From Streptococcus mitis SK564 (GTDB lineage Bacteria > Bacillota > Bacilli > Lactobacillales > Streptococcaceae): 54,306 bases of DNA. How positions within the stretch are numbered: the stretch's first letter is position 1; every line of letters begins with the position of its first letter. The position numbers and the translations under genes were made by a program. The stretch is from positions 1-54,306 of the forward strand of contig NZ_AEDU01000013.1 of assembly GCF_000148525.1 (NCBI RefSeq). The letters run 5' to 3'. The notes under the pieces are model-generated. The model saw nothing but the letters and a program-made list of their open reading frames with translations. It was not told the DNA's origin and did not search any database. Shown here piece after piece: positions 1-54,306 of the stretch.

Positions 1-17
1 GCTGGGCTTGGTTTTTC

Positions 18-461
18 TTATCTATTTTTAGTATCTAGGATAATGGTGACTGGTCCGTCATTGACCAGCTCAACCTGCATATCCGCTCCAAAGATGCCTG
101 TCTGAATGGGCACTTCTTGCGCTAATTTTTGATTGAAGGCATCATAGAAGTCTGATGCCATATCAGGCTTGGCTGCGCCTGTAAAGGCTGGACGATTGCC
201 TTTCTTGGTGTCCGCAAAGAGGGTAAACTGAGAAATAGAGAGGATTTCTCCTTCAATATCTTTGACAGACAGGTTCATCTTGCCTTCTGCGTCTGAAAAA
301 ATCCGCATGTTGACCAATTTTCTAACGGCATAGTCCAAATCTTCCTCTTGGTCCTCTGGTCCAACACCAACCAGCAATAAGAGCCCCTGATTGATTTTTC
401 CATGAATCTGACCTTCGATACTAACTTGGGCTTTTTTAACCCGTTGGATAATGATTTTCAT
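18..461 (-). CDS. dtd: D-aminoacyl-tRNA deacylase
   Basis: Cytoplasmic proofreading enzyme that hydrolyses D-amino acids (and mischarged glycine) from tRNA. The 147-aa length is the family norm. The two hallmark active-site segments are visible: SQFTLFAD in the middle and NDGPVTIIL close to the C-terminus, with [13 protein letters not shown] between them. The start ATG follows relA by 29 nt on the same strand, so the two are probably co-transcribed, an arrangement common in Firmicutes. The gene is complete; only 17 nt lie beyond its stop before the window edge. Confidence 0.97.
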
Positions 462-490
462 AATAGCCTTTCTAGTAAGAGCTAGGATAA

Positions 491-2713
491 TTAGCCGTTG
501 GTCCGTTTGACAGAGTAAACTTCTGGCACACTCTTAATCTTGTCCACGACCGTAGTCAGCGTCGAGAGGTTAGCAATTCCAAAGGACACATGAATATTGG
601 CAAATTTCATATCCTTGGTTGGTTGGGCATTGACCGTTGAGATATTCTTAGTAGTGTTGGAAAGAACTTGCAGTACATCATTCAATAGTCCTGTACGGTT
701 GAGGCCGTAAATATCGATATGGGCCATATACTCCTTATTGGAGCTAGAGTACTGGTCTTCCCATTCCACATCAAGGAGACGTTGCTCGTAGTTTTCTTGA
801 GCACGCAGGTTCATACAGTCCACACGGTGAATAGCCACACCACGCCCCTTGGTAATGTAGCCAACAATATCGTCACCCGGAACAGGATTACAGCACTTGG
901 CAATCCGCACTAGGAGACCTGAGGCACCTTCAATGACCACACCACCTTCATGCTTGACCTTGAGGGTTTCTTTATTTTCAACCTTGACCTCGCCACCTTT
1001 GACAAGTTCTTCTGCCTCAGCCTTTGCCTTGGCACGTTCTTCTTCACGACGTTCCTTTTCAGTCAGACGGTTAAAGACAGTAATAGCACCGATTTCTCCA
1101 AAACCAATGGCCGCAAAGAGGGAGTCTTCTGTCTTATAGCTGGTCTTTTGCAGGACTTGGTCCATGTGGCGCTTGTCCATGAATTTATTGGCCACATAGC
1201 CATTTTCTTGGAACTGAGCCATCAGCATTTCACGACCCTTGTTGACTGACAGTTCCTTATCTTGGTTTTTAAAGAACTGACGAATCTTGTTACGCGCCTT
1301 GCTGGTCTTGACCATGTTGAGCCAGTCACGACTCGGCCCAAAGGAGTTAGGGTTGGTGACAATTTCAACCTGATCCCCTGTCTTGAGCTTGGTTGTCAGT
1401 GGAACCATGCGACCATTGACCTTGGCACCAGTCGCTTTTTCACCGACCTTGGTATGGATTTCGTAGGCAAAGTCAATCGGTCCTGAATCTTTTGGAAGAG
1501 AACGAACCGCACCATCTGGTGTAAAGACGTAAATCTCCTCAGCCAGATAGTTTTCCTTAACTGAATCTACAAATTCCTTAGCATCATCAGCCTGGTCTTG
1601 GAGCTCCATCATCTCCTTGATCCAGTTCATCCCAATAGCAGATTCCTTGCTGTTAACCTGCCCCTTAACGCCTTTCTTATAAGCCCAGTGAGCCGCAACC
1701 CCGTACTCAGCCACCTCGTGCATGGCCTTGGTTCGAATCTGGAATTCGATCGGCCCTTTTGGCCCATAGACAGTCGTATGGATAGACTGGTAACCATTAG
1801 CCTTGCGGTTAGCGATGTAGTCTTTAAAGCGACCAGGCATGGGTTTCCAAAGCTCATGCACATAACCAAGCATGGCATAAACATCACTTTGGGTATCCAA
1901 AATACAGCGAATGGCAATCAGGTCATAGATTTCCTCAAACCGTTTTCTCTTATCCTGCATTTTGCGGAAAATCGAGTAAATATGCTTGGGACGACCATAA
2001 ATTTTCCCTTTTAAGTGACGATCCGTCGTATAGTCCTCTAATTTTGTGACTACCTCATCCACCAAGGCTTCACGCTCTCTGCGCTTTTCCTTCATCATAT
2101 GGGTAATCTTGTAAAACTCCGTTGGATTGAGATAACGGAAAGATAGGTCTTCCAATTCCCATTTGACACTGGAAATCCCCAGACGGTGAGCAAGAGGTGC
2201 ATATATTTCCATGGTTTCTTTGGAAATGCGCTCCTGCTTGTCTTTTCTAAGATGTTTCAGGGTCCGCATATTGTGCAAGCGGTCAGACAGTTTGACCAAG
2301 ATAACGCGGATGTCCTCAGACATGGCCATGAGCATCTTGCGATGATTTTCAGCTAATTGCTCCTCGTGAGACTTGTACTTGACCTTACCGAGCTTGGTCA
2401 CTCCATCGACAATCACGCGCACATCTGGACCAAACTCTCTTTCCAAATCGTCCAAAGTCGCATCAGTATCTTCCACCACATCATGCAAGAAACCACAAGC
2501 TACTGTTACAGCATCCAGCTTGAGTTTGGCTAAAATACCTGCCACTTGGATAGGGTGAATGATATAAGGCTCGCCTGATTTACGATATTGACCACTATGG
2601 CATTCAACGGCGTAAACCAAGGCTTTATGTACAAAAGCAACATCTTCTTTTGATAAATATTTTTGCGTTAAAGCGACAACTTCTTCGCCTGTTAAATTCA
2701 CTTCTTTTGGCAT
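491..2713 (-). CDS. relA: Bifunctional (p)ppGpp synthetase/hydrolase RelA/SpoT (Rel)
   Basis: Long-form stringent-response enzyme (740 aa, usual length). It makes pppGpp/ppGpp from ATP plus GTP/GDP on starved ribosomes and degrades it otherwise. The order is N-terminal HD hydrolase domain (HDVVED at residues 77-82, so hydrolase is predicted active), the RelA/SpoT synthetase domain around residues 240-350, a TGS domain near 400-460 (starting [16 protein letters not shown]), a zinc-finger-like region with CCNPVPGD, and a C-terminal ACT domain. The start ATG has a GGAGAGTAGAG-type ribosome site. It lies upstream of dtd on the same strand. Confidence 0.98.
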
Positions 2714-2791
2714 CTCTACTCTCCAATTCTTCCTACCATTTTATCACTTTTTTAAGAATATGAAAACTAGATTGGAACAGAATAAGAAAAA

Positions 2792-2821
2792 AATAATTCA
2801 GAATTGCTTGATAATTCTGAA
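2792..2821. repeat. Perfect AT-rich stem-loop upstream of the small exported gene
   Basis: Arms AATTCAGAATT and AATTCTGAATT, extended by a few A/T pairs, face each other across a 7-nt loop. The right arm lies in the -35/-10 spacer of the plus-strand promoter that follows, and the loop overlaps the -35. It could therefore be an operator or the residue of a terminator for something divergent. No T-run follows. Confidence 0.5.
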
Positions 2822-2836
2822 TTATTAGTCTATAAT
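2808..2836 (+). promoter_or_regulatory. Strong sigma-A promoter for a 200-nt leader and the 87-aa exported protein
   Basis: The -35 is TTGATA (2808-2813), the spacer exactly 17 bp, and the -10 TATAAT (2831-2836). Predicted transcription start is near 2843, giving about 213 nt of untranslated RNA before the ATG at 3057. Confidence 0.7.
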
Positions 2837-2842
2837 ATATTA

Positions 2843-3030
2843 CGAAGTTAGATTTTAAACTTAGGTGATAGAAGGAGAGATAGAAGAACGGAAACCATAT
2901 TGTAACCGAAAGACTTTCTGACTTCCCCAATTCCATTGAAGATACGAAAGATAAACGGTGGAACTCGTGTCACATACACTGGTACCTTGACTGGATTTTA
3001 GAATTAAAATCCTCAAGATACTTTCTTTTA
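2843..3030 (+). ncRNA. Candidate structured leader RNA or small RNA
   Basis: This 190-nt stretch between a strong promoter and the 87-aa gene has no convincing coding frame. It is rich in purine blocks and short complementary segments. A perfect 8-bp stem with a GAAT loop, GGATTTTA/TAAAATCC, sits at 2993-3012 before a pyrimidine-rich run. A segment near 2956 (GGTGGAAC) faintly resembles a T-box antiterminator core, but no specifier loop or downstream aminoacylation gene is present, so I do not call it a T-box. It may regulate the downstream gene or be an independent small RNA. Confidence 0.35.
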
Positions 3031-3056
3031 TCCTTTAGTTTATAAGGAGAACACCT

Positions 3057-3320
3057 ATGAAAAAAACTACTATTTCTATCTTTGCTCTCCTAGTGTTAGG
3101 AGTTAGCTGCCTGTTTCTATTCAGCCAGCAAAGCTATAAAAAAACAGTCGTTCAATACTATGCTAACGACCAGAACCTGCCCAATAGGATAACTTATAGT
3201 GAATATAGCGATAAACGAGAAGCCAACTACGGTGGCACTCTAAACATCACATCTATCAAACAAGCTAATGACGGAGTTTATGCAACCTATGAAGGGCAAT
3301 TGACACCTCTCCAATATTGA
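3057..3320 (+). CDS. Small exported protein of unknown function (87 aa)
   Basis: The product starts with a KK-type signal sequence and one hydrophobic stretch (about residues 6-23, IFALLVLGVSCLFLF), followed by a polar 60-residue tail. The cysteine in LGVSC gives only a poor lipobox, so a signal anchor or secreted peptide is as likely as a lipoprotein. The ribosome site AAGGAGAA stands 8 nt before the ATG, and a strong promoter lies 220 nt upstream, so the gene is very likely expressed. I do not recognise the family. The tail contains two YxxYxG-like patches and no cysteines or catalytic motifs. Confidence 0.7.
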   Translation: MKKTTISIFALLVLGVSCLFLFSQQSYKKTVVQYYANDQNLPNRITYSEYSDKREANYGGTLNITSIKQANDGVYATYEGQLTPLQY

Positions 3321-3416
3321 TAAATTGATAACCAGCCTGTCTTCATCCAGTCATGCTGGTTTTTAAGTTCATTCTAAATCCTTACCTATTTTTCCCAACT
3401 GTGCTATACTTAATTT

Positions 3417-3523
3417 ATACTCAATGAAAATCAAAGAGCAAACTAGGAAACTAGCCGCAGGCTGTACTTGAGTACGGCAAGGCGACGTTGACGCGGTTTG
3501 GATTTGATTTTCGAAGAGTATTA
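3417..3523 (+). repeat. BOX element (boxA-boxC, no boxB)
   Basis: It begins with the boxA signature ATACTCAATGAAAATCAAAG and ends with the boxC signature TTTTCGAAGAGTATTA, with TACGGCAAGGCGACG in between. BOX elements are non-autonomous repeats typical of S. pneumoniae. This one ends about 27 nt upstream of the hydrolase start, so it forms part of that gene's leader. Confidence 0.92.
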
Positions 3524-3549
3524 GTGCATTCTTTGAGATTGGAGCTAAC

Positions 3550-4179
3550 ATGAAAATCCATAAAACTGTGAATCCCGTTGCCTATGAAAACACCTATTAC
3601 CTGGAAGGTGAAAAGCACGTCATTGTAGTAGATCCTGGTAACCATTGGGAAGCTATTCGTCAGACAATAGAAAACATCAACAAACCTATCTGCGCTATTC
3701 TCCTTACCCACTCCCATTATGACCATATCATGAGTCTGGACTTGGTTCGCGAAACTTTTGGCAATCCTCCTGTCTATATCGCAGAGAGCGAAGCCAGCTG
3801 GCTCTACACTCCTGTCGATAATCTCTCTGGTCTCCCTCGTCACGATGATATGGCAGATGTGGTCGCAAAACCTGCAGAACACACTTTTGTCTTTCACGAA
3901 GAATACCAACTGGGGGAATTTCGTTTCACTGTCTTGCCAACACCAGGTCACTCTATCGGTGGTGTTTCCCTAGTCTTTCCTGATGCTCACCTAGTCTTGA
4001 CAGGAGATGCTCTGTTCCGCGAAACAATTGGACGAACGGATCTTCCAACTGGTAGCATGGAGCAACTTCTTCACAGTATCCAGACCCAACTCTTCACCCT
4101 ACCAAACTACGATGTCTATCCAGGGCATGGTCCAGCTACGACTATTGCTCACGAAAAGACCTTCAATCCTTTTTTCTAG
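3550..4179 (+). CDS. Metallo-beta-lactamase-fold hydrolase (glyoxalase II-like)
   Basis: A 209-aa single-domain MBL-fold protein. It has the metal-binding THSHYDH motif near residue 55, a second ligand in PTPGHSIGG, the aspartate ligand in LTGDALF, and the last histidine in YPGHGPAT. This pattern fits the YcbL/glyoxalase II subgroup that hydrolyses thioesters or similar small substrates in the cytoplasm; there is no signal peptide. The substrate cannot be read from sequence. The start ATG follows GATTGGAGC, a good ribosome site, just after a BOX element. Confidence 0.9.
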   Translation: MKIHKTVNPVAYENTYYLEGEKHVIVVDPGNHWEAIRQTIENINKPICAILLTHSHYDHIMSLDLVRETFGNPPVYIAESEASWLYTPVDNLSGLPRHDDMADVVAKPAEHTFVFHEEYQLGEFRFTVLPTPGHSIGGVSLVFPDAHLVLTGDALFRETIGRTDLPTGSMEQLLHSIQTQLFTLPNYDVYPGHGPATTIAHEKTFNPFF

Positions 4180-4208
4180 AAAGATGATGACAATAGATAT
4201 CGTAATTT

Positions 4209-4407
4209 AATACTCAATGAAAATCAAAGAGCAAACTAGGAAGCTAGCCGCAGGTTGCTCAAAGCACAGCTTTGAGGTTGCAGATAAAACTGACGAAGTC
4301 AGCTCAAAACACTGTTTTGAGGTTGTGGATAGAACTGACAAAGTCAGTAACCATATCTACAGCAAGGCGAAGCTGACGTGGTTTGAAGAGATTTTCGAAG
4401 AGTATTA
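4209..4407 (+). repeat. BOX element with two boxB units (A-B-B-C)
   Basis: The boxA start ATACTCAATGAAAATCAAAG is followed by two 45-nt boxB units, each beginning GCTCAAA and ending in a CTGAC(G/A)AAGTCA dyad. It closes with a boxC ending TTTTCGAAGAGTATTA. The open frame through it is an accident of the repeat, not a gene. Confidence 0.92.
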
Positions 4408-4416
4408 GAATTATAA

Positions 4417-4462
4417 AAAACGCATAATATCAAGTGTATGAAAGTTTGATATTATGCGTTTT
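4417..4462. terminator. Bidirectional intrinsic terminator
   Basis: A 17-bp perfect stem (AAAACGCATAATATCAA and its complement) with a 12-nt loop and A/T-rich ends. It separates the convergent MBL hydrolase and LPXTG protein genes and can serve both. Confidence 0.85.
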
Positions 4463-4546
4463 ATCATGAAAAGATTTTCTAAATTATCTCCTCAAATTGA
4501 TTTTTTCACAGTCTAAAATAATTGATAGATAAACTATGAATTGGAG

Positions 4547-7054
4547 TTATTCTGACTCCTTACGAAAGCTAAATAATCCAGCAGTTAGAGTTAACATTCC
4601 AAATAGGGTGGCGAGAATTGAGTGATTTTCTCCAGTATTTGGCAAAGTATTAGCTACTTGTTTCGAAATAGTTTCAGTCTTAGTTGCTAACGGCTCAGCT
4701 TGAGTTTTTGTACTACTTGCGTCATTTCCTTTTTGTTCCGTATTATTACTATTTACAACTGGAACAGGAGTTGTACTACCTCCGTTATCACGGCTTGCGG
4801 CAACTTTAAAAGTCATAGCATAAATACTAAAGTGATTGGTTTCAAAAGTCACCTTATCGGCATTTTGTTTGAAATCAAGCGCAAACAAGCTGCCGTTTTG
4901 ATTCACGTAGTAAACATTTTCCACTGGCTGGTTTGCCAACACGCTAACCGTAACCCAGCCGTTTGGCTGAATAGCCTTGCCTCTCGCGTCATACAGATGA
5001 ATGTCGAAAGCCTTGTATTTTTTTGATTCAAGTGAATTCGACTTGGTTTCTTCTACCCTGATATATCTGACATTTTTGAGTGTTGCTTCTGAACCATATA
5101 CTTGAACGCTTCCAGCTTCGCTCGAAAGAACACGAGTATTGTTTAGGATGGCTGGATTAAGCGTAGGCGTTACGGGAGTTGTCGGTGTTATTGGAGCAAC
5201 TGGTGTAACTGGATTTACAGGATTTTCACTTGGCTTCTCAGCTGGTTTTTCGGTGTGGTTCTTAAATAAGAAAACGTAAGTTTGATAAACTTCTGCGTAT
5301 AAACCAAAATCTCCCTCGCTTCTTCCTCTCTCATTTAGCTGATAACGGTGATAAAGTGGTGTTAACTGCCTATTTTTTGAAAATTGATAGACTTCCACGT
5401 CATTGTCTTCTTTTTTAGTGCGGAAAACCATGTAACCTTGACCTGTGATGTTAGTGTTTTTGTTTAGTTCAACATGTCCTGTTTTTCCATCAAAAATACC
5501 TGTATAAATTGTATACGCTTCATAGTTTCTACCTTCCAATTCTGGAATTTTCACTCGAATCGGATACATATACATATGGCTTTTCAACATTTCTTCACGA
5601 GAAAATTCCCTCCCATTTTCTTCGATCCACCTATTCCCGCCACCTATAAAGTAAGCTAATCTTGGTTTGTTATTGATAAAATCTTTTTCAGCAGTCCATA
5701 TTCCACTGAAAGTTTCCTTCATATCACTGATAGGAAGTGGTGCTACAATATCAGCGTAGGTAACAACAGGGTGTTCATGAACGCTTCCGTCACGTAGAGG
5801 CCATCTTCTCACTGGTTTTCTGTTATTTTCCTGCGGTTGCTCTGCAGGTTTCACTTCTGGTTTTGCTGGATTAGTAGGTTGCGGTTGCTCTGCAGGTTTA
5901 ACCTCTGGTTGAGGGTTTTCTGCTGGTTTTGGAGTTGGAGTTTCAACCGGCTTATTTTCAGCTGGTTTTGGCTGCACAGTTGGTTCAACTGTCTCCGCTG
6001 GTTTCGAAATTCCAGCAGGTTTTTCCGTTTCCGCTGGTTGCGGATCTTTCGGTGTTGGTTTTTCTTCTACTGGTTTATTTTTAGTATAAATAAAATAGTA
6101 GCGAAAAAGCTCGTCTCCTTTACCATTTTTGTAGCCGGAACCACGCAATGCATAAGCTGCATCATAACTAACTCTGACAACTTTTGGATCTGGGTCAATA
6201 TCTGGATGGTCTGCAGCTGATTTTACGACGTGGCTAAAAGTGTAGTCGGAAAATTTTTTTGCTGTTAGTATTCCATCTGCACTATCTTTGTCATGTATGT
6301 CCCATATAGACCAGACTTCCGCTCGTTTTGGACTATCAATCCTTGATTCAGTAGTGTATCCATGTTCCTTGACACGATCAGCATCTAAGAAATCTGCTTG
6401 GATTTCATATGTTCGAATACTTACATCTGATAATGCTGGCACTGCTCCAGGAGGTGCTCCTGGGATTGGTTTATGGAGCAGTTCATCTATGTCAACTCCG
6501 TCTACAGCCCAAAGCTCCTTGTTAGCCTCAGATATCAGTTTATTGTACTCTTCTTGAGTCTTAGCTGCTCCCTTCTTGTATGCCAAATCTTCCGCCACCA
6601 TCCTCTTCATCTCTTCAGAATCTGTTATAGGTTGTTCTGGTTCAGGCGTTATGATTGGTAGACCTGGCTCAGGTAGCTGATTGGTTGGATCGACGTTGTA
6701 TTTTTTCTCGATCTCAGCATTTTTCTTATCCTGTGCGATAGCCTCATCCGTTCCATTTGCAAGAATGTTGCCCTCAGTCGAAGGTTTTTCGACGGGAGCA
6801 GGCTCTTCTACTGGCTTTTCAGCAGGTTTTGAAACTTCTTTGCCTGGCTTTGGCTTAGCAATTGGATCGAGCATACTGAAATCAACCCAGCTACCATTAG
6901 GTTTTGGTGCAGGTGTTGGTTGAGCAGTATTAGGTCTAGCAGCAGCATTTGGCTGCGGCGCAACGTTTTCCTCGGCACGCACCAAAGTTGGCACGGCAGC
7001 ACTAAGAGTGACAGCAGAGAAAGTGACAATACCTAGTTTAGTTAGTTTATTCAT
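4547..7054 (-). CDS. LPXTG-anchored, proline-rich surface protein of unknown function
   Basis: An 835-aa sortase substrate. A signal peptide ends about LVRA-EE (residue 27); there is no YSIRK motif. After it come a Pro/Glu/Lys spacer (about 30-155), a globular region (about 160-345), a long PKPAE-type proline-rich spacer (about 350-450), a second globular region (about 450-635), then another Pro/Thr spacer. A module of about 70 residues follows that is roughly 50% identical to the same-position module of the NanA protein at the right edge of the window. The sorting signal is LPNTG at residues 804-808, then a hydrophobic stretch and a KE-containing tail. Both globular regions are unfamiliar to me and both end in a Y-x-F-x-(Y/F)-x-KN pattern before a PEKP spacer, so they may be diverged repeats. 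The ribosome site GAGGAGG is excellent. The gene sits beside a serine recombinase and inverted crossover sites and is probably phase-variable. An adhesin role is only a guess. Confidence 0.88.
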   Translation of the reverse strand: MNKLTKLGIVTFSAVTLSAAVPTLVRAEENVAPQPNAAARPNTAQPTPAPKPNGSWVDFSMLDPIAKPKPGKEVSKPAEKPVEEPAPVEKPSTEGNILANGTDEAIAQDKKNAEIEKKYNVDPTNQLPEPGLPIITPEPEQPITDSEEMKRMVAEDLAYKKGAAKTQEEYNKLISEANKELWAVDGVDIDELLHKPIPGAPPGAVPALSDVSIRTYEIQADFLDADRVKEHGYTTESRIDSPKRAEVWSIWDIHDKDSADGILTAKKFSDYTFSHVVKSAADHPDIDPDPKVVRVSYDAAYALRGSGYKNGKGDELFRYYFIYTKNKPVEEKPTPKDPQPAETEKPAGISKPAETVEPTVQPKPAENKPVETPTPKPAENPQPEVKPAEQPQPTNPAKPEVKPAEQPQENNRKPVRRWPLRDGSVHEHPVVTYADIVAPLPISDMKETFSGIWTAEKDFINNKPRLAYFIGGGNRWIEENGREFSREEMLKSHMYMYPIRVKIPELEGRNYEAYTIYTGIFDGKTGHVELNKNTNITGQGYMVFRTKKEDNDVEVYQFSKNRQLTPLYHRYQLNERGRSEGDFGLYAEVYQTYVFLFKNHTEKPAEKPSENPVNPVTPVAPITPTTPVTPTLNPAILNNTRVLSSEAGSVQVYGSEATLKNVRYIRVEETKSNSLESKKYKAFDIHLYDARGKAIQPNGWVTVSVLANQPVENVYYVNQNGSLFALDFKQNADKVTFETNHFSIYAMTFKVAASRDNGGSTTPVPVVNSNNTEQKGNDASSTKTQAEPLATKTETISKQVANTLPNTGENHSILATLFGMLTLTAGLFSFRKESE

Positions 7055-7111
7055 AATTTTTTCCTCCTCAGGAATATAAAATTGCCTTTTTAGGCTTATA
7101 AAATGACAAAA

Positions 7112-7210
7112 TCAACTTCCTTTCAAGACCACAAAAGCAAAATTTTGAGCCAACTCATTATCTAAACATTTAATGTCCTTGATAGAAGCCTTAAATAAAC
7201 GTTCATCCAT
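7112..7210 (-). CDS. Possible 32-aa leader ORF in the surface-protein leader
   Basis: The ORF starts ATG GAT GAA CGT and ends TGA 57 nt before the surface-protein ATG. Its start overlaps the stop of an upstream 21-codon ORF as TAATG, a layout typical of translational coupling. Composition is protein-like (MDERLFKASIKDIKC at the start). It could equally be the remnant of one small gene split by a frameshift. Confidence 0.25.
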   Translation of the reverse strand: MDERLFKASIKDIKCLDNELAQNFAFVVLKGS

Positions 7211-7275
7211 TAACTGAACAATACGTCTATCACACTATTACATATCTTAATGATTTTTAAATTTCTTGTTGCCAA
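7210..7275 (-). CDS. Possible 21-aa TTG-initiated leader peptide with a strong ribosome site
   Basis: An unusually good Shine-Dalgarno AAAGGAGGT (7285-7293) stands 9 nt before a TTG that opens 21 codons ending in TAA, coupled to the next small ORF. There is no ATG at a suitable distance, so the start is uncertain. The value of the entry is the unexplained strong ribosome site just downstream of the recombination site at 7311. Confidence 0.25.
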   Translation of the reverse strand: MATRNLKIIKICNSVIDVLFS

Positions 7276-7310
7276 AAGCTAGCTACCTCCTTTAGAGATA
7301 AGGAACTAAG

Positions 7311-7340
7311 TGTATCGCATAACGACCGTTAGACGATACA
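7311..7340 (+). other. Serine-recombinase crossover site, copy 1
   Basis: A 30-bp imperfect palindrome with half-sites TGTATCGCATAACG and TGTATCGTCTAACG (read inward) around a central AC dinucleotide. The outer symmetry extends one more base each side (7310-7341). An asymmetric central dinucleotide within symmetric arms is the layout of serine resolvase/invertase crossover sites. It pairs with the site at 7419-7448. Confidence 0.7.
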
Positions 7341-7418
7341 CAAAAAATGCCAGTCTAATACAGGTTAAAAACACTGTTAAACTCGCATTTTTTTTAATAT
7401 TTATATTCTTATTTTGAA
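7341..7418. promoter_or_regulatory. Putative 78-bp invertible segment carrying a promoter
   Basis: The segment lies between two inverted crossover sites. On the minus strand it holds -35 TTAACA (7375-7380), a 17-bp spacer and -10 TAGACT (7352-7357), which would start transcription near 7345, leftward through copy 1 into the surface-protein gene. Inversion would turn the promoter toward the 3' end of the recombinase gene and leave the surface gene without it. The ends of the segment are themselves complementary (AAAAAATGC at 7342 and GCATTTTTT at 7385), so it may also fold as a terminator. Confidence 0.5.
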
Positions 7419-7448
7419 TGTTTCATCAAACGGTCGTTAATCGAAACA
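7419..7448 (-). other. Serine-recombinase crossover site, copy 2 (inverted)
   Basis: A 30-bp imperfect palindrome. Read on the minus strand its half-sites are TGTTTCGATTAACG and TGTTTCATCAAACG around central AC. It matches copy 1 at 24 of 30 positions, including the inner ten AACGACCGTT. Orientation is opposite to copy 1 by the central dinucleotide, so recombination should invert rather than delete. It lies 16 nt beyond the recombinase stop codon. Confidence 0.7.
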
Positions 7449-7464
7449 AATTTACGGCTTTATT

Positions 7465-8106
7465 CTACCATTTTTCCCTATTTTTAGCAATGATTTTCTG
7501 TTTTTTTTGACGATTGTTCGCCACTTTATTGCGTTCTAACACTTTATATAGGGTTGATGTAGAAATTTGTTCAGCTTTTGCAATATTACGTATGCTTATA
7601 TTTGAATGTAGATATTTGTTAAGTATGCGCTCCTCCTTTTCTTTTGAAATCCGTTTTGCTCCTAATCTAACACCATTTTCCTTAGCTTTTCGAAGTCCCT
7701 CTTTTGTGCGAAACCTCAGATTTTCCAGCTCATTTTCTGCCACAAAGCCTAAAATGATGCAAAGTAACCTGCCAATAAGAGAACCTGTCTCTAGTTTTTC
7801 ATGCAAACTGACTAGGTGAATATTAGATTCATTAAATAGTTCAATAAGTTCTAGCAGCTTAAACATAGATCGAGTCAGTCTATCTAACTTATAGATAGTG
7901 AAAGTAACCTGTTTGCCATCTTTCGAAAAGTCAGAGGCCAGTTTTAAGGCTTTTGTGAGTTCAGGACGAGTATTATTTGCACCAGATTCCTTTTCTATAA
8001 AAAGTTTATCGCAATGTTTGAGAGCTTCGATTTGCACTTTCAATCCTAGGTCTTGCTTATGAGTAGATACACGGGCGTAGCCTATGTTGATAGTCTTTTG
8101 AGACAT
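7465..8106 (-). CDS. Serine site-specific recombinase (resolvase/invertase family)
   Basis: A 213-aa small serine recombinase. The catalytic serine is in YARVST (Ser14), the conserved arginines are in DRLTRS near residue 95, and there is a long E-helix region (LLCIILGFVAENELENLRFRTKEGL) and a C-terminal helix-turn-helix (SIRNIAKAEQISTSTLYKVLERN). Size and layout match Hin/Tn3-resolvase type enzymes, not large serine integrases. Ribosome site AGGAGGA precedes the ATG. No transposase or other transposon gene adjoins it. The only recognisable sites nearby are the inverted pair 16 and 124 nt past its stop, which argues for a dedicated DNA invertase acting on the neighbouring surface-protein promoter. 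Confidence 0.93.
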   Translation of the reverse strand: MSQKTINIGYARVSTHKQDLGLKVQIEALKHCDKLFIEKESGANNTRPELTKALKLASDFSKDGKQVTFTIYKLDRLTRSMFKLLELIELFNESNIHLVSLHEKLETGSLIGRLLCIILGFVAENELENLRFRTKEGLRKAKENGVRLGAKRISKEKEERILNKYLHSNISIRNIAKAEQISTSTLYKVLERNKVANNRQKKQKIIAKNREKW

Positions 8107-8195
8107 AAAAATCCTCCTGTTATCTTGATACAGAGGGATATTTTACTATGAATTTTAAAATAAGAAAAGACTTCAATTTCATAATCCCTATGAAC

Positions 8196-8240
8196 TACAC
8201 CCCAAAAGCTAGATTATTCTATCTAACTTTTTAGGGTGTA
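8196..8240. terminator. Long imperfect hairpin between pepO and the recombinase
   Basis: Arms TACACCC-CAAAAGCTAGAT and ATCTAACTTTTTAGGGTGTA enclose a 6-nt loop. It lies 48 nt past the pepO stop and before the recombinase start. It may terminate pepO. The arm sequence also resembles IS terminal repeats, so it could be a remnant of one. Confidence 0.5.
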
Positions 8241-8288
8241 CATAGATAGGGAAGGTATAATGATAGGAGTTTTACTTGCTTCTTTTCA

Positions 8289-10181
8289 TTACCAAATAAT
8301 CACGCGCTCTTCTGGTGAACGCCACATACCGTCTCCTTCTTTGACATCATAGGTTGTAAAGAAATCATCGAAGTTTGGTACTTGCACATTGACACGGAGT
8401 TTGGCTGGTGCGTGCACATCGACGCTAGCTAAAAGTTTCATAAATTCTGGTCGACCTTTCATGCGCCAGATGCGACCGAAGTTGTAGAAGAATTCTTCTG
8501 CTGAGAAGTCTGGTTCTCTCTTGGCTGCTTCAAGCGCTGCAGCGATTCCTCCCAAGTCAGCCACATTTTCTGACACAGTCAATTTACCGTTGATGGTTGC
8601 TCCATAAGAATCCTGTCCATCAAACTGGTCAATAACTTTTTGTGTTTTCTCCTTGAAGGCAGCATAGTCGCTCTCTGTCCACCAATCCTTGAGGCTACCA
8701 TTTTCATCAAAAGAAGCTCCGTTAGTATCAAAGGCGTGGGAAATTTCATGGGCAATAACCGCCCCGATACCCCCGTAGTTAGCAGAAGATGACTGATGCA
8801 AGTCATAGAAAGGAGCTTGTAAAATGGCCGCGGGGAAGACAATTAGGTTCTTCTGTGGATTGTAGTAGGCGTTGACCATATGAGCAGGCATGCCCCATTC
8901 TTTGTAGTCTACAGGTTGGTTCCACTTGCTCCAACTGTGCTTGATTTCCACACGCGCAAAGGATAGAGCATTGTCAAAAAGACTAGCATTTTCATCCACT
9001 ACCTTGTCCTTATAGCGTTCTGGCAATTCTTCTGGATAACCGATATAAGGCTTGATAACATTGAGTTTGACGATGGCCTTGTCACGAGTTTCAGGAGTCA
9101 GCCAGTCATTTTTAGCCAAGCGTTCCTTATAGACATCAATCATGGTTGCCACTTTTTTCTCTACATCCGCCTTAGCTTCTGGAGAGAATTTTTCATGGGC
9201 ATACCAAAGACCCAAGGCTTGTTTGAAAGGACCTTGTGCTAGCTGGTAGGCTGCCTTGACCTTGTCTTTGGCTTCTGGAACTCCTGAAAGCGCACGACTG
9301 TAGGCACCTGACAAGACACGGATTTCTTCCGTTAAATAGCTAGTTGAAAGATTCACAACACTTAAAATTAAGGTTGCCTTGAGGAGAGGCCATGCCTCTT
9401 CACTATAGAATTGATCTGCTGCTTGCCAGAAACGTTCCTCGTCTACAATAACCTTGTCTGGTACTTGTCCAAGAACAGCTTGGAAGAAGCCATCCAAAGG
9501 TAGGGCAGGCGCGAATTTTTTGAAATCTTCGTAAGCATATGGATGGTAAAGTTTAGCATACTCTGAACTTTCTTCATTAGAAAGCACCACTGCCGCAACT
9601 CGACGGTCCAATTCAAGTCTTTTTTCTAGCAAATCTTCAATTTCTTCATCAGAGAAATCATATTTCTTGAGGAGATTTGCGCTGCTTTCTTTCCAAAGAG
9701 ACAAGAGCTCTTCGCGCTGAGGATGGTCTTCTGCATAGTAGGTCGTATCTGGCAGGATTGTGCTTGGAGCACTAGCCCATAAAACGTTGATTCTGGCATC
9801 CATAAAGTCTGGCGATACACCAAAAGGTAGGAAGTTAGGTTTTCCAGCAAGTTCAAACTCTGCTAGTCTAGCTGTAAAATCTGCAAAAGTCTCCAATTCT
9901 TGGAATTCTTTAAGGAGTGGTAAGACAGGTTTGATACCGTCAGCTTCTCTCTTGTCAAAATCACGAACTAGGCGGTGGTATTTGACAAAGTTTTCTAAGA
10001 TAGCATCCTCAGGCACTTCTTCTCCTGCCAACCACTTGTCTGTTGTCGCCAACATCAAGTCTTCAATTTCCTGGTCTAAATCGACAAAACCTCCCGTTTG
10101 AGACTTATCTGCTGGGATTTCAGCTGTCTTCTGCCATTCTCCATTGATTGCATCATAAAAATCATCTTGATAACGTGTCAT
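8289..10181 (-). CDS. pepO: M13-family endopeptidase PepO
   Basis: A zinc oligopeptidase of 630 aa, the family length for streptococcal PepO. The zinc motif HEISH is at residues 478-482 and the third ligand/catalytic segment ENVAD at 538-542. NAYYNP precedes these, as in M13 enzymes. I chose the ATG giving MTRYQDDFYDAINGEW because family members begin there; an in-frame extension of 20 codons upstream (from 10241) lacks conservation. There is no signal peptide, so the enzyme is cytoplasmic by sequence, although pneumococcal PepO is reported at the surface. It is divergent from psaBCA across a 177-bp intergenic region. Confidence 0.95.
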   Translation of the reverse strand: MTRYQDDFYDAINGEWQKTAEIPADKSQTGGFVDLDQEIEDLMLATTDKWLAGEEVPEDAILENFVKYHRLVRDFDKREADGIKPVLPLLKEFQELETFADFTARLAEFELAGKPNFLPFGVSPDFMDARINVLWASAPSTILPDTTYYAEDHPQREELLSLWKESSANLLKKYDFSDEEIEDLLEKRLELDRRVAAVVLSNEESSEYAKLYHPYAYEDFKKFAPALPLDGFFQAVLGQVPDKVIVDEERFWQAADQFYSEEAWPLLKATLILSVVNLSTSYLTEEIRVLSGAYSRALSGVPEAKDKVKAAYQLAQGPFKQALGLWYAHEKFSPEAKADVEKKVATMIDVYKERLAKNDWLTPETRDKAIVKLNVIKPYIGYPEELPERYKDKVVDENASLFDNALSFARVEIKHSWSKWNQPVDYKEWGMPAHMVNAYYNPQKNLIVFPAAILQAPFYDLHQSSSANYGGIGAVIAHEISHAFDTNGASFDENGSLKDWWTESDYAAFKEKTQKVIDQFDGQDSYGATINGKLTVSENVADLGGIAAALEAAKREPDFSAEEFFYNFGRIWRMKGRPEFMKLLASVDVHAPAKLRVNVQVPNFDDFFTTYDVKEGDGMWRSPEERVIIW

Positions 10182-10296
10182 CTTGTTCTCGCTTTCATTT
10201 GTACTTGTTTTTAGCTTAACAAAAATTAACTGGGAATGCAATTAAAAATGAACTTTCTCTTTCCATCATTTTTCAGTTATTATTTTAATTTTTTTA

Positions 10297-10319
10297 AAAA
10301 TTAACTTGACTTAATTTTT
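10297..10319 (+). promoter_or_regulatory. PsaR (MntR-type) operator over the psaBCA promoter
   Basis: An AAATTAACTTGACTTAATTT-like dyad, the pattern known for pneumococcal PsaR-regulated promoters, overlaps the -35 TTGACT (10306-10311). The -10 TATATT is at 10329-10334 after a 17-bp spacer. Manganese-loaded PsaR would block transcription of the transporter. Confidence 0.75.
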
Positions 10320-10358
10320 TTTTTAAGGTATATTAAGAGGCAGGAGGAATACAAGTTT

Positions 10359-11081
10359 ATGATACGTATCGAAAACCTCAGTGTCTCCTACAAAGAGACG
10401 TTGGCACTTAAGGATATTTCACTAGTGCTCCACGGACCAACAATTACCGGTATTATTGGTCCAAACGGTGCTGGGAAATCAACATTATTAAAAGGGATGC
10501 TGGGAATTATCCCACATCAAGGTCAGGCATTTCTCGATGACAAGGAAGTTAAAAAATCCTTACATCGAATCGCCTATGTCGAACAAAAAATCAATATCGA
10601 CTACAACTTTCCCATCAAGGTCAAGGAATGTGTCTCGCTAGGACTCTTTCCCTCTATCCCTCTCTTTCGAAGTTTAAAGGCTAAACATTGGAAGAAAGTG
10701 CAAGAAGCCCTTGAAATCGTCGGTCTAGCTGACTATGCTGAACGGCAAATCAGTCAACTGTCTGGAGGTCAATTCCAGCGGGTCTTGATTGCCAGATGTT
10801 TGGTACAGGAAGCCGACTATATCCTCTTGGATGAACCCTTTGTTGGGATTGACTCTGTCAGTGAGGAAATCATCATGAATACGCTGAGAGATCTGAAAAA
10901 AGCTGGGAAGACGGTTCTCATCGTCCACCACGACCTCAGCAAGGTTCCCCACTACTTCGATCAAGTCTTGCTTGTCAATCGAGAAGTGATTGCCTTTGGT
11001 CCAACCAAAGAAACCTTTACCGAAGCCAATCTAAAAGAAGCTTACGGTAATCGACTATTTTTCAATGGAGGTGACCTATGA
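10359..11081 (+). CDS. psaB: Manganese ABC transporter ATP-binding protein
   Basis: A 240-aa ATPase of the Psa Mn(II) importer. Walker [10 protein letters not shown] near residue 35, signature LSGGQFQR near 134, and Walker [12 protein letters not shown] are all present, with the H-loop in VHHDL. It is the first gene of psaBCA. Its stop overlaps the psaC start by 4 bp (ATGA), so the two are translationally coupled. Expression is predicted to be manganese-repressed via the upstream PsaR site. Confidence 0.97.
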
Positions 11082-11926
11082 TTGCAGAATTTATCGATGG
11101 ATTACAAAAATTCCATTTCTTACAAAATGCCTTGATAACAGCCATTGTCATCGGGGTCGTAGCTGGAGCTGTGGGATGTTTCATCATCCTACGCGGGATG
11201 TCACTCATGGGAGATGCCATTTCACATGCTGTCTTGCCAGGTGTAGCCCTCTCCTTTATCTTGGGCCTTGACTTCTTCATCGGAGCCATTGTCTTTGGAC
11301 TACTAGCTGCTATCATCATTACCTACATCAAGGGGAACTCGATTATCAAAAGCGATACCGCCATCGGCATTACCTTTTCTTCTTTCTTAGCCCTCGGTAT
11401 CATCTTGATTAGTGTCGCTAAAAGTTCAACTGACCTTTTCCATATCCTTTTTGGTAATATCCTGGCCGTCCAAGATACGGATATGTTTATTACTATGGGT
11501 GTGGGGGCAGCCATTCTCTTGTTAATCTGGATTTTCTTCAAGCAACTCTTGATAACATCCTTTGATGAACTCTTGGCTAAAGCCATGGGAATGCCTGTCA
11601 ATTTCTATCACTACCTTCTCATGGTACTCCTGACTCTCGTGTCTGTGACAGCCATGCAAAGTGTCGGAACTATCCTGATTGTAGCCATGCTGATTACCCC
11701 AGCTGCAACTGCTTATCTCTATGCTAATAGTCTGAAAAGCATGATTTTCCTTTCCTCAACCTTTGGAGCGACAGCTTCAGTTTTGGGGCTCTTTATCGGC
11801 TATAGCTTTAACGTTGCGGCAGGTTCTAGTATCGTGCTTACAGCCGCTAGTTTCTTTCTCATTAGCTTCTTTATCGCTCCAAAACAACGATATTTGAAAC
11901 TGAAAAATAAACATTTGTTAAAATAA
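11078..11926 (+). CDS. psaC: Manganese ABC transporter permease
   Basis: A 282-aa ABC-3 family membrane protein with about eight hydrophobic segments spread through its length. The conserved [15 protein letters not shown] segment near residue 46 contacts the ATPase. It overlaps psaB by 4 bp and is followed after 31 nt by psaA, forming the complete importer. It brings Mn(II) from PsaA through the membrane. Confidence 0.97.
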
Positions 11927-11957
11927 GGGGCAAAACCCCACTAAATTGGAGGATCTA

Positions 11958-12887
11958 ATGAAAAAATTAGGTACATTACTCGTTCTCTTTCTTTCCGTCA
12001 TTGCTCTTGTAGCATGTACTAGTGGAAAAAAAGATGCAGCTTCTGGTCAAAAACTAAAAGTTGTTGCTACAAACTCAATCATCGCTGATATTACTAAAAA
12101 TATTGCTGGTGACAAGATTGATCTTCACAGTATCGTTCCTGTTGGCCAAGACCCACACGAATACGAACCACTCCCTGAAGACGTTAAGAAAACTTCTCAA
12201 GCTGATTTGATTTTCTACAACGGTATCAATCTTGAAACAGGTGGCAATGCTTGGTTTACAAAATTGGTAGAAAATGCCAAGAAAACTGAAAACAAAGACT
12301 ACTTTGCAGTCAGCGAAGGTGTTGATGTTATCTACCTTGAAGGCCAAAACGAAAAAGGCAAAGAAGACCCACACGCTTGGCTCAACCTTGAAAACGGGAT
12401 GATTTTTGCTAAAAATATCGCAAAACAATTGAGCGCTAAAGACCCTAGCAACAAGGAATTCTACGAAAAAAATCTCAAAGAATATACTGAAAAACTAGAC
12501 AAGCTTGACAAGGAAGCTAAAGAGAAATTTAACAACATCCCTGCTGAGAAAAAACTCATCGTAACTAGCGAAGGATGCTTCAAATACTTCTCTAAAGCCT
12601 ACGGTGTCCCAAGTGCCTACATCTGGGAAATCAACACTGAAGAAGAAGGAACACCTGACCAAATCAAGACCTTGGTTGAAAAACTTCGTCAAACAAAAAC
12701 TCCTTCACTCTTTGTAGAATCTAGTGTGGATGACCGTCCAATGAAGACTGTTTCACAAGACACAAACATCCCAATCTACGCACAAATCTTTACTGACTCT
12801 ATCGCAGAACAAGGTAAAGAAGGTGACAGCTACTACAACATGATGAAATACAACCTTGACAAGATTGCTGAAGGATTGGCAAAATAA
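11958..12887 (+). CDS. psaA: Manganese-binding lipoprotein PsaA
   Basis: The 309-aa cluster A-I solute-binding lipoprotein. The signal peptide ends in the lipobox LVAC (Cys about residue 20). Known metal-ligand context is visible: DPHEYEP, EDPHAWL, the glutamate in [10 protein letters not shown], and ADDRP-like VDDRP plus FTDSIA. I took the ATG of [11 protein letters not shown] because GGAGG lies 5 nt before it; an in-frame TTG 12 nt upstream is part of that ribosome site. It is the last gene of psaBCA. A BOX element begins within its stop codon. Confidence 0.98.
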
Positions 12888-13001
12888 TACTCTTCGAAAA
12901 TCTCTTCAAACCACGTCAGCTTCCATCTGCAACCTCAAAACAGTGTTTTGAGCAACCTGTGGCTAGCTTCCTAGTTTGCTCTTTGATTTTCATTGAGTAT
13001 A
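12887..13001 (-). repeat. BOX element (inverted orientation)
   Basis: Begins ATACTCTTCGAAAATCTCTT and ends TCTTTGATTTTCATTGAGTAT, the reverse complement of the boxC-boxA order, with a boxB-like CAAAACAGTGTTTTGAG hairpin. Its first base coincides with the last base of the psaA stop codon, so it forms the psaA 3' end and the psaA-tpx spacer. Confidence 0.9.
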
Positions 13002-13124
13002 AGCCTCTGAAAAACGTCATTCTCACATGAGCTGGCGTTTTTTCTATGCCCATATTTCCGGTCAAATCATTGGAAAATTCCGACTGTTTCAGCTAAAATG
13101 GAAGAAAAAAGATTGGAGTATCCT

Positions 13125-13616
13125 ATGGTAACTTTTCTCGGAAATCCTGTGAGCTTTACAGGTAAACAACTACAAGTCGGCGACAAGGCACTTGATTTTT
13201 CACTCACTACAACAGACCTTTCTAAAAAATCTCTGGCTGATTTTGATGGCAAGAAAAAAATCTTGAGTGTCGTGCCTTCTATCGATACAGGCATCTGCTC
13301 AACTCAAACGCGTCGTTTTAATGAAGAACTGGCTGGACTGGATAATACGGTTGTATTGACTGTTTCTATGGACCTACCATTTGCCCAAAAACGTTGGTGT
13401 GGTGCTGAGGGAATTGAAAATGCCATCATGCTCTCAGACTATTTCGACCATTCCTTTGGACGTAATTACGCTCTCTTAATCAATGAGTGGCACCTATTGG
13501 CACGCGCAGTCTTTGTCCTCGATACCGACAATACTATTCGCTACGTTGAATACGTGGACAATATCAACTCTGAACCAAACTTCGAAGCCGCAATTGCAGC
13601 CGCTAAAGCCCTATAG
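13125..13616 (+). CDS. tpx: Thiol peroxidase
   Basis: An atypical 2-Cys peroxiredoxin (163 aa) that reduces peroxides at the expense of thioredoxin. Peroxidatic Cys58 sits in [12 protein letters not shown] and resolving Cys92 in KRWCGAEG, matching the family. The start chosen gives [15 protein letters not shown], the conserved N-terminus, behind TTGGAGT. It lies downstream of psaBCA on the same strand but separated by a BOX element, so part of its expression may come from psa read-through. Confidence 0.97.
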
Positions 13617-13673
13617 AAAAAATCCTCTGTCACAAAGAGTTCCCTGCTCTTTGAAACGGAGGATTTTTGTTTA
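13617..13673 (+). terminator. Intrinsic terminator of tpx
   Basis: AAAAATCCTC pairs with GAGGATTTTT around an inner AAAGAG/CTCTTT stem and ends in a T-run. Confidence 0.85.
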
Positions 13674-13712
13674 CGAGTAAATATAAGTTCAATCAGATAA
13701 AAACAACTGCCT

Positions 13713-13828
13713 TATACTCAATGAAAATCAAAGAGCAAACTAGGAAACTAGCCGTAGGCTGCTCAAGACACTGTTTTGAGGTTGTAGACATAGCTGACGT
13801 GATTTGAAGAGATTTTTATTGAGTATTA
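13713..13828 (+). repeat. BOX element
   Basis: Starts ATACTCAATGAAAATCAAAG, holds a boxB-like CAAGACACTGTTTTGAGG hairpin, and ends TTTTTATTGAGTATTA. It touches the stop codon of the convergent FtsX-type permease gene. Confidence 0.88.
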
Positions 13829-16534
13829 CTCTACAGATTTCAAGGCTTCAAGCATATCAACCTTTCTCAGATGGCGATTAACAAGGAAACCAAGCAAGGT
13901 TAAAATGGTGCTTACTGCTACCACTGGGATTACATAGACTTCCCAACCTACCTGCGGATAAAAGAGAATAGTCGCTGGCGAAATCATTTGAATCAAAAAC
14001 TGGTGTAAATAGAAACCAGCTACCAGACCAAGTACGATTCCCACAAGGGACAGCACAATCGTCTCACGGTAAATGTAGAGAGTGACTTCATTATTATGAA
14101 AACCGAGAACCTTGATAGTGGAGAGTTCACGGATTCTCTCAGCCACGTTGATATTGGTCAGATTGTAAAGGATAACAATAGCCAACAGAACCGATACGAT
14201 GACCAAGATGGTCATAGTCTGATTAAGTGAGCTAGCGACGGAGTCAAAGAGTCGAATGGCTGAAGCATTCTGGACAACGCTGGACACCGCAGCTTGATTC
14301 ATAAGTAAGCCGGCCTGTCTTTCGATACTAGTAGCACTGGTATCCCTTAACGAGACCAAATAAGTGTTGGCTTGGGGTAACTGTCCGTAAATTTGCTCAT
14401 AGCTAGCCTGACTCATATAAATAAAGTGCCCAACGTAATTCTCAGCAATGGCAGCGATCTTTAGTTCCTTACCTTCAATTTCTAGAGTCTGCCCAACCTT
14501 GACACCTGCCAGCTGGGCGAGTTTAGCTGTAATAACGACGCCATCTTTTAATGTCAGCTCCTGCTGATGATGTTGCAAATGGATAAAGGGAGTCAAATCT
14601 TCCTTATCTGTCATCATAAGAGTAATAGTTTGAAGACCAGCCTTGCCTTTGAAATCCTTGTCTAGCATCTTAGAATAAATTTTCTGATAAGCTTGGATAT
14701 CCTGCCCTTTCAACACTCCTTCTAGCTCTGCTTTATCCTGATTGGTCGCACTAGGATTTTCAGAGACAATCATCTGATACTGTTGGATTTGTTGAAACTG
14801 TCTAGATGGAACTCCTGCTACAGAGGATTGGATTCCCAAACCTGCAAAGAGCAGAGCTACAGAACCTGCCACACCAAAGATCGTCATCAACATTCTCTGC
14901 TTATAACGGAAGATATTGCGGGCTGTTACCTTATGAGTAAAACTGAGACGGTGCCAGATAAAACCGATGCGCTCCAGTAAGATTTTAGCCCCTTTAACAG
15001 GAGGTTTAGGCAGTAAAAGCTGGGCTGCTTCATCATGAAGTTCCCTCCTAGCCACCAGATAGGCTGGTAACACACTCGCCAACCAACTCAAGATAAGAGC
15101 CAGTAAGCTATAGGTCCAATAGAACTGAATCTGGGTTTCTCCCACCACCATGCCTTTTGTAATGACACTTGAAATCACACTGGCTAGTAAATAATGGCCA
15201 AGTATACTACCTAGAGCTGTTCCGACAGTCCCAGCTACTAGACCGTAGAGGAGAAATTTAGCGATAATATCCTTACTACGATAGCCCAAGGCCTTAAAAA
15301 TCCCAGCATGTGTTCGCTCTTCATCCACAAAGCGAGTCATGGTCGTAAAGGTCACCATAGCTGCTACGGCATAAAGCACTACAGGAAAGATATTGCCCAC
15401 TGCCCGAATACTGGCTGAAGCATTACTGTACATGAGGTAGCCTTGACCGCCAGGCATGGTCTGACGATTATAGACCTGATACCTTGGTTCCGCCAAATCA
15501 TACAAGGCTTGCTGATGTTTTTCTAATTTTTCCTTTTCTTGGGCTAGATTTTGTTCAGCCTGCTTTAGTCTATCCTCTTCTTTGCCCAATTCCTGCTTGG
15601 CTTGGGTAAGTTGAGCACTGGCCTGCTCTCTCTGAGCTTGAGGAAGCAAGGCTAGTTGACTTTCCTGAGCCTGTAAACGAGCTTGAGCAGCTGCTAAACG
15701 ACGCTTGCCTTCCTGCAAATTTGCCTGAGCCTTATCAAGGGTCTCTTGGCCTTTGTCTAAAGACTCTTGGCCTTCTTTTTTCAAGAGTTGCAGACGTGCC
15801 TTGCCATTATCTGACAAAGCTTGTTCAAGGTTTTCCTGATGTTGCTTGGATTTTTCTTCATAAGCTACTGAAAAAGCATTTAAGCCTGCTAAATCTTGAT
15901 ATTTCAAACGAGCTATATTGTAAACTTTCTGATCAAACTGACTAGGTAAAATCACCCCATAGGCTGTTAGAGTCCCACTTCCACTTCCTGCGTAGCCCAT
16001 ATCTCGCTGGGAGAGGATTTCAGCTGAATCTACAAAACCAGTAATGGTATAAGTATGGTCTTTTAAAGAGGAATGACCCTCTTCTTTTTCTTTAAAACTA
16101 ATCTCCTGTCCCACGCTATATTGACTCTGCAGATGACTTGCCAAAGCGATTTCCTGGTCGGACTGAGGAAGTCGTCCCTCTCTTAGCTGAAAGGTTGAAA
16201 TTCGCTCTGGTTTGGAGTACAGCCGAATGGCATCCTGCCCATTATCCATAGCCACATCTATCAAATAGCCAAACTCGACCTCTGCGCCCTCTATCTGTTC
16301 TAGTTCTTCTTGATCTGTTTGATCCAAACCATAATTAGACATAACTGCCAAATCCAAGGTTTGAGCAGTTGTTAAATAAGCATTAGCTGTCGCCTCCATG
16401 TTGGGACTGGTTACTTTGAGGCCTACTAAGGCTAGAGATCCTAACATCATCAAGGTTAAGATAGATAAAAAACGCCCCTTGGAGCCTGTGAAGGACTGAA
16501 TTAAGTCCTTCCAATAGGTTTTTCGCTTGATCAT
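13826..16534 (-). CDS. FtsX/MacB-type ABC transporter permease with extracytoplasmic coiled coil
   Basis: A 902-aa membrane protein with two FtsX-like units. One transmembrane helix near residues 20-42 is followed by a large outside domain that includes a heptad-rich coiled coil at about 240-345 (Ala/Gln/Glu/Lys-rich, many LxxAxxxL steps). Then come three helices (about 380-500), a linker, and a second unit with one helix near 555 and three C-terminal helices (about 765-895). Such permeases move lipids, peptides or antibiotics outward or transmit force to cell-wall enzymes; the substrate is unknown. It directly follows its ATPase, with 1 nt between the stop of the ATPase and its start. Confidence 0.88.
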   Translation of the reverse strand: MIKRKTYWKDLIQSFTGSKGRFLSILTLMMLGSLALVGLKVTSPNMEATANAYLTTAQTLDLAVMSNYGLDQTDQEELEQIEGAEVEFGYLIDVAMDNGQDAIRLYSKPERISTFQLREGRLPQSDQEIALASHLQSQYSVGQEISFKEKEEGHSSLKDHTYTITGFVDSAEILSQRDMGYAGSGSGTLTAYGVILPSQFDQKVYNIARLKYQDLAGLNAFSVAYEEKSKQHQENLEQALSDNGKARLQLLKKEGQESLDKGQETLDKAQANLQEGKRRLAAAQARLQAQESQLALLPQAQREQASAQLTQAKQELGKEEDRLKQAEQNLAQEKEKLEKHQQALYDLAEPRYQVYNRQTMPGGQGYLMYSNASASIRAVGNIFPVVLYAVAAMVTFTTMTRFVDEERTHAGIFKALGYRSKDIIAKFLLYGLVAGTVGTALGSILGHYLLASVISSVITKGMVVGETQIQFYWTYSLLALILSWLASVLPAYLVARRELHDEAAQLLLPKPPVKGAKILLERIGFIWHRLSFTHKVTARNIFRYKQRMLMTIFGVAGSVALLFAGLGIQSSVAGVPSRQFQQIQQYQMIVSENPSATNQDKAELEGVLKGQDIQAYQKIYSKMLDKDFKGKAGLQTITLMMTDKEDLTPFIHLQHHQQELTLKDGVVITAKLAQLAGVKVGQTLEIEGKELKIAAIAENYVGHFIYMSQASYEQIYGQLPQANTYLVSLRDTSATSIERQAGLLMNQAAVSSVVQNASAIRLFDSVASSLNQTMTILVIVSVLLAIVILYNLTNINVAERIRELSTIKVLGFHNNEVTLYIYRETIVLSLVGIVLGLVAGFYLHQFLIQMISPATILFYPQVGWEVYVIPVVAVSTILTLLGFLVNRHLRKVDMLEALKSVE

Positions 16535-16535
16535 G

Positions 16536-17237
16536 CTAGTACTCCAAACTGTCGATATCCTGAGGATGCTGGTTGATCACCACATCCTTGACACTGGCAT
16601 CGTGCATATGAATCACGCGATCAGCAATGGGCGCCAAAGCTCCATTGTGAGTCACGATAATCACCGTCGCTCCCTTTTGACGAGACATATCTTGGAGGAT
16701 CTTCAAGACTTGCTTACCTGTCTGATAATCCAAGGCTCCAGTCGGTTCGTCACAAAGGAGAATTTTAGGATTTTTAGCTACCGCGCGTGCAATGGAGACT
16801 CGCTGTTGCTCCCCTCCAGAAAGCTGGGCTGGAAAGTTATTGAGGCGATGAGACAGACCTACATCTGTCAAGACCTGCTCAGGATTCAAGGCATCTGTCA
16901 CGATTTCTGAAGCCAACTCCACATTTTCCTTAGCGGTTAGATTGGAAACTAGATTATAAAACTGAAAAACAAAGCCTACATCATTGCGACGGTAATTGGT
17001 CCTCTGGTGGGAACTATAGTCTGCAATATTGGCACCATCAATCCAGATTTCCCCTTCATCATTGGTATCCATTCCCCCAAGAAGGTTAAGAACTGTTGAC
17101 TTGCCTGCACCAGACGCACCTAGAATAATAACCAATTCACCCTTTTCAATCTCAAAATTCACATCACGATTGGCCACAATCTCCGTGTCCCCAACCTGAT
17201 AACGCTTGTAACAGTGTTTCATCTCAATATAAGCCAT
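16536..17237 (-). CDS. ABC transporter ATP-binding protein (MacB/LolD type)
   Basis: A 233-aa ATPase with Walker [10 protein letters not shown], signature LSGGEQQR, Walker [13 protein letters not shown] and H-loop THN. The DEPTGALD form is typical of the MacB/LolD/FtsE group that partners FtsX-type permeases. I chose the ATG giving [12 protein letters not shown], 9 nt after GAGAGG. A GTG three codons upstream overlaps the ribosome site. It forms an operon with the permease that follows. Confidence 0.92.
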
Positions 17238-17276
17238 TAGACTCACCCTCTCTTAAACAAATTACTTCATATTACC

Positions 17277-17310
17277 ATTATAACGCTTTTTCAACTAGTT
17301 GGAAACTGCT
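17277..17310 (-). promoter_or_regulatory. Promoter of the ABC exporter with an embedded dyad
   Basis: -10 TATAAT (17277-17282) and -35 TTTCCA (17300-17305) with a 17-bp spacer. The spacer and -35 hold the palindrome TTC-C-AACTAGTT-GAA at 17290-17304, a plausible repressor operator. No regulator gene is adjacent. Confidence 0.5.
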
Positions 17311-17330
17311 TACATTCTCAAATCCTTATT

Positions 17331-17358
17331 AAAAGGCAGTCTCAAACCACTGCCTTCT
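17331..17358 (-). terminator. Intrinsic terminator of the GH95-type gene
   Basis: AAGGCAGT pairs with ACTGCCTT around an 8-nt loop and is followed by TTTAAT on the minus strand, just past the stop codon. Confidence 0.75.
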
Positions 17359-17367
17359 AACATCTTC

Positions 17368-19779
17368 TTAAAAATAAAATTGAACCAGATCGCCTTCTGC
17401 TGTTGCTACCGAAATACAATCTTTCTCTATGCATTTCGCTTTTATTGTTTCTTTATCCAATTTAATCACACTCTTCTCAATACCTGGATAAGAGACTCTC
17501 AATTCTCCTCCACTTCTTGATAAAATGGTCATCTGTAAGAGTTTTTTATCCTCCCACCTCATGCTCACTTCAAAATGTCCACGTGCCATTAAGCCTGAAA
17601 CGGAACCTGTTGACCATGCATCAGGTAGGGCAGCTAGAGGTACCAGATAAGCTGTATGAGACTGGAGTAACATTTCTGCCATGCCACTAGTAGCACCAAA
17701 ATTACCATCTATCTGAAAAGGAGGATGGCTACACCAAAGATTTGGTAAGGTGGATGACTTTAACTGCTCTGCTAATAATTTATAGGCTCGATTGCCATCT
17801 CCTAGACGCGCCCAAAGATTGATCTTATTAGCCTTGGACCAGCCTGTTCCCCCATCTCCACGATCATTGAGACTAGCACGCGCGGCTTCAAGATAGTCTT
17901 GTCCCTTGTAGCTAAAGAGATTTCCAGGATAGAGTCCCACTAGATGGGAAGCGTGCCGATGTTGAGCCTCCACTTTTTCATTTTGAAAATATTGCTCTTC
18001 CTCCTCATACCACTCCCTGATTCGACCAGATTGAGTGATTTGAAGAGGATTAAGCAAGTCAAACTTCTCCTTGACCTCAGTCAACAAAGACTCATCCAGT
18101 CCCAATTCCTGAGCAGCCTGAATAAAATCATGGAATAATTGCCAAATCAGAGATTGGTCATAGGTATTGCCAATCGAAATCGGCCCATGTTCTGGGGAAT
18201 AAGACGGAGAAGACACCCAACGCTGCGCCTGCCTATCCTCATGTAAAAAGGCATTCCAAAAACGAACCGTTTCCCTCAACATGGGATAAATTTTCTCCCT
18301 GAGATAGTCTTGGTCCCTATAAAATGAATAGGCTTCATAAACAGTTTGCATCATCCATGCATTGGCAGCTGGTGACCACCCCCAATAGTAATCCCAACCA
18401 GGTGCCGTCCAACCAAAGGGAGTCGCTTGAGTATGAACCAACCAACCATTCTCCTCCCCTTCCTGAGAGACGATTCCTGCATACCTTGCAGCCGCTAGAC
18501 GACCATAGACTCGCAAATCATCTATATAGTTGATGACCGGAAAGACCGCCTCTAAGAGATTGGTAACATAGGCTGGCCAATAATTCATCTGCAGGTTGAT
18601 ATTCAGGTGATAGTCCGAATTCCAAGGAGGATTGTCGACCGCATTCCAGACCCCTTGCAGATTAGCTGGTAGAGCATCTGGACAATCTCTAGAAGAACTA
18701 ATCAGTAAATACCGTCCATACTGGAAGAACAACTCCTCCAAAGCCTGCCCTTCTTGTGGATTATAATTTTTTAACAAATCATCTGTAGTGGATGCGTCAA
18801 CCTCAGCTCCCAAATCCAATTGAACACGCTGAAATAAGGCTTGGTAGTCCTCAATATGCCTTGATTTCAATTGGGCATAGCCCTTTTCTTTAGCTGTCTC
18901 CACCAAGTCTTTTACCTGTTGCTCTAAATCTATTTTCTTGCGATAATTGCTAGCAGGATTTTGGGCAAAATCTGTCTTAGCCGCCAAGAAGAGATTAGCA
19001 TAACTGGCTCCTGATATCTGAACCTTATCTGACCAAACTCTAATATCTCCATCCGTTTCCCAAGCTAGATAACTAGCAAACCGCAGGTCATTATCCTTAA
19101 CTCTTCCCTTCATCAAGATATGAGAATCAGTAATATCCAACTTACACTCCTTGTAATCAGATTTTTCCTGCTCATACTTTCCATCAGAAGCCAAATCACA
19201 GGTCAAGGATAGTTCTATAGTAAAATCTAGAGTTTCCAACCCTTCCTTAGTAAAGCGCTGAACCAAGAGATCATCTGGAAAACTAGCAAAGGCTTCACGT
19301 TCAAATCTCGTTCCCTTATAGACATAAGAAGTCGTCGCAAGCGCCTTACTGATATTCAGCTGTCTCTGGTAATCCATCACCTGAGATAAAGTCTTACCTT
19401 GCTTGCTAAACTCAATATGAATATCCCCAAAGGACAGATAGGTCCCATATTGACTCGTTTTGGACCCGACTAGGTGCTGTTCAGCCAGTTCCTTAGCCCG
19501 ATTGTAATCTCTCTTTTCCAAATCCTGCCGAATCTCAGCTATAAAAGCATACTGGTCCTGAAGATTTCCACCCTGATAATCTGAACTATTAGAAAGTGGA
19601 CCTCCAGACCAGAGACTTTTTTCATTAAATTGAATCCGTTCAGCACCTATAAGCCCAAATACTTTAGCCCCTAAAGAACCATTGCCTATCGGTAAGGCCT
19701 CTTCTTCCCAACCCTTATATGTTGTTGATGCTGGTTGCTTGTAGGCCAATACATAATCTTGTTTTTTATTCCTTATCAT
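17368..19779 (-). CDS. GH95-type glycoside hydrolase (alpha-L-fucosidase family)
   Basis: An 803-aa protein matching family 95 layout. The N-terminal beta domain begins LAYKQPASTTYKGWEEEALPIGNGSLGA, an (alpha/alpha)6 barrel includes LQGVWNAVDNPPWNSDYHLNINLQMNYWPAYVTNL, and HGPISIGNTYDQSLIWQLF and RASLNDRGDGGTGWSKANK follow. These carry the Asn/Asp/Glu positions used by 1,2-alpha-L-fucosidases. There is no signal peptide, so it acts on imported oligosaccharides. Specificity within GH95 (fucose or galactose) cannot be settled here. It starts only 52 nt beyond gpmA, right after that gene's terminator. Confidence 0.88.
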   Translation of the reverse strand: MIRNKKQDYVLAYKQPASTTYKGWEEEALPIGNGSLGAKVFGLIGAERIQFNEKSLWSGGPLSNSSDYQGGNLQDQYAFIAEIRQDLEKRDYNRAKELAEQHLVGSKTSQYGTYLSFGDIHIEFSKQGKTLSQVMDYQRQLNISKALATTSYVYKGTRFEREAFASFPDDLLVQRFTKEGLETLDFTIELSLTCDLASDGKYEQEKSDYKECKLDITDSHILMKGRVKDNDLRFASYLAWETDGDIRVWSDKVQISGASYANLFLAAKTDFAQNPASNYRKKIDLEQQVKDLVETAKEKGYAQLKSRHIEDYQALFQRVQLDLGAEVDASTTDDLLKNYNPQEGQALEELFFQYGRYLLISSSRDCPDALPANLQGVWNAVDNPPWNSDYHLNINLQMNYWPAYVTNLLEAVFPVINYIDDLRVYGRLAAARYAGIVSQEGEENGWLVHTQATPFGWTAPGWDYYWGWSPAANAWMMQTVYEAYSFYRDQDYLREKIYPMLRETVRFWNAFLHEDRQAQRWVSSPSYSPEHGPISIGNTYDQSLIWQLFHDFIQAAQELGLDESLLTEVKEKFDLLNPLQITQSGRIREWYEEEEQYFQNEKVEAQHRHASHLVGLYPGNLFSYKGQDYLEAARASLNDRGDGGTGWSKANKINLWARLGDGNRAYKLLAEQLKSSTLPNLWCSHPPFQIDGNFGATSGMAEMLLQSHTAYLVPLAALPDAWSTGSVSGLMARGHFEVSMRWEDKKLLQMTILSRSGGELRVSYPGIEKSVIKLDKETIKAKCIEKDCISVATAEGDLVQFYF

Positions 19780-19795
19780 ACTTCCATACTAACAT

Positions 19796-19823
19796 AAAAA
19801 GCCTAGAAATCAATTCTAGACTT
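19796..19823 (-). terminator. Intrinsic terminator of gpmA
   Basis: AGTCTAGAA pairs with TTTCTAGGCT around a short loop and runs into TTTTTA on the minus strand, immediately before the GH95-type start codon. Confidence 0.75.
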
Positions 19824-19831
19824 ACATTTTT

Positions 19832-20524
19832 TTATTTTCCAAGGTAGTATTCAGAAACTACGTTCAATTTTTCGTCGAATTCGAATACCAATGGTGGGAA
19901 GTTAGGGATTTCCACGTCCATGATTTCGTCATCTGACAAACCTTTGATGTGTTTTACAAGGGCACGGATTGAGTTACCGTGAGCTCCTACGAATACGTTT
20001 TTACCATCTTTAAGAGCTGGAGCGATCTTATCTTCCCAGAATGGAAGGGCACGTTCCAAAGTCACTTTCAAGTTTTCAGCATCTGGAATAACTGAATCGT
20101 CAAGTGAAGCGTAACGACGGTCTGTGTGAGCTGAGTGCTCATCATCACGGTCCATGTTTGGAGGCAATACATCGTATGAACGACGCCAGATGTGAACTTG
20201 CTCATCACCAAATTGTTCAGCAGCTTCAGCTTTGTTTTTACCAGTCAAACCACCGTAGTGACGTTCGTTCAAGCGCCATGATTTTTCAACTGGAACCCAC
20301 AATTGGTCAGAAGCTTCAAGAGCCAAGTTAGTTGTTTTGATAGCACGTTTCAATACTGAAGTGTAAGCTTGGTCAAATTCGATACCAGCTTCTTTGATCA
20401 ATTTACCAGCGTCAATCGCTTGTTGTGTACCTTTTTCAGACAAATCAACATCAGCCCAACCAGTGAAAAGGTTAGCTTTGTTCCATTCAGACTCACCGTG
20501 GCGAGCAAAAACCAATTTTACCAT
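19832..20524 (-). CDS. gpmA: 2,3-bisphosphoglycerate-dependent phosphoglycerate mutase
   Basis: A 230-aa glycolytic enzyme interconverting 3- and 2-phosphoglycerate. Phospho-acceptor histidine lies in [10 protein letters not shown] (His about 9). The family segments [30 protein letters not shown] and [13 protein letters not shown] are intact. The ribosome site AAAGGAG is strong. Codon use is highly biased, as expected for an abundant enzyme. It is a single gene with its own terminator. Confidence 0.98.
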
Positions 20525-20614
20525 TAGATGGATTCTCCTTTAAATTTTCCGAGGTTTCCCCTCGTTTATCTATTCTATTTTACACAATTTTTCACAAAAA
20601 AGCTAGTCAAAACC

Positions 20615-20649
20615 AAAAAGGAAAGGACTGTTTGACAATCCTTTTCCTT
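20615..20649 (-). terminator. Intrinsic terminator of ileS
   Basis: AAGGAAAAGGATTGTC on the minus strand pairs with a following ACAGTCCTTTCCTT, ending in TTTTTGG. It lies 21 nt past the ileS stop. Confidence 0.8.
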
Positions 20650-20669
20650 ATTAGTATCATACAACAACC

Positions 20670-23462
20670 TTATTTCTCTTCAAATCCTTCTGCGACTGCG
20701 TCCGCAAAGTTTTCTTCTACGATACTTGCACAGTGGTCACAGATGACTGCGTGGTAGCTGCGTTCTGCTGTTGTTGGGTCGATACGACGGCAACGGTCAC
20801 ATACTTGGCCTGCAGCGCGTTCAACAGTGAAGGCTACATCTTCGAAGCTAACAGCAGCTTCTGGAGCTGGTCCCTCTGCGATGGTCAATTCTGACACGAT
20901 TAAAAGTTGAGCTACATTGCTGTTTACTGCTTCGAGTAGAGTTTTCACCACTTCGTTTGGATAAACAGTCAAGTGAGCTTCAAGCGATTTCCCGATAACT
21001 TTGGCATTACGAGCTTCTTCCAAGGCTTTTTGAGCTTGTCCACGGAAGTCCATGAAGGCAGCCCATGTATCCAAGATTTCTTCTTGATTAGCAAAAGTTT
21101 CTGCTTCTGGCAATTCTGACAATTGAACGAAGTCTTCTGCTTCAAACTCAAGGTATGACCAGATTTCCTCTGCAGTGTGAGGGAGGATTGGTGTCAAGAG
21201 TTTGGTGATTTTCACAAGAATGTCATAGAAAACGGTCTGCATTTGACGACGTTCCAATGATTTGGCACCTTCGATGTAAACAACATCTTTAGCGAAGTCA
21301 AGGTAGAAGGCTGATAAGTCAACGTTGATAAAGTTTACCAAGGCCTTATAGATTGTCAAGAATTCAAAGTTGGCATAAGCATCACGAATGGTCTTGACAA
21401 GCTGGTTAAAGCGAATCGTCATGTACTTATCAACTGAACGAAGTTCATCGTAAGCGACTACATCTTGAGTTGGGTTAAAGTCAGATGTATTGGCAATCAA
21501 GAAACGAAGGGTGTTACGAATCTTACGGTAAGTTTCAGAGACTTGGCTCAAGATATCCATAGAGATACGTACGTCATTGCTTGAGTCAACACTTGTTACC
21601 CAGAGACGCAAAATTTCAGCACCAAATTGTTTTTCAACATCGCTTGGAGCAATGGTATTTCCAAGAGATTTAGACATCTTCTCACCTTTACCATCAAGGG
21701 CAAAACCTTGTGACAAGATTTGTTTGTAAGGTGCTACGCCATGGTTGGCAACAGATGTGATAAGTGATGAGTTGAACCAACCACGGTATTGGTCAGAGCC
21801 TTCTAGGTAAAGGTCTGCTGGGTAAGTCAACTCAGGACGGTTTACTACCACTCCATTCCATGATGAACCTGAGTCAAACCAAACGTCCATGATATCTGTT
21901 TCTTTCTTGAACTCGCCGTTTGGTGAACCTGGATGAGTAAATCCTTCTGGCAAGAGGTCCTTAACATCACGTTCCCACCAAATGCTTGAACCATGTTCCT
22001 CAAAGAGTTGAGCCACATGTTCAATAGTTTCAGCTGTCATGATAGCTGTACCATCTTCAGCGTAGAAGATAGGAAGTGGAACACCCCAAGCACGTTGACG
22101 AGAGATAACCCAGTCACCACGGTCACGAATCATGTTGTAAAGACGAACTTTACCCCATTCTGAGTGGAATTTCACCTTTTCAATTTCATCCAAGATTTCT
22201 TGGCGGAATTTAGAAACTGAAGCAAACCATTGTGGTACTGCACGCCAGATGATTGGTTTCTTAGTACGCCAGTCAAATGGGTATGAGTGAGAGATTTCTT
22301 CTTGGGCAAGAAGGAGGTTACCAAGTTTTTCAATAACAGTTGGAACTACCTTTTCATAGAATTGACCTTCAAACTCAGGACCAGCATTCTTCATCATAAT
22401 ACCGCGTTCGTCAACAGTGACTGCAACTTCAAGACCATTAGCAATACCGACATTGTAGTCGTCCTCACCAAAACCAGGGGCTGTATGGACAATACCTGTA
22501 CCAGAATCAGTTGTAACGTGGTCTCCAAGGATAACCAATTCATCTACAGCTGTATCCCATGGGTGTTCTGTTACGATATGGTTGAGTTCTTGACCATGGT
22601 AAGTTGTCAACACTTGGACATCAGCCCAACCAAACTTCTCAGACAAGCTAGTCAATAATTCTGCAGCAACGACAAACTTACGAGCTTCACCAGCAGGTTG
22701 AACCAAAACGTAATCAATATCCGCACCAACCGTCAAACCACGAGAAGCAGTGATAGTAAATGGAGTTGTTGTCCAGACAACGATGTAAGTATCTGTATCT
22801 AGAACACCTTTGCCATCTTTTACCTTATTGGCATAGTAAAGGGAAGTTGAAACCAAGTCATGGTATTCAATCTCTGCTTCAGCAAGAGCAGACTCAGATG
22901 ACCAAGACCAGTAAACTGGCTTGGCACCACGGTAGATATAACCTTTATTAGCCATCTCACCAAATACACGGATTTGGGCTGCTTCATAGTCAGGAGTCAA
23001 AGTCACATATGGATTTTCCCAATCACCAGAAACCCCCAAACGTTTAAAGTCTTCACGTTGTTTATCTACTTGAGAAAGAGCGTATTCACGACAAAGTTTC
23101 AAGTACTCAACCAAGTCCATTTCTTTACGTCTGACACCTTGTTTTGCCAAAACTTGCTCGATTGGCAGACCATGAGTGTCCCAACCAGGGATAAATGGTG
23201 CGTAAAAACCTGACATAGATTTTGAACGAACAATGATATCTTTTGAAATCTTGTTCATAGCGTGTCCAACGTGGATATTTCCGTTAGCGTATGGAGGGCC
23301 ATCATGCAAGGTAAAATGAGGTTTCCCTTGGTTCAATTCTTGACGACGTTGGTACAGTTTTGCATCTTCCCATTCCTTTTGCCAAACTGGCTCTTTGGTC
23401 GGAAGGCCTGCACGCATTGGGAAAGCTGTTTTCCCAAGATTAAGGGTATCTTTGAGTTTCAT
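20670..23462 (-). CDS. ileS: Isoleucyl-tRNA synthetase
   Basis: A 930-aa class I synthetase charging tRNA-Ile. The HIGH-type motif HVGH is in [15 protein letters not shown] near residue 65, KMSKS is in [11 protein letters not shown] near 600, the editing (CP1) domain lies between, and a C-terminal zinc finger has CDRC and CDHC. Length is normal for the bacterial type. Translation starts 8 nt after AAAGGAG. A T-box leader precedes it, so expression should rise when uncharged tRNA-Ile accumulates. Confidence 0.98.
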
Positions 23463-23700
23463 GGTATCTCCTTTATAAATAATAACAAATTAAAAACCAC
23501 GACTGCCAAAAAGGACGAAAATCGTGGTACCACCTTTATTCGGAAAAAGATTTAATCTTTCTCCCTCTTATCCCGTAACGTGGGGAACGTCAAATCTTAC
23601 TCCATTCAGACTTGATTGTTTGAGAGGATAATCTTATCATTAGGGATTACAGGACTCACACCATCTCCTGCTCGCTGGAAATATAAGGATAAGATATTGT
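23463..23700 (-). promoter_or_regulatory. T-box riboswitch leader of ileS (isoleucine)
   Basis: The T-box core AAAGGTGGTACCACG lies at 23523-23537 (minus). It overlaps the 5' half of a terminator with stem ACCACGA/TCGTGGT (23496-23528) and a T-run. Upstream, ATCTTATC and GATAAGAT form the base of stem I, and an ATC triplet at 23645-23647 is positioned as the isoleucine specifier. Binding of uncharged tRNA-Ile would favour antitermination. Confidence 0.93.
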
Positions 23701-23714
23701 TCTCAGATCATTTC

Positions 23715-24599
23715 TTATAAAATTGTAACAGATTCTTGCGGAGCCGTAAAACCTGATTCTGAGTTTACAGCTTCAGTAGCGGGTGTTGAGCCTGAGTAAT
23801 GGCTTGGGACTACTTCTGGCTCTTCATACATTGGACCAACTGGATGAGCAGGCTCTTCTTCCATTTGAGGACTCACTACAGGAGTTGGATTTTCCACTTC
23901 CTGTTTAGCCTGAGCTTCAAATTCAGCCAATTCTTTATTGGCTGCCTCAATACGAGCTTGTAACTCTGCCATTTCTGCTTGAGAGAACTGACGTGTCATA
24001 TCAATTGGTTCTTCCTCTGGATGTTGCTGCAAGACAGACTCACCCAAGACCTCGCTAACAACTTCTTTAAAGGCTTCATCACTGGTTTGAAGATAAGTAG
24101 CTGTTGGACGGAGAATATCTTCCCAATCTGAAGATTCAACAATAGCCAACTGACTCTCAATTGTAGATTTGAGACGTTGGTGGAAGACACGACTCTTGTT
24201 CTTCAATTCTTCGGTTTCAACAGCAACTTTCTTAGCATTATCAGCTACCTGACGAAGAATTTCATTTGCCTTGTATTTTGCTTCTTCCAATAATCGATGT
24301 GCATCCTGTTCAGCTTGATGAATAATATTATTTGAACGATCGTGTGCTGTTTGTTTCACTCTCTCAGCTGTATCTTGGGCAATCAATACAGACTGGCTCA
24401 ACGAATCTTTCATCTCATCAAAGTAAGACAAACGCTCTTCCAAATTTTTAATATGTAAATCCTTATCATGATTAGAACGAACCAAATCTTCATAATCACG
24501 AACTACAATATCTAAAAATTCATCTACTTCTTCTGGGTCAAAACCTCTAAAACGTGTGCTAAAGGTTTTATCTTTGATTTCTAACGATGTAATTGGCAT
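23715..24599 (-). CDS. divIVA: Cell-division protein DivIVA
   Basis: A 294-aa membrane-curvature-binding coiled-coil protein that organises poles and septa in pneumococcus. The conserved N-terminus MPITSLEIKDKTFSTRFRG (with FRGFDPEEVDEFLD) is followed by a long coiled coil to about residue 165 and an acidic, proline-rich tail with repeats such as EEEP and EEPEVVP. I start at the ATG 6 nt after GAGG; a GTG four codons upstream lies in the ribosome site. It is the last gene of the ftsA-to-divIVA cluster. The tail is longer than I recall for laboratory strains (about 260 aa), so tail repeats may vary. Confidence 0.96.
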   Translation of the reverse strand: MPITSLEIKDKTFSTRFRGFDPEEVDEFLDIVVRDYEDLVRSNHDKDLHIKNLEERLSYFDEMKDSLSQSVLIAQDTAERVKQTAHDRSNNIIHQAEQDAHRLLEEAKYKANEILRQVADNAKKVAVETEELKNKSRVFHQRLKSTIESQLAIVESSDWEDILRPTATYLQTSDEAFKEVVSEVLGESVLQQHPEEEPIDMTRQFSQAEMAELQARIEAANKELAEFEAQAKQEVENPTPVVSPQMEEEPAHPVGPMYEEPEVVPSHYSGSTPATEAVNSESGFTAPQESVTIL

Positions 24600-24607
24600 A
24601 TTTTTCC

Positions 24608-25393
24608 TCACTTACTTAATAATAACTGGACTGTTATTTTTTTCTTCTCTTTTTTAGTTTGTCCCTTATCTTGAAGCAACCTCAAGCGTCCAAATTTTCT
24701 CACACTAATCAAGTCTCCAACTTGAACGGTATAATCTGATTTATCTACTATATGATAATTTACTTGGACAAGTTTCTTTTCAACCAACTGGTTTGCTTGA
24801 CTTCTAGATAGTTTTAAAACGCTTGATAAAAGGACATCTAATCTAAAGCTAGACACGCATAAATCTATCTCTCGATACTGTTCTAACTTATCTATTTTAT
24901 CGGTGAAAGGACGTTCCTCCAGCGAAACGGGTATACGACCAATTTTCTTTAATCCATCTTGGAAGAGAAGAATAAATTGCTGATTAATCATAATCTGCGC
25001 CCGTTCATCATCTACTAGGATATCTCCAAAAAGTTTCCGTTCAATCCCTAATTGATTGATGACTGTTCCTAAAATTTTAGCATGCGTTAAATTTTCAAAT
25101 TTATTGGAATACACAATTTCCTGAAGCGATATTTCAAAATCTGAAAACTCAGGTTGGAAATAGTCTGGATATAGTAAGACCCGAACATACTCACTCAATA
25201 CAAATTCCCCACTACTACTACAAGAAAGGCCATAGGTTTTGGCTAAAATTTTTAATAGCTTCTCTTGATGAGGATTGATAAAAGGAGTTAAAAAAGGCGC
25301 GTAGCTATCTTCCACCTTCTTGATCCATTCCATTCCCTTGTCAAGAAATGGACGATCTTCTATAGAAAAATGCTGGTAAATACCTCTATTCAT
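24608..25393 (-). CDS. ylmH: YlmH, S4-domain RNA-binding protein
   Basis: A 261-aa protein with an N-terminal YlmH-specific region and a C-terminal S4 RNA-binding domain (LDVLLSSVLKLSRSQANQLVEKKLVQVN near 180-205). Family members act on stalled ribosomes or ribosomal RNA and live in division clusters. The start MNRGIYQHFSIEDR was chosen because it overlaps the ylmG stop by 4 bp (ATGA) and matches the family N-terminus; 22 in-frame codons upstream belong to the ylmG region in another frame. Confidence 0.95.
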   Translation of the reverse strand: MNRGIYQHFSIEDRPFLDKGMEWIKKVEDSYAPFLTPFINPHQEKLLKILAKTYGLSCSSSGEFVLSEYVRVLLYPDYFQPEFSDFEISLQEIVYSNKFENLTHAKILGTVINQLGIERKLFGDILVDDERAQIMINQQFILLFQDGLKKIGRIPVSLEERPFTDKIDKLEQYREIDLCVSSFRLDVLLSSVLKLSRSQANQLVEKKLVQVNYHIVDKSDYTVQVGDLISVRKFGRLRLLQDKGQTKKEKKKITVQLLLSK

Positions 25394-25653
25394 ATTATCA
25401 TTGCAAGAAAACGCACTAAATTTTCCCCTAAAAATCGAACCAAAACAATCGCAACCCAAACAGATAAATCAAGACCCGCTATCTGTAAAGGCAAGCGTTG
25501 CAAGGGAGAAAGCACTGGCTTTACCAATGCTACAATCCAACGACCTAAACTTGATTCATAGGCACCTGGAAACCAAGACATGACAGCAAAGGCTACCAAA
25601 ATCAGGGAGTAAATATCTACTGCGTTATAAATCATACGAATTAAAAAAATCAT
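25390..25653 (-). CDS. ylmG: YggT-family membrane protein YlmG
   Basis: An 87-aa protein with two hydrophobic segments (residues about 10-30 and 62-85) on either side of the conserved SLGRWIVALVKPVLSPLQRLP loop, the YggT signature. It is part of the division cluster, with a likely role at the septal membrane. Its ATG overlaps the sepF stop by 1 bp (TAATG) and its own stop overlaps ylmH by 4 bp. Confidence 0.95.
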   Translation of the reverse strand: MIFLIRMIYNAVDIYSLILVAFAVMSWFPGAYESSLGRWIVALVKPVLSPLQRLPLQIAGLDLSVWVAIVLVRFLGENLVRFLAMII

Positions 25654-26198
25654 TATCGTACTCTATTTCGTCTCATATCAAAATCAAACTCACCTTGTTG
25701 ATCTTCATCCGGTAAACGAATATCTTCAATATTCACAATAACATTCACTGGTGTCAACAAATACATGGTAGAAGCTACCTTTTTCAAATTTCCAGCTAGA
25801 ACATGGCAAGCTCCATCCAGATAATCTAAACAACGACGAGCTTGCACTTCAGTCATATATTGAAAATCAATCAAAATACTTTCGTTTCCTGCTAATAAAT
25901 CAACAATTTCTATCGCATCTTCATATTTTCTAGGATAACGAACATCGATTGTTACTTTTTCAGTAGAATGCTGATTTTGCTTAGCTAACTCTTGTTGACG
26001 TGCATGCAGTCTAGTAATATTAGTTTCTTTTGTACTAGTTGTGCTTGTGCGTGGTGTTTGATTCGTTGAAAGAGCCGTGTCCTGTGTAGAATTTACTGGA
26101 GTTAAAATGGGCTCATCTCGTTTTTCATTAGGGAGACTTAAATCCTCATCCTCCGTAAAATAATCTATAAATCTATCGAATCTATCTTTTAAAGACAT
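25653..26198 (-). CDS. sepF: Cell-division protein SepF
   Basis: A 181-aa FtsZ-ring partner that bundles FtsZ filaments and tethers them to the membrane. The short N-terminal amphipathic region ([14 protein letters not shown]) binds lipid, a variable Ser/Thr-rich linker follows, then the conserved SepF domain from about residue 75 ([17 protein letters not shown]...[10 protein letters not shown]). It sits between ylmE and ylmG with 9-nt and 1-bp junctions. Confidence 0.97.
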
Positions 26199-26207
26199 GG
26201 TTCTCTC

Positions 26208-26879
26208 CTACTTAAAAAATGCTGTACCTATACGAACAAAGGTGGAACCGAATTGAATCGCTTCTTTATAATCACGACTCATTCCCATACTTAACTCTGT
26301 CATAGGCATATTTGGAATTTGTTTTTCTTGGATTTCTTTTTGTAAATCTTGGGTCGCCTTGAAAATTTCTTTCAACTGCTCACTGCTAGCCTCAAAAGGT
26401 GCCATCGTCATTAAACCAACATATTCTATCTTATCTAGTTTGGCTAACTCTGGCAAGATTTCCAGCAGCTCTTCTCTCGAAAAGCCGTGTTTGCTTTCTT
26501 CTTTAGAAATATTTACCTGAAGGAAACACTTGATGACTCGGTCACTTCTTTTTTGAATTTCCTCTGCTAGCTTTACTGAGTCCAATGCATGGAAATAATC
26601 AACGTATTGAATGACATCTTTCACCTTACGTCTTTGCAAGGTACCAATCAAATGCCAAGTCACATCTCGATCTTTTAAAGCTTGATATTTCTCTAGAAAC
26701 TTATCTACACGATTTTCACCGATATGATGAACCCCTAGCGGAAGCAAAGCTTCCGCTGTCAGTACATCTACATACTTGGTAACTGCAATGACAGAGACTG
26801 AGCCACTCTCGCGATGAGCACTCAAACTTGCTTCTGCGACTTCTCGAAAAACACGTTCTGTATTTTCTTTTACATTCAT
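26208..26879 (-). CDS. ylmE: YggS-type pyridoxal-phosphate homeostasis protein YlmE
   Basis: A 223-aa single-domain TIM-barrel PLP-binding protein. The lysine in VIAVTKYVD near residue 34 holds PLP. HHIGENRVDKFLEKY, WHLIGTLQRRK and TELSMGMSRDYKEAIQFGSTFVRIGTAFF are the family blocks. It balances cellular PLP/amino-acid pools; no racemase activity is implied. It starts 4 nt after the ftsZ stop. Confidence 0.96.
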   Translation of the reverse strand: MNVKENTERVFREVAEASLSAHRESGSVSVIAVTKYVDVLTAEALLPLGVHHIGENRVDKFLEKYQALKDRDVTWHLIGTLQRRKVKDVIQYVDYFHALDSVKLAEEIQKRSDRVIKCFLQVNISKEESKHGFSREELLEILPELAKLDKIEYVGLMTMAPFEASSEQLKEIFKATQDLQKEIQEKQIPNMPMTELSMGMSRDYKEAIQFGSTFVRIGTAFFK

Positions 26880-26883
26880 TTAC

Positions 26884-28146
<1,263 letters not shown>

Positions 28147-28159
28147 TTATTTTTCCTCT

Positions 28160-29533
28160 TTATTCGTCAAACATGCTTCCGATCAAGCCACGGAAACGAT
28201 CTGCTAATTTCGGTTTATTTTGTGAAGTCTGTTGAAAATCTGCAATTTGTTCTGCAGGAGCTACAGGCTCTACTTCTGGAGCAGGGGTTGGTTGAACAGT
28301 AGTTGATTGGACAAACTGAGCTGTTTTCTGAATCATGCCCCCAAAACCAAGCGGTTGTTGGAATAGTCCTTCATCCCCCTTGACTGCTCGTTGAGCCAAG
28401 AGATGTACTTCTGTCAATTGTCCCGCAAATTCTGACAAGCTAATCACATGAGCAAAGGCTGGATTACGAATCCCAACTTGATTAGGAACATAAAGCTTGA
28501 CACGAACACCAAAAACTTCTTGCGCAATCTCCACAATACCCGGTAAAATAGCCGTTCCACCAATTAAAACAATGCCACCAGGAAGATCCAATAAATGTCT
28601 TCTGTCTAAGTCTTGTTTGATTTGTTCAAAAATATGCTTAATACGTGCAGAAATAATCTCTGACAAGTAATTTTCTGTCACTTCAACAGGTTCTACTTCC
28701 CCAATAACCTCTACTTGGAAGGTTTCTTTACTTGCAATAGGAGGATAAGCCTCTCCATAGTTTAATTTTAAACCTTCGGCTAGTTTCTGTGATGTCTTCA
28801 AGACTTTAGAGATATCCTTAGTTACATAATCTCCGCCTTCTTGGAGAATATTGGTAAACTGGAGTTCTTGGTTACGGATTGTAGCGACAGTCGTTTGACC
28901 TGCCCCCATATCAATCACTGTAGCACCAAATTCACGCTCACCTTCGTTCAAAACTGATTGAACCATTGCTAGTGGTGAAATGATAACATTTTCAACCTGA
29001 ACACCTGCACGTTCAACTGTCTTACGTAGATTGTGTAAAATAGTGCGAGGGCCTGTATAAAGTAAACCACGCATTTCAAGGCGAACTCCCATCATGCCAC
29101 GTGGATCACGAATCCCTTGGAAGCCATCAACAATAAATTCCTCAGGGATGAATGTGATAACCTCACGATCAGGTGTCATACTCTTAGTCAAGGCTGATTT
29201 GACAACATTTTCGACATCTTGATCCATAATTTCCTTGGTATCAGATGTTACTGGAATCATTCCTTGAGTTGGTTCTACCTGTAAGAGATTAGCTGGCAAA
29301 CCAACATTCACCGATTTAATTGAAATGCCTGCTTTTTCTTCAGCTTGGGAAATTGCCGATTTGATAGCAGTTGCTGCTGCATCAATATCAACAATAATTC
29401 CATCCTTTACACCTTTACTTTTGGCATTACTCACACCAATTACATTTAATTCACCATTTCTCTGCTCGGCTACAAGCACCTTGACAGAGCTTGTTCCAAT
29501 ATCTAGACCTGTAAAAAAGCCTTCTCTAGCCAT
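28160..29533 (-). CDS. ftsA: Cell-division protein FtsA
   Basis: A 457-aa actin-like membrane anchor for FtsZ. The phosphate-1 loop GLDIGTSSVKVLV is at the N-terminus, ATVIDMGAGQTTVA is near 213, and GGIVLIGGTAILPG is near 330. An amphipathic membrane-targeting helix (KLADRFRGLIGSMFDE) ends the protein. It is the first gene of the cluster and has its own extended -10 promoter upstream. Confidence 0.99.
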   Translation of the reverse strand: MAREGFFTGLDIGTSSVKVLVAEQRNGELNVIGVSNAKSKGVKDGIIVDIDAAATAIKSAISQAEEKAGISIKSVNVGLPANLLQVEPTQGMIPVTSDTKEIMDQDVENVVKSALTKSMTPDREVITFIPEEFIVDGFQGIRDPRGMMGVRLEMRGLLYTGPRTILHNLRKTVERAGVQVENVIISPLAMVQSVLNEGEREFGATVIDMGAGQTTVATIRNQELQFTNILQEGGDYVTKDISKVLKTSQKLAEGLKLNYGEAYPPIASKETFQVEVIGEVEPVEVTENYLSEIISARIKHIFEQIKQDLDRRHLLDLPGGIVLIGGTAILPGIVEIAQEVFGVRVKLYVPNQVGIRNPAFAHVISLSEFAGQLTEVHLLAQRAVKGDEGLFQQPLGFGGMIQKTAQFVQSTTVQPTPAPEVEPVAPAEQIADFQQTSQNKPKLADRFRGLIGSMFDE

Positions 29534-29614
29534 TACATCGCATCCTCTCTATCTTCCAAGTTTCTAACTTCGTAATATTCAATAGCTAAACGTGGGCATA
29601 GCTATTCACAGAAT

Positions 29615-29623
29615 ATTATAACA
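29615..29623 (-). promoter_or_regulatory. Extended -10 promoter of the ftsA-ftsZ cluster
   Basis: TGTTATAAT on the minus strand: a perfect -10 with the TGn extension. No good -35 exists 17 bp upstream, as is common for extended -10 promoters in streptococci. Predicted leader is about 75 nt. Confidence 0.65.
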
Positions 29624-29735
29624 CAAAAAATCTCATCGTGCTCAGTTTTTTCCTAAATTTACTAGCCAATTTTTTTGTTTTTCTGTTCAGAAATTCATTC
29701 ACTGTAAACTTTATCAACAATCTGTCTATTGCCAA

Positions 29736-29763
29736 AAAAGAAAGCTCATTTCTAAGCTTTCTT
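29736..29763 (-). terminator. Terminator overlapping the 3' end of the YwaF-like gene
   Basis: AAGAAAGCTT pairs with GAGCTTTCTT and runs into TTTTGG on the minus strand. The 5' arm is the last coding triplets and the stop codon of the upstream gene. Confidence 0.8.
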
Positions 29764-30456
29764 TGCAATCATTTTTTCTGCTTCTTGTTCTAAAAATAGT
29801 TCCAATATTTTCTTGGTCAAGGTAATCGCTGCCGACAAGGCCAGAGAAACAATTAAATAATTAGCTACTAAGCCGTGATCTCCAACCAATGGCGGTTTTG
29901 TCAAGAATCCGTAATCTCCACCTGTTACTAAATTGACTACAAAAATCAAGGCATTTAGTCCAAAGGTCATGAGAAAAATTCCTTTCACATCCAGCAATCG
30001 CGCATTATACTGTCTCAATAGATAAACTAGAGAGTTCCCCAAGAGTGCTAAATGCCCAAAGATAAAGGACAAAATCGCAATATGGGGGAAAGGATAGGCA
30101 TCTGGCACTGGATAAACAAAGGCTGCTAATGTCCCAAATGTTCCTAGCAATGCAAAATACTGCCGATATTTGGACTGCCCAGGAAGCAAAAGTACCACAA
30201 ACATGGCCATACGACAATGGTAAAAGGGTAAGCTTTCTGACAGTGGCATATGATTAACCCAGTACCAACCATAAAGGAGGATTAACTGAACAGCCTGTAA
30301 AATCTGGAAAAATCGTTGGTAAACCTTCTTTTCACGATAACGATAGGCTGTATAAAAGGTCAAGGCCAAGAGTGTAAATATACTGACATACCAAAAAAGG
30401 TCAAATTTGGGTGGTTCTGTTGCTTGGGTCGTAAAGAAAATATCCCATAAATTCAT
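29752..30456 (-). CDS. YwaF/TIGR02206-like integral membrane protein
   Basis: A 234-aa protein with six or more hydrophobic helices. The conserved family segment LPFYHCRMAMFVVLLLPG near residue 75 and the PYPxxHIAIL-type block VPDAYPFPHIAILSFIFGH near 120 identify the TIGR02206 group of uncharacterised membrane proteins. It stands alone between ftsA and murF on the same strand, with its own terminator overlapping its stop. Function is unknown. Confidence 0.85.
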   Translation of the reverse strand: MNLWDIFFTTQATEPPKFDLFWYVSIFTLLALTFYTAYRYREKKVYQRFFQILQAVQLILLYGWYWVNHMPLSESLPFYHCRMAMFVVLLLPGQSKYRQYFALLGTFGTLAAFVYPVPDAYPFPHIAILSFIFGHLALLGNSLVYLLRQYNARLLDVKGIFLMTFGLNALIFVVNLVTGGDYGFLTKPPLVGDHGLVANYLIVSLALSAAITLTKKILELFLEQEAEKMIAKKA

Positions 30457-30550
30457 CTAGTCTTCCTCATGATTCAAAATTTTCCTGCATATTATTATAC
30501 CATGCAATGTAAGAAAAATGGATTTAGAAATACGTAAATGTTTGACAAAA

Positions 30551-31924
30551 TTACTTGTCTTCATTTTCTAAACTTTCTACCAGCTTAGCTAGATTCATGG
30601 AGTTAGAGCCCTTGAGCAAGATTTGATCATTAGCTCCTAGACTTTCCTTGACCTGCTTAACTAGGTCTTCAAATTGGTCTTGGTTTTCTGTTTTCTTGAA
30701 GTAGTAAACGTGGCCGATTGGGAACATTTGACTAGCCAATTGGGCCAATTCTGCAATGTCTTCTCCATAGAAAATAACGGTATCAAGCACATCTGGCGAG
30801 AGGCTCAAAATCATCTGATTATGGAGTTGAATAGACTGGTCACCAAGCTCCTTCATATCAGCCAACACTGCAATTTTCTTGCCACCTTCATTGGCTGGAA
30901 TGGCAGAGAAAGTCTCTAAAATCAGCTTCATAGCAGTTGGATTGGCATTGTAAACATCTGATAGGATGTCTGCTCCATTGGCTGCTTTCTTCCATTCGGT
31001 ACGGTTACGCGTCAATTCAAGACCTTGGAAGGCCTGACGAATCTGCTCCTCTGAAACTCCTTCTTGTAGGGCAATATAGGACGCAATCATAGCATTAGTG
31101 GCATTGTACTTACCAGTCACTGGCAAATCGAGGGCTTGTTCCAAGAAATTAGTCTTAAAGGTCAGACTATCCTTGCGCTCAACCAAGTCTGTGATTTCCA
31201 ACTCTGCTCCTTGCCCAAAACGGACCACCTTTTTATCAGCTGGCAAGTAGGCCTCTACAATCGGGTCAGCTGGTGCCAAAAGCAAAGAACCTTCAGCCAT
31301 GCCATCTGCAATTTGCATTTTCCCTTTAGCGATTTCCGAACGATCTTTGAAAAAGGCCAAATGGGCTTCTCCAACCAAGGTCACGATGGCTGTTTTTGGA
31401 CGAGCCAATTCTGACAAGAGATGAATATCTCCCAAGTGATCCTGCCCCATCTCCAAGACCAACTTTTCTGTTCCTTCAGGCATATGGAGAACTGTGTAGG
31501 GAAGTCCAATTTCGTTATTGTAGTTTCCTTGTGTTTTGTAGGTCTTGTAGGTCGTTGACAGTAAATTCGCCAACATATCCTTAGTCGTTGTCTTGCCGTT
31601 CGAACCTGTAACTGCAAAGACATCAACAGCCGTTTTTTCAAGATAATAGGCAGCTAGTTGTTGAAAGGCAGTCAAAACATCGTCTACTAAAATATAAGGA
31701 TGATTTGCGACCTCTTTCTCAGACAAGGTTACTGCTGCACCATTTTCAAAGGCTCTTTCGATAAAGTCATGGCCATCACGCGCACCTTTAAGTGGCACAA
31801 ATAAATCTCTAGTCCCAATCAAACGACTATCAAACTCAGCCTTTTCTAACTGGATGTCCTCAAAGATGCTGACATCATTTTTGGCTCCTACAACTTGGGC
31901 CACTTCATGAATTGTTAATTTCAT
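30551..31924 (-). CDS. murF: UDP-MurNAc-tripeptide:D-Ala-D-Ala ligase
   Basis: A 457-aa Mur ligase adding D-Ala-D-Ala to the peptidoglycan precursor in the cytoplasm. The ATP-binding loop VTGSNGKTTTKDM is near residue 108, YNNEIGLPYTVL marks the MurF subgroup, and DVYNANPTAMK and the C-terminal ligase domain are complete. It lies downstream of ddl, which supplies its dipeptide substrate, separated by a hairpin region of about 80 nt. Confidence 0.98.
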   Translation of the reverse strand: MKLTIHEVAQVVGAKNDVSIFEDIQLEKAEFDSRLIGTRDLFVPLKGARDGHDFIERAFENGAAVTLSEKEVANHPYILVDDVLTAFQQLAAYYLEKTAVDVFAVTGSNGKTTTKDMLANLLSTTYKTYKTQGNYNNEIGLPYTVLHMPEGTEKLVLEMGQDHLGDIHLLSELARPKTAIVTLVGEAHLAFFKDRSEIAKGKMQIADGMAEGSLLLAPADPIVEAYLPADKKVVRFGQGAELEITDLVERKDSLTFKTNFLEQALDLPVTGKYNATNAMIASYIALQEGVSEEQIRQAFQGLELTRNRTEWKKAANGADILSDVYNANPTAMKLILETFSAIPANEGGKKIAVLADMKELGDQSIQLHNQMILSLSPDVLDTVIFYGEDIAELAQLASQMFPIGHVYYFKKTENQDQFEDLVKQVKESLGANDQILLKGSNSMNLAKLVESLENEDK

Positions 31925-31940
31925 TTCTACTCCTTTAAAA

Positions 31941-31997
31941 AGGGTTGAAGTCCCAGAACTCTAATCACCTGGCAGTGATAGTTCTGGCTTCTACCCT
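31941..31997 (-). terminator. Long imperfect hairpin between ddl and murF
   Basis: AGGGT-GAAG-CCAGAACT pairs with AGTTCTGG-TTC-ACCCT around a variable loop. It sits in the 84-nt ddl-murF gap and probably acts as an attenuator or partial terminator, because the T-run is short. Confidence 0.55.
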
Positions 31998-32008
31998 CTC
32001 TTTCATTT

Positions 32009-33052
32009 TTATAGCAAATGCGCTTCGCGCTTGTCAAAACTTTCCTTGGCAAGGTCAACCAATCGCTCGATTAGGTCTGGGTAGCTGATTCCCATATTGT
32101 CCCAAAGTAGTGGGTACATAGACCACTGGGTGAAACCTGGCATGGTATTAAGCTCGTTTAGGAATATCTCTCCCTTATCTGTATAGAAGAAATCGCAACG
32201 AGAGAGACCGAGCCCACCAATCGCACGGAAGGCTGTTTCTGCATTCTGACGCATGACAGCTACCACATCATCACCGATTTTGGCTGGAATATCCATGGTA
32301 ATCTTGTTATCAATATACTTGGCATCGTAGTCATAAAAGGCAACATCCTTGACTACTTCTCCTGGTAGCGTGCTTTTGACATAGTAGTTGCCTAGTAGAC
32401 CAACCTCGATTTCACGGGCATTTACCCCTTGCTCTACCAAGACACGACTGTCATATCGGAAGGCAAGTTCCAAAGCCTGACGGAGTTCTTCTTGATTTTC
32501 AGACTTAGAAATACCGACACTAGACCCCATGTTTGACGGCTTAGTGAAGACTGGATAAGTCAATTTTTCTTCCACTTCAGCGATTTTAGCAGTCACATCA
32601 TCCCCTTCAACGATAGCCACATAAGGAACTTGGGCAATGCCAGCAGATTCTAACACACGCTTGGTCGTGATTTTATCCATGGCAAGACTCGATGACAAGA
32701 TATTGCAGCCGACATACGGCATTTTCAAAACTTCCAAGAATCCTTGGACAGAGCCATCTTCTCCCATCGGACCGTGAAGAACTGGAAAGACAACTGCACC
32801 TTCTTCGTAGATGGCACTTGGTACAACTTTCTTATCCCAATCAATGGTCGCATTGGTCATGAGACGGTCCTCTTGACCTGGAGTCTGACTAAATTCCTGC
32901 GTTTTGATAAAGTCACCTGACTGACTGATAAAGAAAGTCTTGACTGTGAAACGGTCGTAATTGACCGCACTCATGACACTTTCCGCTGAAAGGACAGAGA
33001 CTTCGCGTTCCGCACTCCGTCCACCATATAAAAGAATAATCGTTTGTTTCAT
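32009..33052 (-). CDS. ddl: D-alanine--D-alanine ligase
   Basis: A 347-aa ATP-grasp enzyme making D-Ala-D-Ala. The N-terminal [13 protein letters not shown], the ATP-binding block [16 protein letters not shown] near 170, and the metal/substrate segment [15 protein letters not shown] near 305 are intact. In pneumococci ddl is close enough to pbp2b to be co-transferred with resistance alleles, which is relevant given the pbp2b allele here. Confidence 0.98.
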
Positions 33053-33151
33053 ATTATTTGTCCTAATTCTACTAGAATACTCGCTCTTTAGTATATCATA
33101 TTTGCTTGTTTTTTTAAAACTTGAACCTGATCCTATTCATCACACTATACA

Positions 33152-33186
33152 AAAAGAGGCCGATAGGAACGATTTTCAGCCTCCTT
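33152..33186 (-). terminator. Terminator of the pbp2b-recR operon
   Basis: GAGGCTGA pairs with TCGGCCTC on the minus strand, followed by TTTTTG, in the gap between recR and ddl. It implies that ddl has its own promoter. Confidence 0.75.
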
Positions 33187-33227
33187 AATTTTTTATAAAT
33201 GAATGGAGTTCGTAAATTTGTCTACAC

Positions 33228-33824
33228 TTACAACTCTGTTCGATTTTCAATAGCCCGTAAGAGGGTCACTTCGTCCGCATACTCGATATCTGCTCCCACA
33301 GCGAGACCTCGTGCCAGGCGCGTAACCTTGATCCCAGCTGGCTTGAGTAAGCGGGAAAGATACATGGAAGTTGCTTCCCCATCTGCTGTGGCATTGGTTG
33401 CTACGATTACTTCTGAAACTTCACTATCCATCAGACGAGTCATGAGACTCTTGAGATTGATATCATCTGGACTGATACCATTCATAGGAGAAATAAGGCC
33501 ATGCAGGACATGATAGAGGCCATGGTATTCTTGGATGTTTTCCATGGCCGCCACATCCCGACTATCCTCTAGCACCAAAATCGTTGTCTGGTCACGAGTT
33601 GGATCGGTACAGATAGAACAAGGATCGTCGTCTGTCAAACGTCCACAAACGGAACAGTAGGTCAATTCTCTCTTAGCAGAAAGGAGATTTTTTGCAAATT
33701 CATTGACATCGTCATCAGACATCCCAATCGTATAAAAGGCCAGACGCGTAGCCGTCTTAATCCCGATACCTGGTAACTTAGAATAACTGTCAATCAGCTT
33801 GGCAATGGGTGTTGGATAAAGCAT
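33228..33824 (-). CDS. recR: Recombination mediator RecR
   Basis: A 198-aa protein that helps load RecA at gaps. The N-terminal helix-hairpin-helix has [15 protein letters not shown], a zinc finger has [16 protein letters not shown], and the Toprim domain starts [15 protein letters not shown]. It starts 10 nt after the pbp2b stop, so the two are co-transcribed. Confidence 0.98.
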
Positions 33825-33834
33825 AAATTCCTTT

Positions 33835-35877
33835 CTAGTTCATTGGATGGTATTTTTGATACAGATTGATAATATCACGCGCAATGGAAGGTCCTACACC
33901 ATTTGTTAGATTGGTATTATGAGGAAAGACCACTGCAACAGCGATTTGGGGATTATCAGATGGGGCATAGGCCACCGCATTGGTATTGGTTGCTTGCTGA
34001 CCATCTGCCACATAGCTTTCGGCTGTACCCGTTTTTCCGCTAATAGATACCAAGGCACCATTTGAAAAGGCACGGCCAGTAGTCAAGCCACTAGTCCCAT
34101 GAGCAACCTGATAAAAACCTTGGTGCAAGATGCTCATATCGGAGTCGGATATATTGACCTTATTCATCTCTGTCGGTTGCAGTTGCTGAATCAAGTCGCC
34201 CAGGCCTCCCTTATCATTATTTCCATAAATACCTTCCACAATACGAGGAGCCACACGAACACCATCATTTGCAATAGTTGCTACATACTGAGCCAACTGC
34301 ATGGGCGTATAGTTATCAAACTGCCCAAAGGCATTGGTGATGTAATTAGCAAAGCTATACTCTTTGGGAACAAATCCAGTAGATTCATCTGGTAGGTCAA
34401 TTCCGGTCGCAGCCCCCAAGCCATATTCGCCAAAGGTCGCACGAAGTTTTCCCATAGCTGTTTCCAAATTGCTGGTTCCAACAAACATATTTGGTTGATA
34501 GGTCTGGCCCATGATTCCAAGAGCGGTTTGAACCATGTAAGCATTAGATGAATACTCCAAGGCTTCCACAGCTGTAATAGGAAAAGATCCATATGCCAAT
34601 TTATACCAAGAATAAATTGGAGCTGAACCTTGGAAAACAATAGGCTGATCTGTTAAGGTTTGGTTTCCTGATAAAACACCATTTTCCCAACCTGAGCTGA
34701 TGGTAGCGGCCTTAACTACTGACCCTGGGACAAAGACATTGGTTACCGTTCCCAAGGAATCAGGAGTCAACTCTCCCGTTTTCAGGTCATGTTTGAGTCC
34801 TGACATAGACAAAACAGCACCTGTTTTGGGGTTAAGGGCGACTGCATACACACCCTCAGAATACTTGGCTCCACCATTTCCTAGCTCGGAATTGAAATAA
34901 CTTTTCAGCAAAGCATCCACGCTATCTTGGAAGGCCAAATCAATGGTCAGTTTGATATTGTTTCCCTTACTACCTTCCTCAATTGTGTCCACGCTTTCCA
35001 TATTGCCATATTTATCCAGATGGATTTCTTTTACCGAGCGTTTTCCTTGTAAGGTCTCTTCATATTGCTTTTCCAAATACGAGGTTCCAACACGGTCATT
35101 TAGAGAATAGCCTTTTTTAAGATAGGATTCTGCTTCTTCCGCTGGGAGACCAGCTTTTTCACTGGATACACTCCCTACTATAGAAGAAAGGGAAGTTTCC
35201 AAAATCTTTCGATCCCAAGAAGTAGAAATACTAATGCCAGGCATCTCCTTTGAAATAGAGGCAATAACAGCCACCTGAGAATCATTTAGAGGATCTGTCG
35301 CAATGGTTCCTGTCGCAAAGTTTCCAACAGCATTTAACTGACTAAAAAGATAGATTTCTTTCTTTTCATCCTCTGTATAGTTTAGTTGACTTGTTGGGAC
35401 ACTATCGACCGCATTGTTATACAGTTCTGATTCGGATAGGCGATTGCCATCTGAATCCAATCGTTTCTCACTTGGGAGAGCTTCCACTGTTTTTTTATAG
35501 ATTTCAGGATCAGCCAAATAGTAATCAGCCAGCTGGCGTTCTGTCAAATTTGGCGAACTGATGCTCACATAAGTCAGTAACTTTTTAGCTATTTCTTTTA
35601 AGTCTGTAGCCGTCATTTTATTGCTACGCGTAAAGGAAACAACCTGTTTTAACGTATTTTCTACCAAAGGTTTTCCACTAGCATCATAGATTTCCCCACG
35701 GGCAGAACTGGTTGTGACCTTGGTCTGACTAGCTGAGGCTAGCTTTTTTTCGTAAAAATCCTTGTTCAAAATCTGCATATACAACAAACGACCAATAATG
35801 GTCATAAAGAGTAAAATGACGATTGAAAACAATAAATTAAGCCGAATCGGAATCGAATGGCTGTTAAATTTTCTCAT
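33835..35877 (-). CDS. penA: Penicillin-binding protein 2b (class B transpeptidase), variant allele
   Basis: A 680-aa septal/peripheral transpeptidase, also called pbp2b. One N-terminal membrane helix (about residues 15-38) is followed by the dimerisation region and the transpeptidase domain. Active-site motifs computed from the start are Ser386 in SVVK, SSN at 443-445 and KTG at 615-617, exactly the standard numbering, which also supports the start at MRKFNSHS rather than the five-codon extension. Residue 446 is Ala (codon at 34540-34542), where susceptible reference alleles have Thr. The following stretch ([20 protein letters not shown]) also differs from the susceptible sequence as I recall it, suggesting a mosaic low-affinity allele. 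Confidence 0.97.
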
Positions 35878-35916
35878 ACAAATCAGTCTCATTTCTAACT
35901 TAAAATCTTACTCTTA

Positions 35917-35925
35917 ATTGTACCA
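35917..35925 (-). promoter_or_regulatory. Extended -10 promoter of pbp2b-recR
   Basis: TGGTACAAT on the minus strand, 40 nt before the start codon; no clear -35. Confidence 0.55.
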
Positions 35926-36014
35926 CAATTTGAGCAGAAAATTATGGAAAAGAAAGAAGCTTTTTTTCGTTTTTACAGTAAGATACGTTTTTATTTATCC
36001 ATCCCTATATTATA

Positions 36015-36023
36015 TGTTATAAT
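36015..36023 (+). promoter_or_regulatory. Extended -10 promoter of nanR
   Basis: TGTTATAAT on the plus strand, 63 nt before the nanR ATG, with AAAGGAG as ribosome site. It is divergent from the pbp2b promoter. Confidence 0.6.
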
Positions 36024-36085
36024 GAATGTAAAAGTTCAATAATCTAGTCTTTTTCCAACACGACTCATTTAAAGGAGCCTTCCCT

Positions 36086-36937
36086 ATGGACAAACCAGAT
36101 ATCGCAACTGTCATTGATTCACATTTTGAAGAAATGACAGACCTAGAGCAAGAAATCGCTCGCTATTTTTTACAAGCAGAAACCATTCAAGATGACCTTT
36201 CCTCCCAACAGGTCACTCAAAAATTACATATCTCTCAGGCTGCTCTGACCCGCTTTGCTAAAAAGTGTGGCTTTACAGGTTATCGAGAATTTATTTTCCA
36301 ATACCAACATCAGGCAGAAAATCAAGCCAACCAAGTCTCCAAGCACAGTCCACTGACCAAACGAGTCCTCAGAAGTTATAGCAACATGAGGGAACAAACA
36401 CAAGACTTGATTGACGAAGTCCAACTAGAACGAATTGCCCAGCTAATCGAAGATGCTGAGCGTATCTACTTCTTCGGAACAGGGAGTTCTGGCCTTGTCG
36501 CCCGTGAAATGAAATTACGCTTCATGCGTCTGGGTGTGGTCTGCGAAGCTTTGACAGACCAAGACGGCTTTGCCTGGACAACCAGCATCATGGATGAAAA
36601 TTGTCTCGTACTTGGTTTCTCACTTTCTGGCACAACACCTTCTATTTTAGATAGTCTATTAGATGCCAAGGAGATGGGGGCAAAGACGGTACTCTTTTCA
36701 AGTGTTCCCAATAAAGATAGTCAGGCCTACACAGAGACCGTTCTCGTTGCTAGCCACAGTCAGCCTTCCTATATCCAACGAATATCCGCTCAACTTCCTA
36801 TGCTCTTCTTTATCGATTTGATTTATGCCTACTTTTTGGAAATCAATCGCGAAAGTAAAGAGAAAATCTTTAATAGCTACTGGGAAAATAAAAAACTCAA
36901 CGGCTATCGTAGACAAAAACGTGTCAGAAAATCCTAG
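36086..36937 (+). CDS. nanR: RpiR-family regulator of sialic-acid genes
   Basis: A 283-aa regulator. The N-terminal helix-turn-helix (SQQVTQKLHISQAALTRFAKK, about residues 41-61) is of the RpiR type. The C-terminal SIS sugar-phosphate-binding domain (IYFFGTGSSGLVAREMKLRFMRLG near 131, GFSLSGTTPSILD near 180) should sense an amino-sugar phosphate. Position next to nanK, the lyase and the nan operons fits the pneumococcal NanR activator. Its last codons and TAG stop are part of a hairpin repeat that recurs at the 3' end of nanK. Confidence 0.93.
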   Translation: MDKPDIATVIDSHFEEMTDLEQEIARYFLQAETIQDDLSSQQVTQKLHISQAALTRFAKKCGFTGYREFIFQYQHQAENQANQVSKHSPLTKRVLRSYSNMREQTQDLIDEVQLERIAQLIEDAERIYFFGTGSSGLVAREMKLRFMRLGVVCEALTDQDGFAWTTSIMDENCLVLGFSLSGTTPSILDSLLDAKEMGAKTVLFSSVPNKDSQAYTETVLVASHSQPSYIQRISAQLPMLFFIDLIYAYFLEINRESKEKIFNSYWENKKLNGYRRQKRVRKS

Positions 36938-36960
36938 TTTGGCTCAGCCAAACTAGGATT
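36926..36960. repeat. 35-bp direct repeat, copy 1 (nanR stop and terminator)
   Basis: An exact copy of 37801-37835. It contains the palindrome AATCCTAGTTTGGC and its complement around TCA, with the nanR TAG stop in the left arm. A T-run follows here, so it works as the nanR terminator. Confidence 0.95.
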
Positions 36961-36978
36961 TTTATTCATCACCAAACA

Positions 36979-37085
36979 TATAGCAGATTGAAATAAGATG
37001 TGAACAAATCGATTAGGAAAGTCAAATTAATGTATAGAAATATTTTAGCAGTCGTAGCGTACTATTCTTGATTCAATCTACTATA
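36979..37085. repeat. RUP-type repeat (107 bp)
   Basis: Terminal inverted repeats TATAG(C/T)AGATTGAA face each other at exactly 107 bp, the size known for the Repeat Unit of Pneumococcus, and both ends are TA. RUPs are thought to be moved by IS630-Spn1. It lies between the nanR terminator and the toxin gene. Confidence 0.85.
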
Positions 37086-37103
37086 CCTCTTCAAGATTGT
37101 GAA

Positions 37104-37454
37104 TTAGTCATATCTTGACTTAGTCTTGAATAATTTCATGTAATCACTTTTTGAAGGGAGTAAATAAGCAAGTCTGACGGTATCCTCAACAATTGTATAT
37201 AATACGATGTAATCCTTACTCAAGGTCAATCCTCGCGTTTGGTAGTGAGGATCTAATTTCTTACCAAATTTTTCATCGGTATCAAATCCAGCTTGGGGGA
37301 AAATTTCTAGCCGATTAATATCTTTTCTGATACTCGCCACTTTTCGTCTCGCAGCCTCTACAGAACCGATTTCCTCTACTATATACTGATATATTTTATC
37401 CAGACTATCAATCACTCTAGGAGAATACAAAATCCTATATCTTTTATAATCCAT
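37104..37454 (-). CDS. RelE/ParE-superfamily toxin
   Basis: A 116-aa basic protein of the RelE/ParE fold. It opens YRILYSPRVIDSLDKIYQYI, has FPQAGFDTDEKFGKKLDPHYQTRGLTLSKDYIVLYTI in the core, and ends with LLPSKSDYMKLF. These match the sheet-plus-helix pattern of the family. ParE-like members poison gyrase and RelE-like ones cut mRNA on ribosomes; sequence alone does not decide. It overlaps its antitoxin gene by 11 bp. Confidence 0.85.
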   Translation of the reverse strand: MDYKRYRILYSPRVIDSLDKIYQYIVEEIGSVEAARRKVASIRKDINRLEIFPQAGFDTDEKFGKKLDPHYQTRGLTLSKDYIVLYTIVEDTVRLAYLLPSKSDYMKLFKTKSRYD

Positions 37455-37731
37455 AGCGTGTCACGACATCCTCATCTGTCAAGTAATTTCCAGCCTCAAT
37501 CTTGGCATAACTTTCTTGAACTTTTGCTTGTAATTGTCTAAACAAATACTCCTTCTCTAATTCCTCTTCACTCAGTAAATCTACTTCATTTGTTACGGCA
37601 ACATTCTTTAAAAATAATCTAAGTGCCGATGAAAGAGAGAGATTTTGTTCTTTTAACACTTCCATGGCATCATTTACCAATTCTCTATTAGCTTGAAAGG
37701 TCACAATTTTATTTGAATTCGCTATAGCCAT
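37444..37731 (-). CDS. RelB/DinJ-like antitoxin
   Basis: A 95-aa protein with an N-terminal ribbon-helix-helix (KIVTFQANRELVNDAMEVLKEQNLSLSSALRLFLKNVA), the DinJ/RelB DNA-binding pattern, and an acidic C-terminal half that should wrap the toxin. It is upstream of and overlaps the toxin gene, the normal order for autoregulated TA operons. The pair is inserted between the convergent nanR and nanK genes. Confidence 0.87.
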   Translation of the reverse strand: MAIANSNKIVTFQANRELVNDAMEVLKEQNLSLSSALRLFLKNVAVTNEVDLLSEEELEKEYLFRQLQAKVQESYAKIEAGNYLTDEDVVTRYGL

Positions 37732-37800
37732 TTTATATAACTCCTTTATATATTTTATTTATTATCTCACGATTATAAAGAAAGTCAAGGGAACTTGATT

Positions 37801-37835
37801 AGAAAATCCTAGTTTGGCTCAGCCAAACTAGGATT
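37801..37835. repeat. 35-bp direct repeat, copy 2 (nanK stop and terminator)
   Basis: Exact copy of 36926-36960. Its right arm contains the nanK TAG stop read on the minus strand. Between the two copies lie 840 bp with the RUP and toxin-antitoxin genes. Confidence 0.95.
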
Positions 37836-38712
37836 GTTTTGTTTTAAAATGATAGTAGGCACCCAACATCCCTGCTGTATTCTGATGATGAGCAAATTCT
37901 AATCTTGTTTTTTCATCTAGGCTTGGCACCAAGGCATCTTTCAAGGCTGTACGGATCTTGGGTTTGAGGATAGCCTCTTGTCCCATGATACCGCCACCGA
38001 GAATAACCACTTCTGGATTGGCAACATAGCAAATATTTGCCAGACCTTTTCCTAGATAGTCTACCATACGGTCAATACCAGCCATACAAATCTTGTTGCC
38101 TTCAGTGGCTTCCTTGAAAATGCGTCGGCCATTCCACTGGTCAACTGGATCTCCATGACCTGCTGCTACATACTCCACCAAGGCTGTTGTAGAAGCCAAA
38201 TCTTGGAACGCTCCATCCTGCATATGCATATAACCAACTTCACAGGCTGAATTGCTAAATCCATGGAAGACTTTCCCATCCATAATCAAACAACCACCGA
38301 TACCTGTTCCAATGGTCAAGCAAAGTGTCACACTCGCTCCCTTTCCTGAACCAGATACTGCCTCAGCCAGACCTGCACAGTTGACATCATTTTCAATTTC
38401 ACAAGGAATATTAAAGCTAGTCTCGATTTCCTTCTTGAACTGAGTTCCTGCATAGTTGGGAATCTGAGGCCCAGCATAGAAAATCTCACCCTTGTCAGGA
38501 TCTACCATCCCTGCAGAAGAAATGGCAACACCTGCTACTGGGCCTTTTTCTAAATAGCTGGCTACGATATCTTTGGTTTTTTGTAAGATATGAGGTCCAC
38601 CCTTATGCGCCTCTGTTGGCATTTCATGCGATTCAACAAGTTGACCTTCTTGGTCGATCAAACCATATTTGATGTTGGTTCCACCGATATCAATTGCAAC
38701 GTAGTGTGTCAT
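37828..38712 (-). CDS. nanK: N-acetylmannosamine kinase (ROK family)
   Basis: A 294-aa ROK sugar kinase. The phosphate loop AIDIGGTNIKYGL is at the N-terminus. The catalytic Asp is in IENDVNCAGLAE near residue 103. LTIGTGIGGCLIMDG follows, and the metal motif region is represented by ACEVGYMHM, though without the usual CxCGxxGC cysteine cluster. Its position directly after the sialic-acid lyase gene supports ManNAc phosphorylation. It follows the lyase by 17 nt with ribosome site AAGGAGG. Confidence 0.92.
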   Translation of the reverse strand: MTHYVAIDIGGTNIKYGLIDQEGQLVESHEMPTEAHKGGPHILQKTKDIVASYLEKGPVAGVAISSAGMVDPDKGEIFYAGPQIPNYAGTQFKKEIETSFNIPCEIENDVNCAGLAEAVSGSGKGASVTLCLTIGTGIGGCLIMDGKVFHGFSNSACEVGYMHMQDGAFQDLASTTALVEYVAAGHGDPVDQWNGRRIFKEATEGNKICMAGIDRMVDYLGKGLANICYVANPEVVILGGGIMGQEAILKPKIRTALKDALVPSLDEKTRLEFAHHQNTAGMLGAYYHFKTKQS

Positions 38713-38729
38713 AAATACCTCCTTATGGA

Positions 38730-39647
38730 TTAGAGGAAGCGCTCCTTGGTTTCACGAATCAAGGTTGCAGCTGCTTCTACAACTGGACGATCGTCTTCAG
38801 TCACTGGTGTCAATGGTGAACGAACAGAACCAATATTCAACCCTTCATTAATCTTCAAGACTTCCTTAATCACACCATACATATTTCCATGTGCAGCAGT
38901 CAATTTGCCAATGATTGCATTGATAGCGTACTGTAATTCACGCGCTGTTTCCAAATCTTTATCTGCAATCAACTGATTGAGTTTCAAGAAGAGTTCTGGC
39001 ATCGCACCATATGTACCACCGATACCAGCTTTGGCACCCATGAGGCGACCACCTAGGAACTGTTCATCTGGACCGTTAAAGACGATATGGTCTTCCCCAC
39101 CAAGGCTCACAAAGGTTTGGATATCTTGAACTGGCATAGAAGAATTCTTCACACCGATAACACGAGGATTTTTCAACATTTCAGTGTAGAGACTTGGAGT
39201 CAAAGCAACCCCTGCCAATTGAGGAATGTTGTAGATGACATAGTCTGTATTTGGAGCTGCAGAACTAATATCGTTCCAGTATTTAGCGACTGAGTATTCT
39301 GGCAAGCGGAAGTAAATTGGTGGAATTGTTGCAATGGCATCTACACCCAAACTTTCAGCGTGGCGAGCAAGTTCCATACTATCCTTGGTATTGTTGCAAG
39401 CTACGTGAGCAATGATGGTCAGTTTACCTTTAGCAACTGCCATGACTTCTTCCAAAATCAACTTGCGGTCTTCTACACTTTGGTAGATACATTCACCAGA
39501 AGAACCATTGACATAAAGACCTTGAACACCTTTATCAATGAAGTATTGAACCAAGGCACGCGTACGTTCTGAACTTACTTCTCCTTGATCATCATAACAT
39601 GCGTAGAAGGCTGGAATGACACCTTCGTATTTTTTCAAATCTGACAT
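38730..39647 (-). CDS. N-acetylneuraminate lyase
   Basis: A 305-aa DHDPS-family aldolase splitting Neu5Ac into ManNAc and pyruvate in the cytoplasm. The pyruvate-binding site GSSGECIYQSVEDRK is near residue 45, YNIPQLAGVALT has the conserved Tyr near 135, and the Schiff-base lysine is in VIGVKNSS near 163. The start MSDLKKYEGVIPAF was chosen since AGGAGA precedes it; the 22 codons upstream lie over the promoter leader. The symbol nanA is used for this enzyme elsewhere but denotes a sialidase in pneumococcus, so I leave it blank. Confidence 0.95.
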   Translation of the reverse strand: MSDLKKYEGVIPAFYACYDDQGEVSSERTRALVQYFIDKGVQGLYVNGSSGECIYQSVEDRKLILEEVMAVAKGKLTIIAHVACNNTKDSMELARHAESLGVDAIATIPPIYFRLPEYSVAKYWNDISSAAPNTDYVIYNIPQLAGVALTPSLYTEMLKNPRVIGVKNSSMPVQDIQTFVSLGGEDHIVFNGPDEQFLGGRLMGAKAGIGGTYGAMPELFLKLNQLIADKDLETARELQYAINAIIGKLTAAHGNMYGVIKEVLKINEGLNIGSVRSPLTPVTEDDRPVVEAAATLIRETKERFL

Positions 39648-39704
39648 AGATTTTCTCCTATTATTTTTATTTTCTGCTAAAGCAGATTCTTTCTTTACTT
39701 CTTT

Positions 39705-39733
39705 AGTATACACTTTACCGAAAAGGCTTTCAA
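39705..39733 (-). promoter_or_regulatory. Promoter of the lyase-nanK operon with cre-like -35
   Basis: -35 TTGAAA (39728-39733), 17-bp spacer, -10 TATACT (39705-39710). TGAAAGCCTTTTCG across the -35 is a near match to a catabolite-responsive element. Confidence 0.7.
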
Positions 39734-39790
39734 TATCTTGTAGGCACTTAGATTTTAGTTTCTTGCTTATAGAATAGCGTTTGGAGCGTT

Positions 39791-39804
39791 TGAAAGTAGT
39801 TTCA
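39791..39804. promoter_or_regulatory. Candidate NanR operator upstream of the lyase promoter
   Basis: The dyad TGAAA-GTAG-TTTCA is centred about 64 bp upstream of the -35. The same sequence occurs at 53248-53261 and a variant at 45517-45530, each at the same distance from its promoter. Confidence 0.55.
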
Positions 39805-39820
39805 GAAATAATTGCAAGCC

Positions 39821-40465
39821 TTACTCATACTTAGCAAATAGCTTTTCCATCACTCCTACTTGTAAAAAAGCAAGGAGTCCAAAACCAAAGAGAATAAAAG
39901 CTGATCCTCCCAATAGAAGGGTAAAGGCTGATAGATATAGAATCATCAAAATCAAAAAGATAATTGCAATCATCAAGATAAACCAAGGAGCATTAAAACT
40001 AGCCAACATCAATCCTTTTTGAAGAATTTCTTTCCAAGATAGGTCATAACGTGCAGCGATGGGATAGCTAGCCAACATCACGATAGTGAGGAAGATAAGA
40101 ACGCCTAGACAAATAGCTTTCACCATTTGGAAAGGCATAGCTGTCTGACCCCAGAAGAGATAGAGATCTAGAAGGCTTAACGAGACGATACCCAACTCAA
40201 GCAAACCTAATTGGAAACCCAATTTCAGATTTTGCTTAAAAGCTCTTAGATAGATTTTAAAAACAGGCACCCGTCTGCTCTTCTTAACTTCGAACATGGT
40301 CTCGTAGAGGCTGATTTTAGCCACTCCAATCGTCACGATGGGTAAACAAGAGACGACAAAAAGAAGATTGACTGTCACGATGTCCAAGACTTTCTCGCTA
40401 AAACGCATGAGAAAGTTGTCTGTATCAAATGCTGCCTTGATAAGGCTTACTCCTTTTTGTGCCAT
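39821..40465 (-). CDS. DUF624/YesV-like membrane protein
   Basis: A 214-aa protein with five to six hydrophobic helices and the DUF624 N-terminal pattern (FLMRFSEKVLDIVTVNLLFVVSCLPIVTIGVAKISLYETMFEV). Such proteins accompany sugar ABC transporters of the MalFG type, but their role is unknown. I chose the ATG giving MAQKGVSLIKAAF because AGGAGGAG lies just before it; a longer frame of nine codons reaches into the ribosome site and the previous gene. It follows the YhcH-type gene within 20 nt. Confidence 0.85.
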   Translation of the reverse strand: MAQKGVSLIKAAFDTDNFLMRFSEKVLDIVTVNLLFVVSCLPIVTIGVAKISLYETMFEVKKSRRVPVFKIYLRAFKQNLKLGFQLGLLELGIVSLSLLDLYLFWGQTAMPFQMVKAICLGVLIFLTIVMLASYPIAARYDLSWKEILQKGLMLASFNAPWFILMIAIIFLILMILYLSAFTLLLGGSAFILFGFGLLAFLQVGVMEKLFAKYE

Positions 40466-40484
40466 GTTTGCTCCTCCTGATTTT

Positions 40485-40937
40485 TTAATCAATCAAAATT
40501 TTAAAGAGATATTTGCGAACCTTGTCTTCCATACCTGCATAGCCATTTGGCTGGTGTGGTTCTCCTGGAAAGAAAATTGCAAAATTGTGATAACCCAACA
40601 AGAGTGGGTAGTTTTCATGACAATGAACAAAGCCAATGTCACTCGCTTCGTCGAATGCTACTGCTTCATCTTTGATACGTGAACCGTAACTCGAATATTC
40701 ATGTCCTTCTACCAGCAAATGCAAATCTGCATAGTTCTTGTGATGTTCAAACTGGTCATTTTCAGCTTGATTGAGGACATTTTCCTGAACAACTAGAAAG
40801 ACTTTATCTCCATCAATATCATACTTACCTAGTTCGAAAGAATCCTTACGATGTTGGTAGAGATAGTCGATAGCCTTGTCTAGATTGGGATGAATTCCTT
40901 TGTAAAAGGTGATGTTTTTCAAATCGTCAAAAATCAT
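40485..40937 (-). CDS. YhcH/YjgK/YiaL-family protein (sialic-acid anomerase type), copy 1
   Basis: A 150-aa cupin-like protein of the DUF386 family. It contains the metal-site segments HKNYADLHLLVEGHEY and FFPGEPHQPNGYAG. The E. coli relative NanQ/YhcH acts on the anomeric form of sialic acid, and location next to satABC agrees. A second member lies at 51948-52400. Older annotations call the family beta-galactosidase subunit beta; I see no basis for that here. Confidence 0.88.
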   Translation of the reverse strand: MIFDDLKNITFYKGIHPNLDKAIDYLYQHRKDSFELGKYDIDGDKVFLVVQENVLNQAENDQFEHHKNYADLHLLVEGHEYSSYGSRIKDEAVAFDEASDIGFVHCHENYPLLLGYHNFAIFFPGEPHQPNGYAGMEDKVRKYLFKILID

Positions 40938-40980
40938 ACTCTTTCCTTCGTTTCTGATAGTTAACTAAAACCATTCTTAA

Positions 40981-41046
40981 GTTTATAAGTGTCTAACAAA
41001 ATCTCCAAGGTAAGAAAATACCCAACATTTTGTAGACACTTATAAC
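40981..41046. repeat. 22-bp inverted repeat upstream of the YhcH-type gene
   Basis: Arms GTTTATAAGTGTCTAACAAA and its near-complement ending TTGTAGACACTTATAAC, separated by about 24 nt. It lies between the BOX element after satC and the YhcH start. It is too long and too GC-poor at the foot for an ordinary terminator. It could be a regulatory dyad or a small mobile remnant. Confidence 0.6.
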
Positions 41047-41102
41047 TCTATATTCTCTAAATCTATAAAATATACTTCTGTATTTTGATAGATTAATTTT
41101 CC

Positions 41103-41210
41103 TATACTCAATGAAAATTGAAGAGCAAACTAGGAAGCTAACCGCAGACAATACTTAAGTATGGCAAGGTGACGCTGACGTAGTTTGAATTCGATTTTCG
41201 CAGAGTATTA
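41103..41210 (+). repeat. BOX element (boxA-boxC)
   Basis: Starts ATACTCAATGAAAATTGAAG, holds TATGGCAAGGTGACGCTGACG, and ends TTTTCGCAGAGTATTA. It reaches the stop codon of satC. Confidence 0.9.
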
Positions 41211-42047
41211 TCCTTTAACAGCTCCCATAGTAATACCCTGTGTGAAGGATTTCTGGAAGACTAGGAAGACTGTTACGATTGGCACGGCTGCAAGAGCAGC
41301 TCCTGCCATAATCAAACCATAGTTGGTTGCCATTTCAGCCTGCATGGTCGCAACCCCAAGTGAGATGGTCAAATTTTGACGTGAAGTCAACATTACCAAC
41401 TGCATGAAGTAGTCATTCCAAGTATTGATGAAGGTGAAGATTGCAAGAGCTGCAAACCCTGGTTTTACAATTGGGAAGGCTACGCTCCAGAAAGTACGAA
41501 TCTCACCACAACCATCGATTTTAGCTGATTCAAGCAACTCTGTTGGAATATTTTCACTGAACTGTTTCATGAGGAAAACCCCAAATGGCCATCCAATCAA
41601 AGGCAAGATAACTGCCCAAAGAGTGTCATGGATTCCCATGAAGTTGACGATACGTACCAATGGTACAAGAACAACTTGTTTCGGAAGAGCCATGGCAGCA
41701 ATAAAGATTGCAAATAGAATGCGTTGACCATAGAAACGTTTTTTAGCCAATACATAACCTGCTAGAGATGAAGTTGCACAGACTAGGAACATGGTTACCA
41801 ATGAGATAAATACTGAGTTCCACATCCATTGCAAGGCAGGGTTCTGCACCATGAGTTGTTGGAAGTTTTCCATGGTTGGCATTTTAGGGAACCACTGAGG
41901 TGGAATAACGATTGTATCAGGTTGTGATTTGAATGCCCCTGTCAAAATCCAGTAGAATGGAAAGATGAACAGCACAGTCAACAAGAGCAAAATGATTGTT
42001 GAAATAACAGTGAAGGCTGTTAATGGTTTTTTTTCTGTAGATTGCAT
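41208..42047 (-). CDS. satC: Sialic-acid ABC transporter permease (MalG type)
   Basis: A 279-aa CUT1-family inner-membrane permease with six hydrophobic helices. The EAA loop, which contacts the shared ATPase, reads ELLESAKIDGCGEIRTFWSVAFPIVKPG. The gene follows satB by 15 nt. No ATPase is encoded in the island; CUT1 systems in pneumococcus use a shared MsmK ATPase elsewhere (established knowledge). Assignment as SatC is from position beside satA, nanE and the lyase cluster. Confidence 0.92.
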   Translation of the reverse strand: MQSTEKKPLTAFTVISTIILLLLTVLFIFPFYWILTGAFKSQPDTIVIPPQWFPKMPTMENFQQLMVQNPALQWMWNSVFISLVTMFLVCATSSLAGYVLAKKRFYGQRILFAIFIAAMALPKQVVLVPLVRIVNFMGIHDTLWAVILPLIGWPFGVFLMKQFSENIPTELLESAKIDGCGEIRTFWSVAFPIVKPGFAALAIFTFINTWNDYFMQLVMLTSRQNLTISLGVATMQAEMATNYGLIMAGAALAAVPIVTVFLVFQKSFTQGITMGAVKG

Positions 42048-42062
42048 AGCTGTCTCCTTTCT

Positions 42063-42950
42063 TTAGTATTCTACGTCGTTTCCAAGTACTTTAAATTGAA
42101 CAAAGCTTACGATCGCAATCATGACTGCCAAGAAGACACCAATTGTGTTGGCATAGCCGTATTCTGTCAATTGGAAGGCTTTTTCGTAAAGGTAGTACAT
42201 AAGTGTACTTGTTGAGTAGTTTGGACCACCAGATGTCAAAAGCTGAATCAAGGCGAAACACTGGAATGAGTTAATTGTTGTGATGATTGCAATATAAAGA
42301 GTTGTTGGAAGAAGGCTTGGCCATTTAATCTTCCAGAAAACTTGAAACTCAGTTGCACCATCAACACGCGCCGCTTCAACCAGTGAATTGTCAATATTCC
42401 CCATAGCAGCGATATAAAGGATAATGGGCTGACCAACTGAAGTTGTCAAGAGGATAATCATAATCGCCATCAATGCCCAGTGCTTATCACCAAGCCATGA
42501 AATGTTTTGAGTAATAATATGACTAGATTTCAAAACAAAGTTTAAGATACCTGATAGCGGATCATAGATCCATTTCCAAACAACTGTTACGGCAACACTA
42601 CCTGTTACAACAGGAAGGAAGAAGACAAAGCGATAGAATGATCTAGCGATAGCATTTTGGTGATAGGTTTGCGATGCTACAAAGAGTGAGAATAGAACAA
42701 CAACTGGCACAGATCCAATAACCAGGATAACCGTGTTAATCAAAGACTTCATAAAGACAGGGTCTTTAAACATACGAATATAGTTGTTTAAGCCTACAAA
42801 CTCAAAGTTTGTCATAGAGTAATTAAAGAAACTTGTAATGAATCCCATCACCATAGGAGCCAATACAAAGATGACAAAGAAGAACAACACTGGTGCTAGG
42901 AAAGCATAGGAAATCACTGTTTCCCGCATACGAATTTTATTGACTTTCAC
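42063..42950 (-). CDS. satB: Sialic-acid ABC transporter permease (MalF type)
   Basis: A 295-aa permease with six hydrophobic helices and the EAA motif SLVEAARVDGATEFQVFWKIKWPSLLPT. I chose the GTG that gives MKVNKIRMRETVISY, 8 nt after GAGAGG; a GTG three codons upstream sits within that ribosome site and an ATG seven codons downstream is also possible. It is separated from satA by a BOX element and a strong hairpin, so it may be expressed less than the binding protein. Confidence 0.9.
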   Translation of the reverse strand: MKVNKIRMRETVISYAFLAPVLFFFVIFVLAPMVMGFITSFFNYSMTNFEFVGLNNYIRMFKDPVFMKSLINTVILVIGSVPVVVLFSLFVASQTYHQNAIARSFYRFVFFLPVVTGSVAVTVVWKWIYDPLSGILNFVLKSSHIITQNISWLGDKHWALMAIMIILLTTSVGQPIILYIAAMGNIDNSLVEAARVDGATEFQVFWKIKWPSLLPTTLYIAIITTINSFQCFALIQLLTSGGPNYSTSTLMYYLYEKAFQLTEYGYANTIGVFLAVMIAIVSFVQFKVLGNDVEY

Positions 42951-43089
42951 AGTCGGCACCTCTCTTTCAAATAGAATAATTTTTTGACTTTCTTGAACTG
43001 TTTTAAAATCAAAATGAAATTTTTTAAGATTCGCTTATGTAAGAACTTCATTTTAATTTCGTGACAGTTCCTTACATTTCAAACAAAAT

Positions 43090-43131
43090 CCTCCCTTTTC
43101 TTACATAGACTATGCACTGGGAAAAGGGAGG
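43090..43131 (-). terminator. Hairpin between satA and satB (attenuator or terminator)
   Basis: A perfect 11-bp stem CCTCCCTTTTC/GAAAAGGGAGG with a 20-nt loop, followed by ATTTTG on the minus strand. It can reduce read-through from satA to satBC, giving more binding protein than permease. Confidence 0.7.
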
Positions 43132-43144
43132 AATCAATCTGATT

Positions 43145-43252
43145 TATACTCTTCGAAAATCGAATTCAAACCACGTCAGCGTTGCCTTGCCGTACTTAAG
43201 TACAGCCTGCGGCTAGCTTCCTAGTTTGCTCTTTGATTTTCATTGAGTATTA
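43145..43252 (-). repeat. BOX element (inverted)
   Basis: Begins ATACTCTTCGAAAATCGAAT, contains CGTCAGCGTTGCCTTGCCGTA, and ends with TTTTCATTGAGTAT, the reverse order of boxA-boxC. It lies 4 nt after the satA stop, inside the sat operon. Confidence 0.9.
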
Positions 43253-43256
43253 GTGC

Positions 43257-44687
<1,431 letters not shown>

Positions 44688-44697
44688 TTAAATTGTG

Positions 44698-45396
44698 TTA
44701 TTTAAGACCAGCAACGAAGCGTTCTGTAATCTCTTTTGGTCTAGTAATAGCGCCACCTACAACGATGCCTCGTACTCCATATCCCAGGATTTGTTTGGCT
44801 TGTTCTGGTGTATGAATTTTCCCTTCTGCAATGACATCCACGCCAGCATCACAGAGTTTTTTGATTAATTCAAAATCAGGGCCATCCACTTTTGGACTGT
44901 AAGATGTATATCCTGATAAGGTTGTTCCGACAAAGTCAATTCCTGCTTCTACAGCTGCTAGTCCTTCTTCGAAGATACTAGTATCAGCCATCAAGAGCTG
45001 ATGAGGATATTTCTCTTTAACCTGACGAATAAACTCTTGAATTTCCAAACCATCGTAGCGTTCACGCTTGGTACAATCCAGAGCAATCACCTCGATGTCC
45101 AGTTCTGCCAATTCATCAACTTCTTTCATGGTAGCCGTGATGAAGGGTTCTTGTGGTGGATAATCTCGTTTAATTATCCCAATGATTGGAAGGTTGGTAA
45201 CCTCCTTGATTTCCTTGATATCGCGAACACTATTGGCTCGGATACCGACTGCTCCACCTTGCTCAGCCGCTTTGACCAGCAAGGGAATAACTCCTCCCGC
45301 TTCTGTATAAAGCGGTTCGTGAGGAAGGGCCTGACAAGAAACGATGATCCCATCTTTGATTTGTGCAATCAAGGCTTCTTTAGTAATCTGTGGCAT
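44698..45396 (-). CDS. nanE: N-acetylmannosamine-6-phosphate 2-epimerase (intact copy)
   Basis: A 232-aa TIM-barrel enzyme converting ManNAc-6-P to GlcNAc-6-P. The conserved blocks are [54 protein letters not shown] [15 protein letters not shown] and [13 protein letters not shown] with the catalytic Glu/Lys. It is a near-duplicate of the broken gene at 52425-53128, including promoter. Ribosome site AAAGGAGG. It heads the satABC operon. Confidence 0.96.
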
Positions 45397-45430
45397 CCTC
45401 TTTCCTCCTTTTCTTTGTTCTTATGAGTTT

Positions 45431-45459
45431 ATTATATATCATTTATGAAGCGCTTTCAA
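45431..45459 (-). promoter_or_regulatory. Promoter of nanE-satABC with a cre-like site
   Basis: -35 TTGAAA (45454-45459), 17-bp spacer, -10 TATAAT (45431-45436). TGAAAGCGCTTCA across the -35 is a cre-like dyad, implying CcpA repression in glucose. Confidence 0.8.
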
Positions 45460-45508
45460 TAGTTTGTGATAGAATAGATTTCAGTTTCAAAAACTAGACA
45501 AGTCAAAC

Positions 45509-45540
45509 AGCTCCTCTAAAAGTACTTTCAGAGGAGCTAG
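45509..45540 (-). terminator. Hairpin after the oxidoreductase gene, overlapping a nan dyad
   Basis: AGCTCCTCT and AGAGGAGCT pair around a loop holding TAAAAGTACTTTCA (45517-45530). The loop is the variant of the candidate NanR dyad and is centred about 64 bp upstream of the nanE -35. The element may therefore be both terminator of the upstream operon and operator of the next. Confidence 0.5.
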
Positions 45541-45568
45541 TTGACCTATAATAGGAGAATACCAAAAT

Positions 45569-46672
45569 TTATTTTACAATTTCTGACAATTTTACTTTGC
45601 GATCTTCAAACATAGATTGGGTACAAGCATCTGCAGTAGCAATTGCTTCTAGAGCAGCTTCACCAGTCAATAGTTTTGCAAATTCTTCTGATACTGGAGC
45701 TCCTTGCATAATCTCATGCAGATAGCGCATTTCTTTGTCAATGACAGATGATAACCATAACGGAGTACGTTTACCTGGTTTACCATAAGCAATTGCTCCG
45801 TCCATCTCTGTACTATGATAGATACGAGTACGATCATCATCTTCTTCTTGAGATTCGTGAATCAAGAAATAGCTTTCTTGTCCATCTAGCTTAAGAGTTC
45901 CTTTACAGTTGAATAAGTCTAAGCGGATAGCACCTTTCGTTCCTTGAATCAAAACATAATGTTCACCCCAACGATAAGCTGAACCCCATTCTAACAAGGC
46001 AAAACGCTTATTAGAAAATTCCATATTGACAAAAATCATATCATCTTCATCACCGAAATTTTCACCTTCATGGGCTACATTTCCACCTGTCATGGTTACA
46101 GTTTCAGGCATGCCACCCATAAGGAATTGAACACAATCCAACTCATGGATGTGGTGATACAAGTGACCACCTGATTTTTCACGAATTTTTTTCCATGATA
46201 CTGACGGTTGTTGTTCTTCCCAACCATTACGAGCTGTGTGACAATATAGAACGTCTCCGATGACTCCTTGATTAATGAGTTCTTTTGCATGATGGACACC
46301 ATTAAAGAAATTCATAATATGTCCCGCCATAAAGGTTACATTGTTTTCTTTACATGCATCTACCATTTCGCGACAATCTTGATAAGAAAGCGCAATTGGT
46401 TTTTCACAGAAAACATTTTTACCATGTTGTGCGGCCTTAATAACTGGTTCTTTATGAAGATTATTTGGAGTTGCGACAATAACACAATCTACTTCATCGC
46501 TAGAAACCAACTCATCTAGGGAGCTTGCTACTTTTGCTCCCAATTCTTCTGCAATCGCCTCTGCATTATCTGGGTCATAGAGAAGAGTAATCTCTGCTCC
46601 ATCATTCTTTTGCATATAGCGAGCCAATTCAGCTCCAAAATACCCTGTTCCAACAACACCGTATTTAACCAT
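45569..46672 (-). CDS. Gfo/Idh/MocA oxidoreductase, likely 2,7-anhydro-Neu5Ac oxidoreductase
   Basis: A 367-aa NAD(P)-dependent oxidoreductase. The Rossmann fingerprint GVVGTGYFGAELARY is at the N-terminus and the family EKP motif in NVFCEKPIALS near residue 93; HIHELDCVQFLMGG supplies the catalytic-region histidines. Enzymes of this type (NanOx in Ruminococcus gnavus, YjhC in E. coli) convert 2,7-anhydro-Neu5Ac to Neu5Ac. Its place directly after nanB, which makes that sugar, supports the same role; this is inference from family and context. It is the last gene of the nanB operon. Confidence 0.85.
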   Translation of the reverse strand: MVKYGVVGTGYFGAELARYMQKNDGAEITLLYDPDNAEAIAEELGAKVASSLDELVSSDEVDCVIVATPNNLHKEPVIKAAQHGKNVFCEKPIALSYQDCREMVDACKENNVTFMAGHIMNFFNGVHHAKELINQGVIGDVLYCHTARNGWEEQQPSVSWKKIREKSGGHLYHHIHELDCVQFLMGGMPETVTMTGGNVAHEGENFGDEDDMIFVNMEFSNKRFALLEWGSAYRWGEHYVLIQGTKGAIRLDLFNCKGTLKLDGQESYFLIHESQEEDDDRTRIYHSTEMDGAIAYGKPGKRTPLWLSSVIDKEMRYLHEIMQGAPVSEEFAKLLTGEAALEAIATADACTQSMFEDRKVKLSEIVK

Positions 46673-46684
46673 GTTTTTTCTCCT

Positions 46685-48778
46685 TTATTTTGTTAAATCA
46701 TTAATTTCCAAATCTATATACTGAACTACATTGCTTAAATGCAATTCATTTCTCGACCATGAATCATATTTTTCAAATAATACACCTATGTGATGATTTG
46801 GCAATTCTGTAATCGCAGAATAGGCATAACCATACGAAGGCAAATCAATGTCATAGTGGTATTTCCAATCAATACTATCATCTTCTTCATTGACTAAACC
46901 GACAACTAATTGACCTCCCTTACGGCCATTTTTAGAATTTGGTGTACTCAAAATGACTGCTTCTTTTCCATCAATTAATTGAGAGTATTTAATTGCAGAT
47001 ACTTGTGTACCATATGAAGTTTGTTGAATTCCATCGATATACGAAACTTCTGACCATGTTTCTCCAGAATCTCTACTAGTCATATAGGCAATCTTACCTG
47101 TAGTAGTTCTAAAGAATGTTCTAATCACACCATCTCTCATTTCAACCATTTGCGCTTCTGCTGTCGCATTCTTAAACGGAATTGAAGCTGAGGATTTCTT
47201 CCATGTTTGACCACTATCATCAGAAATGAGATAAGTTAGTTCACCACTGGTATATGTTGCAAAAATTAATCTGTTACTTGATTTTAATGCTAAACCTTGT
47301 CCGGGACATAAGTAAGTTCCATTATGTTTTTCTCCTAAGAACGGAGGCAATAACTTAAATTGTTCCCAACTCTCTCCTCTATTCTGACTAGTTGTCATTG
47401 CTATATAATTAGTAGGAGTTACCTTAAATAACGAATCTTTGTAGAAAACATTCATAGGAACCTGTTTTCCATTATGCCTTTCTCTTAGAGAGCCACTATC
47501 AAAATCAACCGAATATTGTTCGACTGTTAAAGACTTTCCTCCCTCCAAAACTTCATACTTATCATTTATAGTATAATTTGTAGGTTTATTAGTTGTTTCA
47601 TCATAAACGACACCATTTTCTCTAACTGTATAACGGAAATCATTATCTCCATCCTTCTTTAGTTTTAAATAATAATGACCGTTTATTTCTTTAAAACCTG
47701 AATCAGCTTTATTTGCATTATTATTTCCAATACCAGCAGGCATAACATCAGCTAATAATATCGTTTTCCCAGATTTTTTATCTTCAACAATGGATGAATC
47801 TATAAATGAAGCACTTCCACTAATTTGGCTATTCTTTAATTTATTATCTCGTGGCCAGTAAACCAACTGCTCCTCATAGTCATTAAACTTCATAGCAAAA
47901 GTTGGCTCACTCCACGTTTTCCCATTATCATCACTATAAGAAGTCGCGATATTAATCTTACTTTTAGAATCATGAGTTCCGCCATAACGTGCATCAATAC
48001 TTGATAGAACTCTTCCACTGCTTAATGTATACAATGTCGGTATTCTAAAATAGTTAGCTTGAGTAGAATCTCCTGATTGGAAAATTAACTGAAATGGATT
48101 TGACAAGGGAATAGTTGAAACTTCCTGATCACTAATTGCTTTATTAAATAGACTGATTTCATCAATACTTCCTTTTGCGAGGTAATGATCCTTGCCTTCA
48201 CGATTAACAGATCCTAGTGTTGCCTTATCTATACCATTTATATTTGAAATTGGCAAAAATGTATCAACTGTTTCAGAGAACACTTCTATCCCATTAACAT
48301 ACATTGTGTATGTTTTATCTTTAGAATCAGATACAAATACTAGTGTATTTTCAACTGCCTGTCCTTTATGCTTTCCCCATAATGAAGCTGGTCTAGAAAA
48401 TAAATAATTTATTCCCTTTTGGGCGTCTCTTATTTCTACGCCTATCTCACCAGAATCTCTCATGAAAATTGAAAAGTAATTATTTTTAAAGCCTGCTTTA
48501 CTATTAGATAGGCCAAACAAAGCTTGAAGCGAGTTTGGTTTATCTGCTTTAAATTTCATTACTACTGTCTGACTCTCTCCAGACAATTTATCTAATAACA
48601 AAGGGCTGATATCTATACTCTTATTGTTCAGTTGATATGAACTTCCTTGAAAAATAGGAGATATGGACAGTTGACTATAGTTTAATTCATTCGCATGAAT
48701 CAAAGTGGGAACTCCCATTAAAAGACTAATGCCTACAACAGAAATTCCTAGTTTTGAATAAAGACCTCTCTTATTCAT
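46685..48778 (-). CDS. nanB: Sialidase B (intramolecular trans-sialidase)
   Basis: 697 aa, the standard NanB length. A signal peptide (to about HANE, residue 29) is followed by a lectin-like CBM40 domain and the six-blade catalytic propeller. Arg245 of the FRIP motif falls at the reported position. Asp-box repeats are visible as SDDNGKTW, SQNRGESW, SDDSGQTW and SRDSGETW. There is no LPXTG, so it is secreted. NanB releases 2,7-anhydro-Neu5Ac from alpha-2,3-linked sialosides. It lies between its presumed importer and the oxidoreductase that processes its product. Confidence 0.97.
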   Translation of the reverse strand: MNKRGLYSKLGISVVGISLLMGVPTLIHANELNYSQLSISPIFQGSSYQLNNKSIDISPLLLDKLSGESQTVVMKFKADKPNSLQALFGLSNSKAGFKNNYFSIFMRDSGEIGVEIRDAQKGINYLFSRPASLWGKHKGQAVENTLVFVSDSKDKTYTMYVNGIEVFSETVDTFLPISNINGIDKATLGSVNREGKDHYLAKGSIDEISLFNKAISDQEVSTIPLSNPFQLIFQSGDSTQANYFRIPTLYTLSSGRVLSSIDARYGGTHDSKSKINIATSYSDDNGKTWSEPTFAMKFNDYEEQLVYWPRDNKLKNSQISGSASFIDSSIVEDKKSGKTILLADVMPAGIGNNNANKADSGFKEINGHYYLKLKKDGDNDFRYTVRENGVVYDETTNKPTNYTINDKYEVLEGGKSLTVEQYSVDFDSGSLRERHNGKQVPMNVFYKDSLFKVTPTNYIAMTTSQNRGESWEQFKLLPPFLGEKHNGTYLCPGQGLALKSSNRLIFATYTSGELTYLISDDSGQTWKKSSASIPFKNATAEAQMVEMRDGVIRTFFRTTTGKIAYMTSRDSGETWSEVSYIDGIQQTSYGTQVSAIKYSQLIDGKEAVILSTPNSKNGRKGGQLVVGLVNEEDDSIDWKYHYDIDLPSYGYAYSAITELPNHHIGVLFEKYDSWSRNELHLSNVVQYIDLEINDLTK

Positions 48779-48795
48779 TTTTTTCCTTCTTTCGT

Positions 48796-49629
48796 CTACT
48801 TCACAGATCCTTCTGACAATCCACTTGCAATCTTATTTTGGATAATTGAGAAGAAAATGATTGATGGAAGAACTACAATAACAGATGCAGCCATCATATC
48901 TCCCCAGTCTAAAATTTCTGAACCGTTAAGTGATCGAAGGGCTACTGCTACTGTCATCTTTCCTGTATTGTTAATCAAAATCAAAGCATACAGGAATTCA
49001 TTCCAAGCATTGATAAATGTATAAATAGCTGTTGCTACAATACCTGGTGCTACAATCGGTAGCACAACTTTATAAAAAGTAACAAATTTATTTGCACCAT
49101 CAATTCGAGCTGCTTCTTCAATTCCAATTGGAACTGTTTGGAAAAATCCAACTAAGAGCCAAACTGCATATGGAACACTAAAAGATAGATAAACCATCAT
49201 CAAGCCAAATAAACTATTTGTTAACCCAACTTTAGCAATGGCAATTGAATAGGGAATTGCTAACAGAATTGGTGGGAAAATGTAGGTAATGACGAGTAAT
49301 CTTGACATGATTGCTCCCAATTTAGGGAAGAATCGAACAATACCATAGGCTGCCATAGCAGAAATAATAATCGCAATAACGGTTGTAGCTAAGGCAATGA
49401 TTAAACTGTTTCGAATGTTATCAATAAAGTGCAAATCGTTGATAACATGAGTGAAATAATCTAATGTAAATTGTTCAGGCCAAAATCGTGTTGGATACTG
49501 AGTTAATTCCCCTTTACCCTTGACAGAAGATATGATAATCCATACCAATGGGAAAATTGCAACAATGGTCGCACCAATCAAGAGTACATGTGAGAGAATA
49601 TCTAAATAAATACCGGATTTCTTCTTCAT
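48796..49629 (-). CDS. Sugar ABC transporter permease (MalG type), nanB-linked
   Basis: A 277-aa CUT1 permease with six helices. The EAA loop reads GIEEAARIDGANKFVTFYKVVLPIVAPG and the protein ends ASGLSEGSVK. Its ATG overlaps the stop of the partner permease by 1 bp (TAATG). With the binding protein at 50592-51929 it forms an ATPase-less importer. By synteny with the R. gnavus nan cluster the cargo is probably 2,7-anhydro-Neu5Ac; ManNAc or Neu5Ac are alternatives. Confidence 0.9.
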   Translation of the reverse strand: MKKKSGIYLDILSHVLLIGATIVAIFPLVWIIISSVKGKGELTQYPTRFWPEQFTLDYFTHVINDLHFIDNIRNSLIIALATTVIAIIISAMAAYGIVRFFPKLGAIMSRLLVITYIFPPILLAIPYSIAIAKVGLTNSLFGLMMVYLSFSVPYAVWLLVGFFQTVPIGIEEAARIDGANKFVTFYKVVLPIVAPGIVATAIYTFINAWNEFLYALILINNTGKMTVAVALRSLNGSEILDWGDMMAASVIVVLPSIIFFSIIQNKIASGLSEGSVK

Positions 49630-50513
49630 TATTTTCTACCCTCCTTTTCCCACTTACTGATGATAGCAAAGTAGATAAAGCAAATCGCCACCAAGAAGAT
49701 AAAGAGCAATACTGTGACTGCTGAAGCACGACCCAACAATTTAGTTCCCCACCCTAGGTTGTAAGCAAAAATTGGAAGCGTCGTTGTGGCATTAGCCGGT
49801 CCACCACCAGTAATAAGATAGATGATATCAAAGTTATTAAAGATCCATACAGTTCTCAAAACAACTAGAAGCCCTACAACCACTTTAATATGTGGAAAGA
49901 CGATAAATTTGAAAACTTGCCAACTTGAAGCACCATCTATCTTAGCAGCCTCAAATTGTTCTTCGGGTACTGTTTGCAAAGCTGAAAGTACATTAACCAT
50001 AATCATCGGCGCTCCAAACCAAATGTTGATAAACACCAAACATAGGAATGCCCATGTACTATCTGTCAAAAATGCAGGCGTATGTTCCATTAAACCTAAT
50101 TTTACGATTAGATTAGGTAAATAGCCATAAACCCCGTTTAGAATCCATTGCCAAGAGAAGGCAATAACGATTGTAGGAAATGCCCAAGGAACAATCAATA
50201 AGGTCCTATATAATTTCTTGAAGTGGCGTACTCTGTGAAGAGCTAAAGCCAATACAAACCCTACTAAAACTTGACCAACTAATGAGAAAATGGTCCACTT
50301 AATTGAATTAAAGAACGCATTAAAGAAGTTGGGATCTGATAGCACAGCTTTATAGTTAGCTAAACCAACAAATTTATAATTGGGCATAATCAAATGCTTA
50401 TTGGTAAAGCTATAAAAAATACTCGAGAAAAACGGATAAACAAAGAGTAATCCTACGATAATCATAGCTGGCAAAACAAATATCCAGCGAGTTAAATTAC
50501 GTTCTTTAACCAT
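49629..50513 (-). CDS. Sugar ABC transporter permease (MalF type), nanB-linked
   Basis: A 294-aa CUT1 permease with six helices. The EAA motif is EEQFEAAKIDGASSWQVFKFIVFPHIKV and the segment FNNFDIIYLITGGGPANATTTL is typical of the family. It is co-transcribed with the binding protein upstream (78-nt gap) and overlaps the next permease by 1 bp. Confidence 0.9.
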   Translation of the reverse strand: MVKERNLTRWIFVLPAMIIVGLLFVYPFFSSIFYSFTNKHLIMPNYKFVGLANYKAVLSDPNFFNAFFNSIKWTIFSLVGQVLVGFVLALALHRVRHFKKLYRTLLIVPWAFPTIVIAFSWQWILNGVYGYLPNLIVKLGLMEHTPAFLTDSTWAFLCLVFINIWFGAPMIMVNVLSALQTVPEEQFEAAKIDGASSWQVFKFIVFPHIKVVVGLLVVLRTVWIFNNFDIIYLITGGGPANATTTLPIFAYNLGWGTKLLGRASAVTVLLFIFLVAICFIYFAIISKWEKEGRK

Positions 50514-50591
50514 TCTCCTTCTCCCTTCTTTTACAAGATTGGGCTAGGGCTTTTCAGCTCACTAGCCCACCTATTTTCTAGTCTTTTACAT

Positions 50592-51929
50592 CTACTGAGC
50601 AGCCTCAAATAAATCGTTTAATTGTTTTTCTGCTTCTTTTGCTGCTTTCATAGGATCTGTTCCATTTGAAATGATATCTTGGAACATTTGTTCAATAATG
50701 TGTTGGTTAGTCAACATACCAGCTTGTACACTTGGTCCATTTTCATAACCAATAGCAGTACCTTTTTTAACAGCTTCAGTAATTACTTCTTCAGCATGTT
50801 TAAATTTCTTACGAGTTTCATTTTCTTTATAGGCTGCAGAATCGCTAATCCCCTTAATAGTTGGCAACATACCTACTGGAGTTGAATCAAGGAATTTAAC
50901 GTAGTCTTCTTCATTATAAAGTGATTCTAAGAATGCTTTAGCAACTTCTGGATGTTTTGAATTTTTCCAAACAACCATTGGAATGTTTGAGGTTTCAATT
51001 CCTTGGTCTTTATCAGATTCTTTGATTTTTGGAATAGGATAAGCATCAATCGAATCAATCAATTGAGGACTGTTGGCATTAATTCCTCCAATATGGAAGC
51101 CAGAGTTAAAGTCAAATGCTGTTTTTCCTTGATAGAACAAGGTAGCTTGTTGAAGGACATTAAAGTTCAAAGAATCTTGAGGTGAGATTTCTTTATACAT
51201 TTTAACCCAGTATTTAATACCATCTTGAGCAAGTTGGCTTGTCAAATCTGCTTTAAGATCTTTTGTTAAGAGGCTTCCTCCACCACTACGTACGTAGAAG
51301 TTCAAGAAACGTGTTGCCATTAAGTCATTTGTTCCGAACGGAACAGACAAGCCATAAACTCCAGCTTCTTTCAATTTTTTAGAAGCTTCATAGAGTTGAT
51401 CCCAAGTTTTAGGAACCTCAATATTATGTTCTTTTAACAAATCAGTTCTAACCCACATAACTTGTGCATGTGAATAAAGAGGAACAGAGTAGTAATCATC
51501 TCCGATTTTTGCTTCACTTAAGGCAGTTTCGTTAAATTTATCCTGTCCAATACGCTTGATAGAATCATTTAGCGGAACCAAAGCATCTGAGTTGACCATT
51601 TCCATTACTTGGTTAGGGAGAGCTGTACTGATATCTGGCACATTCCCATTTGCTAAACCTGTAGTCCATTTAGTATAGAAGTCATTCCAAGAGAATGTTT
51701 CAATCTTGATTTTCGTTTTTGGATGCTTTTGCATGAAAGCATCTGCTGATTTTTGAATACTTTCTAAACGTGGTCCTTGAGTAAAGGAGTGCCACATTGT
51801 AATCTCACCAGATAATTCTGTCGGTGGTTCAGTACTAGTTGTAGCTTCTTTTTTTCCTGAACAAGCTACCAAGGCAACGGCTGCTAGCGCAACTCCAGCT
51901 AAACATAAAAACTTTCTCATTTTTTTCAT
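50592..51929 (-). CDS. Sugar-binding lipoprotein, nanB-linked ABC transporter
   Basis: A 445-aa family-1 solute-binding protein. The signal peptide ends with lipobox LVAC (Cys about residue 23) and a KKEATTSTEPPT linker. GEITMWHSFTQGPRLESIQKSADAF opens the mature domain. It differs clearly from satA in sequence, so ligand preference may differ. It is first of the three transport genes and 18 nt after the second YhcH-type gene. Confidence 0.9.
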   Translation of the reverse strand: MKKMRKFLCLAGVALAAVALVACSGKKEATTSTEPPTELSGEITMWHSFTQGPRLESIQKSADAFMQKHPKTKIKIETFSWNDFYTKWTTGLANGNVPDISTALPNQVMEMVNSDALVPLNDSIKRIGQDKFNETALSEAKIGDDYYSVPLYSHAQVMWVRTDLLKEHNIEVPKTWDQLYEASKKLKEAGVYGLSVPFGTNDLMATRFLNFYVRSGGGSLLTKDLKADLTSQLAQDGIKYWVKMYKEISPQDSLNFNVLQQATLFYQGKTAFDFNSGFHIGGINANSPQLIDSIDAYPIPKIKESDKDQGIETSNIPMVVWKNSKHPEVAKAFLESLYNEEDYVKFLDSTPVGMLPTIKGISDSAAYKENETRKKFKHAEEVITEAVKKGTAIGYENGPSVQAGMLTNQHIIEQMFQDIISNGTDPMKAAKEAEKQLNDLFEAAQ

Positions 51930-51947
51930 TGTTCTTCCCTTTCTACA

Positions 51948-52400
51948 TTAAGAAATCGCAACTTTAAAGACAACTTTTTTCACAGGTTCATCATTTATAC
52001 GAACCTTGGGTTGATGTAAATCTTCTGGAAAAGTGATAAGGCATTCGCCAGCTCTCAAATGAACTAACTGTTCCACTTTCCCTGTGTATAATTCAATATC
52101 TTTCTCATCATCATATTCTTGGGTAACGCTTACATTTTCTGGCGACGTAACAGCCATGGCTTCTTCGTTTTCCAAAACTAAATGAATATCCAAATATTTT
52201 TGGTGAGTTTCAAAGAAGGCTCCTGCTTGACCGTCTGCTAGATAAGTAAAGCAATTCCCAAATAATCGATCACCATCGATATCAATCGGACCTTCTGTTA
52301 AATTTTCTAGTCCTGTTTTTTCTAGAAAATCTATTAATGTTTCAAAATGTGGATTTACTTTCACATAAGTTCCTAAACGACTGATTTTAGTAATAATCAT
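51948..52400 (-). CDS. YhcH/YjgK/YiaL-family protein, copy 2
   Basis: A 150-aa DUF386 cupin-like protein. HQKYLDIHLVLENEEA and ITFPEDLHQPKVRIND are the two metal-site blocks. It is only distantly similar to copy 1 at 40485-40937, so it is not a recent duplicate. I start at the ATG after GGGGGA; a TTG two codons upstream is inside the spacing region. It lies between the broken nanE and the nanB-linked transporter. Confidence 0.88.
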   Translation of the reverse strand: MIITKISRLGTYVKVNPHFETLIDFLEKTGLENLTEGPIDIDGDRLFGNCFTYLADGQAGAFFETHQKYLDIHLVLENEEAMAVTSPENVSVTQEYDDEKDIELYTGKVEQLVHLRAGECLITFPEDLHQPKVRINDEPVKKVVFKVAIS

Positions 52401-52424
52401 ACTCAATCCCCCTTTCTTTATTTT

Positions 52425-53128
52425 TTATTTAAGACCAGCAACGAAGCGTTCTGTAATCTCTTTTGGTCTAGTAATAGCGCCACCAACAACGATGCCTCGC
52501 ACTCCATATCCCAGGATTTGTTTGGCTTGTTCAGGTGTATGAATTTTTCCTTCTGCAATGACATCCACGTCAGCATCACAGAGTTTTTTGATTAATTCAA
52601 AATCGGGATCATCCACCTTTGGACTGTAAGATGTGTATCCTGATAAGGTTGTTCCGACAAAGTCAATTCCTGCTTCAACGGCTGCCAATCCCTCCTCGAA
52701 AGCACTTGACTTGTATCAGCCATCAAGAGCTGGTTAGGATATTTTTCCTTAACCTGACGAATGAACTCTTGAATCTCTAAACCATCATAGCGTTCACGCT
52801 TGGTACAATCCAGAGCAATGACCTCTATATCAAGTTCTGCCAATTCATCAACTTCTTTCATAGTAGCAGTGATGAAGGGTTCTTGCGGTGGATAATCTCG
52901 TTTAATTATCCCAATGATTGGAAGGTTTGTGACCTCCTTGATTTCCTTGATATCGCGAACACTATTGGCTCGGATACCGACTGCTCCACCTTGCTCAGCC
53001 GCTTTGACCAGCAAGGGAATGACTCCTCCCGCTTCTGTATAAAGCGGTTCGTGAGGAAGGGCCTGACAAGAAACGATAATCCCATCTTTGATTTGTTCAA
53101 TCAAGGCTTCTTTAGTAATCTGTGGCAT
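52425..53128 (-). pseudogene. nanE: nanE second copy, frameshifted by a 5-bp tandem duplication
   Basis: The first 140 or so codons match the intact nanE at 44698-45396 nearly throughout and the last 87 codons match its C-terminus, but in another frame. At 52704-52713 the plus strand reads ACTTG twice. Removing one copy restores the frame as [16 protein letters not shown], parallel to [16 protein letters not shown] in the intact copy. The truncated product would lose the C-terminal part of the barrel with the [10 protein letters not shown] active-site block. Promoter and ribosome site are intact, so downstream genes can still be transcribed. Confidence 0.93.
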
Positions 53129-53162
53129 CCTCTCCCCTCCTTTTCCTTGTTCTTATGAGGTC

Positions 53163-53191
53163 ATTATATACCATTTGTTAAGCGCTTTCAA
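53163..53191 (-). promoter_or_regulatory. Promoter of the nanB operon with a cre-like site
   Basis: -35 TTGAAA (53186-53191), 17-bp spacer, -10 TATAAT (53163-53168). TTGAAAGCGCTTAACA over the -35 is cre-like. The arrangement duplicates the promoter at 45431-45459. Confidence 0.8.
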
Positions 53192-53246
53192 TACTTTGTC
53201 ATAGAATAGATTTCAGTTTCAAAAGTATTTTATAGAACAGCTGTTT

Positions 53247-53262
53247 CTGAAAGTAGTTTCAG
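53247..53262. promoter_or_regulatory. Candidate NanR operator of the nanB operon
   Basis: Dyad CTGAAA-GTAG-TTTCAG centred about 63 bp upstream of the -35, matching the site at 39791-39804 over 14 bp. Confidence 0.55.
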
Positions 53263-53328
53263 ATAACATAAATATCCGTATCTATTACTCAAAATTACGA
53301 ATCTTATGATAAACTTCTATATCAATAA

Positions 53329-53378
53329 AACCAGTCTAGAATTCCCATCTTTTTACAGGACTCCAGACTGGTTTATTT
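53329..53378. terminator. Intrinsic terminator of nanA
   Basis: AAAACCAGTCT and AGACTGGTTT pair with partly complementary flanks inside, 41 nt past the nanA stop. A and T runs at both ends make it bidirectional. Confidence 0.85.
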
Positions 53379-53418
53379 TAGATTAACATAGAAGTTCAAA
53401 GTGAGATTTCAGACAAAG

Positions 53419-54306
53419 TTAACTGTCTTTTTGTTTATAGGAAATTAGTACTCCGAGGATCATTCCCGCAAAACCAAGCAAAACTGTTGTTATTGATTTA
53501 TTCTCACCTGTATTTGGTAACTTAGACTGTTCGTTATTACTTACTTTATTCTCTAATCGATTAGATTCAGAGTTTTCATTTGTTGATAACAATTTAGGCG
53601 ACAGTGAAAGTTCCTCAGCCTTGTTATCTTCTGTAGGCTTTTTAAATGGTGGATTGTCAATGGAGTGTCGGAAAGTCATCGCATAAATACTAGAATTATT
53701 AGTCTCAAAAATAACCTTTCCATCTTTTTGTTCGAATTCAATAGTGTGTAGTTTTCCTTCTGGATCTACAGCATAAACATTCTCAACGGACTGATCTGTA
53801 GCAAAAGTAACAAGAGCTTTTCCTTCAGGTTTAACATATCTGCCATTTACATCCTTCAATTTGATATCAAATGCTTTGTAGTTTAATGAACTTAAATCAC
53901 TAACTTGAACTTCTTGCATTTGAATACCTATCATATTTTTCAATACTTCTTCTGAAGCTTGAATTTGAATACTTCCTGTTTCATTTTTTAAAATACGTTG
54001 TGAACTAGCAATTCCTGTGATAACGTGCTTAGTTTCTGCTTCATCCTTACTGTCTTTATTATTTACTTGTTTATCAGTAGATTTCACTACTGAACTTCCT
54101 TCTCCTGCTGTAGATAATACTTCTGTATAATTTTCTACATCATACACAACACTAGTTACTGCATTCACTCCGCCTGTGAAGTCTGGAAGGTGATGAATCT
54201 CAGCATCCGCACCATTCACGCCACCTGTAAACTCTGGCTTAGCGACTGTAGGAGCTGGAGAATTACCTAATGTGGATAGGAAACCTCTGTACTCTGGAAC
54301 TTCTGC
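53419..54306 (-). CDS. nanA: Sialidase A, C-terminal part (runs off the window)
   Basis: 296 codons of the 3' end; the frame stays open to the window edge. It starts inside TGGVNG-type repeats (PEFTGGVNGADAEIHHLPDFTGGVNA), the known C-terminal repeat region of pneumococcal NanA. A module of about 70 residues follows (NYKAFDIKLKDVNGRYVKPEG to SSIYAMTF) that is shared with the LPXTG protein at 4547-7054. A Ser/Asn-rich spacer and the sorting signal LPNTG, hydrophobic stretch and KQKDS tail come last. The protein is thus wall-anchored by sortase. The catalytic domain is outside the window. Confidence 0.95.
   Translation of the reverse strand, partial: AEVPEYRGFLSTLGNSPAPTVAKPEFTGGVNGADAEIHHLPDFTGGVNAVTSVVYDVENYTEVLSTAGEGSSVVKSTDKQVNNKDSKDEAETKHVITGIASSQRILKNETGSIQIQASEEVLKNMIGIQMQEVQVSDLSSLNYKAFDIKLKDVNGRYVKPEGKALVTFATDQSVENVYAVDPEGKLHTIEFEQKDGKVIFETNNSSIYAMTFRHSIDNPPFKKPTEDNKAEELSLSPKLLSTNENSESNRLENKVSNNEQSKLPNTGENKSITTVLLGFAGMILGVLISYKQKDS

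What the first reader, a model, noticed from the sequence alone, without database searches (positions are those of the whole stretch)
7311..7448. Miniature invertible promoter next to a serine recombinase and a surface-protein gene
Two 30-bp sites (7311-7340, 7419-7448) match at 24 of 30 positions in inverted orientation. Each has symmetric arms (half-site consensus TGTWTCGnnTAACG) around a non-palindromic central AC, as in serine-recombinase crossover sites. The inverted dinucleotide predicts inversion of the 78 bp between them. That segment has a minus-strand -35 TTAACA, 17-bp spacer and -10 TAGACT, aimed at the LPXTG gene at 7054. The recombinase stop lies 16 nt from the outer site and no transposase is present. 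Switching would turn a wall-anchored protein on and off. Surface-protein switching by promoter inversion is known elsewhere (for example Mpi in Bacteroides). I do not know of a described case with these sites in pneumococcus. In the orientation given here the promoter faces the gene (ON).
Basis: partly seen in the sequence, partly recalled or inferred. Interest (0 to 1): 0.93.

Follow-up and report, generated by a model that had tools for sequence, protein, structure and literature searches.

The report
Flippable terminator before surface-protein gene
Next to its recombinase gene, a streptococcus carries a 108-bp DNA segment that is found flipped in related genomes; the segment encodes a hairpin that is predicted to act as a one-way stop signal, so flipping it would likely switch a wall-anchored surface protein on or off, and the same arrangement recurs before many other surface-protein genes.

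Summary
Of 53 Streptococcus recombinase loci examined, 52 carry two inverted ~30-bp sites just downstream of the recombinase gene, each pair with inverted, non-palindromic centres (AC/GT or AA/TT). Four of the 52 (L035, L036, L051, L054) hold the segment reversed; in the cleanest case (L036) the exchange maps to the central dinucleotide. They are scattered on the recombinase tree. Across the 52, the proposed internal promoter scores no better than shuffles, while a sigma70-like site outside, 11-15 bp before the outer site, is conserved. Inside is a hairpin with a T-tract, more stable in one direction. This works like the C. difficile cwpV switch (PMC2784873) but with a serine recombinase encoded beside it, and it recurs before different surface genes. 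In the window alone the polarity is weaker than in relatives. Promoter, terminator and recombinase activity are inferred, not tested.

The parts
7465..8106 (-). Small serine recombinase (213 aa; Pfam Resolvase; Ser14 in a GYARVST motif), proposed invertase
   Evidence: matches in 57 of 284 Streptococcus genomes
7462..7490 (-). Predicted fixed promoter outside the segment: TTGCTA-17-TAGAAT with TG before the -10; the first three bases of the -10 are the recombinase stop codon
   Evidence: the best-scoring outside site lies 11-15 bp before site 1 in 52 of 52 loci
7419..7448 (-). Outer crossover site (next to recombinase), centre GT on the + strand at 7433-7434
7311..7340 (+). Inner crossover site (next to surface gene), centre AC at 7325-7326
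7327..7432 (.). Invertible segment between the crossover dinucleotides (centres 108 bp apart); the corresponding segment is reversed in L035, L036, L051, L054
7342..7393 (-). Predicted intrinsic terminator (hairpin with T-tract 7347-7342) facing the surface gene in this orientation
   Evidence: MFE -19.9 kcal/mol, -13.1 in the other direction; pattern scan does not call it
7352..7380 (-).
4547..7054 (-). Gene proposed to be controlled: 835-aa surface protein with signal-peptide-like start and LPNTGE sortase motif; AGGAGG at 7063-7068

Best explanation
The 7311-7448 element is a two-site DNA segment that is found in both orientations in related genomes and most likely carries an invertible transcription terminator rather than a promoter. 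Shown: inverted sites with non-palindromic centres beside a serine recombinase gene in 52 of 53 loci, and four natural loci with the segment reversed. Inferred: the recombinase flips the segment; a fixed promoter at the recombinase's 3' end transcribes across it toward the surface gene; in the window's orientation the transcript folds into a hairpin followed by U residues and RNA polymerase stops (OFF); in the other orientation the hairpin is weaker, because in most relatives several G-U pairs become C-A mismatches, and polymerase reads on into the LPXTG gene (ON).
For: Inversion: the segment of L036 (S. pseudopneumoniae 75_SPSE) matches L045 at 77/78 after inversion (50/86 as read), outer arms unchanged, inner arms swapped; L035, L051 and L054 are reversed too. 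Centres differ between loci (AC/GT in 46, AA/TT in 6 of 52) yet are inverted in each, though the site finder did not require it. Terminator: local hairpin mean -18.9 kcal/mol and U score 4.84 in the OFF direction, -5.8 and 3.88 in the ON direction, 52 loci; 220 G-U pairs against 7 A-C 1x1 mismatches in the OFF stems. In 11 stem columns of 22 distinct arm pairs (50 loci) 95.9% are paired, shuffles mean 88.4%, 0 of 1000 as high. Promoter: outside site mean 9.46/12 (range 8-11) against 7.63 +/- 0.91 shuffled; internal 7.67 against 7.95. L060 and L065 have an unrelated inner sequence that still gives a hairpin and T-tail facing the gene.
Against: No transcript, termination or recombination experiment. 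In the window alone the two promoter candidates tie (9/12 each) and 3 promoter-like sites are no more than shuffles give (2.3, sd 1.3); the simple terminator scan finds none, probably because of the G-G mismatch and bulge. The window's local hairpin has only one G-U pair; its ON direction has the stronger U score (5.47 against 4.77) and a hairpin of -6.9 local, -13.1 over the segment, itself more stable than shuffles (z -3.0 to -4.4), so the switch may leak. The ON U score equals or exceeds the OFF one in 14 of 52 loci. The internal hexamers or near variants reach 9/12 in some loci beyond the window's clade (L046, L050, L051, L053, L058, L078). OFF was defined as the direction of lower MFE, which favours G-U over A-C counts, and loci are related, so counts are not independent. 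The orientations come from different strains, not one clone. L054's recombinase is interrupted. In L098 the segment's energy does not favour the T-tail direction.
Confidence: 0.74

Rival explanations
1. Invertible promoter: TTAACA-17-TAGACT inside the segment drives the surface gene in the window's orientation, and inversion turns it away.
For: 9/12 match with 17-bp spacing in the window and in 5 of the 6 other loci of its close clade; 9/12 also in 4 of 13 loci of the sister group (L046, L050, L051, L053); 48 of 52 loci have the window's orientation, which would then be ON. The S. zooepidemicus SZO08560 inverton was read as a promoter, with 44-fold more forward than reverse RNA (PMC2654543, passages).
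Against: Internal score across 52 loci is no better than shuffled DNA; L060 and L065 have 7/12. The hexamers lie in stem arms whose changes keep pairing. A better conserved promoter-like site lies outside.
Confidence: 0.13
2. Both act: the outer promoter is attenuated by the flipping terminator while a weak internal promoter gives some expression in the window's orientation, so the switch sets levels (high/low) rather than on/off.
For: Both promoter-like sites are present in the window; the C. difficile cmr switch has start sites upstream of and inside the invertible element (PMC8844915, passages).
Against: The internal site is not conserved in most of the 52 loci.
Confidence: 0.1
3. The sites are resolvase accessory or autoregulatory sites of a mobile element, and the segment does not invert in living cells.
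For: The recombinase is in the resolvase/invertase fold family; surface gene plus recombinase are absent as one block in G103, where the flanking genes are about 110 bp apart.
Against: Centres are inverted, not direct, in 52 of 52 two-site loci; reversed segments occur naturally; the ORF list (80 aa or more) shows no transposase-sized gene besides the two between the flanking genes.
Confidence: 0.03

Closest known systems
Clostridioides difficile cwpV switch (Emerson et al. 2009, PMC2784873; abstract and passages seen)
   Same: Promoter upstream of the invertible segment; proposed intrinsic terminator in the OFF transcript only; controls a cell-wall protein.
   Different: 195-bp segment, 21-bp repeats, tyrosine recombinase RecV encoded elsewhere. 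Here a serine recombinase gene adjoins the switch, with ~30-bp dyad sites, a 2-bp centre, and a predicted promoter overlapping the recombinase stop codon.
S. zooepidemicus SZO08560/SZO08550 (PMC2654543; passages seen)
   Same: Streptococcal LPXTG gene with an adjacent recombinase gene and a ~115-bp segment seen in both orientations in reads.
   Different: Repeats GTAGACTTTA/TAAAGTCTAC, not these sites; read by its authors as a promoter; that repeat pair matched in 0 of 284 genomes, so the relation could not be tested.
C. difficile flg (Rho-dependent) and cmr switches (PMC7446863, PMC8844915; passages seen)
   Same: Inversion in the 5' leader; in flg, termination decides the phase.
   Different: flg needs Rho; cmr has a promoter in the element; both studied with RecV, not a serine recombinase.
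Bacteroides Mpi and Hin-type serine invertases
   Same: Serine recombinases acting on short inverted sites.
   Different: Mpi flips at least thirteen scattered regions (PMC5903667, passage); the hin switch moves a promoter (PMC2784873, passage). Here one site pair was found in the genome and the cargo looks like a terminator.
Pneumococcal hsdS inversion by PsrA
   Same: DNA inversion causing phase variation in a mitis-group streptococcus.
   Different: Tyrosine recombinase acting on methyltransferase genes (PMC4948785, PMC7096588; abstracts in search listings only).
Synthetic recombinase logic with inverted terminators
   Same: Recombinase-based switches whose text mentions inverted terminators.
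   Different: Engineered (PMC5634492; search listing only).

Membership tests
Small serine recombinases (resolvase/invertase) | Resolvase catalytic domain | tested here: met
   PF00239 109 bits against cut-off 23.3
Small serine recombinases (resolvase/invertase) | Catalytic serine in the N-terminal motif | tested here: met
   GYARVST aligned with a DNA invertase and gamma-delta resolvase; that this serine is catalytic is established knowledge, activity not tested
Small serine recombinases (resolvase/invertase) | C-terminal helix-turn-helix | tested here: inconclusive
   HTH_7 19.8 bits, below cut-off 23.8
Site-specific inversion system | Two inverted sites with non-palindromic centre; both orientations exist | tested here: met
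   across strains, not within one clone
cwpV-type invertible-terminator switch | Promoter outside the segment | tested here: inconclusive
   Conserved sigma70-like site before site 1 in 52 of 52 loci; no transcript data
cwpV-type invertible-terminator switch | Intrinsic terminator in one orientation only | tested here: inconclusive
   Predicted; pattern scan negative in the window; window's other direction also folds
cwpV-type invertible-terminator switch | RecV-type tyrosine recombinase acting in trans | tested here: not met
   The adjacent gene is a serine recombinase; it works like cwpV but is not the same system
Invertible promoter (fim/hin type) | Conserved promoter inside the segment | tested here: not met
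   Internal score no better than shuffles across 52 loci, although 9/12 in the window itself
Mpi master invertase | Match to the Mpi family model | tested here: not met
   NF009949 50.3 bits against cut-off 272
Mpi master invertase | Several scattered target sites | tested here: not met
   Only this site pair in the genome at up to 3 mismatches to one pattern
Hin-type invertase | Need for Fis and an enhancer (recalled) | not testable with these tools
   no experiment

The most novel reading that the evidence does not exclude
A self-contained phase-variation cassette, in streptococci and some other Lactobacillales, in which a serine recombinase gene carries at its 3' end the promoter for the next gene and flips a one-way intrinsic terminator between that promoter and the gene; the cassette stands before many different surface and secreted proteins, and G-U pairs make the terminator work in one orientation only.
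Probability: 0.68. Interest if true: 0.8.

Novelty: new variant of a known kind. Interest (0 to 1): 0.73.

Why it matters
It would give mitis-group streptococci and relatives a stochastic switch for wall-anchored proteins that a promoter-based reading gets backwards: the orientation called ON would be OFF. Recombinases of this clade (45% identity or more) are in 43 of the 284 Streptococcus genomes searched, up to three loci in one, which would mean that many LPXTG proteins are made by only part of a population; this bears on how adhesion and antigen studies of these species are read. The G-U polarity gives a simple sequence test for natural invertible terminators elsewhere.

Tried and rejected
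Internal promoter as the conserved cargo: set aside on scores across 52 loci. Resolvase sites: set aside, centres inverted and reversed loci exist. Mpi-type master invertase: rejected. Known structured RNA: no Rfam match at gathering scores in 6900-8300. Defence protein: no PADLOC match for the recombinase. Link to the published S. zooepidemicus repeats: pattern in 0 of 284 genomes, so untested. More distant recombinases: 3 of the 15 Streptococcus hits at 33-37% identity were examined (L089-L091) and gave no site pair. Of 20 other Lactobacillales loci fetched (one search lists more that were not), 9 gave a pair, whose filter required inverted non-palindromic centres; the stricter filter found 5 of those; 11 gave none, though L101 and L103 look like the arrangement by eye. 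The promoter was not scored there. Dropped before counts: L055 (of 53) because site 1, promoter and hairpin are missing; L060 and L065 from the stem-column count because their inner sequence is unrelated; two partial hit rows (second pieces in G198 and G222). The second site of L036 failed the dyad threshold and was placed by hand.

Literature: ten searches, several with more hits than were listed. Among the papers listed, none that I recognised from title, abstract or passages describes this arrangement in streptococci; subscription journals are mostly missing from the library.

Full report
The observation. They match 24 of 30 when one is inverted, each has dyad arms, and the centres are AC and GT. 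No other pair of that quality occurs in the 54-kb window, and 30 block-shuffled windows gave none. In this genome only these two sites match the pattern with up to 3 mismatches. The neighbouring gene is a small serine recombinase (Resolvase, 109 bits), and the gene beyond has an LPNTGE sortase motif.

Relatives. The recombinase has matches in 57 of 284 Streptococcus genomes at E<=1e-20, in 70 rows. Of these, 53 loci in 43 genomes are at 45% identity or more (two further rows are second pieces of such loci; 15 are more distant). All 53 were studied with flanks (window). In 52 of 53 two sites lie downstream of the recombinase, 107-119 bp from site to site (in L036 the second site fell below the dyad threshold and was placed by its core, in L039 a masked stretch precedes the sites). 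Centres are AC/GT in 46 and AA/TT in 6, inverted relative to each other in each. The exception, L055, lacks site 1, promoter and hairpin.

Inversion. In four loci the segment is reversed: L035 (record labelled S. pneumoniae SMRU824), L036 (S. pseudopneumoniae 75_SPSE), L051 and L054. L036 against L045: 77/78 identical after inversion, 50/86 as read; both outer arms unchanged, both inner arms swapped, which places the exchange at the 2-bp centre. L054 against L037: 88/89 after inversion. L035 against L044: 75/78. L051 has no close relative (80/89). L035 is odd: its right outer flank copies the left flank in inverted form, perhaps an assembly product of a mixed population. On the recombinase tree the four need four changes, of which well-supported branches force at least two. 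This says that inversion has happened more than once, not how often it happens now; L054's recombinase is interrupted.

Promoter. In the window the internal hexamers score 9 of 12, and so does a site outside the segment at 7490-7462 that also has TG before the -10; the pattern scan finds 3 promoter-like sites against 2.3 in shuffles, so the window alone cannot decide. Across 52 loci the outside site scores 9.46 on average (range 8-11; shuffled 7.63, sd 0.91), 11-15 bp before site 1 with 16-17 bp spacing. The best internal site scores 7.67 as read and 7.77 inverted, no better than shuffled (7.95). The internal hexamers do reach 9/12 in the window and 5 of 6 others of its close clade, in 4 of 13 sister-group loci, and other internal sites reach 9/12 in L058 and L078. 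In the window the outside -10 begins with the recombinase stop codon.

Hairpin. In the window's orientation the segment's RNA folds at -19.9 kcal/mol (z -5.4; 0 of 200 shuffles as stable), in the other at -13.1 (z -3.0, 2 of 200; a shorter piece z -4.4, 0 of 200). Over 52 loci the local hairpin averages -18.9 kcal/mol in the OFF direction and -5.8 in the ON direction; the U score averages 4.84 against 3.88, but is equal or higher in the ON direction in 14 of 52, the window among them. Wobble pairing explains much of the difference: 220 G-U pairs against 7 A-C mismatches, or 49 against 2 in fixed columns. A G-U pair becomes a C-A mismatch on the other strand, so such a stem works one way only. 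The window itself has one G-U pair and a G-G mismatch in its local hairpin, so it is a weak example. Stem columns keep pairing through changes (95.9%, shuffles 88.4%, 0 of 1000 as high). OFF was defined by the lower energy, which favours this asymmetry within a locus, and loci share ancestry. L060 and L065 have an unrelated inner sequence that still gives a hairpin and T-tail facing the gene.

Model (inferred). A promoter at the recombinase's 3' end transcribes across the segment toward the surface gene. With the hairpin facing the gene, transcription stops (OFF; 48 of 52 loci, including the window); flipped, it reads through (ON; 4 of 52). The recombinase's own message would meet the same hairpin. 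In the window the ON direction still has 8 T and a modest hairpin, so its switch may be leaky.

What it controls. By motif 31 of 53 downstream genes encode LPXTG proteins; 3 more have close variants (L061, L069, L075); 5 are of the same kind but cut, masked, split or without the motif (L035, L038, L039, L048, L058), 2 look secreted without the motif (L060, L065) and 12 are other small or lipoprotein-like products (classes beyond the motif are my reading of the printed ends). In G103 the genes that flank the module in the window lie about 110 bp apart, so surface gene and recombinase appear to be gained or lost together. Outside Streptococcus, 9 of 20 fetched Lactobacillales loci show a site pair with a T-tail after a hairpin (which required inverted centres); by its T-tail L100 appears flipped, and in L098 the energy does not favour the T-tail direction.

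Known systems. The C. difficile cwpV switch is proposed to work the same way (promoter outside, terminator in the OFF transcript) but uses the tyrosine recombinase RecV encoded elsewhere (PMC2784873). The S. zooepidemicus SZO08560 switch is the nearest published streptococcal case I saw and was read as a promoter (PMC2654543); whether it is also a terminator switch could not be tested. So I call this a new variant of a known kind. Ten literature searches listed no paper that I recognised as describing this arrangement; several lists were capped.

Shown: sites, their conservation, reversed loci, promoter-like and hairpin sequences. Inferred: recombinase activity, initiation near 7455, termination, and phase variation of the protein.

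Noticed in passing
L035 around the switch: The right outer flank and half-site repeat the left outer flank in inverted form; possibly an assembly product of a mixed-orientation population, possibly gene conversion. Its surface-protein reading frame also ends without the LPXTG motif.
   Followed up: no
L054, L055, L056: Recombinase interrupted or truncated: L054 would be locked in the ON orientation, L056 in the OFF orientation, and L055 lacks promoter, site 1 and hairpin.
   Followed up: partly
L057, L059, L062-L064, L066-L068, L070, L072-L074: The same arrangement stands before small non-LPXTG genes, several lipoprotein-like, instead of wall-anchored proteins.
   Followed up: no
window 4547-7054 and L034, L036, L043-L045: The surface protein varies in length among close relatives (559 to 958 aa) and has proline-rich stretches.
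   Followed up: no
window 12887-13000, 13714-13816 and 4370-4408: Short dispersed repeats recur and also sit at the junction where G103 lacks the module; possibly BOX/RUP-type elements (recalled names).
   Followed up: no
G000 contig C28:190422-191003: A second, distant serine recombinase in the same genome (29% identity).
   Followed up: no
L106 and L114: Recombinases of only 36-40% identity elsewhere in the order still have ACGAACGT-type inverted sites flanking a terminator-like hairpin.
   Followed up: partly
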